A stretch of 48,155 nt of DNA from Polaromonas sp. (GTDB lineage: Bacteria; Pseudomonadota; Gammaproteobacteria; Burkholderiales; Burkholderiaceae_C), in assembly GCA_021731285.1 (NCBI GenBank), contig JAKFXR010000047.1, forward strand, positions 1 to 48,155. The letters are read 5' to 3'. The notes under the pieces are model-generated. The model had not been told where the DNA came from and searched no databases. It was given only the letters and a program-made list of their open reading frames with translations. A program made the translations under genes and the position numbers. The number at the start of each line of letters is the position of its first letter. The first letter of the stretch is position 1. Shown here in pieces: positions 1-48,155 of this stretch.

Positions 1-265
1 TTAAATGATCTCGTTTGGTGCCGTCGTCATAAGTCACAGTCGTTACAAATCGGGGGAAATCTATATCAGCTGCAGCCGTTTCGGCAGCAAGCCAGCTGTG
101 CTGCCATGCTTTAAAGGCGTCTTTGCCCGCGAGAAAGTGCTCCATGCAAGCATCCCGCCACTGACGGCGCGTGAATACCCCATCCGGGCCGTACCCGATT
201 TCGTTGAGGTCGTGCACCTTAATATTGACGACCTTCTTCTGTGACTGGGTAGGCATGTTGCTCAT
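1..265 (-). CDS. Partial uncharacterised protein, runs off left edge
   Basis: An open frame of 88 codons starts at ATG 265 (a second in-frame ATG is at 256) and has no stop before base 1, so its C-terminus lies outside the window. The visible product is soluble and hydrophilic, with Trp/His-rich stretches such as RRQWRDACMEHF and KAWQHSWLAAE and no signal peptide or membrane segment. I do not recognise the family. The Shine-Dalgarno is weak; a GATGAG lies just before the second ATG, which could be the true start. It is divergent from mpl. A frame on the opposite strand (5-244) is the alternative reading, but it looks less protein-like. Confidence 0.4.
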   Translation of the reverse strand, partial: MSNMPTQSQKKVVNIKVHDLNEIGYGPDGVFTRRQWRDACMEHFLAGKDAFKAWQHSWLAAETAAADIDFPRFVTTVTYDDGTKRDHL

Positions 266-349
266 CGGTCAAGTGTAAGTAAACACCGGCATATTAAAAG
301 CTTTGCTCCCGCGTGAAAGGGCGACGGTCCTGCCCTCCTAAAATACTGC

Positions 350-1765
350 ATGCACATACATATTCTGGGGATTTGCGGAACCTTCATGGGAGGGCTGGCG
401 GCGCTGGCCCGCGAGGCGGGGCACAAAGTGACTGGCTGCGATACCGGCGTCTACCCGCCCATGAGTGATCAGTTGCGCGGCCTGGGTATCGAATTGATCG
501 AAGGTTATGGCGCGGACCAGCTGGCTTACCGGCCCGACGTCTTTGTGGTGGGCAACGTCGTGTCTCGCGCGCATGACAGCGGCGGAAAGCCCAAATACCC
601 CTTGATGGAAGCCATTCTGGACGCTGGCCTGCCTTACACCAGTGGTCCGCAATGGCTGTCGGGCCATGTGCTGCACCACCCCACACACCACCCCACCGGG
701 CCGCGCCACGTGATGGCTGTGGCCGGCACCCACGGCAAAACAACCACCACGGCCATGCTGGCGTGGATTCTGGAGTCCGCCGGCCTGGAGCCGGGCTTTC
801 TGGTCGGCGGCGTGCCGCTCAACTTTGGCGTGTCGGCCCGGCTGGGCGCGGGCAACACCTTTGTCATCGAAGCCGATGAATACGACACTGCCTTTTTCGA
901 CAAGCGCAGCAAGTTTGTGCACTACCGGCCGCGCACCGCCATCCTGAATAACCTGGAGTTCGACCACGCCGATATTTTTGATGATCTGGCCAGCATTGAG
1001 CGCCAGTTCCATCATCTGGTTCGCACCGTGCCATCGACCGGCCGGATCGTCGCCAATGCCAGAGAAACCAGCCTCGAACGGGTTCTGGCGCTGGGCTGCT
1101 GGAGTGAGCGGATACTTTTCGGCCAAGCCTCTGCCGGAGGATTTTCTGCGCAGGGAGAGCCCGCTGCTTTTGACGTGATGAAGGACGGGCGCAAAGTCGC
1201 CCGCGTGCAATGGAACATCAGCGGCGTACACAACCAGCTCAACGCCCTGGCGGCCATTGCGGCAGCCGAACACGTGGGGGTCGATCCGCAGGTGGCCGCC
1301 GACGCACTTGCGGAGTTCCAGAACGTCAAGCGGCGCATGGAGGTCCGCGGGCTGGTGCAGCGCCACGGGGGAACCATCACCGTGTATGACGATTTTGCCC
1401 ACCATCCCACCGCCATCGAGACAACCATAGACGGCCTGCGCCGGCAGCTGAGCGGCAACAGCCAGCGCATCCTGGCCATTTTCGAGCCTCGCAGCAACAC
1501 CATGAAGCTGGGCACCATGATGGCGCAACTGCCGGGCAGCCTGGCACAGGCCGATCTGGCCTTCTGCCACGCGGGCGGCCTCGACTGGGACGCCCGCGCC
1601 GTGCTGGCGCCCATGGGCACGCGGGCGCAGGTGGCGGACAGCATTGATGAACTGGTGCGCCAGGTTGCCTCAGCCGCCAGGCCGGGCGACCATTTGCTGT
1701 GCATGAGCAATGGCGGCTTTGGCGGCATTCATGCGAAGTTGCTGGAAGCCCTGAAGCTCGGTTGA
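350..1765 (+). CDS. mpl: UDP-N-acetylmuramate:L-Ala-gamma-D-Glu-meso-DAP ligase
   Basis: A 471-residue Mur-ligase family enzyme that attaches the recycled tripeptide L-Ala-D-Glu-meso-DAP to UDP-MurNAc in the cytoplasm, returning cell-wall fragments to precursor synthesis. The N-terminal nucleotide-binding motif HILGICGTFMGGLA is typical of Mpl; MurC has a GLGGSGM form at this place. The ATP P-loop [12 protein letters not shown] lies near residues 125-136, EADEYDTAFFDKRSKF near 175 and the DDFAHHPTAI motif near 345. Length matches the family. ATG 350 directly precedes the conserved Rossmann start; I see no strong Shine-Dalgarno. It stands alone on the plus strand, convergent with the gene at 1882-2916. 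Confidence 0.95.
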   Translation: MHIHILGICGTFMGGLAALAREAGHKVTGCDTGVYPPMSDQLRGLGIELIEGYGADQLAYRPDVFVVGNVVSRAHDSGGKPKYPLMEAILDAGLPYTSGPQWLSGHVLHHPTHHPTGPRHVMAVAGTHGKTTTTAMLAWILESAGLEPGFLVGGVPLNFGVSARLGAGNTFVIEADEYDTAFFDKRSKFVHYRPRTAILNNLEFDHADIFDDLASIERQFHHLVRTVPSTGRIVANARETSLERVLALGCWSERILFGQASAGGFSAQGEPAAFDVMKDGRKVARVQWNISGVHNQLNALAAIAAAEHVGVDPQVAADALAEFQNVKRRMEVRGLVQRHGGTITVYDDFAHHPTAIETTIDGLRRQLSGNSQRILAIFEPRSNTMKLGTMMAQLPGSLAQADLAFCHAGGLDWDARAVLAPMGTRAQVADSIDELVRQVASAARPGDHLLCMSNGGFGGIHAKLLEALKLG

Positions 1766-1768
1766 TTT

Positions 1769-1809
1769 ACTATATTTTTTATAGCAAACCTTTCCCGTTG
1801 TCAAAGGGC
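1769..1809 (+). repeat. 41-nt dispersed element, copy A (after mpl)
   Basis: The motif is ACTA-N9-TAGC-N17-AAAGGGC, starting 3 nt after the mpl stop codon. It differs from the family motif only in its first base (A for G). The ACTA/TAGC arms flank an AT-rich spacer. It is one of eight copies in this window sharing the same internal spacing. Confidence 0.8.
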
Positions 1810-1821
1810 CAACGCTTAAAA

Positions 1822-1839
1822 CACCTCATAAAAGAGGTG
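1822..1839 (-). terminator. Candidate weak terminator of the gene at 1882-2916
   Basis: CACCTC and GAGGTG form a 6-bp stem with a 6-nt loop. On the minus strand the stem is followed by TTTT (1818-1821), about 40 nt beyond the stop codon of the minus-strand gene ending at 1882. It lies between two convergent genes, where a terminator is expected. The short stem and short T-run make this a moderate call. Confidence 0.4.
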
Positions 1840-1849
1840 ACAACCAGAA

Positions 1850-1880
1850 CCACAGCCAGGCCACAGCCAGGCCACAGCAG
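1850..1880. repeat. Tandem 11-bp repeat, 2.8 units
   Basis: The unit CCACAGCCAGG occurs at 1850-1860 and 1861-1871, followed by a partial unit at 1872-1880. It lies in the mpl 3' intergenic region, next to the stop codon of the minus-strand gene at 1882. Probably a slippage product with no assigned role. Confidence 0.8.
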
Positions 1881-1881
1881 A

Positions 1882-2916
1882 TTACTTCGGCCCGAGTTGC
1901 ACCGGTGCCGTCAAATCAACGGTCATGCGGGGATACGGCTGCTGCATTGGGCCGGAGCTTGCCTCCCGGGAGAAACTTCCGGCGACGCTGTTGGGCGAGT
2001 TGACCGGCAAGGTTTCCCTGCGGGCAGCAAAGCCGCCCGTGCCGGCCTTGTCTGCCGTCGTGGTGACAGATCCGGCGAAGTAAAGGCTGGCCAGATCACG
2101 GCCCAGTTGCGCCGGTGCCAGTCCGGTACGCCGCTGCAGGGCATCAAAGCCCACGGCTTCAATCGACAGTTCGCGCAACAACACCAGTTGCGAGTCCTTC
2201 AGCCAGCGCGTCGGCACGCCGGGCGCGCGACGAAAATACACAGGCCTGCTGCGGTAACGCGGCGGCAACACATCGCGCACCGTGCGCTGCGCATAGACCC
2301 ATCTGAGCTGGGCGAGGCTGCTGGGTTGAAAGTGGGCAGGGATGTCATTGCCCAAACGCGGCCGGCTTTCCCAACGCGCCAGTTCAAAATCGACCGGGTC
2401 GGTGGCCGGCGCCATGCCGATACGCCATTCGTAAAAATCCATCACAGCCAGAAGCTGACCCTTGTGGCTGACATGGTAGATGCCCGGCTGCAACTGGCTC
2501 TCTCGGGCGATCAGTTGCCCGCCGAGCACAAACTGGCAGCGCAAGGGTCGCAGCCAGCCCTCGAACTGCTGCAATACCTTGTGCACATCAGCATCCGAGT
2601 CGAGAGCAAACGTGCAGGCTGGCTCAAAATCGGAACGGGCCAGAGGCAGGGAAAAGGCGACGGGCCGGTCAACTTCGCTCAGGTTGAGCTGCGTGGCCCT
2701 TTCCGTCGGCTGACCCGCCAGGATCTTCACGGTGCCCGCATGCATGAGGCGGCTTTTCTCGCCGCTCACCAGCCAGGCGTCTGCTTCTGCGAAAGGCCCA
2801 ACACGCCAGATCGGAGAGGCTTTGGGCAAGCGGTCCAGCAAGGCGTTCAGGTGCTCACGCTGCGCGCCGCTAAACCCGGCCAGGCCCAAGCACAGAACAG
2901 GCTGCTCAAAGGACAT
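1882..2916 (-). CDS. Uncharacterised 344-residue protein
   Basis: A long cytoplasmic-looking protein without signal peptide or membrane segment. The start at ATG 2916 (MSFEQPVLCLG) is chosen because a GAGG Shine-Dalgarno lies just upstream; the frame is open further upstream, but that part is Cys/Arg-rich and unlike a real N-terminus. A region near residues 265-300 (LRELSIEAVGFDALQRRTGL) reads like a helix-turn-helix or winged-helix segment, but that is only an impression. The last ~50 residues are Ser/Pro/Gly-rich and probably disordered. I do not recognise the family. It lies 101 nt downstream of aroG on the same strand and may be co-transcribed with it. Confidence 0.7.
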   Translation of the reverse strand: MSFEQPVLCLGLAGFSGAQREHLNALLDRLPKASPIWRVGPFAEADAWLVSGEKSRLMHAGTVKILAGQPTERATQLNLSEVDRPVAFSLPLARSDFEPACTFALDSDADVHKVLQQFEGWLRPLRCQFVLGGQLIARESQLQPGIYHVSHKGQLLAVMDFYEWRIGMAPATDPVDFELARWESRPRLGNDIPAHFQPSSLAQLRWVYAQRTVRDVLPPRYRSRPVYFRRAPGVPTRWLKDSQLVLLRELSIEAVGFDALQRRTGLAPAQLGRDLASLYFAGSVTTTADKAGTGGFAARRETLPVNSPNSVAGSFSREASSGPMQQPYPRMTVDLTAPVQLGPK

Positions 2917-3017
2917 GTTGCCTCGTGAAGAATGAAACCGCCTCCAGCCGCACGTACACCAGCCTGGAGACGAAAACGCACACTTTAGCACCGCCTGCCG
3001 CTCAGGCGGCCGAAAAA

Positions 3018-4142
3018 CTAGCGAGCGCGCCTGGTCCTGACCGCATCTGACAACACTTCGAGTGCGTCGGTCGAATCTTCCCAGCTGATGCAGGCGTCGG
3101 TGATGCTTTTTCCATATTCCAGCGCCTGGGCGTCGTCCTTGCCCGGCGTGAATTTCTGCGCGCCGGGCTTGAGGTGGCTCTCAATCATCAGCCCAAACAC
3201 ATGGCGTGAACCGCCGGCGATTTGCGTTGCAATGTCACGCGCCACTTCACGCTGCTTTTCGTGCTGCTTGGAGCTGTTGGCGTGGCTGCAATCGACCATC
3301 AGTGTCGCCGGCAGTTTGGACGCCTCCAGCTCCTTGCAGGCCGCGGCCACGCTGGCCGCGTCGTAATTGGGTGCCTTGCCGCCGCGCAAAATCACGTGGC
3401 AGTCCTTGTTGCCTTTGGTTTGCACCACAGCCACCTGCCCGTTTTTATGCACCGACAGGAAATGGTGGCCGCGGGCTGCCGCCTGAATGGCGTCGGTGGC
3501 AATGCGGATGTTGCCATCGGTACCGTTTTTGAAGCCAATCGGCGCCGACAGGCCGGAGGCCAGTTCCCGGTGCACCTGGCTTTCGGTCGTGCGTGCGCCA
3601 ATCGCCCCCCAGGCGATCAGGTCACCGATGTACTGCGGCGAAATCACATCCAGAAACTCGCTGCCGGCCGGAAGCCCGAGGCGGTTGATCTCGATCAGCA
3701 ACTGGCGCGCGATGCGCAGGCCTTCGTCGATGCGGAATGTCTCGTCAAGGTAGGGGTCATTGATCAACCCTTTCCAGCCCACCGTGGTGCGCGGCTTCTC
3801 AAAATAGACACGCATCACGATTTCCAGCGTCCCGGTGTATTTTTTGCGTTGCTCCGCCAGACGCCGGGCGTATTCCAGCGCCGCCGCGGGGTCATGGATG
3901 GAGCACGGGCCCATGACCACCAGCAGGCGGTCGTCCTTGCCAGCCATGATGTTGTGGATGTTCTTGCGGGTTTGCGTGATCAGCGACTCAACGGTGGTGC
4001 CGCTGATCGGGAAAAAGCGGATCAAATGCTCGGGAGGTGGCAACACGGTGATGTCCTTGATGCGTTCGTCGTCGGTTTCGCTGGTCTTGTCGACGGGTCT
4101 CGCATACCAGGCGTCGCTGGTCGGGGTGGTTTTGGCATTCAT
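3018..4142 (-). CDS. aroG: 3-deoxy-7-phosphoheptulonate (DAHP) synthase, class I
   Basis: Condenses phosphoenolpyruvate with erythrose 4-phosphate to DAHP, the first step of the shikimate pathway to Phe, Tyr and Trp. The 374-residue product carries the class I AroFGH hallmarks: PEHLIRFFPIS in the N-terminal regulatory arm, VVMGPCSIHDPAAA, KPRTTVGWKGLINDP, GARTTESQVHRELASGLSAPIGFKNGTDG, and MVDCSHANSSK, which includes metal and substrate ligands. The start is ATG 4142, preceded by AGGAAG at good spacing. The upstream in-frame extension passes through a terminator hairpin and is not protein-like. Expression is very probably controlled by the leader peptide and attenuator at 4202-4334. Which aromatic acid inhibits the enzyme cannot be read from sequence alone, so the symbol aroG is by family. 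Confidence 0.95.
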   Translation of the reverse strand: MNAKTTPTSDAWYARPVDKTSETDDERIKDITVLPPPEHLIRFFPISGTTVESLITQTRKNIHNIMAGKDDRLLVVMGPCSIHDPAAALEYARRLAEQRKKYTGTLEIVMRVYFEKPRTTVGWKGLINDPYLDETFRIDEGLRIARQLLIEINRLGLPAGSEFLDVISPQYIGDLIAWGAIGARTTESQVHRELASGLSAPIGFKNGTDGNIRIATDAIQAAARGHHFLSVHKNGQVAVVQTKGNKDCHVILRGGKAPNYDAASVAAACKELEASKLPATLMVDCSHANSSKQHEKQREVARDIATQIAGGSRHVFGLMIESHLKPGAQKFTPGKDDAQALEYGKSITDACISWEDSTDALEVLSDAVRTRRAR

Positions 4143-4201
4143 GGCGGGCTTCCTTTGGAACGAATCAAACAGATCACAAACAAATCGAAAATGAGCAGAA
4201 C

Positions 4202-4232
4202 AAAAAAAAACCGCCGGTTGCCCGGCGGTTTT
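4202..4232 (-). terminator. Intrinsic terminator (attenuator) ahead of aroG
   Basis: On the minus strand AAAACCGCCGG (4232-4222) pairs perfectly with CCGGCGGTTTT (4217-4207) around a GCAA loop, followed by a run of nine T (4210-4202). This is a strong rho-independent terminator placed 60 nt before the aroG start and about 28 nt after the stop codon of an aromatic-rich leader peptide. Its position inside the aroG leader, rather than after the upstream gene, makes it an attenuator. Confidence 0.9.
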
Positions 4233-4285
4233 CAAGATTCTTGTAAGGTACTTTTCTGCTTACGCGAAGATCTCTCTACCGCCGG
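4222..4285 (-). promoter_or_regulatory. Predicted antiterminator helix of the aroG attenuator
   Basis: CCGGCGGT inside the leader-peptide reading frame (4285-4278) is complementary over 8 bp to ACCGCCGG (4229-4222), the 5' arm of the terminator. The leader segment and the terminator 3' arm both carry CCGGCGG, so they compete for the same partner. A ribosome stalled on the aromatic codons just upstream (4319-4296) would leave the first segment free to pair and block termination. A ribosome moving on to the stop codon would disrupt that pairing. The pairing is seen in the sequence; the switching behaviour is inferred. Confidence 0.75.
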
Positions 4286-4334
4286 AGGCGCGTGAGAACC
4301 AAAAGTACGCAAAATAAAACTTCGCAGATGTCAT
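4260..4334 (-). CDS. Aromatic-rich leader peptide controlling aroG
   Basis: A 24-codon frame from ATG 4334 to TAA 4260 begins MTSAK and then carries FYFAYFWF: four Phe, two Tyr and one Trp codon within eight codons. It ends 117 nt before the aroG start and is followed by an intrinsic terminator. This arrangement matches the leader peptides of attenuated amino-acid operons. Having codons for all three aromatic acids fits DAHP synthase, which feeds all three pathways. The Shine-Dalgarno is poor (CAGG only 2 nt from the ATG); a possible promoter at 4342-4370 would start the transcript close to the ATG, so the leader could be translated without a leader sequence. Confidence 0.85.
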   Translation of the reverse strand: MTSAKFYFAYFWFSRASGGREIFA

Positions 4335-4341
4335 GGCCTGA

Positions 4342-4370
4342 AATGTAGCACATGACCGCCCGGCAGCCAA
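4342..4370 (-). promoter_or_regulatory. Candidate sigma-70 promoter for the aroG leader
   Basis: TTGGCT (4370-4365), a 17-nt spacer and TACATT (4347-4342) on the minus strand resemble -35 and -10 boxes. Initiation would fall about 7 nt after the -10 box, next to the leader ATG at 4334. Neither box is a perfect match and no transcript data exist. Confidence 0.35.
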
Positions 4371-4397
4371 AGCGGTGATATCTCTATGCCAGCCGGG

Positions 4398-4480
4398 GCC
4401 GCGGGTCTGGCTCTGCCAGCCCGCAGGCGCAGCGCCCCCTCGGGGGGCAGCGCAGTACACGAAGTGACAAGCGTGGGGGC
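4398..4480 (-). repeat. GC-rich ~84-bp dispersed repeat, copy 1
   Basis: The reverse complement reads GCCCCCACGCTTGTCACTTC and continues through a CCCCCGAGGGGG palindrome core, then GCGCTGCGCCTGCGGGC and CAGAGCCAGACCCGCGGC. It closely matches copies at 14561-14646, 43507-43591 and 43601-43686. It sits between the gene ending at 4486 and the aroG leader. Confidence 0.85.
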
Positions 4481-4485
4481 TATGC

Positions 4486-5061
4486 CTACCCCCGCAGCTT
4501 CTCCCACCAGCGCCTGGCCCGTTGCACGCGTGACTCGTCCAGAGCGCCGGATACAGACTCCACCGCTTCGCGTCCGCACACCTGCTCATACATGTCGATC
4601 AGCAGCATGCCTTCGCCCAGGGTCCGCCAGGCCACGAGTTCGAAGTCCTCAAAGTTGACAATCTGTTTGACGGCCGGGTCGGCCAGTTCCTGCTGATTGG
4701 CCGTCAGCAGCCACTGGCCAATCAGCACCCGGAAGTTGTTGAGCGCCGTCAGATAAGACGCGTATTCGTACAGACCGCGCCAGGTCGGCGTCAGGCTGAT
4801 CACCAGCGCGCGGTGCTCGCGCAAAATGGTCATCAAATCCATCAGGGGCGCGGCCAGCGCGGCGGGCTCCGGTGCGGTTTTCAGATGCGCCAGCACAGAC
4901 TCAATGTTCACCGACAAGCCCGCCATGCCGTCGGCCAGCTGCAACGACTCCTCGTCGGCCATGGCCGAACGCAGAAAGTGGCTCAGCTCGCCAAAATTCT
5001 GGATGCTGGGAAGGTGCGTCGCCGGATCCAGCGGCAGGCGGGAGGCGGGGCCGGTGGTCAT
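4486..5061 (-). CDS. Uncharacterised 191-residue protein
   Basis: A soluble, mostly helical-looking protein starting MTTGPASRLPLDPATHLPS at ATG 5061, 34 nt downstream of tldD on the same strand. The middle contains LMDLMTILREHRALVISLTP and WRGLYEYASYLTALNNFRVL; the C-terminus has a Trp/Arg cluster (RVQRARRWWEKLRG). There is no signal peptide and no motif I recognise. The spacing suggests co-transcription with tldD. The stop codon is only 5 nt from repeat copy 1, which may mark the transcript end. Confidence 0.75.
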   Translation of the reverse strand: MTTGPASRLPLDPATHLPSIQNFGELSHFLRSAMADEESLQLADGMAGLSVNIESVLAHLKTAPEPAALAAPLMDLMTILREHRALVISLTPTWRGLYEYASYLTALNNFRVLIGQWLLTANQQELADPAVKQIVNFEDFELVAWRTLGEGMLLIDMYEQVCGREAVESVSGALDESRVQRARRWWEKLRG

Positions 5062-5095
5062 GCTTTGGCCTGCACGTCAGTTCGCCTGCGAAAGC

Positions 5096-6631
5096 TCAGG
5101 CGGTACCGCCCACGGTCAGACCGTCAATGCGCAACGTGGGCTGGCCAACGCCCACCGGCACGCTCTGGCCTTCCTTGCCGCAGGTCCCAACTCCGCTGTC
5201 AAGCTGCATGTCATTGGCAATCATGGTGACGCGGGTCAAAGCGTCCGGACCGTTGCCGACAATGGTGGCGCCCTTCACGGGATACAGGATTTTCCCGTTC
5301 TCCACCCAGAAGGCCTCGCTCGCAGAAAACACAAACTTGCCCGAGGTGATGTCCACTTGCCCACCGCCGAAGTTGGTGGCATACAGGCCCTTCTTGATGC
5401 TGGCGACAATTTCTTCGGGCGCCTTGTCACCGCCCAGCATGTAGGTATTGGTCATGCGCGGCATCGGCACATGGGCATAACTTTCTCGCCTGCCGTTGCC
5501 GGTGGGCTTGACGCCAGACAGGCGCGCGTTGAGCGAGTCCTGGATGTAGCCTTTCAAAATACCGTCTTCGATCAGCACGTTGCGCTGGCTGGCATGGCCT
5601 TCGTCGTCCACGTTGAGTGAACCGCGGCGGTCGGCAATCGTGCCGTCGTCCAGCACAGTGACACCCTTGGCCGCCACCCGTTGTCCAATACGTCCAGAAA
5701 ACGCGCTCGATCCCTTGCGGTTGAAATCGCCCTCCAGGCCATGGCCAATGGCCTCGTGCAGCAGGATGCCCGGCCAACCGGGACCAAGCACCACGGTCAT
5801 TTCACCGGCAGGCGCAGGGCGCGCATCCAGATTGGTCAGCGCGGCGGTGACCGCATCGTTGACGTACTGGGTGATCTGGGCTTCATCAAAATAAGCCAGG
5901 CCGAAACGTCCGCCGCCGCCGCCAGAGCCCATCTCGCGGCGGCTCACGCCGGCAACCTTCTGCTCGGCGATGACCGTCACACTCAGGCGCACCAGAGGCC
6001 GCACATCGGCTGCCAGCGTGCCGTCGGCGCGCGCCACCATTACCACGTCGTATTCGCTGGCCAGCCCGGCCATCACCTGCACAATGCGCGGGTCTTTGGC
6101 CTTGGCCAGTTTTTCCACCCTCTCGAGCAGCTTGACCTTGGCGGTGCTGTCGAGCGTGGCGATGGGGTCCAGATCCCTGTAAAGCGAGCGGCCAGCAGCC
6201 ACTTTTCGCGCGCCGACTTTGGCGCGGCCCGACCGGGTGTCTGCCGAGATGGTGCGCACGGTACGCGCCGCGTCCAGCAGGGAAGCTTCGGAGATATCGT
6301 CGGAGTAGGCAAACGCGGTTTTTTCGCCGCTGACGGCCCGCACTCCCACACCCTGGTCGATGCTGAAAGAGCCGGTTTTGACAATGCCTTCTTCCAGGCT
6401 CCAGCCTTCGCTGCGCGTGTACTGGAAATACAGATCGGCATCGTCCACGCCATGGGAGGTGATTTCACCCAGGGCGCGGTTCAGATGCGCTTCCGTCAGG
6501 CCAAAAGGCGCCAGCAACAGCTTTTGCGCGATGGCAAGACGACCCGAGGTGGATTCCGAAGTCGGGCGGGCTGCGGCGGCAGCCGGGGCGGACTTGCGCG
6601 CCGATGCCACCGTGGATTTGAGTGAGGTCAT
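5096..6631 (-). CDS. tldD: Metalloprotease TldD
   Basis: A 511-residue TldD/PmbA-family zinc metalloprotease; in enterobacteria TldD acts with TldE (PmbA) in processing peptides such as microcin B17 and in CcdA turnover. The metal-binding HExxxH motif is HEAIGHGLEGDF near residue 292. Other family blocks are DLYFQYTRSEGWSLEEGIVK near the N-terminus and the C-terminal GTCGKEGQSVPVGVGQPTLRI. The start at ATG 6631 (MTSLKSTVASARK) gives an Ala-rich N-terminal arm of about 40 residues. The partner tldE is not in the window, which is usual because the two are often unlinked. Confidence 0.95.
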   Translation of the reverse strand: MTSLKSTVASARKSAPAAAAARPTSESTSGRLAIAQKLLLAPFGLTEAHLNRALGEITSHGVDDADLYFQYTRSEGWSLEEGIVKTGSFSIDQGVGVRAVSGEKTAFAYSDDISEASLLDAARTVRTISADTRSGRAKVGARKVAAGRSLYRDLDPIATLDSTAKVKLLERVEKLAKAKDPRIVQVMAGLASEYDVVMVARADGTLAADVRPLVRLSVTVIAEQKVAGVSRREMGSGGGGGRFGLAYFDEAQITQYVNDAVTAALTNLDARPAPAGEMTVVLGPGWPGILLHEAIGHGLEGDFNRKGSSAFSGRIGQRVAAKGVTVLDDGTIADRRGSLNVDDEGHASQRNVLIEDGILKGYIQDSLNARLSGVKPTGNGRRESYAHVPMPRMTNTYMLGGDKAPEEIVASIKKGLYATNFGGGQVDITSGKFVFSASEAFWVENGKILYPVKGATIVGNGPDALTRVTMIANDMQLDSGVGTCGKEGQSVPVGVGQPTLRIDGLTVGGTA

Positions 6632-6728
6632 GCGGTCATTGTAGGCAGTCTGCCCCGACCCCGCCCCTGCAAGGCTTCTGTCACCGGGACAGGCAGACGC
6701 CCAAAACACCCGCCACTTCAGGCGGTGA

Positions 6729-7064
6729 TCAGGCGCTCAGATCGCTGGTCGCCGCACCCGGCCCGTTGGTTTTGCACGATTCGATGCCGTTGTCGCGCGC
6801 GGAGGCGCTGGCGTACATCTGGCTCTGGCCGATCACCTGGTTGTTGCCGGCACGCAGGGTGAAATAGGGCGACCCGTCCTTGCCGTCAAGACGCACATAC
6901 CTGGCCTCATCCGCGGCATTTTTTTTGACCGATTCAATGCCTGCGAGGGCGCTGGACTTGGTGTCGTACATCTCGCTGGCCAGAATGGTCTGCCCATTGC
7001 CCGCCAGCAAGGAGAAGAAATACTTGTCGTTTTTGGATTTCTTGAGTTCGAATTTGCCAGCCAT
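6729..7064 (-). CDS. YegP/UPF0339 (DUF1508) family protein
   Basis: A 111-residue protein made of two tandem copies of the ~50-residue DUF1508 repeat. The first half has FELKKSKNDKYFFSLLAGNG, then SEMYDTKSSALAGIESVKKNA; the second has YFTLRAGNNQVIGQSQMYAS and ARDNGIESCKTNGP. Family members are small cytoplasmic beta-rich proteins of unknown molecular role. ATG 7064 has a good upstream AGGAGAG. It lies 97 nt upstream of tldD on the same strand. Confidence 0.92.
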   Translation of the reverse strand: MAGKFELKKSKNDKYFFSLLAGNGQTILASEMYDTKSSALAGIESVKKNAADEARYVRLDGKDGSPYFTLRAGNNQVIGQSQMYASASARDNGIESCKTNGPGAATSDLSA

Positions 7065-7178
7065 CAGGACTCTCCTAGAGAAAAAGGGACTACAAGCGCT
7101 TGCCCTTCTTTATAGCCGACCCCGAGCGGGAGCGCAAGAACTTGTTCCTGAGTTTCCTGCGTCGCTACTCGGCACGAC

Positions 7179-8048
7179 CTAACGGTCAACCAGGTATTTA
7201 AAAATGGCCGCATCATCAAGCGCAGCCATCCCCGCGCCATGCGCCTGGGCAAACACTTCGCTGGCTAATGCGCCAAGCGGCCCCTCGAAACCGGCGGCAC
7301 GGGCCATCTCGACGGCCAGGCGCGTGTCTTTTTCAAGCAGCGTGACATGGGCGCGCGGAGCATAGTCGCCCGCTATGGCGCGGCGCATCCGGTCAGAGCC
7401 TATCCAGCTCTGGCCGCTGGACTGCTCGATCACATCCAGCGTTTTTTCGAGGTCCAGTCCCATGCGACCCGCCAGTGCCAGCGCTTCGGCCGCACCTACC
7501 AGGTTGATACCCGCCAGCAGGTTGTTGACCAGCTTGGTGCGCGCGCCATCGCCGGGTCGGTCGCTGATACGAAACACCCGCGACGAGAGGGCCTGCAGCA
7601 GGGGCCTCTGGGCTTCATACACCGCAGGCGCGCAGGCAAGCATCAGGCTCATGCTCCCGTCCCGCGCCCGGGCCGGACCGCCAGACATGGGCGCATCCAC
7701 CGTGTGCACACCCATGCCGGCCAGCCGGTCTGTGAAAGATTCGACGTCCTGCGGGGCAATGGTCGGGCAGAGAATCACGGTATGGCCGGCCTGCAGCATG
7801 TGGTGCAGGCCGTGCGCGCCAAAGAGCACTTTCTCCGTCTGCACCGCGTCCACCACGCAGACCACATATGCTACGGAATTTATAGCTGCCTGAGCAGGCT
7901 CAGAAAGGGCTGCAGCTCCTTTTGACACCAAACCTTGAACCCGGACAGGGTCGATGTCACACACCTCCACCGTCCAGCCACGCTCCAGCAGGTTCAGGGC
8001 CATGCCCCCGCCCATGTTGCCAATGCCTATCAGGCTCACCTGGTTCAT
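7179..8048 (-). CDS. NAD(P)-dependent beta-hydroxyacid dehydrogenase
   Basis: A 289-residue member of the 3-hydroxyisobutyrate/tartronate-semialdehyde reductase family. The Rossmann fingerprint is SLIGIGNMGGGMALNLLERG (residues 5-24), followed by the acidic end of beta-2 (VCDIDP), DAPMSGGPARARDGSMSLM (substrate-binding G-G motif) and the catalytic-lysine helix (DGARTKLVNNLLAGINLVGAAE). The exact substrate cannot be set. The start, ATG 8048, lies 8 nt after the rodA stop, so the two are probably co-transcribed. Residues 46-60 (AALSEPAQAAINSVA) are encoded by an antisense copy of the 41-nt dispersed element; the domain length is nevertheless normal. Confidence 0.9.
   Translation of the reverse strand: MNQVSLIGIGNMGGGMALNLLERGWTVEVCDIDPVRVQGLVSKGAAALSEPAQAAINSVAYVVCVVDAVQTEKVLFGAHGLHHMLQAGHTVILCPTIAPQDVESFTDRLAGMGVHTVDAPMSGGPARARDGSMSLMLACAPAVYEAQRPLLQALSSRVFRISDRPGDGARTKLVNNLLAGINLVGAAEALALAGRMGLDLEKTLDVIEQSSGQSWIGSDRMRRAIAGDYAPRAHVTLLEKDTRLAVEMARAAGFEGPLGALASEVFAQAHGAGMAALDDAAIFKYLVDR
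7870..7910 (+). repeat. 41-nt dispersed element, copy B, inside the dehydrogenase gene
   Basis: GCTA-N9-TAGC-N17-AAAGGGC, with the usual TTTTGAC tail following at about 7920. It lies antisense within the reading frame at 7179-8048 and keeps it open, contributing the link between beta-2 and beta-3 of the Rossmann fold. Confidence 0.8.
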
Positions 8049-8056
8049 GCGGACCG

Positions 8057-9211
8057 CTAGCTTTGAACCAGCCGTTTGGCCTTGGAAATCGACATCAGGA
8101 TGCCGACCGCCAGACCCAGCGTGACCATCGCTGTGCCGCCATAGCTGATAAATGGCAAGGGCACACCGACCACAGGCAGGATGCCGCTGACCATGCCCAT
8201 GTTGACAAAGGCGTAGGTGAAAAAAATCATCGTGACGGCGCCAGCCAGCAGGCGCGAAAACAGGGTGGGCGCCTCCAGCGCAATCGCCAGGCCGCGCAGG
8301 ATCAGGAAGACAAAGGCAGCAATCAGCACCAGGTTGCCCACCAGGCCAAACTCTTCCGAATAGGCGGCGAAGATGAAATCGGTGGTTCGTTCAGGAATGA
8401 ATTCCAGGTGGGTTTGTGTGCCCTGCATGAAACCCTTGCCCAGCACCCCACCCGAACCGATGGCAATCATGCCCTGGATGATGTGAAACCCCTTGCCCAA
8501 TGGGTCACGGCTCGGATCCAGCAGGGTGCAAATGCGCTGCTGCTGGTAATCGTGCAGGACCGGCCAGCGCACGCCATCGGCGCACAGCTGCGGCTCAAAC
8601 CAGACCACCAGAACAATGCTCACCACAGCCAGCAACACCGGCGGCACGATCAGCTTCCAGCTCAGTCCCGCAAAAAAAATCACGGCCAGACCCGCTGCCA
8701 GCACCAGCAATGAGGTGCCGAGATCGGGCTGGCGCATGATCAGGCCGACGGGAACGATCAGCAAGGCGGCGGCTACCAGAAAATCCAGCGGCCGCAGCTG
8801 GCCTTCGCGCTTCTGGAACCACCAGGCCAGCATCAGCGGCATGGCAATTTTGAGGATTTCGCTGGGCTGGATGACGATGCCCAGGTTGATCCAGCGTCTT
8901 GCGCCTTTCTTGGTGATTCCAAAAATCGCCACCGCCACCAGCAAGCCCACACCCAAGATGTACATGGGAACGGCGAAAGCCATCAGGCGTTGCGGCGGAA
9001 TCTGCGCCACAACAAACATGATGGCGCCCGCAATCAGCATGTTGCGGCCATGGTCCACAAAACGGCTGCCGTGGTCAAAGCCCGACGAGTACATGATCAG
9101 CAGCCCCGCGCAAGCCAGCAGGAAAACCGCAAACGCCAGCGGGCCATCAAAACCGCGAAACATGGGCGAGGCGCGCTGGAAAAGAGAGGGTTTGTCAAAA
9201 ACGGCAGACAT
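8057..9211 (-). CDS. rodA: Rod shape-determining SEDS glycosyltransferase RodA
   Basis: A 384-residue polytopic inner-membrane protein of the SEDS family, the peptidoglycan polymerase of the elongasome that works with PBP2. About ten hydrophobic segments are visible. SEDS signatures include ARRWINLGIVIQPSEILKIAMPL, RQPDLGTSLLVLAAG, TDFIFAAYSEEFGLVGN and GVPLPFISYGGTAM. The start chosen is ATG 9211 (MSAVFDKPS); an upstream open extension reaches a repeat element and is not protein-like. Unlike the common mreBCD-mrdA-rodA arrangement, rodA here is followed by a dehydrogenase and preceded by a divergent esterase gene, so it is unlinked from mreBCD. Confidence 0.93.
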   Translation of the reverse strand: MSAVFDKPSLFQRASPMFRGFDGPLAFAVFLLACAGLLIMYSSGFDHGSRFVDHGRNMLIAGAIMFVVAQIPPQRLMAFAVPMYILGVGLLVAVAIFGITKKGARRWINLGIVIQPSEILKIAMPLMLAWWFQKREGQLRPLDFLVAAALLIVPVGLIMRQPDLGTSLLVLAAGLAVIFFAGLSWKLIVPPVLLAVVSIVLVVWFEPQLCADGVRWPVLHDYQQQRICTLLDPSRDPLGKGFHIIQGMIAIGSGGVLGKGFMQGTQTHLEFIPERTTDFIFAAYSEEFGLVGNLVLIAAFVFLILRGLAIALEAPTLFSRLLAGAVTMIFFTYAFVNMGMVSGILPVVGVPLPFISYGGTAMVTLGLAVGILMSISKAKRLVQS

Positions 9212-9268
9212 GGCCGTGATTATCTTCCAGCGGAGCCCGAGGTCGCGTCGAAACGAGGCCAGGCAGAC

Positions 9269-9309
9269 GCTATATTTCTGATAGCAAACTATTTTTGTCA
9301 CCAAAGGGC
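9269..9309 (+). repeat. 41-nt dispersed element, copy C (rodA/esterase intergenic)
   Basis: GCTAT-N7-ATAGC forms a 5-bp stem, then N17 and AAAGGGC. It lies between the divergent rodA and esterase starts, 57 nt upstream of the rodA ATG, so it may fall inside the rodA transcript leader. Confidence 0.8.
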
Positions 9310-9369
9310 AGACTGCACTTTTCGCTCATCAACCGCAGGCAAGCGCCCCTCGCCGCTTACGATAGCCCC

Positions 9370-9954
9370 ATGCGCACCACCCATCTGCTCTACCTGCACG
9401 GTTTCCGCTCTTCTCCGCTGTCGACCAAGGCCCAAACCATGGCCGCCTGTGTGCGCGAACGGCACCCGCAAGTGCACTGGTGGTGTCCGCAACTCCCGGC
9501 TTCGCCACTGGCGGCCATGCAAGGGGTCATGGACACGATCGCGGGATGGCCGCATGCCTCCATGGCCGTGGTGGGTTCGTCCCTGGGCGGGTTTTATGCG
9601 ACCCATGTGGCCGAAACCCATGGCTGCAAGGCAGTGCTGCTCAACCCGGCAGTGCACCCGGCGCGCGATCTCGCCAGCTACATTGGAGAGCAGACGAGCT
9701 GGCACGACCCCTCAGAGCGATTTTTCTTCGAACCGCGCTTCGTGGACGAGTTTCGCGCCCTGGAGCACGGACCCACCCGGCGGCCGGACAACTACTTCGC
9801 GGTCATTGCCAAAGGCGACGAGGTGCTGGACTGGCGTGAAATGACGGGCCGCTATGCGGGAGCCCGGATCAAGCTGCTCGAAGGCGGGGACCACGCGATC
9901 AGCGATTTTGATGCGCACCTGCCAGACATCCTGGACTTTCTCGCTCTGGTGTGA
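9370..9954 (+). CDS. YqiA/YcfP-type alpha/beta-hydrolase (esterase)
   Basis: A 194-residue compact hydrolase. LYLHGFRSSP (residues 7-16) gives the oxyanion-hole region, GSSLGG (69-74) carries the nucleophilic Ser71, and GDEVLDW and GGDHAISDF supply the expected catalytic Asp and His. Small size and the early HGF motif fit the YqiA family, whose E. coli member hydrolyses short acyl esters; the true substrate here is unknown. The start is ATG 9370, immediately before the first beta strand. It is divergent from rodA and 52 nt upstream of the RNB nuclease. Confidence 0.88.
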   Translation: MRTTHLLYLHGFRSSPLSTKAQTMAACVRERHPQVHWWCPQLPASPLAAMQGVMDTIAGWPHASMAVVGSSLGGFYATHVAETHGCKAVLLNPAVHPARDLASYIGEQTSWHDPSERFFFEPRFVDEFRALEHGPTRRPDNYFAVIAKGDEVLDWREMTGRYAGARIKLLEGGDHAISDFDAHLPDILDFLALV

Positions 9955-10006
9955 AGGCTGCGACACGGCGGCCTGATTACACTAGAAGCAACCAAAGGAT
10001 GATGTT

Positions 10007-12076
10007 TTGTTTGTACTGTTTGAAGAAGCCGGCAAGTTTCTGGCAGGCCGGATCCTGTCCGAGGCCGAGAGTTCGGTTCAGGTTGAGCTGGATTCGGGTA
10101 AACGCGTCAAGGTCAAAGCCGCCAACGCCTTGCTGAGGTTCGAAAAGCCCGCGCCCGCCGCGTTGATTGCCGCAGGGCAACAATTGAGTGAAGACATCGA
10201 ACTGGACCTGGCCTGGGAGTTTGCCAGCGAGGACGAGTTCAGCTTTGGCGACCTGGCCCGGGATTACTTCAGCGCCGACCCCAGCAAGGCCGCGTCGACC
10301 GAGCAACAGGCCGCCGCCCTGTTTCGCCTCTACGACGCACCGCATTATTTCCGGCGCGCCGGTAAAGGGCGCTTCAAAAAAGCACCGCCTGAAATCCTCC
10401 AGCAGGCCCTGCTGGCCATCGAGAAGAAAAAGCAGGTCATGGCGCAAATCAGCGCCTGGGCCGAAGCGCTGGGAAAGGGCCAGTGCCCGGATCCGGTCCG
10501 CGACCAGCTGTACAAAATTCTCTTCAAACCGGACAAGAACAGCCCCGAGTACAAGGCCGTGGTCGAGGCCGCGCGGGCCACCCACAAGGCACCGCTGGAC
10601 CTGCTGCAGCAAGCCGGAGCCATTGCTTCGGCCTACCAGTTTCACTGGAAGCGTTTTCTCTTCGAAAACTTTCCCAAAGGAACGGGCTTTCCGGCTGTGC
10701 AGGCGCCCGCCATCAAGGACGAACTGCCGCTGGCCCAAGTGCAGGCTTTCTCGATCGACGACTCCAGCACGACCGAGATCGATGACGCGTTGTCGGTGCA
10801 GGGTCTGTCCAGCGGCACGGTCACCCTGGGCATCCATATTGCTGCGCCTGGCCTGGCCGTGCTGCCGGGCAGCCCGGTGGATGCCCTGGGACGTGCGCGA
10901 CTGTCCACGGTCTACATGCCGGGCTACAAGCTGACCATGCTGCCTGACGAGGTGGTGCAGAGCTACACCCTGCAGGAGGGGCGCAACTGCCCTGCACTGT
11001 CGCTCTATGTCACGCTGGACGAAGCCACGCTGGCCATCACCGGGACAACAACCGTGCTGGAGCTGGTGCCAATTGCCAGCAACCTGCGCCACGACAAGCT
11101 CGACAGCGTTTTCACGGAAGAATTCTTTGAGAAGGCTGTCGCAACACCTCCGGCAGATGTGGCGTGGGGACCCGAACTGACGTTTTTGCACCGGCTGGCG
11201 CGCCACCTGAAAGCCCAGCGTGAAGTGGTGCGCGGCAAGCCGGAAAACTTCAACCGGCCCGACTACAACTTCGGCCTGGACAACCCGTCGGGCAAGGAGC
11301 CGGAAGGCAACGAGACGGTAAGCATCAGCATCCGCAAGCGCGGCGCGCCGCTGGACCTGATCGTTGCCGAGGCCATGATTCTTGCCAACAGCACCTGGGG
11401 CGAGTGGCTGGCCGAGCACGGCGTACCGGGGATTTACCGCAGCCAGGCCAGCCTGGCGCCGGGCGTGAAGGTGCGCATGGGCACCAAGGCCTTGCCGCAT
11501 GCCGGCATTGGCGTCAAAAGCTACGCCTGGAGCACCTCGCCCCTGCGCCGCTACACCGACCTGGTCAACCAGTGGCAAATCATTGCCTGCGTCAAAAACG
11601 GCCGCACCGCTGCGCTGGCCGCACCTTTCAAGCCCAGGGACACCGACCTGTTCTCCATCATCTCGGGCTTTGACGGCGCCTATGGCGCCTACAACGGTTT
11701 TCAGGCAGGAATCGAGCGCTACTGGACCCTCAAGTACATCCAGCAACATGCGCTGACCGAGCTGACCGCCACCGCCTTCAAGGACAACCTGGTGCGCGCC
11801 GACGACTTGCCGCTGGTGCTGCCCGCCGCGGGCGCGCAGGGCCTGCCCCGAGGCGCGAGGGTGCGCATCCGGCTGGGTGCGATTGATGAGATCACCCTGG
11901 ATGTGGCCGGTACCGTGATTGAGCGGCTGGATGCGGCGGTGGACGAAGCTGCCGCCGAGGCGGTGGAAGAGGAGGACAACGAGTCGGAGATGGCCGCAGG
12001 TCCGATCTCCATTGCGGTGGACATGAGCGACGTCGCCAGCGACACAACTGCCTCCGCAACCGCTGCCGACAGTTAG
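10007..12076 (+). CDS. RNB-domain exoribonuclease (RNase II/R-like)
   Basis: A 689-residue 3'-5' exoribonuclease. The catalytic RNB block FSIDDSSTTEIDDALSV near residues 247-263 supplies the Mg-binding aspartates. YNFGLDNPSGKEPEG and SYAWSTSPLRRYTDLVNQWQ are the later RNB motifs. A weakly S1-like strand region (LPRGARVRIRLGAIDEITL) is followed by an acidic, Ala-rich tail. The start is a TTG at 10007 with AAAGGAT upstream at suitable spacing; an ATG at 10002 is in another frame. It acts on cytoplasmic RNA; whether it behaves more like RNase II or RNase R cannot be decided here. It lies upstream of the TonB-like gene, aroE and mtgA on the same strand. Confidence 0.92.
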   Translation: MFVLFEEAGKFLAGRILSEAESSVQVELDSGKRVKVKAANALLRFEKPAPAALIAAGQQLSEDIELDLAWEFASEDEFSFGDLARDYFSADPSKAASTEQQAAALFRLYDAPHYFRRAGKGRFKKAPPEILQQALLAIEKKKQVMAQISAWAEALGKGQCPDPVRDQLYKILFKPDKNSPEYKAVVEAARATHKAPLDLLQQAGAIASAYQFHWKRFLFENFPKGTGFPAVQAPAIKDELPLAQVQAFSIDDSSTTEIDDALSVQGLSSGTVTLGIHIAAPGLAVLPGSPVDALGRARLSTVYMPGYKLTMLPDEVVQSYTLQEGRNCPALSLYVTLDEATLAITGTTTVLELVPIASNLRHDKLDSVFTEEFFEKAVATPPADVAWGPELTFLHRLARHLKAQREVVRGKPENFNRPDYNFGLDNPSGKEPEGNETVSISIRKRGAPLDLIVAEAMILANSTWGEWLAEHGVPGIYRSQASLAPGVKVRMGTKALPHAGIGVKSYAWSTSPLRRYTDLVNQWQIIACVKNGRTAALAAPFKPRDTDLFSIISGFDGAYGAYNGFQAGIERYWTLKYIQQHALTELTATAFKDNLVRADDLPLVLPAAGAQGLPRGARVRIRLGAIDEITLDVAGTVIERLDAAVDEAAAEAVEEEDNESEMAAGPISIAVDMSDVASDTTASATAADS

Positions 12077-12111
12077 CCTTTTCGCCGGCTTAAGCCCGAT
12101 AATCCTGTTCT

Positions 12112-12960
12112 GTGAAGTCACCCAGCACCCTGCAAATCGCCCTGGGCTTTTCAGTTGCCCTGCATGCGGTCCTGCTGACCGTGCGTTTTGTCGATCCAGA
12201 GCGCTTCAACCGCGTCTTCCAGGACACGCCACTGGAGGTCATTCTGGTCAACACCCGATCCACCGAAAAGCCCGAAGTGGCGCGGGCGATTGCCCAGACC
12301 TCGCTCGCCGGCGGCGGCGACACCGACAAGGGACGGGCCACCAGTCCGCTGCCGCCTTCAGTCCGGACCGAGCTTGGTGATGCTGCGGAAGACGCGCAGC
12401 GGCAAATCGATGCCATGCAGCAGCAGCAGACCATGCTGCTGGCACAGATCAGCAAACAACTGGCAGCCATGCCGCCGCCCGATCCGAAATTGCCCGCCAA
12501 CGACGCGGCTCAGGCCGAGCGTGAAGAAAAACGCAAGCAGCTGATCAAGATCCTGGCCGAGATCGAGCGACGCATCAACGAGGAAAACGCGCGGCCGAAA
12601 AAGCGCTACATCAGCCCCGCCACACGGGAGGAGGTGTATGCGGTCTACTACGACACACTGCGCCGCAAAATCGAGGAAAAGGGAACAGTCAATTTTCCGG
12701 AGCTAGCGGGCAAAAAACTTTATGGCGAACTGACCATGGTGTTGACCATCAATTTCGACGGCCGTGTGCTGGCCACGGAAGTGGCTGAAACCTCGGGCAA
12801 CCTGGCGCTGGACCGGCGCGCCCAGCTGATTGTTCGCGGCACCGGCCCGTTTGGAAGCTTTAACGAAGCCATGCGGCGCAAGGCAGATCAGATCGTGGTG
12901 GTGTCACGCTTCAAGTTCTCGCGTGATGACACACTGGAAACCCGTCAAGTCGAACGCTGA
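12112..12960 (+). CDS. TonB-family C-terminal domain protein
   Basis: A 282-residue protein starting at GTG 12112. A single N-terminal membrane segment (IALGFSVALHAVLLTVRF, residues 8-25) is followed by a Pro/Ala linker and a Gln/Glu/Lys-rich coiled coil (about 100-165). The C-terminal beta-alpha-beta domain contains YYDTLRRKIEEKGTVNFPE and TINFDGRVLATEVAETSGNLALD, which matches the TonB C-terminal fold. No exbB or exbD is nearby, so it may be an envelope protein of another role or work with Exb proteins encoded elsewhere. It ends 8 nt before aroE and is probably co-transcribed with it. Confidence 0.85.
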   Translation: MKSPSTLQIALGFSVALHAVLLTVRFVDPERFNRVFQDTPLEVILVNTRSTEKPEVARAIAQTSLAGGGDTDKGRATSPLPPSVRTELGDAAEDAQRQIDAMQQQQTMLLAQISKQLAAMPPPDPKLPANDAAQAEREEKRKQLIKILAEIERRINEENARPKKRYISPATREEVYAVYYDTLRRKIEEKGTVNFPELAGKKLYGELTMVLTINFDGRVLATEVAETSGNLALDRRAQLIVRGTGPFGSFNEAMRRKADQIVVVSRFKFSRDDTLETRQVER

Positions 12961-12968
12961 TTAAAAAC

Positions 12969-13808
12969 ATGGATCATTACTGCGTCCTCGGCAACCCGGT
13001 ACAACACAGCAAGTCGCCCGGCATCCATGCGCGCTTTGCCGAACTCACCGGCCAAACCATGGCCTACAGCAAACAGCTCGTGCCCCTGGACGGTTTTGCC
13101 AATGCCTTGCAGCAATGGATGGCCAGCGGCGCCCGGGGTTGCAATGTGACCGTGCCCTTCAAGTTTGAAGCCTTCCAGATGGCCAGCAACGCGACCGAGA
13201 GGGCCCAACTGGCGCAGGCCGCCAACACGCTCAAACTCAAGGGCCAACACATCGAGGCGGACAACACCGACGGGATCGGGCTGGTCAACGACATCCAGGT
13301 AAATGCCGGCGTCAGCCTGGCCGGGCGCGACCTGTTGTTGCTGGGCGCCGGTGGCGCCGCAGCGGGGGTGCTTGGTCCCCTGCTGGCTGCCGGGCCACGC
13401 CGGCTGGTGGTGGCCAACCGGACGCTGGCCAAAGCCCAGGCCCTGGTGGCACGGCATGCGGCCCATCCTGCGCTGCAGGATCTGCTACAAAAAACAGAGC
13501 TGCAAGCGTCCGGTCTGCAAGGGCTGGATGCCGATTTTGATGTGATCATCAACGGTACCGCCAGCAGCCTGGGGGGCGGCGAGGTACCGGTGCATGCCAG
13601 CGTACTCAAGCCCGGTGCGCTGGCCTACGACATGATGTACGGCGCTGCCGCACAGGGATTTGCCGACTGGGCCCTGAGCCATGGCGCCGTACCGCGTGAT
13701 GGTCTCGGCATGCTGGTGGAGCAGGCTGCCGAGTCGTTTTTATTCTGGCGCGGTGTGCGCCCGCCTTCTGCCCAGGTGCTGCAGGAAATGCGCGAGGCTC
13801 TCGCATGA
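12969..13808 (+). CDS. aroE: Shikimate dehydrogenase
   Basis: Reduces 3-dehydroshikimate to shikimate with NADPH in the shikimate pathway. The N-terminal substrate motif GNPVQHSKSPGIHARF, catalytic-lysine region GCNVTVPFKFEA, DNTDGIGL and the NADP-binding GAGGAAAGVLGPLL are all present, as is the C-terminal YDMMYG. The 279-residue length is a little above the E. coli enzyme; the extra residues (about 165-186, LLQKTELQASGLQGLDADFD) coincide with copy F of the 41-nt element. The stop overlaps the mtgA start (ATGA), so the two are translationally coupled. It shares the pathway with aroG at 3018. Confidence 0.95.
   Translation: MDHYCVLGNPVQHSKSPGIHARFAELTGQTMAYSKQLVPLDGFANALQQWMASGARGCNVTVPFKFEAFQMASNATERAQLAQAANTLKLKGQHIEADNTDGIGLVNDIQVNAGVSLAGRDLLLLGAGGAAAGVLGPLLAAGPRRLVVANRTLAKAQALVARHAAHPALQDLLQKTELQASGLQGLDADFDVIINGTASSLGGGEVPVHASVLKPGALAYDMMYGAAAQGFADWALSHGAVPRDGLGMLVEQAAESFLFWRGVRPPSAQVLQEMREALA
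13484..13524 (+). repeat. 41-nt dispersed element, copy F, inside aroE
   Basis: GCTA-N9-GAGC-N17-CAAGGGC with the usual TTTTGAT tail at about 13535. It is read in sense in aroE as LQKTELQASGLQG. The TAGC of other copies is GAGC here; TAG would be an in-frame stop. Confidence 0.8.
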
Positions 13809-14551
13809 AAGCCGCGCTGCGCTGGCTGGTGCTAGCCGTTTTTGCCGGCATCGCCCTGCAACTTTATTTTGTAGGCCGCATTGCGATGATGGCCGTGATG
13901 GATCCGCAATCGACAGCCTTCCAGCGCTCCGAGGCCTGGCGCCTGGCGACGGAAAAAGGTGACCTGAAATGGCGCCAGCAGTGGGTGCCCTATGCCGGAC
14001 TGTCGGACAACCTGAAGCGGGCAGTCATCGTTTCCGAAGATGCAACCTTTGTGGAGCATGAAGGCGTGGATATCGAGGCGCTGGAAAAAGCCTGGGAAAA
14101 AAATGCCAAAGCCGAGCAGCGCGCAGAAAAGACCGGCAAGCTGGGCAGCCGTGTCGCGGCGGGAGGCAGCAGCAAGCCGCCAAAAATCGTGGGCGGCTCC
14201 ACCATCACGCAGCAACTGGCGAAAAACCTGTTCCTGTCCGGCGAGCGCACCCTCATGCGCAAGGGCCAGGAGCTGCTTCTCACGCTGATGCTGGAAGCGC
14301 TGCTGAGCAAACAGCGGATTCTGGAGATCTACCTCAACAGCGTCGAATGGGGCGAAGGTGTCTTTGGCGCAGAAGCCGCAGCCCAGCACTACTTTCGCAA
14401 ACCGGCGTCCCAGCTCGGCGCCTACGAGGCCGCGCGCCTGGCGGTGATGTTGCCGCGGCCCAAGTATTTTGAGACCCGACCAGGCTCGGCCTATCTGGCC
14501 TCGCGCGCATCCACCATCGCGGCGCGCATGGGCGGGGTCGCGCTGCCATGA
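13805..14551 (+). CDS. mtgA: Monofunctional biosynthetic peptidoglycan transglycosylase
   Basis: A 248-residue GT51 enzyme that polymerises lipid II at the periplasmic face of the inner membrane. An N-terminal anchor (LRWLVLAVFAGIALQLYFVG) precedes GT51 motif 1 SEDATFVEHEGVD with the catalytic Glu at 78, then GGSTITQQLAKNLFL, RKGQELLLTLMLEALLSKQRILEIYLN and EWGEGVFGAEAAAQHYF. A Lys/Ala/Gly-rich stretch between motifs 1 and 2 (about residues 95-125) is longer than in E. coli MtgA. ATG 13805 overlaps the aroE stop by 4 nt. Confidence 0.95.
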   Translation: MKAALRWLVLAVFAGIALQLYFVGRIAMMAVMDPQSTAFQRSEAWRLATEKGDLKWRQQWVPYAGLSDNLKRAVIVSEDATFVEHEGVDIEALEKAWEKNAKAEQRAEKTGKLGSRVAAGGSSKPPKIVGGSTITQQLAKNLFLSGERTLMRKGQELLLTLMLEALLSKQRILEIYLNSVEWGEGVFGAEAAAQHYFRKPASQLGAYEAARLAVMLPRPKYFETRPGSAYLASRASTIAARMGGVALP

Positions 14552-14560
14552 AAAGACAGA

Positions 14561-14646
14561 GCCCCCACGTTCGCGCACTGCGTGTCGCTCTCTGCCCCCC
14601 GAGGGGGCGCTGCGCCTGCGGACCGGCGGAGCCGGATCCGCGGCCC
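14561..14646 (+). repeat. GC-rich ~84-bp dispersed repeat, copy 2
   Basis: It starts GCCCCCACG, diverges over the next ~20 nt, then matches from the CCCCCCGAGGGGGC palindrome through GCGCTGCGCCTGCGGACCGG to CCGCGGCC. It fills most of the 156-nt gap between mtgA and the acyltransferase. Confidence 0.8.
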
Positions 14647-14707
14647 CGACTGGCCTTGGGAGACCAGACACCTTGCTGCGCGAGGTTGCGAGCGATGGGG
14701 GCTCAAG

Positions 14708-15319
14708 ATGCTAGCTAAATTGATGAGCCTGTTCCTGCTGGGGCTGATACGTGCTCTGACCGGAGCACAGGCTCGCTGGCAGGGTTGTCCCCCCAAGGCG
14801 GAGCAGCGCATTTATTTTGCCAACCATCAAAGCCATGCCGACCTGGTGCTGATCTGGGCCGCCCTGCCCGCAGAACTGCGAAGCATCACGCGCCCCATCG
14901 CGGCCAAAGACTACTGGACCAAAACACCTTTCAAGCAGTGGATCACCACTGCCGTGTTCAACGCCATCTATGTGGACCGGGTCAAGACCACCGAGCAGGA
15001 TCCGCTGGAGCCCCTGATTGATGCGCTGGAGAGCGGCGACTCCATCATCCTTTTTCCGGAGGGGACACGCGGCAACCAGGAGGAGCCGCAGGCCTTCAAG
15101 TCAGGGCTGTACAACCTGGCCATGAAATTTCCCCAGGTGGTACTGGTGCCCGCCTGGATCAACAACGTGCAGCGCGTGATGCCCAAGGGGGAGGTCGTGC
15201 CGGTCCCCATATTGTGCTCGGTCACCTTCGGCGCGCCCATCGCCATTGAAGACGCGGAAGACCGCGGCCATTTCCTGGCCCGTGCGCGTCAGGCGGTGAT
15301 CGCCTTGAGGGACACCTGA
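14708..15319 (+). CDS. PlsC-like 1-acyl-glycerol-3-phosphate acyltransferase
   Basis: A 203-residue membrane-associated acyltransferase. NHQSHAD (residues 39-45) is the catalytic HX4D motif, FPEGTRG is the glycerol-phosphate binding motif, and an N-terminal hydrophobic helix anchors it (MLAKLMSLFLLGLIRALTG). It likely makes phosphatidic acid or acylates a related lysolipid. The start is ATG 14708; upstream in-frame sequence is the dispersed repeat. Its stop overlaps the next gene's start by 1 nt (TGATG). That gene encodes a CdsA-like enzyme that would use its product, a sensible pair for phospholipid synthesis. Confidence 0.9.
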   Translation: MLAKLMSLFLLGLIRALTGAQARWQGCPPKAEQRIYFANHQSHADLVLIWAALPAELRSITRPIAAKDYWTKTPFKQWITTAVFNAIYVDRVKTTEQDPLEPLIDALESGDSIILFPEGTRGNQEEPQAFKSGLYNLAMKFPQVVLVPAWINNVQRVMPKGEVVPVPILCSVTFGAPIAIEDAEDRGHFLARARQAVIALRDT

Positions 15320-16299
15320 TGAGCAGCTTCCTGCGCAATCTGGGTCCATCGCAGCAGGTCGGCCTGCTGTTTGTCATGGTCTTCGGCCTGCTGATCGCCG
15401 CCAGCATTGCAGCCTTTGTCATGAACTTGCGCGACGATGGGGAAGACGAGATACGCACGCAGGACATTGGTGAGCTCGGCAGCCTGCTCAACACCTCGTG
15501 GATCATGTGCACCGTGTTCTGGATCGGCTGGGCGCTGGGCGACACGGTGGCGACACTGCTTTTTGCCATCGTCGCTTTTTTTGCCCTGCGCGAGTTCATC
15601 ACGCTCTCGCCGACCCGCCATGGCGACCACCGCAGCCTCGTGTTGGCATTTTTTGTGGTGTTGCCGGTGCAGTTCTGGCTGGTCATCACCGAGCACTTTG
15701 ACCTGATCACGGTGTTTATTCCGGTGTATGTTTTCCTTGCCATACCGGTGGTCAGTGCCCTGGCCAACGACCCCCAGCGTTTTCTCGAACGCAATGCCAA
15801 GCTGCAGTGGGGCATCATGGTTTGCGTCTACGGCATCAGCCATGTGCCCGCCCTGCTGCTGCTGGACTTTCCGCGCTACGGGGGAAAAAACGCCTTTCTC
15901 GTTTTCTTTCTGGTGTTTGTGGTGCAAACCGGCATGCTGGTCCAGCACCTGGCCGCGCGCAAATGGCCCCGCCCGCCCACAGCGCCTCAGGTCAGCGCCA
16001 CCTTCAACTGGGCCAGCTGGCTGATCGGTCTGGCGGTCGGTGGTTTTGTCGGTGGGCTGATGTCCGGTCTGACACCGTTCAAACCAGGCCAGGCCGTTGC
16101 GATGGCATTGATTGCCTGCGTCGCAGGTTCACTCGGGCATCTGGTGATGAAGGCGCTCAAGCGTGATCGCGGCATCACCAACTGGGGTAGCGAAGGCAAG
16201 TCCGTCACCGGTGCCAGCGGTTTGCTGGACCGGGTGGACGCGCTGTGTTTTGCCGCACCGGTGTTCTTTCATTCGGTCCGGTGGTACTTTGGCTTATAG
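15319..16299 (+). CDS. CdsA-like phosphatidate cytidylyltransferase
   Basis: A 326-residue polytopic membrane protein with about eight hydrophobic segments. The C-terminal part has VAGSLGHLVMKALKRDRGITNW and GASGLLDRVDALCFAAPVFF, which fit the CTP-transfer signature of CdsA-family proteins (S-x3-R-x2-x-K-D-x8-GG-x3-D-R-D) with a conserved D-R-x-D. It would convert phosphatidic acid to CDP-diacylglycerol. The long N-terminal region differs from housekeeping CdsA and resembles the YnbB-type branch, so a second canonical cdsA may exist elsewhere. Translation is coupled to the upstream acyltransferase. Confidence 0.87.
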   Translation: MSSFLRNLGPSQQVGLLFVMVFGLLIAASIAAFVMNLRDDGEDEIRTQDIGELGSLLNTSWIMCTVFWIGWALGDTVATLLFAIVAFFALREFITLSPTRHGDHRSLVLAFFVVLPVQFWLVITEHFDLITVFIPVYVFLAIPVVSALANDPQRFLERNAKLQWGIMVCVYGISHVPALLLLDFPRYGGKNAFLVFFLVFVVQTGMLVQHLAARKWPRPPTAPQVSATFNWASWLIGLAVGGFVGGLMSGLTPFKPGQAVAMALIACVAGSLGHLVMKALKRDRGITNWGSEGKSVTGASGLLDRVDALCFAAPVFFHSVRWYFGL

Positions 16300-16314
16300 C
16301 CAATTCGAGGCTTT

Positions 16315-16355
16315 GCCCTTTAAGCACGGGAATACTTTGCTACTAAAAAAATAGC
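16315..16355 (-). repeat. 41-nt dispersed element, copy D, abutting ruvC
   Basis: On the minus strand it reads GCTA-N9-TAGC-N17-AAAGGGC when its hairpin arms are taken in either direction. The hairpin end stops 2 nt before the ruvC ATG, so ruvC initiation sits right against the element. Confidence 0.8.
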
Positions 16356-16357
16356 TA

Positions 16358-16906
16358 ATGAGAATACTCGGCATAGACCCCGGCTTGCAAACCACCGGCT
16401 TCGGCGTGATCGATGTGGAGGGTCACGCATTGACCTATGTGGCCAGCGGCACCATCAAGACCACCCACCTGGACCGCGGTAACCTGCCGGCACGCCTGAA
16501 GGTGTTGTTTGAAGGCATTTGCGAGATCAGCGCCCGCTACAGCCCCGACTGCTCGGCCTGCGAGCTGGTGTTCGTCAACGTCAATCCGCAGGCCACCTTG
16601 ATGCTGGGTCAGGCGCGGGGCGCCTGCCTCACTGCGCTGGTGTCCTGCCGGCTGGAAGTTGCCGAATACACAGCCTTGCAAATGAAAAAGGCGGTAGCCG
16701 GCTATGGCAAGGCGGGCAAGCCCGAGGTGCAGGAGATGGTCAAGCGTCTGCTGAAATTACCCGCGGCGCCTGGCAAGGATGCAGCCGATGCGCTGGCCCT
16801 GGCCATCACGCATGCCCACGTGGGTGGCTCGGCCGCCATACTTGCGCGTGCCGCCACGCTACAGCGCAAATCGACGGCCTCCTTCAAGGACGGCCGGCAT
16901 CACTGA
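16358..16906 (+). CDS. ruvC: Holliday junction resolvase RuvC
   Basis: A 182-residue endonuclease that resolves Holliday junctions with RuvAB in recombinational repair. The catalytic acids are visible: Asp7 in [14 protein letters not shown], Glu69 in [21 protein letters not shown], and the C-terminal pair Asp141/Asp144 in [16 protein letters not shown]. Length is normal. The start is ATG 16358; no good Shine-Dalgarno is present because a dispersed element ends immediately upstream. ruvA and ruvB are not in the window. Confidence 0.95.
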
Positions 16907-16919
16907 CAGGCGGGAAGGT

Positions 16920-17084
16920 TCAGGCCTGCTCGAAAGCCAGCACTGCAAAGAACACGAACGCAGCGCCCAGTGTCCAGCGCAGCACGGTCAGGCCAAACAC
17001 CTTGAAGCGGGCCTGGCCCGTGACCATGAACAGCGCAAAAGACACGACGCAGACCAGCAGCAGCAACAGGACGATCCAGCGCAT
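16920..17084 (-). CDS. Small 54-residue two-helix membrane protein
   Basis: A short frame from ATG 17084 to TGA 16920, 24 nt downstream of the lpxC stop on the same strand. The product starts MRWIVLLLLLVCVVSFALFM (helix 1), then VTGQARFKVFG as a short polar loop, then LRWTLGAAFVFFAVLAF (helix 2) and ends EQA. The clean two-helix pattern with basic residues at the ends argues for a real gene rather than a chance frame. No known family is recognised. It would be made from the lpxC transcript. Confidence 0.65.
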   Translation of the reverse strand: MRWIVLLLLLVCVVSFALFMVTGQARFKVFGLTVLRWTLGAAFVFFAVLAFEQA

Positions 17085-17108
17085 GAACAGCACAGCTCTA
17101 CCCCCGCC

Positions 17109-18032
17109 CTACCAGGCCCTGGCAAGTTGAGCAAAGCCCTGAGGCGCGCTTTTCTCGTCCTCGAAGCTCACGACTTCATACGCGTCCTCATGCGCAAGCA
17201 GTTCGCGCAGCAGGCGGTTGTTCAACGCATGGCCTGAGCGGAAAGCGCTGTAGGCCGCCAGCAAGGGCTTGCCCAAAAGATACAAATCACCCATGGCATC
17301 GAGGATCTTGTGTTTGACGAACTCGTCGTTGTAGCGCAGGCCCTCGGTGTTGAGGACCTTGTAGTCATCCATCACGATGGCATTGTCCAGCCCGCCACCC
17401 AGTGCCAGGCCGTTGGCGCGCATCATCTCCACGTCTTTCGTGAACCCAAACGTGCGGGCACGGGCAATGTCCCGGGTGTAGGAGTCTGTGCCCATGTCAA
17501 ATTCAACACGCTGGCCGGTGGAGTCCACGGCCGGATGGGCAAAGTCAATCTCGAAGCCCAGCTTGTAGCCGTTGTAGGGGGCCAGACGCGCCCATTTCTG
17601 TGACGCACCCTCCCCCTCGCGGACCTCGACAGGTTTGAGCACGCGAATGAAACGCTTGGGCGCAGCCTGCAAGGCAATACCGGCGGACTGCAGCAAAAAC
17701 ACAAACGACGAAGCCGATCCGTCAAGAATGGGTACCTCTTCCGCCGTGATGTCGACGTACAGGTTGTCAATGCCCAGGCCTGCGCAGGCAGACATCAGGT
17801 GCTCGACGGTGTGGACCTTTGCACCACCGCTGGAGATGGTGGAGGCCAGCCGCGTGTCGCTGACAGCCTGCGCCGAAATGGCAATGTCCACCGGCTGCGG
17901 CAAATCGACACGGCGAAACACAATGCCGGTGTCGGGAGCCGCCGGGCGCAGCGTCAACTCCACCCGCTGACCGCTGTGCAGGCCTACGCCCACGGCTTTT
18001 GTCAGGGATTGGAGGGTACGTTGCTGGAGCAT
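17109..18032 (-). CDS. lpxC: UDP-3-O-acyl-N-acetylglucosamine deacetylase
   Basis: The zinc deacetylase of the committed step of lipid A synthesis. The 307-residue length is normal. The Zn ligand motif [11 protein letters not shown] places His78 as a ligand, and [17 protein letters not shown] carries the other His and Asp ligands. The N-terminal [20 protein letters not shown] and the [22 protein letters not shown] block are typical. It lies downstream of ftsZ after a 559-nt spacer, the usual end of the dcw region in proteobacteria. Confidence 0.96.
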
Positions 18033-18591
18033 GGGCTTATTTTAGGTGGTGGGGGTTAATTTTGGGTAAAGCGAGGTTATCGGGCCTGTGAACCCTTGCA
18101 GAGTGCCTTCGCAGAGTTGTGGTGTGCCTGCTGGCCGGGTCTCGCCCCGGCGGGCGAGGCACTTTTCTTTGCTTCGCCAAAGAAAAGTACCCAAAAGAAA
18201 GGCGACCCGATGGTCCGGGTCCCTACGCTTCGCTTCGGGCAACCTGCGGTGCTCGCCGAAAACGGGGTCGAGCTCGAACTCGCCTTCGGCTCAGACAATC
18301 GCTCGCCCTGATCCGTTTTCGGCTCCGCTCCTCGGCCCGGCCCGACGGGTTTTGGGGACAGAAGACAAATACCAAGACCAATTCGGGGAGACGATGACGC
18401 GCAAAGCGCGTCATCGTCGGAACGGGGCCTTCATGCATGCACGCGGCAATGAGCACGCATGGCCAAATGAAGTCCCCCTCCATCGCCCAGCGGGGCGAGG
18501 GAGGGGTTAGGGGTGGGAGTGGGGAGTTCGACCTACTGTCCAACGTCGACCACAAACGCAGCGTGACGCTAGCGCTGCCAGAAACCCGAAA
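18033..18591. other. 559-nt gene-free spacer between ftsZ and lpxC, repeat-rich
   Basis: No convincing gene. It holds three notable hairpins. 18161-18188: an 11-bp perfect stem ACTTTTCTTTG/CAAAGAAAAGT with a CTTCGC loop. 18390-18418: a 13-bp perfect stem GACGATGACGCGC/GCGCGTCATCGTC with an AAA loop. 18476-18505: a 13-bp stem with one mismatch, CCCTCCATCGCCC/GGGCGAGGGAGGG. The block 18120-18360 has the low-complexity, alternating GC look of the dispersed repeats common in related genomes. Open frames here give Arg/Ser-rich, unlikely proteins. The lpxC promoter probably lies near 18033-18110, and the end of the dcw transcript just below 18592. Confidence 0.7.
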
Positions 18592-19824
18592 TCAATCCGC
18601 CTGCTTGCGCAGGAAAGCCGGGATTTCGAAATCATCCATCCCACCCGACGCCAGCGCATCAACCTTGGCCGCCGCCTGCGTGCGGTTGGTACGCCAGACG
18701 CTGGGCACCGACATATTGCCGTAGTCGGGCTGTGCCGCACCCATGCTGTTGCCACCGGGATGGGCATTGTTGCCAGCGGCTGCACCTGCCGTCATGTTGA
18801 GCACCGGCATGTTGTCCGTGCCGGTACGCAAGACCTGCAGTGGAGGGGCGTGACGCCGAACGCCCTGGCGGCTCAAACCGGTGGCCACAACGGTTACGCG
18901 GATGTCCTCGCCGAGCTCATCGTCGTAAGCGGTACCGTAAATCACGTGCGCGTCCGGTGAGGCGTAGGCGCGTATCGTGTTCATGGCGAGCTTGGACTCA
19001 TTGAGTTTGAGCGAACCCTTGGCCGCGCTGATCAGCACCAGCACACCCTTGGCGCCCGACAGGTCGATGCCCTCGAGCAATGGGCAGGCGACGGCCTGCT
19101 CGGCGGCGATACGCGCGCGGTCGGGGCCGTTGGCCCGTGCCGTGCCCATCATGGCTTTGCCGGGCTCGCCCATCACCGTGCGTACGTCCTCAAAGTCGAC
19201 GTTGACATGGCCGGGCACGTTGATGATCTCGGCAATGCCACCTACTGCGTTTTTCAGCACGTCGTTGGCATGGGCAAAGGCTTCATCCTGCGTCACGTCG
19301 TCGCCCAGCACTTCGAGCAGCTTCTCGTTGAGCACCACGATCAGGGAGTCGACATTGGCTTCCAGCTCGGCCAGGCCCAGATCGGCATTGGTCATGCGGC
19401 GACCGCCTTCAAATTCAAAGGGCTTGGTCACCACACCCACTGTCAGAATGCCCATCTCCTTGGCGATACGCGCAATCACCGGCGCGGCGCCAGTGCCCGT
19501 GCCCCCGCCCATGCCGGCGGTGATGAACAGCATGTGCGCGCCGGCAATGGCGGCGCGAATGTCGTCCACCGCCATCTCCGCCGCATCACGGCCCTTCTCG
19601 GGTTTGCTGCCCGCGCCCAGGCCGCTGACGCCCAGCTGGATCTGCTTGTGCGCAGTGCCGCGGCCCAATGCCTGCGCGTCGGTGTTGGCGCAGATGAACT
19701 CAACGCCCTGGACGTTGCGGTCAATCATGTGCTCGACGGCATTGCCGCCGCCGCCGCCCACGCCGATCACCTTGATCTGCGTGCCCTGGTTGAACTCTTC
19801 CATTTCAATCATTTCGATGCTCAT
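18592..19824 (-). CDS. ftsZ: Cell division GTPase FtsZ
   Basis: The tubulin-like protein that forms the Z ring. The 410-residue product has GVGGGGGNAVEHM near the N-terminus, the tubulin signature GGGTGTG at residues 106-112, and the T7-loop region NVDFEDVRTVM. After a variable linker comes the conserved C-terminal peptide DDFEIPAFLRKQ, which binds FtsA and ZipA. ATG 19824 has an excellent AGGAGG upstream. It is the last gene of the dcw run, 141 nt after ftsA, far enough for an extra promoter. Confidence 0.98.
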   Translation of the reverse strand: MSIEMIEMEEFNQGTQIKVIGVGGGGGNAVEHMIDRNVQGVEFICANTDAQALGRGTAHKQIQLGVSGLGAGSKPEKGRDAAEMAVDDIRAAIAGAHMLFITAGMGGGTGTGAAPVIARIAKEMGILTVGVVTKPFEFEGGRRMTNADLGLAELEANVDSLIVVLNEKLLEVLGDDVTQDEAFAHANDVLKNAVGGIAEIINVPGHVNVDFEDVRTVMGEPGKAMMGTARANGPDRARIAAEQAVACPLLEGIDLSGAKGVLVLISAAKGSLKLNESKLAMNTIRAYASPDAHVIYGTAYDDELGEDIRVTVVATGLSRQGVRRHAPPLQVLRTGTDNMPVLNMTAGAAAGNNAHPGGNSMGAAQPDYGNMSVPSVWRTNRTQAAAKVDALASGGMDDFEIPAFLRKQAD

Positions 19825-19965
19825 GTGAGCCTCCTGTCAGTAGATTTGCAGTTGCCAAAATTTTTTATGTCATGCCGAAAAGGACCATCTGTCATGAAGG
19901 AGGATCCGCGCCCCCGGAATGCCTGCACCTCGGAACCCGCCAGATAAACGCCGTGGATTTTTGCA

Positions 19966-21195
19966 TCAGAAGTTCCCCACCAGCCAGTCTTTGACCCGGC
20001 CAAAAGCGTTGTGGACACTGCCGGCTTTTTGCGACACACGGTGTCCGCGCATGCGGGCCAGCCTGGCCTCTTCAAGCAAGCCCATGACGGTGGCGGCACG
20101 CGGCTGGGCCACCATGTCCGACAGCGCGCTGGCGTAGCGCGGGATACCGCGGCGCACCGGTTTGAGAAAGATGTCTTCGCCCAGCTCGACCATGCCCGGC
20201 ATCACCGCACTGCCGCCGGTGATCACGATGCCGGAGGACAGCACCTCCTCGTAACCTGACTCGCGGATGACCTGCTGAACCAACGAGAAAATTTCTTCAA
20301 TGCGTGGCTCGATCACGCCGGCGAGCGCCTGCCTGGACAACATGCGCGGTCCCCTGTCGCCCAGCCCCGGAACCTCGACCTGGGTGTCGGGGTCGGCCAG
20401 CAACTGTTTGGCATAACCGCTTTCGACCTTGATGTCTTCAGCGTCCTTGGTAGGCGTGCGCAAGGCCATCGCGATGTCGCTGGTGATCAGGTCACCGGCG
20501 ATGGGGATGACTGCCGTGTGGCGGATGGCGCCACCGGTAAAAATGGCCACATCCGTGGTGCCGGCGCCGATATCGACCAGCGCTACACCAAGCTCCTGCT
20601 CGTCACGGCTGAGCACAGACAGGCTGGAGGCGAGGGGGTTGAGCATGAGCTGGTCCACTTCCAGGCCGCAGCGGCGTACACACTTGATGATGTTTTCCGC
20701 AGCGCTCTGCGCGCCCGTCACGATATGCACCTTGGCTTCAAGCCGGATGCCGCTCATGCCAATCGGCTCACGGACATCCTGCCCGTCGATCACAAACTCC
20801 TGCGGCTCGACCAGCAACAGACGCTGGTCGGTGGAAATGTTGATGGCCTTCGCCGTTTCAATGACCCGCGCCACATCGGCCTGCGTGACTTCCTTGTCCT
20901 TGACGGCGACCATGCCGCTTGAGTTGATGCCGCGGATATGGCTGCCGGTGATCCCCGTGTAGACCCGGGCAATCTTGCAGTCGGCCATGAGCTCGGCTTC
21001 CTTGAGGGCCTGCTGGATGCTCTGCACCGTGGCATCGATGTTGACCACCACGCCGCGTTTGAGTCCGTTGCTGTAGGCAATGCCCAGCCCGGCCAGCTTG
21101 AGCTCACCGCCGGGCAACACCTCGGCGACCACCGCCATGACCTTGCTGGTCCCGATGTCCAGCCCCACCACCAGATCTTTGTATTCCTTGGCCAT
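19966..21195 (-). CDS. ftsA: Cell division protein FtsA
   Basis: Actin-like ATPase that tethers FtsZ filaments to the membrane and recruits the divisome. The 409-residue product shows phosphate-1 DLVVGLDIGTSKVMAVVAE, the SHI/1C-domain region GITGSHIRGINSSGMVAVK, phosphate-2 ALVDIGAGTTDVAIF and the adenosine motif GIVITGGSAVMPG. The C-terminus ends in the short amphipathic membrane-targeting helix FGRVKDWLVGNF. It starts 11 nt after the ftsQ stop with an AAGG site. Confidence 0.97.
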   Translation of the reverse strand: MAKEYKDLVVGLDIGTSKVMAVVAEVLPGGELKLAGLGIAYSNGLKRGVVVNIDATVQSIQQALKEAELMADCKIARVYTGITGSHIRGINSSGMVAVKDKEVTQADVARVIETAKAINISTDQRLLLVEPQEFVIDGQDVREPIGMSGIRLEAKVHIVTGAQSAAENIIKCVRRCGLEVDQLMLNPLASSLSVLSRDEQELGVALVDIGAGTTDVAIFTGGAIRHTAVIPIAGDLITSDIAMALRTPTKDAEDIKVESGYAKQLLADPDTQVEVPGLGDRGPRMLSRQALAGVIEPRIEEIFSLVQQVIRESGYEEVLSSGIVITGGSAVMPGMVELGEDIFLKPVRRGIPRYASALSDMVAQPRAATVMGLLEEARLARMRGHRVSQKAGSVHNAFGRVKDWLVGNF

Positions 21196-21206
21196 TTTTT
21201 TACCTT

Positions 21207-21989
21207 TTACCTGTCAGTTTTCTTGTCGGTGAGCGCTGTGGTGGTGATGCCGCGCAGCTTCAGGGCGTACCCATTGCTGTAACGCAGGTCGGCAGCCTCC
21301 AGCTTTCTGCCGAACTTGCTGGACACCTGGGTCAGCGTCGCCACAAAACGTTGCGCCCGCGCCTCTATCTCCTCCAGCGAGCCATGCCCCAGTTCGACTG
21401 CAGCACCGTCGTCCAGCCGCGCGCGCCAGCTGCCGCGCCCTGTCAGCTCCAACTGCTCTATCCGGTTGTCTATCTGCCCGAAAACCGGCAGCAACCTCCG
21501 GTAGGTCTGCAAAACCACAGCGGCCTGTCCCTGCGGGCCGTTCAGCAGGGGCAGGTCTTCCGACTCCACATCGCCCTGGTTGGCTTCAAACACCTCACCG
21601 TAGCTGTTGACCATGCGAGCATCGCCTTCCTGTCCCCACAAAGCGACGGGCTGGTGCTCCTGGAGGACCACCTTGAGCCGGTTCGGAAACTCGCGTTGCA
21701 CCAACGCCTTGCGCACCCAGGGCACGGCCTCAAAGGCCGTTTGTGTACGCCCCAGATCCACCGTGAAGAAATTGCCGCTCAGGGTCGGCACCACATTGGC
21801 CCTGAGGGTGACGGCGTTGTTGTGATTGAGATCGCCACGCACCTTGATCGCAGCCAGTCGGAAAAGGTTTTGATGCACAAGCCAGGCAAGCAGCGATGCC
21901 AGCAACATGCCAACAAACACCAGGCCCAGCACCAGCGATGTGGCGTTCATGAGCTTGACATCCAGCGGCACGTGCAGGGCCTGGTTCAT
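21207..21989 (-). CDS. ftsQ: Cell division protein FtsQ
   Basis: A 260-residue bitopic protein linking cytoplasmic and periplasmic divisome parts. After a short cytoplasmic tail, one membrane helix ([21 protein letters not shown], about residues 20-40) leads to the POTRA domain ([24 protein letters not shown]) and the FtsQ beta domain. The start is ATG 21989, which overlaps the ddl stop as ATGA. Confidence 0.95.
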
Positions 21990-22963
21990 GCGGAGCCTCC
22001 CGGCGCAACATCGTGGTCCAGGCTGGCGGCGCGAAGCACGTCCAGGCACAGGTCTTCATAACTGACACCCGCCGCGCGTGCCGACATGGGTACCAGCGAA
22101 TGGCTGGTCATGCCAGGAGACGTGTTGATCTCCAGCAGATAGGGTTTGCGGGTTCTGGCGTCAATCATCACGTCTATCCGGCCCCAGCCGCGGCAGCCCA
22201 GCACGCGGTAGGCCTTGAGCACCAGCGCCTGGATGGCCTGCTCTTCCCCGGCCGGCAAGCCGCAGGGCACCAGGTACTGCGTGGTGTCGGTGAAGTATTT
22301 GTTCTGGTAGTCATAGTTGCCCTCAGGCGCCACGATGCGTATGACCGGCAGGGCGCGTGCTGCATCGCCGCTGCCGAGCACCGGACAGGTCACCTCGTCA
22401 CCCGCGATGAATTGCTCACACAGCACATCTGCATCCAGCTTTGCCGCCTGTTCCACAGCACCGGCCATGCCGGAGTAGCCCTCGACCCTGGCCAATCCGA
22501 TGGATGAGCCTTCGCGTGCCGGTTTGACAATCAGCGGCAGACCCAACTCGTCCGGCACAGCCATGACCTGCTTGCGGTCAAACCCGCCGCGGCGCAGCAG
22601 GACGTACCGGGGGGTTGGCAGGTTCTCGGCCAGCCACACCCGCTTGGTGGTGACCTTGTCGATGGAGATACTGGAAGCCATGACGCCGGAGCCGGTGTAA
22701 GGAATGCCCATCAACTCCAGTGCGCCCTGCACCGTGCCGTCTTCGCCGAAACGGCCATGCAACGCAATGAAGCAGCGGTCAAATCGCTCACGCTTGAGTT
22801 CGCCCAGGTCACGCTCAGAGGGATCGAAGGGGTGGGCATCCACGCCGCGCGAACGCAGGGCCGCCAGCACGCCTTTTCCCGACATCAGCGATATTTCGCG
22901 CTCGGCCGACCGGCCGCCCATCAACACGGCGACCTTGCCAAATCCGGAATCCTTCAGGCTCAC
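21986..22963 (-). CDS. ddl: D-alanine--D-alanine ligase
   Basis: An ATP-grasp enzyme joining two D-Ala residues for MurF. The 325-residue product has [33 protein letters not shown], the P-loop-like [14 protein letters not shown] and the metal site [16 protein letters not shown]. The start is GTG 22963, which overlaps the murC stop (GTGA); longer upstream starts run into murC. Sequence alone suggests the DdlB-type member found in dcw clusters. Confidence 0.95.
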
Positions 22964-24393
22964 TGTTTTTTCCTTTGCCGAGAGCTGCCACCTGTTTGCT
23001 GCAGCAAGTCCACCACCTTGCCGGCCACCATGCCCATGGTGCCGGCGCCCATGCACATCACCACATCACCATCGAGCGCGTTGTCCGCAATCGCCTGCGG
23101 CATGGCTTCGATGTCATCCACAAACAGCGGTTCGACCTTGCCCGCAACGCGCAGCGCCCGGGCCAGCGAGCGTCCATCGGCCGCGATGATGGGCGTTTCC
23201 CCTGCCGGGTACACCTCCGACAGCAGTACGCTGTCTGCCTGTCCGATCACCTTGACGAAGTCCTCGAAACAGTCGCGCGTGCGGGTAAAACGGTGCGGCT
23301 GGAAAGCCAGCACCAGCCGCCGGCCCGGAAAAGCGCCACGCGCCGCCGCCAGGGTCGCGGCCATCTCGACGGGATGGTGGCCGTAGTCGTCAATCACGGT
23401 GAAGCTGCCGCCAGCCGGTGCTGCCACCTCGCCGTAACTCTGGAAACGGCGACCCACACCCTTGAAGTCGGCCAGCGCCTTTTGCACCGCAGCGTCCGGC
23501 ACACTGAGCTCAACCGCCACCGCAATCGCCGACAGCGCATTGAGGACGTTGTGCTCGCCAGGCAAATTGAGCACCACGGGCAGGTCCGGCAAGACAACGC
23601 CATTGCGCCGCAACACGGTGAAATGCATCTGGGCACCTACCGCCCTGACATTGACGGCGCGCACCTGCGCATCTTCGCCAAAACCATAACTGGTCACGGG
23701 ACAGGACACTTGCGGAAGAATGTCGCGCACCGCCGCATCGTCGGTGCACAGGATGGCTGTTCCATAAAATGGCATGCGATGCAGAAAGTCAACAAAGGCT
23801 TTTTTCAGGTTGCCAAAGTCGTGCCCGTAGGTTTCCATGTGGTCGGCATCGATATTGGTCACCACGGCCATCACCGGCAGCAGGTTGAGAAACGACGCAT
23901 CCGATTCATCGGCCTCCACCACGATGTAGTCGCCCGAACCGAGTTTGGCATTGGCGCCGGCGCTGTTCAGGCGCCCGCCAATCACAAAAGTAGGGTCCAA
24001 CCCGCTCTCTGCGAGCACGCTGGCAACCAGGCTGGTGGTCGTGGTCTTGCCGTGGGTGCCCGCAATCGCGATGCCCTGCTTCAAACGCATCAGCTCAGCG
24101 AGCATCATGGCGCGCGGCACCACCGGTATTTTCTTTTCCCGCGCGGCCAGCACTTCGGGGTTGTCGGCCCGCACGGCGGTCGAGGTGACCACCGCGTCAA
24201 CGCTGGCCAGGTTGCCCGCTGCGTGACCCACAAATGTCTTGATGCCCAGACCGGCCAGCCTGCGCAGGGTGGCGCTGTCGGACAGGTCAGAGCCTGAGAT
24301 GACATAACCCAGGTTGTGCAGCACCTCGGCGATGCCGGACATGCCGGAGCCACCGAGACCGATGAAGTGGATGTGTTTGATGGCGTGTTTCAT
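22960..24393 (-). CDS. murC: UDP-N-acetylmuramate--L-alanine ligase
   Basis: Adds L-Ala to UDP-MurNAc, the first peptide step. The 477-residue product has the UDP-binding [18 protein letters not shown], the ATP P-loop [31 protein letters not shown] and [14 protein letters not shown]. It starts at ATG 24393, overlapping the murG stop by 4 nt, and ends overlapping the ddl start by 4 nt. Confidence 0.97.
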
Positions 24394-25463
24394 CGCACCA
24401 GCTCCTCGCACGCGGCCACCACTTCAGCGGTGGCATTTGTTTTTTGCATGTTTTTGGCCTTCAGCCCACGTTCCATGAGCACAGTGCGCTCCATTTTTTG
24501 TAGCATCCGGGCAAGGTATTCCGGCGTCAGGTCTTTTTGCTGGACCAGCCATCCCCCACCCTGTTCCGTCAGAAAGGCCGCATTGCGGGTCTGGTGGTCG
24601 TCGACCGCTGCCGGAAAAGGCACGAACAGCGCAGCTGCTCCCACGGCCGCAATTTCGGTGACCGTGCTCGCACCGGCGCGGCAGACAATCAAATCCGCGT
24701 CGGCAAACGCGCGCGCGGTATCGTCAATGAAGGGGGTGAGTTCGGCCAGCACACCCGCAGCGGTGTAGTTACCGCGCAGTTCATCGATCTGCCGGGCGCC
24801 GCTCTGGTGAACCACGCTCGGTCGTTGTGCCGTTGGAATCAGGGCGAGAGCCTGGGGAACGATGCGGTTGAGCGCCTGCGCTCCCAGACTGCCGCCCACC
24901 ACCAGCAATTTCAGCGGTCCGCTGCGGCCGGCAAAGCGGACCGAAGGCTCAGGCTGTTGCATGAATGCAGGTCGCAAGGGGTTGCCCACCCATTGCGCGT
25001 TTTTCAGCACATCCGGAAACGCGGTGAACACGCGGTCCGCCACGCCGGCCAGCACCTTGTTGACCATGCCCGCCACCGAGTTCTGCTCATGCAGCACCAG
25101 AGGCTTGCCCAGCAGGACACTCATCATGCCCGCAGGAAAGGCAATGTAGCCGCCCAGGCCCAGCACCACATCAGGCTTGACACGACGTATCACCTGAATG
25201 CTTTGCCAGAAGGCCTTGAGCAGGCGCAGCGGCAACAGTGCCAGTGTGACAGGCCCCTTGCCACGCACGCCGGAAAAATCAATGGTCTCGAAAGCAAAAC
25301 CACGCGGCGGCACGAGCTGGCTCTCCATGCTCGGATGATCCGGTGTGCCCTTGCCACCCAGCCAGTGCACGCGCCAGCCGCGATCCCGCAAGGCTTCGGC
25401 GACAGCCAGTCCCGGGAAGATGTGGCCGCCGGTACCGCCAGCCATGACAAGCGCGGTTTTCAT
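24390..25463 (-). CDS. murG: UDP-GlcNAc:lipid I GlcNAc transferase
   Basis: Converts lipid I to lipid II at the inner face of the membrane. The 357-residue GT-B protein has G-loop 1 [20 protein letters not shown]-loop 2 [13 protein letters not shown]-loop 3 [12 protein letters not shown], and the UDP-GlcNAc site [16 protein letters not shown] with [14 protein letters not shown]. The start is ATG 25463, sharing its A with the ftsW stop (TGATG). The C-terminal helix region, residues 320-334 ([15 protein letters not shown]), is encoded by copy H of the 41-nt element. Confidence 0.97.
24464..24504 (-). repeat. 41-nt dispersed element, copy H, inside murG
   Basis: On the minus strand GCTA-N9-GAGC-N17-CGTGGGC, read in sense as [13 protein letters not shown] near the MurG C-terminus. 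It shares the same frame and the LQK(M/T)E start with the copy inside aroE. Confidence 0.7.
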
Positions 25464-26713
25464 CAACTGCGCCCTCCCCGCATCAACAATCTGTTCTCAT
25501 AATCAATACGCAGAACAACAGCCAGCGAAATCAGGTTCATCAGAATCGCAGACCCGCCATAACTCATCAGCGGCAGCGTCAGGCCCTTGGTAGGCAGGGC
25601 GCCCAGGTTGACACCCATGTTGATGAAAGCCTGAAAACCTATCCAGATGCCGACGCCCTGAGCCACCAGGCCGGCAAACAGGCGATCCAGCGCGATGGAC
25701 TGTCGGCCAATGTGCATGATGCGGCGAGTCATCCACATGAAGGCGCCAATGACTGTGAGCACACCCAGCAAGCCGAACTCCTCGCCAATCACCGCCAGCA
25801 GGAAGTCGGTGTGGGCTTCAGGCAGCCAGTGCAGTTTTTCGATGCTGCCACCCAGACCCACTCCAAAAATTTCACCACGCCCGAACGCGATCAGTGAGTG
25901 AGACAACTGGTAGCCCTTGCCCATCGAGTACTTGTCACTCCACGGATCCAGGTAGGCAAAGATGCGTTCGCGGCGCCAGTCGCTGAGCATGACCATCACC
26001 CCGAACGCGATCACCACGACGGTTGCGATCACAAAGAACATGCGGGCATTGACACCACCGAGGAAAAGAATGCCCATGGCGATCACCGAGATCACCATGA
26101 ACGCGCCCATGTCCGGCTCGGCGAGCAGAAGCAGACCCACAATGCCGATGGCCACCGCCATGGGCATGACCGCCCTGAAAAACCGCTCCTTGACCTCCAT
26201 CTTGCGGACCATGTAGTCGGAGGCATACAGCAACACTGCAAATTTGGCGAGTTCGGAGGGTTGAAAATTCATGAAGCCCAGCGATATCCAGCGTCGCGCG
26301 CCGTTCACACCCTTGCCGATGAACGGTATCAGTACCAGCATCAGCAGCACCAGGGAGACCACAAACAGCCAGGGCGCGAGCTTTTCCCAGCTTGCTACAG
26401 GCACCTGAAACACCAGCAGAGCCACCGTGAATGCCACGCCCAGCGACAGGGCATGCCGCAGCAGGAAATGCGTGTGGGCATACCGCGCAAACTTCGGGTT
26501 GTCCGGCATGGCGACAGAAGCGGAGTACACCATCACCAGGCCCCAAACAAGCAGACCAACAGTCACCCATATCAATGCCTGATCCACGCCCGACAGCCGC
26601 ACCGGGGCCGAGGTGGACCGCACCATGCCACCTCCGTTCAGGCGTACCGGCAAGCCGTCAGCCGCACCGCCCCACCCGGAAAACCAGTTGCCCAGGCGTG
26701 CGACCAGCGTCAT
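25463..26713 (-). CDS. ftsW: Divisome SEDS glycosyltransferase FtsW
   Basis: Polytopic septal peptidoglycan polymerase partnered with FtsI. The 416-residue product has an unusually long polar N-terminal tail of about 45 residues, then ten hydrophobic segments. SEDS motifs include [51 protein letters not shown] and [15 protein letters not shown]. The start is ATG 26713, overlapping the murD stop by 4 nt. It is a paralogue of rodA at 8057. Confidence 0.96.
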
Positions 26714-28218
26714 GCCGGCACCCCTGCTTCCCGGGCGAGGTCTTGCACTGCCTGGCAATAGACCTGCGCTCGATGCTCGTAGTTGTCAAACATGTCAAAG
26801 CTGGCGCAAGCCGGTGACATCAACACGGCATCGCCCGTTTGGGCATGCCGGGCCGCAAGCTCAACCGCAGCCTGCATGGACTCGGCGTCAAGCAAGGTAA
26901 CGCCTGTGCCTTCGAGCGCCGCACGTATGAGCTGCGCATCGCGGCCGAGCAGTACCACTGCCCGGGCATACCGGCGCACCGGCTCGGCCAGAGGTGAAAA
27001 ATCCTGCCCCTTGCCCTCACCCCCGGCGATCAACACCAGTTTTCGGTCCGCACCGAGACCCGCCAGTGCGGCGACTGAGGCTCCGACATTCGTGCCTTTG
27101 CTGTCGTCGAAATACTCCACGTCACCCACAATGGCAACTGAGGCGACGCGGTGCGGCTCGCCCGTGTATTCGCGCAACCCGTGCAGCATGCTCGCCATGC
27201 TCCCACCCACCGTACGCGCAAGCGCCAGTGCAGCCAGCGCGTTCGTGGCGTTGTGGCGCCCGCGGATGCGCAAGGCGTCCACAGGCATCAGGCGCTGAAT
27301 GTGCAGCTCAACTTCCTCAACATCAGCAGCCTGGTTTCGGCGCTTTTTGATGGTTTCATCGGCCTCGGCGGCATGAACCAGCCAGTCCATGCCGTTGGTG
27401 GCCGCAATACCGTAGTCGCCCGGCCGTCGTGGGGCATCGGCTCCGAAAGTCAGGTAGTCACGCGGCTGCTTGCCCTTGACGGGAGGCGGCAGACTGCCCA
27501 TCACCGCCGCGTCATCCCGGTTGAGCAGCATCACCGCCCGTGCGCCGTAAATGTTGAACTTGGCTGCGCTGTACGCGCGCATGGACCCATGCCAGTCCAG
27601 ATGATCCTCGGACAGGTTCAACACCGTTGCGACCGAAGGCTCGAAGCTGTTGATCTGGTCAAGCTGGAAGCTGGACAGCTCCAGCACCCAGACTTCCGGG
27701 AGCTCGTTCGCGTCAAGTCTGGCGCTCAGCGTGTCAAGCAAGGTGGGGCCGATATTGCCCGCCACGGCTACCGACTTGCCGGCCCGCTCGAGCAAGCGCC
27801 CGGTCAGGGAAGTGACCGTGGTCTTGCCGTTGGTGCCAGTGATGGCTATGACTTTCGGTGTGTAGCCCTCGCTCGTCTCAAGGTCGGACAGTGCCTGGGC
27901 AAAGAGGCTGAGCTCATTGCCGCAAGGCAGGCCTTGCGCCTGCGCAGCAGCGATGACCGGCGCCACCGAGGCCGGTGACAGGCCCGGGCTCTTGAGAACC
28001 ATGCGGATGTCGGCGCCTTCCACCAGCGCGGCGCTCATCTCGCCGCTGATGAATGTCACCGAAGAAAGGGTGTCCTGCAATGCGGCGAGCTGGGGCGGCG
28101 CAGGCCGGGTGTCTGCCACGGTAACCTTCGCTCCACAACGCACGCACCAGCGCGCCAGCGCCAGACCCGAGAGGCCCAGGCCCAGAACAAGAACGTGTTG
28201 CTCTGCCAGGTGTTTCAT
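26710..28218 (-). CDS. murD: UDP-MurNAc-L-Ala--D-glutamate ligase
   Basis: Adds D-Glu to UDP-MurNAc-L-Ala. The 502-residue product has [15 protein letters not shown], the P-loop [47 protein letters not shown] and [16 protein letters not shown]. It is about 60 residues longer than E. coli MurD; part of the extra length lies in a polar insert near residues 255-300 ([18 protein letters not shown], and [20 protein letters not shown]). The start is ATG 28218, overlapping the mraY stop by 4 nt. Confidence 0.97.
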
Positions 28219-29393
28219 CTGAGTTTCAGGGTTGACAGCCCGACCAGGCACAGCAGCATGGTGATGATCCAGAAACGCACCACCACCTGAGTTTCTTTCC
28301 AGCCATTTTTTTCAAAGTGATGGTGCAGCGGCGCCATGCTGAAAAGACGCCGGCCCTGGCCGTAGCGTTTGCGGGTGTATTTGAAATACATCACCTGCAA
28401 CATCACCGACATCGCCTCCACCACAAAAATCCCGCCCATGATGGCCAGCACGATTTCCTGGCGCACGATGACTGCAATCGTGCCAAGGGCAGCGCCCAGC
28501 GCCAGGGCGCCGACGTCGCCCATGAAGACTTGCGCAGGATGGGTGTTGAACCAGAGAAAGGCCAGCCCGGCACCCGCCATGGCAGAACAGAAAATCAGCA
28601 GCTCACCGGCGCCCGGAATATGCGGGAAGAACAGGTACTTCGAATAGACCGCGCTCCCGGTTACATAGGCGAACACGCCAAGCGCGGAGCCGACCATCAC
28701 CACGGGCATGATGGCCAGCCCGTCCAGGCCGTCAGTCAGGTTGACCGCATTGCTTGAACCAACGATGACCAGGTAAGTCAGGAGAACAAAGCCAAACACA
28801 CCCAGCGGGTAGCTGACTTCCTTGAAGAAGGGCAAGAGCAAGCCCGCCTTGGGCGGCAGGTTCACATCGAAGCCCGATTGCACCCAGCTGAAAAACAGCT
28901 CCAGCACCCGCAGGTTGGAGCTTTCGGAAATGCTGAAAACCAGGTACAGCGCGGCCAGCAGCCCGATGATGGACTGCCACATGTACTTTTCACGCGAGCG
29001 CATGCCTTCAGGGTCCTTGTGCACCACCTTGCGCCAGTCATCGGCCCAGCCGATGGCGCCAAAGCCGAGGGTGACAATCAGCACAATCCAGACGAAGCGG
29101 TTGCTCAGGTCAAACCAGAGCAGGGTTGAAATTCCGATGGCCAGCAGCACCAGCACACCACCCATGGTCGGTGTGCCGCTTTTGCTCAAATGCGTTTGCA
29201 TCGCGTATTCGCGGATGGGCTGGCCAATCTTGAGGTGGGTCAGGCGGCGAATCACAAAAGGGCCGGCCAGCAATCCGATCAACAAGGCGGTCAGGGCAGC
29301 CATGACGGCGCGAAAGGTCAGGTACTGGAACACCCTGAAATACCCGAACTCCGGACTCAAGGTTTGCAGCCACTGGGCCAGACTCAATAACAT
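28215..29393 (-). CDS. mraY: Phospho-N-acetylmuramoyl-pentapeptide transferase
   Basis: Transfers phospho-MurNAc-pentapeptide to undecaprenyl phosphate to make lipid I. The 392-residue polytopic enzyme shows [27 protein letters not shown] with the Asp pair, [16 protein letters not shown] with the catalytic Asp, and [24 protein letters not shown] with the His motif. The start, ATG 29393, overlaps the 3' end of murF by 10 nt. Confidence 0.98.
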
Positions 29394-30796
29394 GTTGCGT
29401 CCTTGCTGGCTTGCGCCGGAATTTGCTCTTGCAACGGTTGGGGCGCCAGTTCCGTCACGGCCTGCACCACCTGTTCCATCTTCATGAAACGCGAACCTTT
29501 GACCAGCACACTGGCCTGTTGACCCACCAGTTCCCGCACAGCGTCAATCAGCGCGGGCATGGTCTTGAAGTGCCGTGCGCCCGGGAATGCCGCCGCGCTG
29601 TGCTGCATGAGCTCTCCCATGCAAAGCAGATGTTCAATGCCGCGCTGGCGGGCATAGTCACCCACTTCCTGGTGAAAAGCGGGACCACGGTCTCCAACTT
29701 CCCCCATGTCGCCGACAACCAGCAGGCGCGGGGCCGGCAAGCCGGCCAGAACGTCAATGGCCGCGCGCATGGAATCGGGATTGGCGTTATAGGTGTCATC
29801 CACCAGAGTGACAGAGCGTCCGCCCATGTTGACTTGAAGCGCCCGCGAACGGCCTTTGACGGGAGAGAAATCACACAGTCCCGCCGAAATCGCTGCCAGG
29901 GGCACGCCAGCGGCCAGCGCGCACGCCGTCGCCGCGAGCGCATTTTTGACGTTGTGGCGTCCGGCAATCTGGAGTGAAAACTCCAGCGGTCCCCTGGGTG
30001 TGCTGGCAGTCACCTGCCAGGCAGCGCCCTGCCACACAGCCGAGGCAGTCACATCGGCAGCGCCTGTGTCGGCAAACGTGAGGCAGGCGCGTGAGGTTGC
30101 CAGAGATTTCCAGATCGGCGTGTACAACTCATCGGCAGGGAACACGGCGATGCCGGAAGCCGGCAAGGCCCCGATCACCGCCCCGTTTTCGCGGGCCACC
30201 GCTTCCACCGTCCCCATGAACTCGAGATGCTCACGCTGGGCATTGTTGACAAGGGCTACCGTCGGTTGGGCCAATGCGGCCAGCTGGGCAATTTCACCCG
30301 GGTGATTCATGCCCAGCTCAACCACAGCGGCCTCGTGCTGCGTGCGCAAACGCAGCAAGGTCAAGGGCACACCAATATCGTTGTTGAAATTGCCTTCGGT
30401 CGCAAACGCGGCGTCCTGCTTCCAGGCGCGCAGGATGGACGCGATCATCTGGGTCACCGTGGTTTTGCCGTTGCTGCCGGTCACGGCAATCAGCGGCAAA
30501 CTGAAACGTTTCCGCCAGCCTGCGGCCAGCTGGCCAAGGGCGGCTTTGGAGTCACTCACGAGCAAGCCGGGGATTGCCGCACTGAGCCCTTGTTCGGCAA
30601 GGGCGGCCACTGCCCCCTCCTTCATGGCCTGAGGCAGAAAGTCATGCGCGTCAAAACGCTCGCCCCTGAGGGCAACAAACAGGTCGCCCGGCCGCAGGCT
30701 GCGCGTGTCGCTGTGCACCCGCAGGAACGGCAGGCTGCCCTCACCCACCAGCTGGGCGGAAGGCAACAGACCCGTGGCTTGCTGCAAGGTCATCAT
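29384..30796 (-). CDS. murF: UDP-MurNAc-tripeptide--D-Ala-D-Ala ligase
   Basis: Adds D-Ala-D-Ala to complete the pentapeptide precursor. The 470-residue product has [17 protein letters not shown], the P-loop [35 protein letters not shown] and [21 protein letters not shown] 30796 (followed by a second ATG) overlaps the murE stop. The product of ddl in this cluster is its substrate. Confidence 0.97.
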
Positions 30797-32277
30797 GCGC
30801 GCGCCCTTTGTTGCAGGGCCAGTTCTGCCTGGAGCCTGTCGGAAAAAGGCCGCTTGACGCCGGCAATTTCCTGATGGCTCTCGTGTCCCTTGCCGGCCAG
30901 AAGAATGACGTCCGCGGCCTGCGCAGAACCTACCGCATGCGCAATGGCCTGCGCGCGATCGACCTCGACATGCACGCCGTGGTCCACGTCAGGCAAATGT
31001 CTGAATCCTTTGAGGATCTGCTCAACGATGCTGACCGGGTCTTCCCCGCGCGGGTTATCACTGGTCACCACCACGCAATCGGCATGCTTTTGTGCGGCCG
31101 ACGCCATCAGGGGCCGCTTGCTGGCATCGCGGTTTCCACCGCAACCAAAGACACACCAGAGTTTGCCGCCGCGACTGCGGGCCAGAGGTGCAAGTGCCTC
31201 CAGCACCTTGTCGAGCGCATCCGGTGTGTGCGCATAATCAATCGCCACCAGAGGTTGCCCCGCCAGCACAATGGTTTCCATACGCCCGGGCACGGCCGGC
31301 AAGCCCGTGCATGCCTCCACCGCCGAAGCCAGCGAAACCCCCAGCGCGCGCAACGCAGCCATCACACCCAGCAGATTGGAGACGTTGTATAGCCCCACCA
31401 TTGCGGCGGACATCCGGTGGCGCTGCTGGCCTTCCACCACATCGAAAGCCAGCCCTTGCGCGGTCTGTTCGATCGCGCTGGCGCGCAGCCGTGCCGGCGA
31501 CACACAGGAAACCGTCCACACGTCCAGGGGAGAGGATTGCAGCGACAGCGCCAGTTCCCCGCCTTTGCGGTCGTCGATGTTGATCACTGCAGCCTGCAGC
31601 CCCTGCCAGTCGAAAAGCCTGACCTTGGCCTGCCAGTACGACTGCATGTCGTGGTGGTAGTCGAGATGATCCTGGGTGAAGTTGGTGAAAATGGCCACGC
31701 GTATGTCGGTGGCAGCCAGGCGCTGTTCAGCAATGCCGATGGACGATGCTTCCAGCGCACAGGCAGAAAAACCCTCGTCTACCCAGCGTCTGAGTTGCTT
31801 TTGCAGCAAAACGGGGTCCGGCGTGGTCAACCCGTTGAATACCATGGCATCAGGCTGCCCCACGCCGAGCGTACCTACAACACCACATGGCCGCCCCAGT
31901 TTGCCAAGGGCCTGGGCCAGCCACCACGCGGTGGAGGTTTTGCCATTGGTGCCGGTCACCGCCAGGACATCAAGCTGCCTGCTCGGTTGCTCATAGTAGG
32001 CGGACGCAATGGGGCCGGTTGCCACCTTGAGTCCGGCGTAAGCAGCAACGCGCTCATCCTGAAAAGCGAAGGCGTCTGCGCCTTCCTTCTCGACCAGACA
32101 GGCCCGTGCGCCCGCTGCGAGCACGCCGGCGACATACTTTCTTCCATCGGTGGCAGCACCAGGCCAGGCGATGAAGCCGTCTCCTGCCTGTGCAACGCGA
32201 CTGTCGGTCAACAAGGTGCCCGTCACGCGCTGACGCAGCCAGCTTGCGGCCTGCTCGGGTGTGCGCAACTGCTCCAT
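30793..32277 (-). CDS. murE: UDP-MurNAc-L-Ala-D-Glu--meso-DAP ligase
   Basis: Adds the third residue of the stem peptide. The 494-residue product has VTGTNGKTSTAWWLAQAL, EASSIGIAEQRL, DYAHTPDALDKVLEAL and SDNPRGEDP. The DNPR motif is the signature of enzymes that take meso-diaminopimelate rather than lysine, which agrees with dapF and mpl in the window. ATG 32277 shares a base with the ftsI stop (TGATG). Confidence 0.97.
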   Translation of the reverse strand: MEQLRTPEQAASWLRQRVTGTLLTDSRVAQAGDGFIAWPGAATDGRKYVAGVLAAGARACLVEKEGADAFAFQDERVAAYAGLKVATGPIASAYYEQPSRQLDVLAVTGTNGKTSTAWWLAQALGKLGRPCGVVGTLGVGQPDAMVFNGLTTPDPVLLQKQLRRWVDEGFSACALEASSIGIAEQRLAATDIRVAIFTNFTQDHLDYHHDMQSYWQAKVRLFDWQGLQAAVINIDDRKGGELALSLQSSPLDVWTVSCVSPARLRASAIEQTAQGLAFDVVEGQQRHRMSAAMVGLYNVSNLLGVMAALRALGVSLASAVEACTGLPAVPGRMETIVLAGQPLVAIDYAHTPDALDKVLEALAPLARSRGGKLWCVFGCGGNRDASKRPLMASAAQKHADCVVVTSDNPRGEDPVSIVEQILKGFRHLPDVDHGVHVEVDRAQAIAHAVGSAQAADVILLAGKGHESHQEIAGVKRPFSDRLQAELALQQRARA

Positions 32278-34016
32278 CAGAAGGACTCTTCCACACGGTT
32301 GGTGACAATCTGCGGCTTCACCGCCATATCGGGTGGCAAGCCCAGCATGCGCAAGGTCTGCTGAACGGTCTCGCTGAACACCGGGGCCGCCACGTCGCCG
32401 CCAAAATATTTGCCATTGCTTGGCTCGTCGATCATCACCGCCACCACAATGCGTGGCTTCTCGGTGGGCGCAATGCCAACAAAAAAGCCCCGGTACTTCT
32501 TGTCTGCGTAGCCCTTGCCTTCCTGTTTGTGCGCGGTTCCGGTCTTTCCTCCCACCGAGTAGCCCATGGTCTGGGCTTTGGGCGCCGTCCCTCCCGGACC
32601 GGTGACCAGATGCAGCATGTTGCGCACGGCAATCGCATTTTTCTCGCTGATCACACGCACGCCCACCGCCGGCTCTTCACTTTTGAGCATGCTCACCGGC
32701 ACCAGGTCACCGTCGCGTGCAAATACGCTGTAGGAGTGCGCCAGCTGAAACAGGGAGGTCGACAAGCCGTAGCCGTAACTCATGGTGGCCTGCTCGATCG
32801 GGCGCCACGTCTTGTGGGCGCGCAGCCGGCCGCTGACAGCACCAGGAAAGGGTACCTGCGGTTTTTGTCCGAAGCCGACCTGTGTGTACATCTCCCACAT
32901 CTCGCGCGGCTGCATCTGCATGGCCAGCTTGACCGTGCCCACATTGCTGGATTTCTGGATCACCTGGTTGACGGTCAGCAGGCCCTGGGGGTGTGCGTAA
33001 GATATGGTCGATCCGCCTATCGTCATGCGGCCCGGCGCGGTCTGTATGGTCGTCTCCGGCGTGACCATGCCTTTTTGCAGCGCCAGCGCAGCAATGAAGG
33101 GTTTCATGGTCGAGCCCGGCTCAAAGGTGTCGGTCAGCGCACGATTGCGCAACTGGGCGCCGCTGAGATTTTGTCGTCTGTCAGGCGAGAAGCTGGGGTA
33201 GTTGGCCAGGGCCAGCACTTCGCCGGTCACGCTGTCGAGCACCACCACGCTGCCGGCCTTGGCCTTGTGGGCCAGCACCGCGTCGCGAAGTTTCTGGTAG
33301 GCGAAAAACTGGATCTTGCTGTCGATGGACAGTTGCAGGTCCTTGCCATCCACTGGTGGCACCTGCTCCCGCACATCCTCGACCACCCGCCCCAACCGGT
33401 CCTTGATGACGCGCCGCGAACCTGCGCGCCCGGCCAGGTCCTTGTTGAACGCGAGCTCCATCCCTTCCTGGCCCTTGTCCTCGACGCTGGTAAAACCGAC
33501 CACGTGGGCTGCGGCCTCACCTTCGGGGTACTGCCGCTTGTATTCCTTGCGCTGGTAAATGCCCTTGACCCCCAGGGCCATGATTTTTTGCGCCACCGGC
33601 TCATCGACCTGGCGCTTGATCCAGACGAAGTTCTTGTCTTCATCGGCCAGCTTTTTGGCCAGCTCCGCGGGTGGCATTTGCAGCAGCCGGGCCAGTTCGG
33701 TCATCTGCGCCTTGCTGCCTTCAATGTCTTCGGGGATGGCCCAGATGCTCGGCGCTGGCACGCTGGACGCCAGTATCAGGCCGTTGCGATCCAGAATGCG
33801 GCCGCGGTTGGCGGGCAACTCCAGCGTGCGCGCAAAACGCACTTCACCCTGCCGCTGGAAAAAATCATTGGCAAACACCTGCACGTGGGCTGCGCGCAGC
33901 GCCAGCCCCGCAAAAGCCAGCGCTATCGCGGCAACAATCATCCGGCTGCGCCAGACAGGTGTCTTGCTCGCCAGAAGCGGGCTGGAGGTGTAGAGAACGC
34001 TTCGGCTTCTACTCAC
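32277..34016 (-). CDS. ftsI: Septal peptidoglycan transpeptidase PBP3 (FtsI)
   Basis: Class B penicillin-binding protein that cross-links septal peptidoglycan with FtsW. The 579-residue product has one N-terminal membrane helix (IVAAIALAFAGLALRAAHV), the PBP dimerisation motif NRGRILDRNGLILA, and the transpeptidase triad: STMK with Ser302 (FEPGSTMKPF), SSN (about 356) and KTGT (about 491). The start is GTG 34016, overlapping the ftsL stop by 8 nt. Confidence 0.97.
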   Translation of the reverse strand: MSRSRSVLYTSSPLLASKTPVWRSRMIVAAIALAFAGLALRAAHVQVFANDFFQRQGEVRFARTLELPANRGRILDRNGLILASSVPAPSIWAIPEDIEGSKAQMTELARLLQMPPAELAKKLADEDKNFVWIKRQVDEPVAQKIMALGVKGIYQRKEYKRQYPEGEAAAHVVGFTSVEDKGQEGMELAFNKDLAGRAGSRRVIKDRLGRVVEDVREQVPPVDGKDLQLSIDSKIQFFAYQKLRDAVLAHKAKAGSVVVLDSVTGEVLALANYPSFSPDRRQNLSGAQLRNRALTDTFEPGSTMKPFIAALALQKGMVTPETTIQTAPGRMTIGGSTISYAHPQGLLTVNQVIQKSSNVGTVKLAMQMQPREMWEMYTQVGFGQKPQVPFPGAVSGRLRAHKTWRPIEQATMSYGYGLSTSLFQLAHSYSVFARDGDLVPVSMLKSEEPAVGVRVISEKNAIAVRNMLHLVTGPGGTAPKAQTMGYSVGGKTGTAHKQEGKGYADKKYRGFFVGIAPTEKPRIVVAVMIDEPSNGKYFGGDVAAPVFSETVQQTLRMLGLPPDMAVKPQIVTNRVEESF

Positions 34017-34302
34017 GAACGCCCTCCACCACGGCTGCCGGTTTGTAGGTCACGTACTGCGTGATGGCCGGCGTTGCCGTGCGCATCTGCAGACGCTCCT
34101 TGGAGAGTTTCTCCACGCGCAATGGCGTCGCCTGCGCCCGTTTTTCAACCTGCAGGCGCTCCCGGTCAGATTCGAGTTGCCGGCTGACTGCCGTCGATTT
34201 TTCAAGCTCGACGTAAAGGCGGCGCGACTCGTACTGGGTGCGCACCAGGTAGAGCGCACTGAACAGCACCGCCAACAGCAGCACGAAATTGAGCCGCGTC
34301 AT
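34009..34302 (-). CDS. ftsL: Cell division protein FtsL
   Basis: A 97-residue bitopic protein of the FtsQLB complex. A short N-terminus and one membrane helix ([20 protein letters not shown]) precede a coiled coil (about residues 30-75: [20 protein letters not shown]). FtsL is poorly conserved; the identification rests on size, topology and its place between rsmH and ftsI. ATG 34302 overlaps the rsmH stop by 4 nt. Confidence 0.93.
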
Positions 34303-35222
34303 GCCGCTGCCCCGGTGCGCTCGGCCACGCGCATGACTGCGCTGCGTGAGCGCGGGTTGGCTGCCACCTCGTCGGCACCGGGCTTGACGCGGCCCAGCGC
34401 CTTCAGGCGCATGACCTTGGGTTCTGCAAACGGCGCACGGCGGTCGAACACCTCGCGCGAGTGTCCGGCCATGAACTGCTTGACGATGCGGTCTTCGAGG
34501 GAATGAAAACTGATCACCACCAGACGGCCTCCCGGTTGCAGCACTGTGAGTGACGCTTCTAGCGCCTGTTGCAGCTCTTCAAGCTCGGCGTTGATGAAAA
34601 TCCGAAGAGCCTGAAATGTACGCGTTGCAGGGTCCTTGCCCGGCTCGCGGGTTTTGACCGCGCCAGCCACGACTTCGGCCAGCTCAGCGGTGGTTCCAAT
34701 AGGGCCCCGCTCCTGTCGGCGACGATCAATCGCCTTTGCAATCTGCCCAGCAAACCGTTCTTCGCCATATTCACGAATGACCTCCGTTATGGTGTCTGTT
34801 TCTGCATCGGCCAACCAGTCGGCCACACTCTGGCCACGTGTGGTGTCCATGCGCATGTCCAGAGGACCGTCCGAGCGGAAGGAGAAACCCCGCGCGGGGT
34901 TGTCGATCTGCGGCGAACTGATGCCCAGGTCCATCAGGATGCCGGCGGCGCTGCCGGCAGGCAATTGGCCCAGCATGCTGAATGCATCGTGGCGCACGGT
35001 CACCCGCAAATCGCCCAGAGCGAGCGCCTCTGCAATGGCCTCGGGGTCCTTGTCGAAGACGGTGAGCCGGCCACTGGGTGACAGCAGGGACAGGATGAGC
35101 CGGGAGTGCCCTCCGCGCCCGAAGGTCGCGTCGATGTAATGACCGTCTGGTTGGATCTGAAGCGCCTGGACTGCTTCGTTCAACAAGACGGTGCGATGTT
35201 TCCATGTGTCGTGCACCGCCAT
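34299..35222 (-). CDS. rsmH: 16S rRNA (cytosine1402-N4)-methyltransferase
   Basis: Methylates N4 of C1402 in the ribosomal P site, using SAM. The 307-residue product has [15 protein letters not shown], the SAM motif [47 protein letters not shown] and [16 protein letters not shown]. Family length is normal. The start lies 3 nt after the mraZ stop, so the two are coupled. Confidence 0.97.
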
Positions 35223-35225
35223 CTT

Positions 35226-35654
35226 TCAGAACGAAAAGTCCCGGAACACGTCAGGCATTTCGGCCTTCATCTGCTCCGCCTCCTGCGCTGCGTATGTTGC
35301 AGCGTCCCAGAGTTCGAAGTAGCTTCCCATGCCGAGCAGCACTGTGTCCTTGCTGATGCCGGCGGCCATACGCAACTCCGGCGACACCAGAACGCGGCCA
35401 TTGCCGTCCATGTCCACGTCCATGGCATTGCCCAGAAAAATGCGCTTCCACCACTGGGCCTGCATGGGCAGGGAGGCGATTCGCTCACGAAACTTTTCCC
35501 ACTCGTTGCGCGGAAATACCATGAGGCAGCCGTGGGGGTGTTTGGTGATGGTCAGCTGGCTCGCGGCGGTGGCACTGAGGACGTCACGATGCCGGGTTGG
35601 CACAGACAGCCGACCCTTTGAATCGAGAGCTACAGACGACGCGCCTTGAAACAC
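35226..35654 (-). CDS. mraZ: Transcriptional regulator MraZ
   Basis: First gene of the dcw cluster, an AbrB-like DNA-binding protein. The 142-residue product carries two copies of the MraZ motif: [18 protein letters not shown] and [19 protein letters not shown]. In E. coli MraZ represses its own promoter. The start is a GTG at 35654 (FQGASSVAL follows) with AAAGG 9 nt upstream. Phased GTGGN repeats just upstream at 35673-35707 are its probable operator. Confidence 0.96.
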
Positions 35655-35672
35655 TATTGAAAACCTTTAGAG

Positions 35673-35707
35673 AACACTTTTCACCACTAAATACCACTTC
35701 TTCCCAC
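35673..35707 (-). promoter_or_regulatory. Probable MraZ operator, four 10-bp-phased GTGGN repeats
   Basis: On the minus strand GTGGG (35707-35703), GTGGT (35697-35693), GTGGT (35687-35683) and GTGTT (35677-35673) start exactly 10 bp apart. MraZ is known to bind direct TGGGN-type repeats with 5-nt spacers, giving the same 10-bp phase. The repeats end 19 nt before the mraZ start codon, so bound MraZ would block dcw transcription or its early elongation. Confidence 0.8.
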
Positions 35708-35993
35708 TTTATCAGGAAAGTTTCACCGCACAAGTGGTTTGCTACAAATTTTTTCAATGAAATCAAGCACTTAGACAATATTTAGAATGTTTCATCGGGT
35801 AAAAAACGTTCTAAATGAAGCACTTAGCACACGCAGTGAAAGTGTTGCGTGAAGCAAGCGACCGCACACGAGATGTGACGACGGGTCTGGAGAGGGGTGG
35901 GTGCGATGCGAGAAGCCAACACCAGCGCGTGGCGGGTGTACGCGAGCTGCCCAAGACGCGGCGGCTTGAAAGCCGCAACTGCAAACCGCGGAA
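35708..35993. other. 286-nt intergenic region upstream of mraZ
   Basis: No gene is called here. The part at 35708-35820 is AT-rich, unlike its surroundings, and probably holds the dcw promoter; I could not fix a confident -35/-10 pair. It contains an inverted repeat TTTAGAA (35781-35787)/TTCTAAA (35809-35815) and a direct repeat AAGCACTTAG (35765-35774 and 35818-35827). A perfect 7-bp hairpin GCGGCTT/AAGCCGC at 35961-35976 lies just downstream of the STAS gene stop; it has no T-run, so it is a weak terminator at best. Confidence 0.6.
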
Positions 35994-37817
35994 CTAGTCG
36001 ATGCGGGGCAAGACCCGGGCGTGCTCGGTGATGCCAATCACGTTGAAAAACGCGGCAACCAGCCGATGGACTTCGGTGAATTGCACCGCGCGATTTTCAG
36101 CCTCGCGCGCAGACACCCAGTTGAGCAGGGTGCCGGCTGCGGAAAAATCGACGCGGATCAGCTTCAGGCAGGAAATGACCATGATGTCTGCGCCCATCAG
36201 CTTGGCCTCGAGCTGATCCAGTACCTCAATGGCATCGCCCTCGATTTGCCCGGCCAGCTCGACCGCATACAGATTGGCCATCTGGGAGTTGCCGCCCATT
36301 TCGGTATCGCCGTCCATGGCACTGATGCTGGAAGGCGCTGAATCGCGGTACACATCGCCAATGATGGCCTGCCCCGCTACTGCTGCGCCTTTGGGATCCA
36401 GGGGTTTGTATTCGCAGCGTGCACTGTCCCAGGCCGGCGGCGACACCTCGTAGGTCACGCAGAAATCCAGAGCCGTCAATTCAAACTCGTCCGGCTGGTT
36501 CGTCACCCTCAGCGCTTCCATGCGCAGCTGCCACCAGCCCTGCGGGGTGTCCCGGTTGCCGGAAGGCGTGGCGTCCTGCAGCACGCGCTGAAGTTGGGGT
36601 TCACCAATAAAACGCAGTTGCACCGGTTGCGAAGACCAGCCGTTGAAGACCTTGCACAAAGGCTCGACGGCGTTGGCATCGATGGTTTTCAGGTTGTGCC
36701 AGTCCAGACGCCATGGCATGGGCGCGCGAGCCAACGCAGCAGTCAGCGCCGCAACAGTCTGTATGCCAAGGGATGAAGGACAGAGCCAGTCGGCAGCAGG
36801 TCCCGTGCCGGCGCTTGGGGCCGACGGTTTGGAAAGCTGCTTGACCATATCCGGCATCGAAAACCATTGCGGCGCAGAACGGTTGAAACGTCCGACGAAC
36901 TCAATGGCAACATTTTCGAACTTGTCATGCTGACCTGTCGCGCGGTACAGGTCAAACAGCGCCAGCCAGGTGTCTGCATGCTGCGCCCGGCTACCCTGAG
37001 GGCCCAGGGTTTCGAGCAAGCCCGCTTCTGCACCGGCATCATCGCCGTTGGCGAAACGGATGGACGCCTCTTCCAGTTCCGGGTCATGCGCCAGTTCGGC
37101 GGCATCCACCACGGAGAACTTGGAGGCAGAAAATCCGGACGACAAGCCTTCAGCAGACAGATTGGCGATGACAGGCGCTGCAGGCGGCGCAGGCCTGACG
37201 GGCGCAGGCCTGACGGGCGCAGGCGGCGGCGCCATGGCCTCCATGGCGGGCGTGGGTTTGAGCAAAGGCGCAGGCGCAACTGCAGGCGGCGGGGCTTTTG
37301 CATCCGTGCTTGTCAGGGCCGTGGGCGAAGTCGGCGCGTAACTGGCCGGCAGGGCATTGTTCAGGAGCGGCGCCTGGGCGCTGAGGTGGCCCGGCGACGC
37401 GGCTGAAGGCAACACCGACGGAGCTGAATTAACAGAGGCCATCGCAGAGTTGGTGCCATGCTTGGTTTTCCACCATTGCATGGACATTTGCGCTTCGATT
37501 TCGTCAATTTTCTTGAGCGTGACGGCCCGATCGTCCGGCTTGGACGGCATGCTGCTCTGAAAGAACGAAGGCCGGGCGCCCGGGTCCTGCCCGGTCATGG
37601 CTTCACGCTTGCGCATCTTGCGCAACATGTCGAACTCGCGCTTGCGGACAAAATCGTTGCGCCGCTTGCGCTCTATCATCTCCTTGAGCAATTGCTTGCT
37701 CAAGGCTTCCTCGCGCCCCGTTTCACCCGCCTCGAGATCAGACCAGTTCGTGGCCGGATTGCGGACGAACTTCACGACTTTCGACAGCAAACCGGGGGAG
37801 GTGTCTTCTTTGGCCAT
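35994..37817 (-). CDS. Large protein with STAS-like C-terminal domains
   Basis: A 607-residue cytoplasmic protein. The N-terminal ~115 residues are charged and helical (EALSKQLLKEMIERKRRNDF). A Pro/Ala/Ser-rich linker at about 120-220 includes an exact 15-bp DNA tandem repeat coding for PAPVR twice. A helical, TPR-like stretch follows (about 240-310). Residues ~345-410 (LDWHNLKTIDANAVEPLC) and the last ~95 (VELAGQIEGDAIEVLDQL, then VISCLKLIRVDFSAAGTLLNW) both look like STAS folds, as in anti-sigma antagonists and MlaB. Function unknown; a scaffold or regulatory role is an inference. It is followed by the dcw region on the same strand but separated by 339 nt. Confidence 0.75.
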   Translation of the reverse strand: MAKEDTSPGLLSKVVKFVRNPATNWSDLEAGETGREEALSKQLLKEMIERKRRNDFVRKREFDMLRKMRKREAMTGQDPGARPSFFQSSMPSKPDDRAVTLKKIDEIEAQMSMQWWKTKHGTNSAMASVNSAPSVLPSAASPGHLSAQAPLLNNALPASYAPTSPTALTSTDAKAPPPAVAPAPLLKPTPAMEAMAPPPAPVRPAPVRPAPPAAPVIANLSAEGLSSGFSASKFSVVDAAELAHDPELEEASIRFANGDDAGAEAGLLETLGPQGSRAQHADTWLALFDLYRATGQHDKFENVAIEFVGRFNRSAPQWFSMPDMVKQLSKPSAPSAGTGPAADWLCPSSLGIQTVAALTAALARAPMPWRLDWHNLKTIDANAVEPLCKVFNGWSSQPVQLRFIGEPQLQRVLQDATPSGNRDTPQGWWQLRMEALRVTNQPDEFELTALDFCVTYEVSPPAWDSARCEYKPLDPKGAAVAGQAIIGDVYRDSAPSSISAMDGDTEMGGNSQMANLYAVELAGQIEGDAIEVLDQLEAKLMGADIMVISCLKLIRVDFSAAGTLLNWVSAREAENRAVQFTEVHRLVAAFFNVIGITEHARVLPRID

Positions 37818-37848
37818 GGGAAGGATTCAGGGCGACGGTTGGGGCAAC

Positions 37849-38937
37849 TCAGTCACCAAACATCTTTTGCTTGAGCTCGCGGCGCTGCTGCGCTTCCAGC
37901 GACAAGTTGGCGGTCGGCCTGGCAATCAGGCGGCCCACCCCGATGGCTTCACCGGTTTCGTCGCAGTAACCATAGTCTCCGGAATCAATACGGGCAATGG
38001 ACTGCTCGATTTTCTTGAGCAGCTTTCGCTCCCTGTCGCGCGTGCGCAATTCGAGTGCGTGCTCTTCCTCAATCGTCGCGCGATCCGCGGGGTCGGGAAC
38101 CACCACGGTGTCTTCACGCAAATGCTCCGTGGTTTCACCCGCGCTGTTGTGAATGTCCTGCTTGAGAATGGACAACTTGTAGCGGAAAAACGCGAGTTGC
38201 TTCTCGTTCATGTACTCCGAATCAGGCATGGCCTTGACTTCATCGTCGGACAGGTCTTCACCGCGTTTGGTCTTCCAGTTGTTGGCCAGTTTGGGATCCT
38301 TCTTGGCGGCCACGTGCGGCGGGGGGGCGATAACACGCTCTGCGATGGCCGAATAACTTGCTTTCGCCGCGTCGGGCGAGTGGGTGGGGACCATGGGTGA
38401 CGGAGCTGGCGCGTAGGAGGAATTGCGCAAGGAGGCACGACGCCCCGGCTTGAGCACAGGTACCGGCAAGGAAGTAGGAGCCGGGGCAACAGGCGCGGGA
38501 CGGGGTGCCGCTTTGGCAGCCGGAGCCGCTGCCGTTTTGGTAATCGTTTTGATGATGGTTTTTTCTTTAGGTTTGACGGAAGCCTTGCCTGGGGCAACGG
38601 CTTTGGAGGACACCGGTTTGGCAGCCGGTTTTTTTGCGGTTTTTGCTGCGGCCTTGACCGCAGGCCTGGTTTTGCTGGAGACCGCCGGCTTTTTGACTGC
38701 TTTGACCGGTTGTTTGACGGCCGGCTTCCTGGCCGCAGCTTTCTTGACTGCAGGTTTTTTGGCCGGCGCAGGCCTGGCCGCGACTTTCACCTTGGCCTTG
38801 GCAACGGGTTTGGCTGGCTTTTTCACCACCGGCTTGGCTGCCTTGACCGGCGCTTTGACGGCAGCTTTGGTTTTGCCAGCAGGTTTGGCCGCAGCCTTTT
38901 TGACCGGTGGCCTGGATTTTTTCGCTTGAGCTTTCAC
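37849..38937 (-). CDS. dksA: DksA-like RNA polymerase-binding protein with long basic N-terminal arm
   Basis: A 362-residue protein. The first ~165 residues are almost only Lys, Ala, Pro and Val in PVKKAAAKPAGK-type repeats, like histone H1 or AlgP tails. The last ~150 residues are DksA: MNEKQLAFFRYKLSILKQDI, a coiled-coil region with ADRATIEEEHALELRTRDRER (the tip carries D-P-A-D-R-A), and GYCDETGEAIGVGRLIARPTA. Only one of the four zinc-finger cysteines remains, as in other betaproteobacterial DksA proteins I know of. It would bind the RNA polymerase secondary channel with ppGpp. The start is GTG 38937 with GAGGAG upstream; the 32-nt gap to the STAS gene suggests co-transcription. Confidence 0.88.
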   Translation of the reverse strand: MKAQAKKSRPPVKKAAAKPAGKTKAAVKAPVKAAKPVVKKPAKPVAKAKVKVAARPAPAKKPAVKKAAARKPAVKQPVKAVKKPAVSSKTRPAVKAAAKTAKKPAAKPVSSKAVAPGKASVKPKEKTIIKTITKTAAAPAAKAAPRPAPVAPAPTSLPVPVLKPGRRASLRNSSYAPAPSPMVPTHSPDAAKASYSAIAERVIAPPPHVAAKKDPKLANNWKTKRGEDLSDDEVKAMPDSEYMNEKQLAFFRYKLSILKQDIHNSAGETTEHLREDTVVVPDPADRATIEEEHALELRTRDRERKLLKKIEQSIARIDSGDYGYCDETGEAIGVGRLIARPTANLSLEAQQRRELKQKMFGD

Positions 38938-39242
38938 GTTGTGTCTCCTCGGGGATGCAACACCGGGACCATCCCTGATGCTGAATCCAGGCCGGGCTGA
39001 TGTCAGCCCCGCCTTTCCTTACCTGATTGTCTGGTTTGTTGCGTCCGCCCCTGCAGCTTTACGGCCAGTACTTACCCTCACTTTCCCCGGACTCCCGCTG
39101 GGACGTCCGGGTATTGGCGTCGGCGCGCGATTGTAGCGGCTCGCTGCACAGCTGTACCGCGTAAAAAACCGAGCGTTGGGGAATGGAGACAAACATCAGG
39201 ACTTCCTGCCACTTCCCTCTGGACACCATCTGACAGCCTAAC
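38938..39242. other. 305-nt intergenic region between the CobW GTPase and dksA
   Basis: No gene is supported. The dksA ribosome-binding site lies at its left end. The rest presumably holds the dksA promoter; I see no clear sigma-70 pair, hairpin terminator or repeat element. Confidence 0.6.
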
Positions 39243-40298
39243 TCAAACCAGGCACTGCTCCAGGCCCTGGAGAAAAATATCCTTGGGCAGATCGATGCCT
39301 ATAAACACCATCTTGCTGTTTTTCTGCTCGCCTTCTGCCCAGGCCGGGCCCAGGTCGCTGCCCATCAGCTGGTGCACGCCCTGGAAAATCACTTTGCGCT
39401 CAGTGCCCTGCATGTTCAGCACACCCTTGTAACGCAACATGCGCGGGCCGTAGATATTGACGATGGCGCCCAGGAAGTCTTCGAGTTTGGCGGCGTCAAA
39501 CGCGCGCTCGGAGCGAAACACAAAACTCTTGACGTCATCGTCGTGGTGGTGATGGTGACCGTGGCCGGCGTCATGCGCGTGGGAAGGATGATCGCAGTGC
39601 TCGCCTTCGGCATGGCCGTGCCCCGCGTGGTCGTGCTCTTCGGCCTTGAGAAAATCCGGGTCGATGTCCAGTTTGGCGTTGAGGTTGAAGCCGCGCAGGT
39701 CAAAAACCTCGGAAATGGCGACCTCGCCAAAATGCACGGCTTTCTGCGGTGCGCGCGGGTTCATGTGTTTGAGCCGGTGCATCAGCGCCTGAACTTCCGC
39801 TTCGGCCACCAGGTCGGCCTTGCTGATGAAGATCTGGTCGGCAAAACCCACCTGGCGCCGGGCTTCCTGGCGATCGCTCAACTGCGTGCCGGCATGTTTG
39901 GCGTCGACCAGGGTCAGGATGGAATCCAGCAAGTACTGCTCGGCGATTTCCTCATCCATGAAGAAAGTCTGCGCCACCGGGCCCGGATCCGCCAGACCGG
40001 TGGTCTCGATCACCACCCGGTCAAAGTCCAGCAAGCCTTTGCGCTTTTTGGTCGCCAGCAACTGGAGGGTTTCTCGCAGGTCTTCCCGGATGGAGCAGCA
40101 AATGCAGCCGTTGTTCATCTGGATGATGTTTTCCTGGGTGTCGTTGACCAGGATCTCGTTGTCGATGTTTTCTTCGCCAAACTCGTTTTCAATCACCGCA
40201 ATTTTCTGCCCGTGCGCCTCCGTCAGGATGCGCTTGAGCAGCGTGGTCTTTCCGGAGCCCAGAAAGCCGGTCAGGATGGTCACAGGAATCAAACTCAT
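39243..40298 (-). CDS. CobW/YjiA-type metallochaperone GTPase
   Basis: A 351-residue G3E GTPase. P-loop GFLGSGKTTLLKR (11-23), ENEFGEENID, the metal-binding GCICC motif (64-68), the Walker B ETTGLADPGP and the guanine motif SKADL are all visible. A His/Asp-rich stretch at about residues 217-252 (HDHAGHGHAEGEHCDHPSH and more) is probably a metal reservoir. The C-terminal CobW_C domain follows (GAIVNIYGPRMLRYKGVLN). Family members move zinc, cobalt or other metals; which metal cannot be settled here. I saw no obvious Zur box upstream. It is near the DksA-like gene on the same strand. Confidence 0.93.
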   Translation of the reverse strand: MSLIPVTILTGFLGSGKTTLLKRILTEAHGQKIAVIENEFGEENIDNEILVNDTQENIIQMNNGCICCSIREDLRETLQLLATKKRKGLLDFDRVVIETTGLADPGPVAQTFFMDEEIAEQYLLDSILTLVDAKHAGTQLSDRQEARRQVGFADQIFISKADLVAEAEVQALMHRLKHMNPRAPQKAVHFGEVAISEVFDLRGFNLNAKLDIDPDFLKAEEHDHAGHGHAEGEHCDHPSHAHDAGHGHHHHHDDDVKSFVFRSERAFDAAKLEDFLGAIVNIYGPRMLRYKGVLNMQGTERKVIFQGVHQLMGSDLGPAWAEGEQKNSKMVFIGIDLPKDIFLQGLEQCLV

Positions 40299-40429
40299 GG
40301 GGTATGCCTAAAACAAAATCAGCCGCAAGAAACGCGGCAACACTTGACCAAGGTGGGGAGTTTAGCGGTCAACTCAAGCCCATGGCAGGGAGTGCGAATA
40401 AGCCTTCCGGCTGGCAAAAGAGCTCATTC

Positions 40430-40470
40430 GCTACTATTTTTATAGCGAAGTTTTCGCGTCCCTTATGGGC
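40430..40470 (+). repeat. 41-nt dispersed element, copy E
   Basis: GCTA-N9-TAGC-N17-TATGGGC. Here the hairpin extends to a 7-bp perfect stem, TTCGCTA/TAGCGAA (40427-40449). It lies 18 nt beyond the rlmI stop in the 189-nt gap before the CobW GTPase gene. Confidence 0.8.
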
Positions 40471-40487
40471 AAACCTCCTGTTTGGCT

Positions 40488-41669
40488 TCATTTTTTCAGC
40501 AGCACCAGCCCCTTGAGGTACTCCCCTTCCGGAAAATTGATCGTCATCGGGTGGTCCGGGGCACCACCCATGCGGTCGGTCACAAAGGCATCCACCCCGG
40601 CGTCGATTCCGGCAGACGCGACGATCTTGTGAAAGAGTTCCGGGCTGACGCCTCCGGAGCAGGAGTAGGTAAAAAGAACACCTCCGGGCTCGAGGATGGA
40701 CAGCGCAATGCGGTTGATGTCCTTGTAGGCGCGGGCGGCCCGTTCAGCATGGGCCACGGTGGGGGCAAATTTCGGGGGGTCCAGCACAATTGCATCGAAA
40801 GTGCGTCCCTCCTTGAGAAACTGGCGCATGGACGCATTCACATCGGCATCGAGCATGGTGGTGCGTGCAGCGTCAAACCCGTTGAGCGCGACGTTGGCCG
40901 CAGCCCGCTCCACGGCCGGACCGGATGAATCGATCGACGTGACGTGCGCGGCGCCACCGGCAAGCGCCGCCACGGTAAACCCCCCGGTGTAGCAATAGCA
41001 GTTCAGCACGCGCTGGAATTGCAGACGGCGGGCGTGATCGGCAAACTTGCGCCGGCTGTCACGCTGGTCGAGGTAAAACCCGGTTTTATGACCCTCGGCA
41101 ACGTCCAGGCTCAGCTTCCAGTCATGCTCTTCAATGGTGATGCCGGTATCCCCCGAGCCAGCGAGCCAGCCGGTGGTTTCGGGCAAACCTTCCAGTGCGC
41201 GAACACTGGCGTCCGAACGCTCGTACAAACGGGTCAGGCCGGTTTGCGCGAGCAGGGCATCGACGATCACCTGTTTCCAGCGTTCGGAGCCGCAGCTTGA
41301 AAATTGCGCCACCAGCGTGTCGGCGTAACGGTCCACGACCAGCCCGGGCAGGCCATCGGATTCGCCGTGAATCAGGCGCAAGCCGTTACTTTTTATTTCG
41401 AAAAGCTTCCTGGCCTTGATGGCGCGCTCGATGCTTGCTGCAAAAAAAGGAGCGTCGATGCGCTGCGTCTCTTCAAAACTCCAGACACGCGCGCGGATTC
41501 TGGACTGCGGGCTGAAGGCCGCCCATCCCAGAAAGCGCCCATCGCTGCTCTCGACACGGACGGTTTCGCCGCTGTCAGCGCTGCCCCGGGCGATGGCTCC
41601 GTCAAATACCCAGGGGTGGCGCCGCAGCAGCGAGCGCTCCTTGCCTTCTTTGAGCCGAATTGATTTCAT
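40488..41669 (-). CDS. rlmI: 23S rRNA (cytosine1962-C5)-methyltransferase RlmI-like
   Basis: A 393-residue SAM-dependent RNA methyltransferase. An N-terminal PUA domain (KSIRLKEGKERSLLRRHPWV) precedes the RlmI-type central region LRLIHGESDGLPGLVVDRYA, YLDQRDSRRKFADHA, the SAM motif LNCYCYTGGFTVAALAGG, DADVNASMRQFL and the catalytic VLDPPKFAP. FTYSCSGGVSPELF carries the second Cys region. The start is ATG 41669; sequence upstream is not protein-like. RlmI specificity is by family resemblance. Confidence 0.9.
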   Translation of the reverse strand: MKSIRLKEGKERSLLRRHPWVFDGAIARGSADSGETVRVESSDGRFLGWAAFSPQSRIRARVWSFEETQRIDAPFFAASIERAIKARKLFEIKSNGLRLIHGESDGLPGLVVDRYADTLVAQFSSCGSERWKQVIVDALLAQTGLTRLYERSDASVRALEGLPETTGWLAGSGDTGITIEEHDWKLSLDVAEGHKTGFYLDQRDSRRKFADHARRLQFQRVLNCYCYTGGFTVAALAGGAAHVTSIDSSGPAVERAAANVALNGFDAARTTMLDADVNASMRQFLKEGRTFDAIVLDPPKFAPTVAHAERAARAYKDINRIALSILEPGGVLFTYSCSGGVSPELFHKIVASAGIDAGVDAFVTDRMGGAPDHPMTINFPEGEYLKGLVLLKK

Positions 41670-41674
41670 GGTCC

Positions 41675-41729
41675 CATTGTCGCGGCTGCGCCAAAGCTGC
41701 CGGAGCCCCCTCAAAAATTTGCGACAATG
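41675..41729. promoter_or_regulatory. 9-bp inverted repeat in divergent promoter region
   Basis: CATTGTCGC (41675-41683) and GCGACAATG (41721-41729) are perfect inverted copies 37 nt apart in the 92-nt gap between divergent rlmI and the 7TM sensor gene. The symmetric position suggests an operator, or a pair of sites read from both sides; it could also be chance. Confidence 0.35.
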
Positions 41730-41761
41730 ATTCGATGGTTTCAAGCGGCGCTTTGACGCAT

Positions 41762-43489
41762 ATGAAAAACATCGTGGGGCGGCTTCACCCGGGCAAAGCC
41801 GTTTGGGCCAGTTTGTGCCTGGGCCTGTTCCTCGGATTTTTCGGCCACCCCGCGCTGGCGCGCACCGCACTCGAATTTGACACCCTGAAGCAGCCCGTCG
41901 CGCTGGCCGACTGGGGCGATTACTGGATTGACAAGCAAGCCGAGCTCAGACCTGAGCAGTTTGCCAGTCACCCGGACGTCCAGTGGCAACCCACACTGCC
42001 CCGCGGCATCTATCCGCTTCAACCGGGTCAGGCGCTGTGGATACGCTTTACCGTGCCACCGGCGCCTGATGCCGAGCGCTGGCTGGTGGACATTCCCTAC
42101 CCCGCCCTGGATCGCGCCTCCCTGTACACGCTGGACCGCTCAGGCAACTGGCGCGAGCAACGCGCTGGCGACCTCACACCGGTCAACAACTGGCCGACGC
42201 CCCACCGGCACCCGCTGCTGGTCGTCAACTTCAATGCCGAGGAACCGACGCACTACATGCTCCGGATTGAAAATGCCCAGGGTTTCAGCGCGCCCATCCG
42301 GTTTGTCAGCTCGGGGCACTTGCTGCGAAACGAGCAGCAAGTCTCGCTGTTTCTGGGGGTTTATTTCGGCCTGGCCTTGCTGGGCTGCGCCGCCGGTCTG
42401 GCCGGAACCTTGTGGCTCAGGGACCGCGCCTATCTTTACTACGGCATCTGCTCGGCGCTGATCGGTCTGACGCAGGCGGCCATCACCGGTGTCGGCGGGC
42501 TGCATCTGTGGTCCCATTCGCCACGGTGGGCAGATCTTTCGCTCGGCTTGCTGGCCATCTGGATGATCATGTCCCTGCTGGTGCTCAACGCCACGGTGGT
42601 GTCACTGGCGCAGCGTTCGCGCTTTCTCAATTCCCTGCTCTGGGTGGTTGTGGCCGGCGGAGCGCTGCTGTCGGTGGCGCTGGTTTTCACCGCCAGCGGC
42701 CTGCGGCTCAAACTGATCGTGCCCTACCTGGTGGTGGTGCCGCTGTTGATGCTGCTGATCAATCTCTGGACCTGGCGCCGCGGTGACCGCTTCGGTGGCT
42801 GGCTGCTGATCAGTGCCGCCCCGTTTGCCTTCAGCCTGGCTTTGGCGATTGCACGCTACCTGCAATGGTTACCCCTGAGTTTTGCCACCGAGCAGGGCGT
42901 GCTGGCCGCCATGGCATTGCAGATGCCCACCATGCTGGCGGTGCTCATTCTGCGCAGCCAGCACCGCCGGGAGAACAAACGCAGGATCCACGGCCTCGAC
43001 CGGGTGGACCCGGCCACCGGCCTGATCAACGAACCGGTCTTTGCCGAACGCCTGACGCGCATGATTGCCCGTTCAGAGCGCTTCAAGCACCAGGGCGCTG
43101 TATTGATGATCGACCTGACCAACACAGAGCAAATCCAGCGCGACTTCGGCCGCAAGGCTGCTGAAGAACTGCCGCTGCGGGTGGCCGAGCGGCTGCTGTC
43201 GACCGCACGCGAGATCGACAGCGCTGCGCGTCTGGCAGAGCAGCGTTTTGGCATGCTGGTCGAGGGGCCGTTTTCGGACGAAGACGCCGCCTCGCTCGGA
43301 CCGCGCATTGTGGCCCGTTGCCTGATGCCTTTCAAGGGAATGCCCGTCGAATGCGTAGCCCAGGTGCGGGTGGCGTATGCGCTGGTACCGCGTCAAGGTG
43401 CCAGTGCAGAGCTCATCCTGACCCGCCTGACCCAGAAGCTCGCCGATGCCTCGCCAAGCAGCAAACGCGCGGTGTTCATGCTGACTTGA
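41762..43489 (+). CDS. 7TM sensor with degenerate GGDEF domain
   Basis: A 575-residue membrane protein. A signal peptide (cleavage near HPALA/RTALEF) is followed by a periplasmic 7TMR-DISM extracellular domain (about 35-190, with ALWIRFTVPPAPDAERWLVD), then seven hydrophobic helices (about 205-400) of the 7TMR-DISM_7TM type. The cytoplasmic region looks like a diguanylate cyclase fold (DPATGLINEPVFAERLTRM), but the GGDEF signature reads AEQRF, so cyclase activity is very unlikely. It may be a GTP- or partner-binding sensor. ATG 41762 is chosen for its proper signal peptide; ATG 41735 is in frame and possible. It is divergent from rlmI. Confidence 0.82.
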   Translation: MKNIVGRLHPGKAVWASLCLGLFLGFFGHPALARTALEFDTLKQPVALADWGDYWIDKQAELRPEQFASHPDVQWQPTLPRGIYPLQPGQALWIRFTVPPAPDAERWLVDIPYPALDRASLYTLDRSGNWREQRAGDLTPVNNWPTPHRHPLLVVNFNAEEPTHYMLRIENAQGFSAPIRFVSSGHLLRNEQQVSLFLGVYFGLALLGCAAGLAGTLWLRDRAYLYYGICSALIGLTQAAITGVGGLHLWSHSPRWADLSLGLLAIWMIMSLLVLNATVVSLAQRSRFLNSLLWVVVAGGALLSVALVFTASGLRLKLIVPYLVVVPLLMLLINLWTWRRGDRFGGWLLISAAPFAFSLALAIARYLQWLPLSFATEQGVLAAMALQMPTMLAVLILRSQHRRENKRRIHGLDRVDPATGLINEPVFAERLTRMIARSERFKHQGAVLMIDLTNTEQIQRDFGRKAAEELPLRVAERLLSTAREIDSAARLAEQRFGMLVEGPFSDEDAASLGPRIVARCLMPFKGMPVECVAQVRVAYALVPRQGASAELILTRLTQKLADASPSSKRAVFMLT

Positions 43490-43506
43490 CGGCCCCGCGA
43501 AGTAAG

Positions 43507-43591
43507 GCCCCCACGCTTGTCGCTTCGCGTACTGCGCTGCCCCCCCGAGGGGGCGCTGCGCCTGCGGACCGGCAGAGCCGGACCCGCGGCC
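43507..43591 (+). repeat. GC-rich ~84-bp dispersed repeat, copy 3
   Basis: First of two tandem copies. It starts GCCCCCACGCTTGTCGCTTC, has the CCCCCCGAGGGGGC palindrome core, and ends GGCAGAGCCGGACCCGCGGC. It follows the stop codon of the 7TM sensor gene by 17 nt. Confidence 0.9.
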
Positions 43592-43600
43592 ATGGGCACG

Positions 43601-43686
43601 GCCCCCACGCTTGTCGCTCCGCGTACTGCGCTGCCCCCCCCGAGGGGGCGCTGCGCCTGCGGGCCGGCAGAGCCGGACCCGCGGCC
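43601..43686 (+). repeat. GC-rich ~84-bp dispersed repeat, copy 4
   Basis: Second tandem copy, separated from copy 3 by about 9 nt and nearly identical to it. The two fill the region between the convergent 7TM sensor gene and xerC, where they may act as bidirectional terminators; there is no T-run, so that is a guess. Confidence 0.9.
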
Positions 43687-43721
43687 CCTGTTTGAAAAGT
43701 CACGTTCAGCGCAAGACCTGA

Positions 43722-44696
43722 TCAGCCATTTTTCTTGCCCGCCGGTTTGACACCTGCCACCGTCGCGCGCGGATGCGCGGCGTCGTAGACCTTGGCCAGG
43801 TGCTGGAAATCGAGGCGTGTGTAGACCTGGGTTGTCGTGATGTTGGCATGGCCCAGCAGCTCCTGCACGGCACGCAAGTCGCCGCTGGACTGCAACACGT
43901 GGCTGGCAAAGGAGTGCCGCAGCATGTGGGGATGAACCGGCGTGGCCAGTCCCGCCTGCAAGGACCGCTGCTTCAGACGCACCCGTATGTGTTGAGGCGT
44001 CAGGCGTGTGCCGCGCCGGTTGATAAACAGCGCCGCGTCGCTGGCGGCCCAGCCGCTGCGTACTTCCAGCCACGCCTGCAAGGCCTCCAGGGCCTTGCTG
44101 CCCACGGGCACGCTGCGCCGTTTGGATCCCTTGCCCAGAACATGCGCTTCGGCCGCCTGCACATCAACCCAGCCGCGGGCCTGCGCGCTGGCCGTGACAT
44201 CCAGTCCGGTCAATTCACCAATCCGCAAACCGCAACCATAGAGCAGTTCGGTGATGCACTGGTCCCTGACCTGCAGATCTGCGCCGCCAGCGGCCTCGTC
44301 GCCGCGGTAGGCAGACAATTGCACTGCCTCGTCGACACTCAGGGCCTTGGGAAGCGGCTTGGCAGCTTTGGGCGCGCGCAGGTCCTGCGCGGGGTTGGCA
44401 GGTACCAGGCCTTCGCGGCCCAGCCAGGTATAAAACCCGCGCCAGCCCGACAGAATCAGCGCGATGCCCCGGCCGCTGCGCCCGGCGCTGTGCATCTGCG
44501 CCACCCAGCGGCGCATGTGCGGGTTTTGAACGCCGGTCAGCGCCACACCTGCTTCGCGGCAACAGGCCTGCAGCTTTTGCAAGTCAAGGGCGTACAGCTC
44601 TACCGTGCGCTGTGCCAGGCGCTTTTCGACACGCACATGCTCAAGGTAACGCTCGACCAGCGGGTCTGCCTCGGGAACCGGCCCAGGCTCGGCCAT
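43722..44696 (-). CDS. xerC: Tyrosine recombinase XerC
   Basis: Resolves chromosome dimers at dif with XerD at division. The 324-residue product has an N-terminal SAM-like DNA-binding domain and the catalytic residues Arg (GCGLRIGELTGL), Lys (LGKGSKRRSVPV), His-x-x-Arg (HMLRHSFASHVL), His (LLGHANITTTQVY) and Tyr (the last Y in TTTQVYTRLDF). The C-terminal tail is basic. It lies 5 nt after the DUF484 gene, in the order dapF-DUF484-xerC seen in E. coli, which supports XerC rather than XerD. Confidence 0.95.
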   Translation of the reverse strand: MAEPGPVPEADPLVERYLEHVRVEKRLAQRTVELYALDLQKLQACCREAGVALTGVQNPHMRRWVAQMHSAGRSGRGIALILSGWRGFYTWLGREGLVPANPAQDLRAPKAAKPLPKALSVDEAVQLSAYRGDEAAGGADLQVRDQCITELLYGCGLRIGELTGLDVTASAQARGWVDVQAAEAHVLGKGSKRRSVPVGSKALEALQAWLEVRSGWAASDAALFINRRGTRLTPQHIRVRLKQRSLQAGLATPVHPHMLRHSFASHVLQSSGDLRAVQELLGHANITTTQVYTRLDFQHLAKVYDAAHPRATVAGVKPAGKKNG

Positions 44697-44701
44697 CAGA
44701 C

Positions 44702-45403
44702 TCAGGCTGCGGCGATGGGCCGCAGACGCGACAGCGCGGCACCGGCCAGTTCGCCAATGCGCTCCAGAAAATCCGTGCCCATGGCGCTGTGAAAGCGTTC
44801 CGGGTCCGGCGAGGCCAGCACCAGCATGCCAAAGGCCTGCACGGCCTTGCCTGGTCGCAGGGGAATCAGCGCCACCGACAGGGCCAGCGCGGGGTCCGGC
44901 AGCCAGCTGGCGGCTTCAAAACCCGAGTTGACACCGCAGTAGGGAGAGGTGAGCGACGACGCAAAGGTCTGCGCGTCTTCACTGACCCCGGTGGAGAAGT
45001 CTTCACTCGCAAAAATGCCGTTGACATGCCAGACCTTGATCGCCGCCTGAGGAACAGCAAACCGCGTCTTGATCTCGCTGACGATGGTGTCCGGCAAATC
45101 CCGCGCATGGGCGGTCAGCAAGAGATTGAGTGTGCACTCCTGCAGCTTGTCGGCAATGGCGACGTTTTCCTGGCCATGGCGGATCATGTCGACCATTTTT
45201 GATTCCAGCGCCTTGATCTTGTCGCGCAGCATGCCGGCCTGCCGCTCCTGCAGGCTGACCGCCCGCCCGCCATGGCCGCTGGACAACTGCACCGTGGCCA
45301 GCAGCTCGGCATGGCGCTCAAAAAAGTCCGGCGTGTTGGCCAGGAAGTTGGCGATGTCGTCTTCAGTGATCGGGTTCTGGATGGAGCGTTCGCTTGGGTT
45401 CAT
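44702..45403 (-). CDS. DUF484 family (YigA-like) protein
   Basis: A 233-residue protein with a start at ATG 45403. It begins with SIQNPITEDDIANFLANTPDFFERH, followed by a coiled coil (about 55-85: LQERQAGMLRDKIKALESKM) and a GAF-like C-terminal half. DUF484 proteins sit between dapF and xerC in many proteobacteria; the molecular role is unknown, though the position suggests a link to XerC. It lies 35 nt after dapF. Confidence 0.9.
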   Translation of the reverse strand: MNPSERSIQNPITEDDIANFLANTPDFFERHAELLATVQLSSGHGGRAVSLQERQAGMLRDKIKALESKMVDMIRHGQENVAIADKLQECTLNLLLTAHARDLPDTIVSEIKTRFAVPQAAIKVWHVNGIFASEDFSTGVSEDAQTFASSLTSPYCGVNSGFEAASWLPDPALALSVALIPLRPGKAVQAFGMLVLASPDPERFHSAMGTDFLERIGELAGAALSRLRPIAAA

Positions 45404-45438
45404 GTTGTTGTGTTTTCGGTAAATGAAATGAGGCCAGT

Positions 45439-46326
45439 CTACAAATGGTCCGGGACATCGATCTCGGCTTCGAACACCTTGGTGGCCGGACCTGTCATCA
45501 GGACCGGTGCACTGGCAGCCGACAGGCCGCCCGCCCATTCGATGGTCAGGACGCCGCCGCGAGTCAGCACATCCACCCGCGCGTCCAGCAGGCCCAAGCG
45601 TATGCCAGCCACCACCGCCGCGCAAGCCCCGCTGCCGCAGGCCAGCGTTTCGCCGGCGCCGCGCTCGTAGACACGCAGGCGGATCTGCCCACGCGAGACG
45701 ACCTGCATGAAGCCGGCGTTGACGCGGCGCGCAAAACGCACATGGTTTTCAATCAGCGGGCCGTCCCGCAGCACTGGCGCGGTCTCGGTGTCTTCCACCA
45801 CCTGCACCGCGTGCGGGTTGCCCATGGACACAACCGCTACAAAAACAGGAGCATCCTGCTCACGTCCCGCAAGGGCCAATGGCCACTTTTGCCATGAGTT
45901 GACAGCCTGGGGCGTCAATCCTCCGGCATCAAAAGGCACTTGCGGCAAATCAAAGACCGGTGCGCCCATGTCCACCGTCACGCGGCCATCGGGCTGCATG
46001 CGCGGCACAATCACGCCGCCCAGCGTCTGCACCCGGACGGCCTCCTTGTCCGTCAGGCCCCGGTCCCGGACAAAACGCAGAAAGCAGCGTGCGCCGTTGC
46101 CACATTGCTCGACCTCGCCGCCGTCGGCGTTGTGAATCACATACGCAAAGTCGATCTCCGGCGCAGGCGATGGACGCACCGACAGGATCTGGTCGGCGCC
46201 CACACCGAAGTGACGGTCGGCCAGAAAGCGGTATTGCCCGGGGGTCAGGTTCAGGCCCGCGCGGGTCTCGTCGAGCATGACAAAATCATTGCCAGCACCC
46301 TGCATCTTGGTAAATCGGATTCGCAT
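45439..46326 (-). CDS. dapF: Diaminopimelate epimerase
   Basis: Converts LL- to meso-diaminopimelate for lysine and peptidoglycan; MurE and Mpl here use its product. The 295-residue product starts [19 protein letters not shown] and has the two catalytic cysteines, Cys75 in [10 protein letters not shown] and Cys230 in [12 protein letters not shown]. It is about 20 residues longer than E. coli DapF. Part of the extra length, residues ~145-165 ([16 protein letters not shown] region, before SMGNPHAV), is encoded by antisense copy G of the 41-nt element. The start, ATG 46326, directly precedes the first beta strand. Confidence 0.96.
45836..45876 (+). repeat. 41-nt dispersed element, copy G, inside dapF
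   Basis: GCTA-N9-GAGC-N17-CAAGGGC with a TTTTG tail, antisense within dapF. In the dapF frame it encodes A-L-x4-Q-x-A-x3-V-A, the same pattern as copy B in the dehydrogenase. Confidence 0.8.
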
Positions 46327-46375
46327 CCGGGCATTATCCGCTGAGGTTGCAGCACTTCCCTTCTGAAAGACAAGC

Positions 46376-46921
46376 ATGCGCATTCCCGACTGGACGCCCG
46401 ACCTCAAGCCGCAACCGCAAGACCTGGTGGACGCCATCCTCCAGCGCCGCGGCGGCACCCTGATCAACCTGGACAAAGCGCTGCTCTGGAGCGAACCGCT
46501 GGCCCGCGGCTGGAATGTCTATCTGGGCGCGGTGCGCACAGGCCTGCCCACCAGCCGCAAGCTGCGCGAGTTGGGTATTTGCACCGTGGCGCTGCTGACT
46601 GGCGCGGCTTATGAGTACAAGCACCACGCGCCGGACTTCCTGGCGGCGGGCGGCGTGCAGGCCGAGCTGGACGCGCTCAATTTGCTGGTCAGGGCCGACG
46701 CCCGTGCCTCGGCGGTGCACCCGGCGCTGGGCGCAGTCGAGCAACTGGTGATCCGCTACGCCGCGCAGATGACGCTGGACGTGAAGGTCAGCGATGAAGT
46801 GTTTGAGGCGCTGCGCCAGCACTTTGACACCACCGGCCTGGTCGAGCTGACCAGCGCCATTGCGACCTACAACATGGTGGCGCGCTTTCTGGTGGCGCTG
46901 GGGGTGTCGCCCGAAGACTGA
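46376..46921 (+). CDS. AhpD-like/carboxymuconolactone decarboxylase family protein
   Basis: A 181-residue all-helical protein. The C-terminal ~70 residues ([20 protein letters not shown], then [20 protein letters not shown]) match the CMD/AhpD helix pattern, and [24 protein letters not shown] occupies the usual middle block. The redox Cys-x-x-Cys of AhpD is absent; only one Cys (in [10 protein letters not shown]) is present, so peroxidase-partner activity is unlikely. Substrate unknown. The start is ATG 46376, divergent from dapF across 49 nt. Confidence 0.8.
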
Positions 46922-46978
46922 GCAGCCATCTCAGGCCAGAGGCGGGGGAACACGCGGAACGTGCGACGGTGGGGCCGG

Positions 46979-47959
46979 CTAGTCAGCCTTGATCCCGTTG
47001 TCTTTCACTACCCTGGCCCAGGTGTCGATTTGTTTGTCGATGAACACACGCGCAGATTCCGGCGTGCCGCCCAGGATGTCGATGCCCTGGGCGCTGAGCT
47101 TTTTGGCAATCTCCGGATTTTTCAAAGCCTTGTTGATTTCCTCGTTCATGCGCTTGAGCACATCCGGCGGTGTTTTCGCCGGCGCCACAATCGCCCACCA
47201 GGCTGGCGCGTCAAAGCCGGCAAAGCCGCTCTCGGCCACCGTCGGCACATTGGGCAGGTCAGGAGAGCGCTGGCTGGTGGTCACGGCCAGGGGCCGCAGG
47301 CGGCCGCTGTCAATGTGCGGCTTGGTGACAAACACCGAGCCTATCGACAGCGGGACATGGCCGGCGACAGCATCCGTCATCAAGGGACCGCCGCCTTTGT
47401 AAGGGACATGTTGCCAGTCGATGTTGCCGCTTTTCGACAGCAGCGCCATGGCCAGGTGACCCAGACTGCCTGAGCCTATGCTGCCGTAGCTCACGTTCTT
47501 TTTGGCCTTGGCTGCGGCCACCACGTCGGCAAAACTCTTGTACTCCGAGGCCGAGAAGGTGGCCAGCACCATGGCCGAGGTGCCTATCAGTGAGACCGGC
47601 GCCAGGTCCTTGCGGGTGTCGAAAGCCATGCCGGGAATCAGCGTGGGGTTGACCCCGTGGGTATCGAACACCACCCCAAAGGTGTAGCCGTCCGCCGGTG
47701 CGGCCGCCACGGCCGCGGTGCCTATGGAGCCCGACGCACCACCCTTGTTCTCGACGATGATGTTTTGTCCCAGTTGCTGGGACAGGGGCACCGCCAGAAT
47801 GCGGGCCACCTGATCGACCGAGCCGCCGGGCGGGAAGACCGCCACAAATTTGATCGGCTGCCTGGCCGGCCAGGCCTGGGCCCAGGCGGCCTGTCCCGCC
47901 AGGCTGAGCGTGGCGGCGAAGCAAAGAGTCCCTACAAGTCGTGAAATCCAGGGTGTCAT
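46979..47959 (-). CDS. Bug-family periplasmic solute-binding receptor
   Basis: A 326-residue member of the tripartite tricarboxylate transporter receptor family (TctC-like), greatly expanded in Burkholderiales. A signal peptide (MTPWISRLVGTLCFAATLSL, then AGQAAWA) is followed by PIKFVAVFPPGGSVDQVARIL, IIVENKGGASGSIGTAAVAAA, DGYTFGVVFDTHGVNPTLI and LAPVSLIGTSAMVLA. No TctA or TctB membrane genes are adjacent, which is common for orphan Bug proteins. The ligand, probably a carboxylate, is unknown. The start is ATG 47959. Confidence 0.93.
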   Translation of the reverse strand: MTPWISRLVGTLCFAATLSLAGQAAWAQAWPARQPIKFVAVFPPGGSVDQVARILAVPLSQQLGQNIIVENKGGASGSIGTAAVAAAPADGYTFGVVFDTHGVNPTLIPGMAFDTRKDLAPVSLIGTSAMVLATFSASEYKSFADVVAAAKAKKNVSYGSIGSGSLGHLAMALLSKSGNIDWQHVPYKGGGPLMTDAVAGHVPLSIGSVFVTKPHIDSGRLRPLAVTTSQRSPDLPNVPTVAESGFAGFDAPAWWAIVAPAKTPPDVLKRMNEEINKALKNPEIAKKLSAQGIDILGGTPESARVFIDKQIDTWARVVKDNGIKAD

Positions 47960-48053
47960 GAAAGCAATCCAGCAAGTGAAGGTCAAATCAGTATCGGCAG
48001 GCCTTCGCGCGTTCACCATTGCGGTTAACACTTAGCATGCTTACGATCTGGTC

Positions 48054-48155
48054 GTGATCCGTGGCCTTTTGCACTTCGCTGCAAAATAGGGCGATGGTCA
48101 GACCCTCACAACCATCGCCCTATTTTGCAGCGAAGTGCAAAAGGCCACGGATCAC
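48054..48155. repeat. Perfect 45-bp inverted repeat at right edge
   Basis: Bases 48054-48098 and 48111-48155 are exact reverse complements around a 12-nt loop (CAGACCCTCACA). The left arm begins GTGATCCGTGGCC and ends GGGCGATGGT. The last base of the window is the last base of the right arm. It lies about 95 nt upstream of the Bug receptor gene. It may be a real long hairpin or a fold-back artefact at a contig end. Confidence 0.95.

Follow-up and report, generated by a model that had tools for sequence, protein, structure and literature searches.

The gene aroG of this Polaromonas genome is very likely controlled by a ribosome-mediated transcription attenuator. In the window (the whole stretch of 48,155 nucleotides that we analyzed), the minus strand carries an extended -10 element, seven bases, a leader open reading frame (ORF), a set of pairing segments, a terminator, and nine T, in this order, and then aroG. 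These parts are conserved among relatives, and both the antiterminator helix (2:3) and the terminator helix (3:4) show compensating changes. The testable sequence and structure features of trp-, phe-, and his-type attenuators are present (an aromatic codon run, an intrinsic terminator, an antiterminator that excludes it, and a protector hairpin at the control codons), and the aroG leader appears to work like those systems. The initial annotation had already described the 24-codon ORF, a CCGGCGGT segment, the terminator arms, and the nine T before aroG; we recovered all of them at the same coordinates and with the same letters, and its reading of the leader as an attenuator is supported by the conservation of the parts and by some of the changes in the helices. 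It had not described the protector strand (UUCUC:GAGAG) or the extended -10 promoter.

All of the coordinates of the unit are on the minus strand. The promoter is TGTGCTACATT (TG-C-TACATT, 4352-4342), and its hexamer ends 7 nt from the start codon of the leader. Given this gap and the lack of a Shine-Dalgarno sequence, we predict that transcription starts at the leader ATG's A or no more than about 2 nt away from it (4332..4336, about 4334), which is upstream of 4260 and so is consistent with the initial annotation, for which a start downstream of that position would have been a problem. The leader ORF has 24 codons (MTSAKFYFAYFWFSRASGGREIFA, 4334-4260, stop TAA) and is identified from its sequence and from comparison within the genus and the family. 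It includes the upstream aromatic codons F6 Y7 F8 (4311..4319) and, based on the conservation of YFWF, a putative control block Y10 F11 W12 F13 (4296..4307) that adjoins and overlaps the protector strand. This strand, segment 1 (UUCUC, 4298-4294), is identified by a bias in Phe codons and by its pairing with GAGAG at 4276-4272, a pairing that recurs across leaders. Segment 2, the 5' strand of the antiterminator (CCGGCGGT, 4285-4278), was identified from the sequence and the alignment and lies within the leader ORF. Segment 3 is the 5' arm of the terminator (ACCGCCGG, 4229-4222), and it can pair with segment 2 to form the antiterminator or with segment 4 to form the terminator. Segment 4, the 3' arm of the terminator (CCGGCGGT, 4217-4210), is identified by folding and by pairing across leaders, and nine T (4210-4202) form the U tract of the intrinsic terminator. 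A Shine-Dalgarno-like sequence, AAAGGAAG (4149..4156), a kind of element that also precedes aroG in most relatives, precedes the regulated gene itself (3018..4142, ATG at 4142), a class I DAHP synthase by profile match.

The predicted energies of the three helices in the window are -11.1 kcal/mol for 1:2, -22.8 for 2:3, and -21.2 for 3:4. The fold of the 134-nt leader was equalled by 1 of 200 shuffles (z -3.5), and the fold of the terminator by none of 200 (z -5.1). In the window, the antiterminator can also gain length when GAGAU (4274-4270) pairs with AUCUU (4238-4234). The terminator comes close to being a palindrome, and there is a weak partial match to the model on the plus strand (4179-4232, 28.7 bits). 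Upstream of the unit, an ORF of 191 amino acids (4486-5061, minus strand) lies between the aroG promoter and an ORF at 5096-6709 that we take to be tldD-like.

The product of the aroG ORF (4142-3018) matches TIGR00034 with 537.9 bits (the cut-off is 173.2) and the AroG model NF006723 with 538.4 bits, which is under its cut-off of 568. It is the only DAHP synthase that we saw in the window's assembly (87.6% complete), and no class II DAHP synthase was matched in that assembly. The other match to PF00793 is a 285-amino-acid ORF on contig C54. From its size and its neighbors, which are presumably pyrG-like and eno-like, we take it to be kdsA and not a second DAHP synthase. Having a single DAHP synthase would fit with a sensor that is placed to serve all three aromatic products. 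Some relatives have further copies (for example, there are three matches in each of genomes G014 and G024).

We infer every kinetic step of the attenuator, as well as its response to amino acids, from the arrangement of these parts. RNA polymerase would start at the extended -10 element, so that the message begins at or beside the leader AUG, and a ribosome would initiate on this AUG without a Shine-Dalgarno sequence. If charged tRNA-Phe, tRNA-Tyr, and tRNA-Trp are ample, then the ribosome would reach the stop codon and cover segment 2, the 3:4 terminator would form, and aroG would be off. If one of these tRNAs is short, then the ribosome would stall in the YFWF block and mask segment 1, which would free segment 2 from the 1:2 protector hairpin. 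The 2:3 helix could then form before segment 4 is made, and transcription would read into aroG. If the leader is not translated at all, 1:2 and 3:4 should both form, leading to termination.

The unit is widespread. AroG had a match in 55 of the 61 genomes of the genus that were searched, and all 30 loci that we took from the genus have the same leader arrangement before aroG. A covariance model built from these 30 leaders (R1) matches 366 of 399 genomes of the window's family, from 135 of its 141 genera (E of 0.01 or better), with one place per genome in most of the listed genomes and two in a few. Removing duplicates from 178 family leaders left 174 distinct ones. Of these 174 loci, 163 have a DAHP synthase motif downstream; for the other 11, the sequence was too short or the motif was not found. 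Alignment A5 includes 147 of 148 leaders (L119 was left out because its start call was over-long); stretches L118 and L122 were not needed. We also picked the best 80 of 581 relatives by AroG alone, which makes them closely related to the AroG of the window (Polaromonas, Acidovorax, Variovorax, Ramlibacter, Curvibacter, Hydrogenophaga, Rhodoferax, and others), and all 79 with enough upstream DNA have the leader and the terminator (the upstream stretch of L308 was too short). The comparison of aroG orthologs that the initial annotation had proposed came out in its favor: the aromatic-rich frame is present in all 174 family leaders, the terminator is kept, and the 2:3 helix shows some compensating changes.

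Beyond the family, a broader covariance model built from 147 leaders (R2) matches 80 of 300 genomes of the order, from 48 of 135 genera; nine of the 80 genomes belong to the window's own family. We read 41 loci outside the family (L184 and L193-L232; a weak second match in L212 was disregarded), and every one has a leader with at least four F, Y, or W codons and a DAHP synthase motif downstream. At the level of the class, 9 of 274 genomes match, and three of these are from the window's family. We inspected three of the other six. In two of them (L326 and L327, from genomes G886 and G734, both of family f63), a DAHP synthase gene is preceded by a leader and a terminator of this same type; f63 lies in the class but outside the order. 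For the third, L328, no DAHP synthase motif was found downstream. In six loci (L208, L216, L217, L222, L326, and L327), the terminator arms start with GCCGCC and end with GGCGGC, so G-C replaces the outer A-U pair.

R1 had no match in 33 of the family genomes. Among the 20 of these that were listed, 8 gained a match with R2. We searched 8 of the other 12 listed misses with AroG: three had no match to aroG, three had a partial match, and two are true losses. In these two genomes (G262 and G335, loci L319 and L318, two species of one genus), aroG is present and the whole stretch from promoter to terminator is gone, while a third genome of the genus (locus L155) keeps the unit between similar flanks. 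So the loss of the unit does happen, and it happens as a whole, which we count in favor of the attenuator. In both L318 and L319, aroG follows almost directly after the upstream gene, which is presumably tldD-like. Without the unit, aroG in these two genomes may be unregulated or co-transcribed.

All 174 family leaders contain at least five F, Y, or W codons. F codons are present in all 174, Y codons in 172, W codons in 163, and all three in 161. The median leader has five F codons, two Y codons, and one W codon, so Phe is dominant. Next to the protector strand, 119 of the 174 leaders have precisely YFWF as their four codons. Position by position, starting at the aromatic codon closest to segment 2 and moving upstream, the commonest residues are F (163), W (143), F (155), and Y (130); at some of the control positions, F, Y, and W interchange. 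Given the usual footprint of the ribosome, an A site on any of the YFWF codons leaves segment 1 covered and segment 2 free, which is why we consider this block to be the likely control codons. A ribosome that stalled at the upstream FYF codons would probably be too early to mask segment 1. The choice of Phe codon also differs: TTC is used in 154 of 163 cases for the last one, with which segment 1 begins, whereas the cluster's remaining Phe codons are TTT in 459 of 596 cases. This bias suggests that segment 1 is under constraint as RNA.

The initial annotation had proposed that all three aromatic tRNAs are sensed at once. Within the family, the codon content fits this idea, and we consider three-way sensing in the window's family to be plausible. 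Even there, though, Phe codons dominate, and the idea does not carry over well to other leaders: just 17 of the 41 leaders outside the family contain a Trp codon (F is present in 41 and Y in 39). Trp input would then be mainly a trait of the window's family.

The initial annotation had also placed the antiterminator strand inside the coding part of the leader, after the control codons, as it is in the window (4285-4278). Among the family leaders, segment 2 begins inside the leader ORF in all 167 in which the core could be placed (7 of the 174 could not be placed). Within the genus (30 loci), the leader peptide is strongly conserved, including SSASGGREI/T after the aromatic block. Beyond the genus the tails vary, even in their frame (for example, HRTGGGEASA, VPGGREASA, NAPAVESSERT, RVTDGRES, and NAPAVESSERTCK), while the RNA core GGCGG..GAGAG is mostly kept. 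Over segment 2, 144 of the 174 leaders are in frame 0, 21 are in frame 2, 2 are in frame 1, and 7 are unassigned. Segment 2 is retained as RNA even though the peptide is read across it in different frames.

Most likely, the family leader is translated from a leaderless message. In the family, 162 of 174 leaders have a TGnTAnnnT that ends 6-9 nt upstream of their start codon (7 nt in 104 of them); the pattern is missing at the expected distance in the other 12. It is found 6-8 nt before the start in all 79 AroG-selected loci (from the best 80 of 581 relatives). As a background, 1.1% of the 24,831 ATGs in all loci, leaders included, have TGnTAnnnT at that distance. Across the 162 leaders with the pattern, bases beyond those that define it are also conserved (yGTGCTACATT), and their profile shows no visible -35 signal. 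No family leader (0 of 174) has a Shine-Dalgarno match of at least five bases before its start, compared to 136 of 163 for aroG (scored at whichever candidate start fits best) and 43 of 870 positions picked at random. It is the -10 element next to the start codon, together with the lack of a Shine-Dalgarno sequence, that points to a leaderless mRNA. Outside the family, 14 of the 41 leaders have the pattern 6-8 nt before the start and 27 do not have it at 6-9 nt, so the leaderless reading is weaker there. Leaderless mRNAs have been reported in Burkholderia cenocepacia (PMC4603805) and in Cupriavidus metallidurans (PMC7563307); we did not find aroG in the main text of either of these papers on transcription start sites in relatives.

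Do the competing helices covary? For these analyses, segment 2 was located by alignment columns. Over 147 leaders, 96.1% of cells in the UUCUC:GAGAG helix (segment 1 with its partner) are paired and four cells changed on both sides, while 97.1% of cells in the 3:4 terminator helix are paired. Taking 1:2 and 3:4 together, six cells changed on both sides, versus 0.8 in shuffles (0 of 500). Inner pairs of 1:2 are poorly kept, two of the four being formed in just 83 of 130 and 85 of 124 cases. We saw a loose trend between the base after GAGAG and the base before CTC, and because it is no more than loose, we do not claim that this helix covaries.

For the 2:3 helix, 82.9% of cells are paired over the 147 leaders (81.9% in shuffles), and 13 cells changed on both sides, versus 2.8 in shuffles (0 of 500). 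With a score of 0.065, covariation exceeds that of shuffles (0.052) and of slid versions of the helix (at most 0.048). Sliding by one to three columns lowered the pairing to 15.6-58.6%. Slides of +1, +2, and +3 gave 12, 13, and 17 cells that changed on both sides, so this count by itself does not fix the register; the percentage paired and the score do. Taken singly, two of the eight pairs did better than every one of 300 shuffles and one was borderline (14 of 300). The remaining five gave no signal, among them the second pair, which varies without compensation in the family (149 paired versus 149.8 in shuffles). The last pair (U-A) is absent in 95 of 147 leaders.

The clearest example involves the terminator arm ACCGTCGG, which is found in 10 sequences. 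Nine of these have an A in segment 2 (CCGACGG in eight and CCGACGA in one), so the 2:3 helix regains an A-U pair in 9 of 10 cases. The terminators of these sequences keep only a U-G wobble, so the change in segment 2 compensates the antiterminator alone. Similarly, both of the sequences with the terminator arm ACCGCTGG have an A in segment 2. Outside the family, 28 sequences have an A at the second-pair position of segment 3 (as in ACCGCCAG). Of these, segment 2 has T in 16, C in 5, A in 4, and G in 3, and segment 4 has T in 25. Unlike inside the family, the second pair of 2:3 does follow segment 3 here.

These compensating changes in 2:3 are few independent events. We built an AroG tree from a 214-row set (from which L205 was left out by the T-run rule), keeping 202 rows and leaving out the 12 without a usable AroG fragment. 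At the three compensating positions, the fewest changes on the tree are three, two, and six. Sign tests on independent pairs lean the same way and, with too few pairs, do not reach 0.05. As to stability, the median energies across the 174 leaders are -10.3 kcal/mol for 1:2, -22.6 for 2:3, and -19.8 for 3:4, and 2:3 is stronger than 1:2 in every leader. Also, 173 of the 174 antiterminator segments fold from end to end, but as they had been trimmed to the pairing arms beforehand, this adds no independent support.

If the leader encoded an arrest peptide, as with TnaC, then a free aromatic amino acid or the nascent chain would stall the ribosome, rather than a shortage of charged tRNA. The strong conservation of the peptide in the genus, including the tail after the block, is what this idea would predict, but outside the genus the residues and the frame of the tail change around an RNA core that mostly stays, and F, Y, and W replace each other at some control positions. 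We rejected an arrest peptide because neither the tail nor its frame is conserved, and we give it very little weight. Alternatively, the terminator might be controlled by a metabolite-binding riboswitch or by a protein-binding site, with the ORF being incidental. The highly conserved RNA segments and the terminator could be viewed that way. We consider this the least probable of the alternatives because an incidental ORF is hard to reconcile with the aromatic codons in each of the 174 family leaders; also, none of the Rfam 15 gathering scores was reached by the window or by 20 diverse relatives, and a non-systematic look noticed no aptamer-like domain. A third possibility is that the terminator mainly serves to make a trans-acting small RNA or a leaderless mRNA, as with rnTrpL/peTrpL of Sinorhizobium, and that the control of aroG is secondary. 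The unit does have a conserved promoter-like element and a stable terminator, and its leaderless architecture resembles that reported for S. meliloti trpL (PMC7298713). However, in the inspected loci from the family, from the order, and from the AroG-selected set, the unit was followed by a DAHP synthase in every case with a readable downstream gene; the compensation in 2:3 makes sense for the control of readthrough; and the peptide tail is not conserved across the family. We think that a primary role in trans is quite unlikely.

The attenuator could respond to Phe only, like pheL, and its Tyr and Trp codons would then play no part in the control. This would suit the dominance of Phe codons (a median of five per leader) and the leaders that lack the other codons (within the family, 11 of 174 lack W and 2 lack Y; outside it, W is missing from 24 of 41 and Y from 2). 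In C. glutamicum, the aroR leader contains Phe-Tyr-Phe, yet the passage on it in a review reports a response to Phe and no response to Tyr (PMC11802643). Given this result and the leaders without Trp, we do not take three-way sensing for granted. On the other side, the block nearest to segment 1 is YFWF in most family leaders; 143 of 174 have W immediately ahead of the final aromatic codon, and 130 of 174 have Y three codons ahead of that codon. Overall, Phe-only control is possible, but we doubt it. The attenuator as a whole may be viewed more broadly as a three-input OR gate in the window's family that is built as a leaderless cassette, with two-input versions in relatives. The OR gate is suggested by the Tyr, Phe, and Trp codons lying side by side where a stalled ribosome would mask segment 1. 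This joint reading is tentative, and it falls a little short of what we would call probable. If it is true, then a shortage of any one of the three charged tRNAs would open the committed step of the aromatic pathway; the promoter, leader, and terminator would work, and be lost, as one cassette on a leaderless message; and two-input versions of the same ancient switch would be found in the Trp-poorer relatives, both elsewhere in the order and in one family of the class.

The attenuator offers a testable answer to how a large group of bacteria controls entry into aromatic amino acid synthesis, a step at which E. coli has three isozymes along with repressors (PMC11802643). It adds a widespread cis-regulatory RNA with several handles: a leaderless start, a control block of four codons, and a segment that is common to two helices. 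It may also show how a single leader can be positioned to read several amino acids at the common entry of a branched pathway, and it is an example of a segment kept as RNA under a shifting peptide frame. We found no description of this aroG leader in the literature, with most subscription journals lying outside our coverage.

Among the Rfam families, the best comparison is with the phenylalanine leader family, Phe_leader (RF01859). Phe_leader has an SD-led leader and lies before pheA rather than aroG. The full model matches the window at 4201-4335 on the minus strand with 32.6 bits (E 6e-4), and because the gathering score is 55, we rejected membership in this family. A sister family could be made in Rfam.

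C. glutamicum belongs to a different phylum than the organism of the window. Its aroR leader of aroF is the closest functional parallel, as it too is a ribosome-mediated attenuator before a DAHP synthase gene (Neshat et al. 2014, via the review PMC11802643). The passage in the review mentions no Trp codon, and the leader in the window has one. The initial annotation was right that the aroG leader differs from the leaders of pheA and trp operons, but since aroR was already known, the aroG leader does not represent a new kind of attenuator. In Acholeplasma, the uORFC-13-1 motif before aroF also combines a short ORF, which has at least one Phe codon, with an apparent terminator ahead of a DAHP synthase gene; it comes from another lineage, is a different model, and has a ribosome binding site (PMC8632094). 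The trpL attenuator of S. meliloti, an alphaproteobacterium, resembles the aroG leader in that it is a transcription attenuator whose leaderless RNA begins with the leader ATG; it depends on Trp and lies before trpE(G) (PMC7298713). Finally, trpL of E. coli and the aroG leader share the logic of the 1:2, 2:3, and 3:4 helices. In E. coli, trpL responds to Trp only, its leader is SD-led, and segment 2 comes after the stop codon, whereas in the aroG leaders segment 2 begins inside the ORF.
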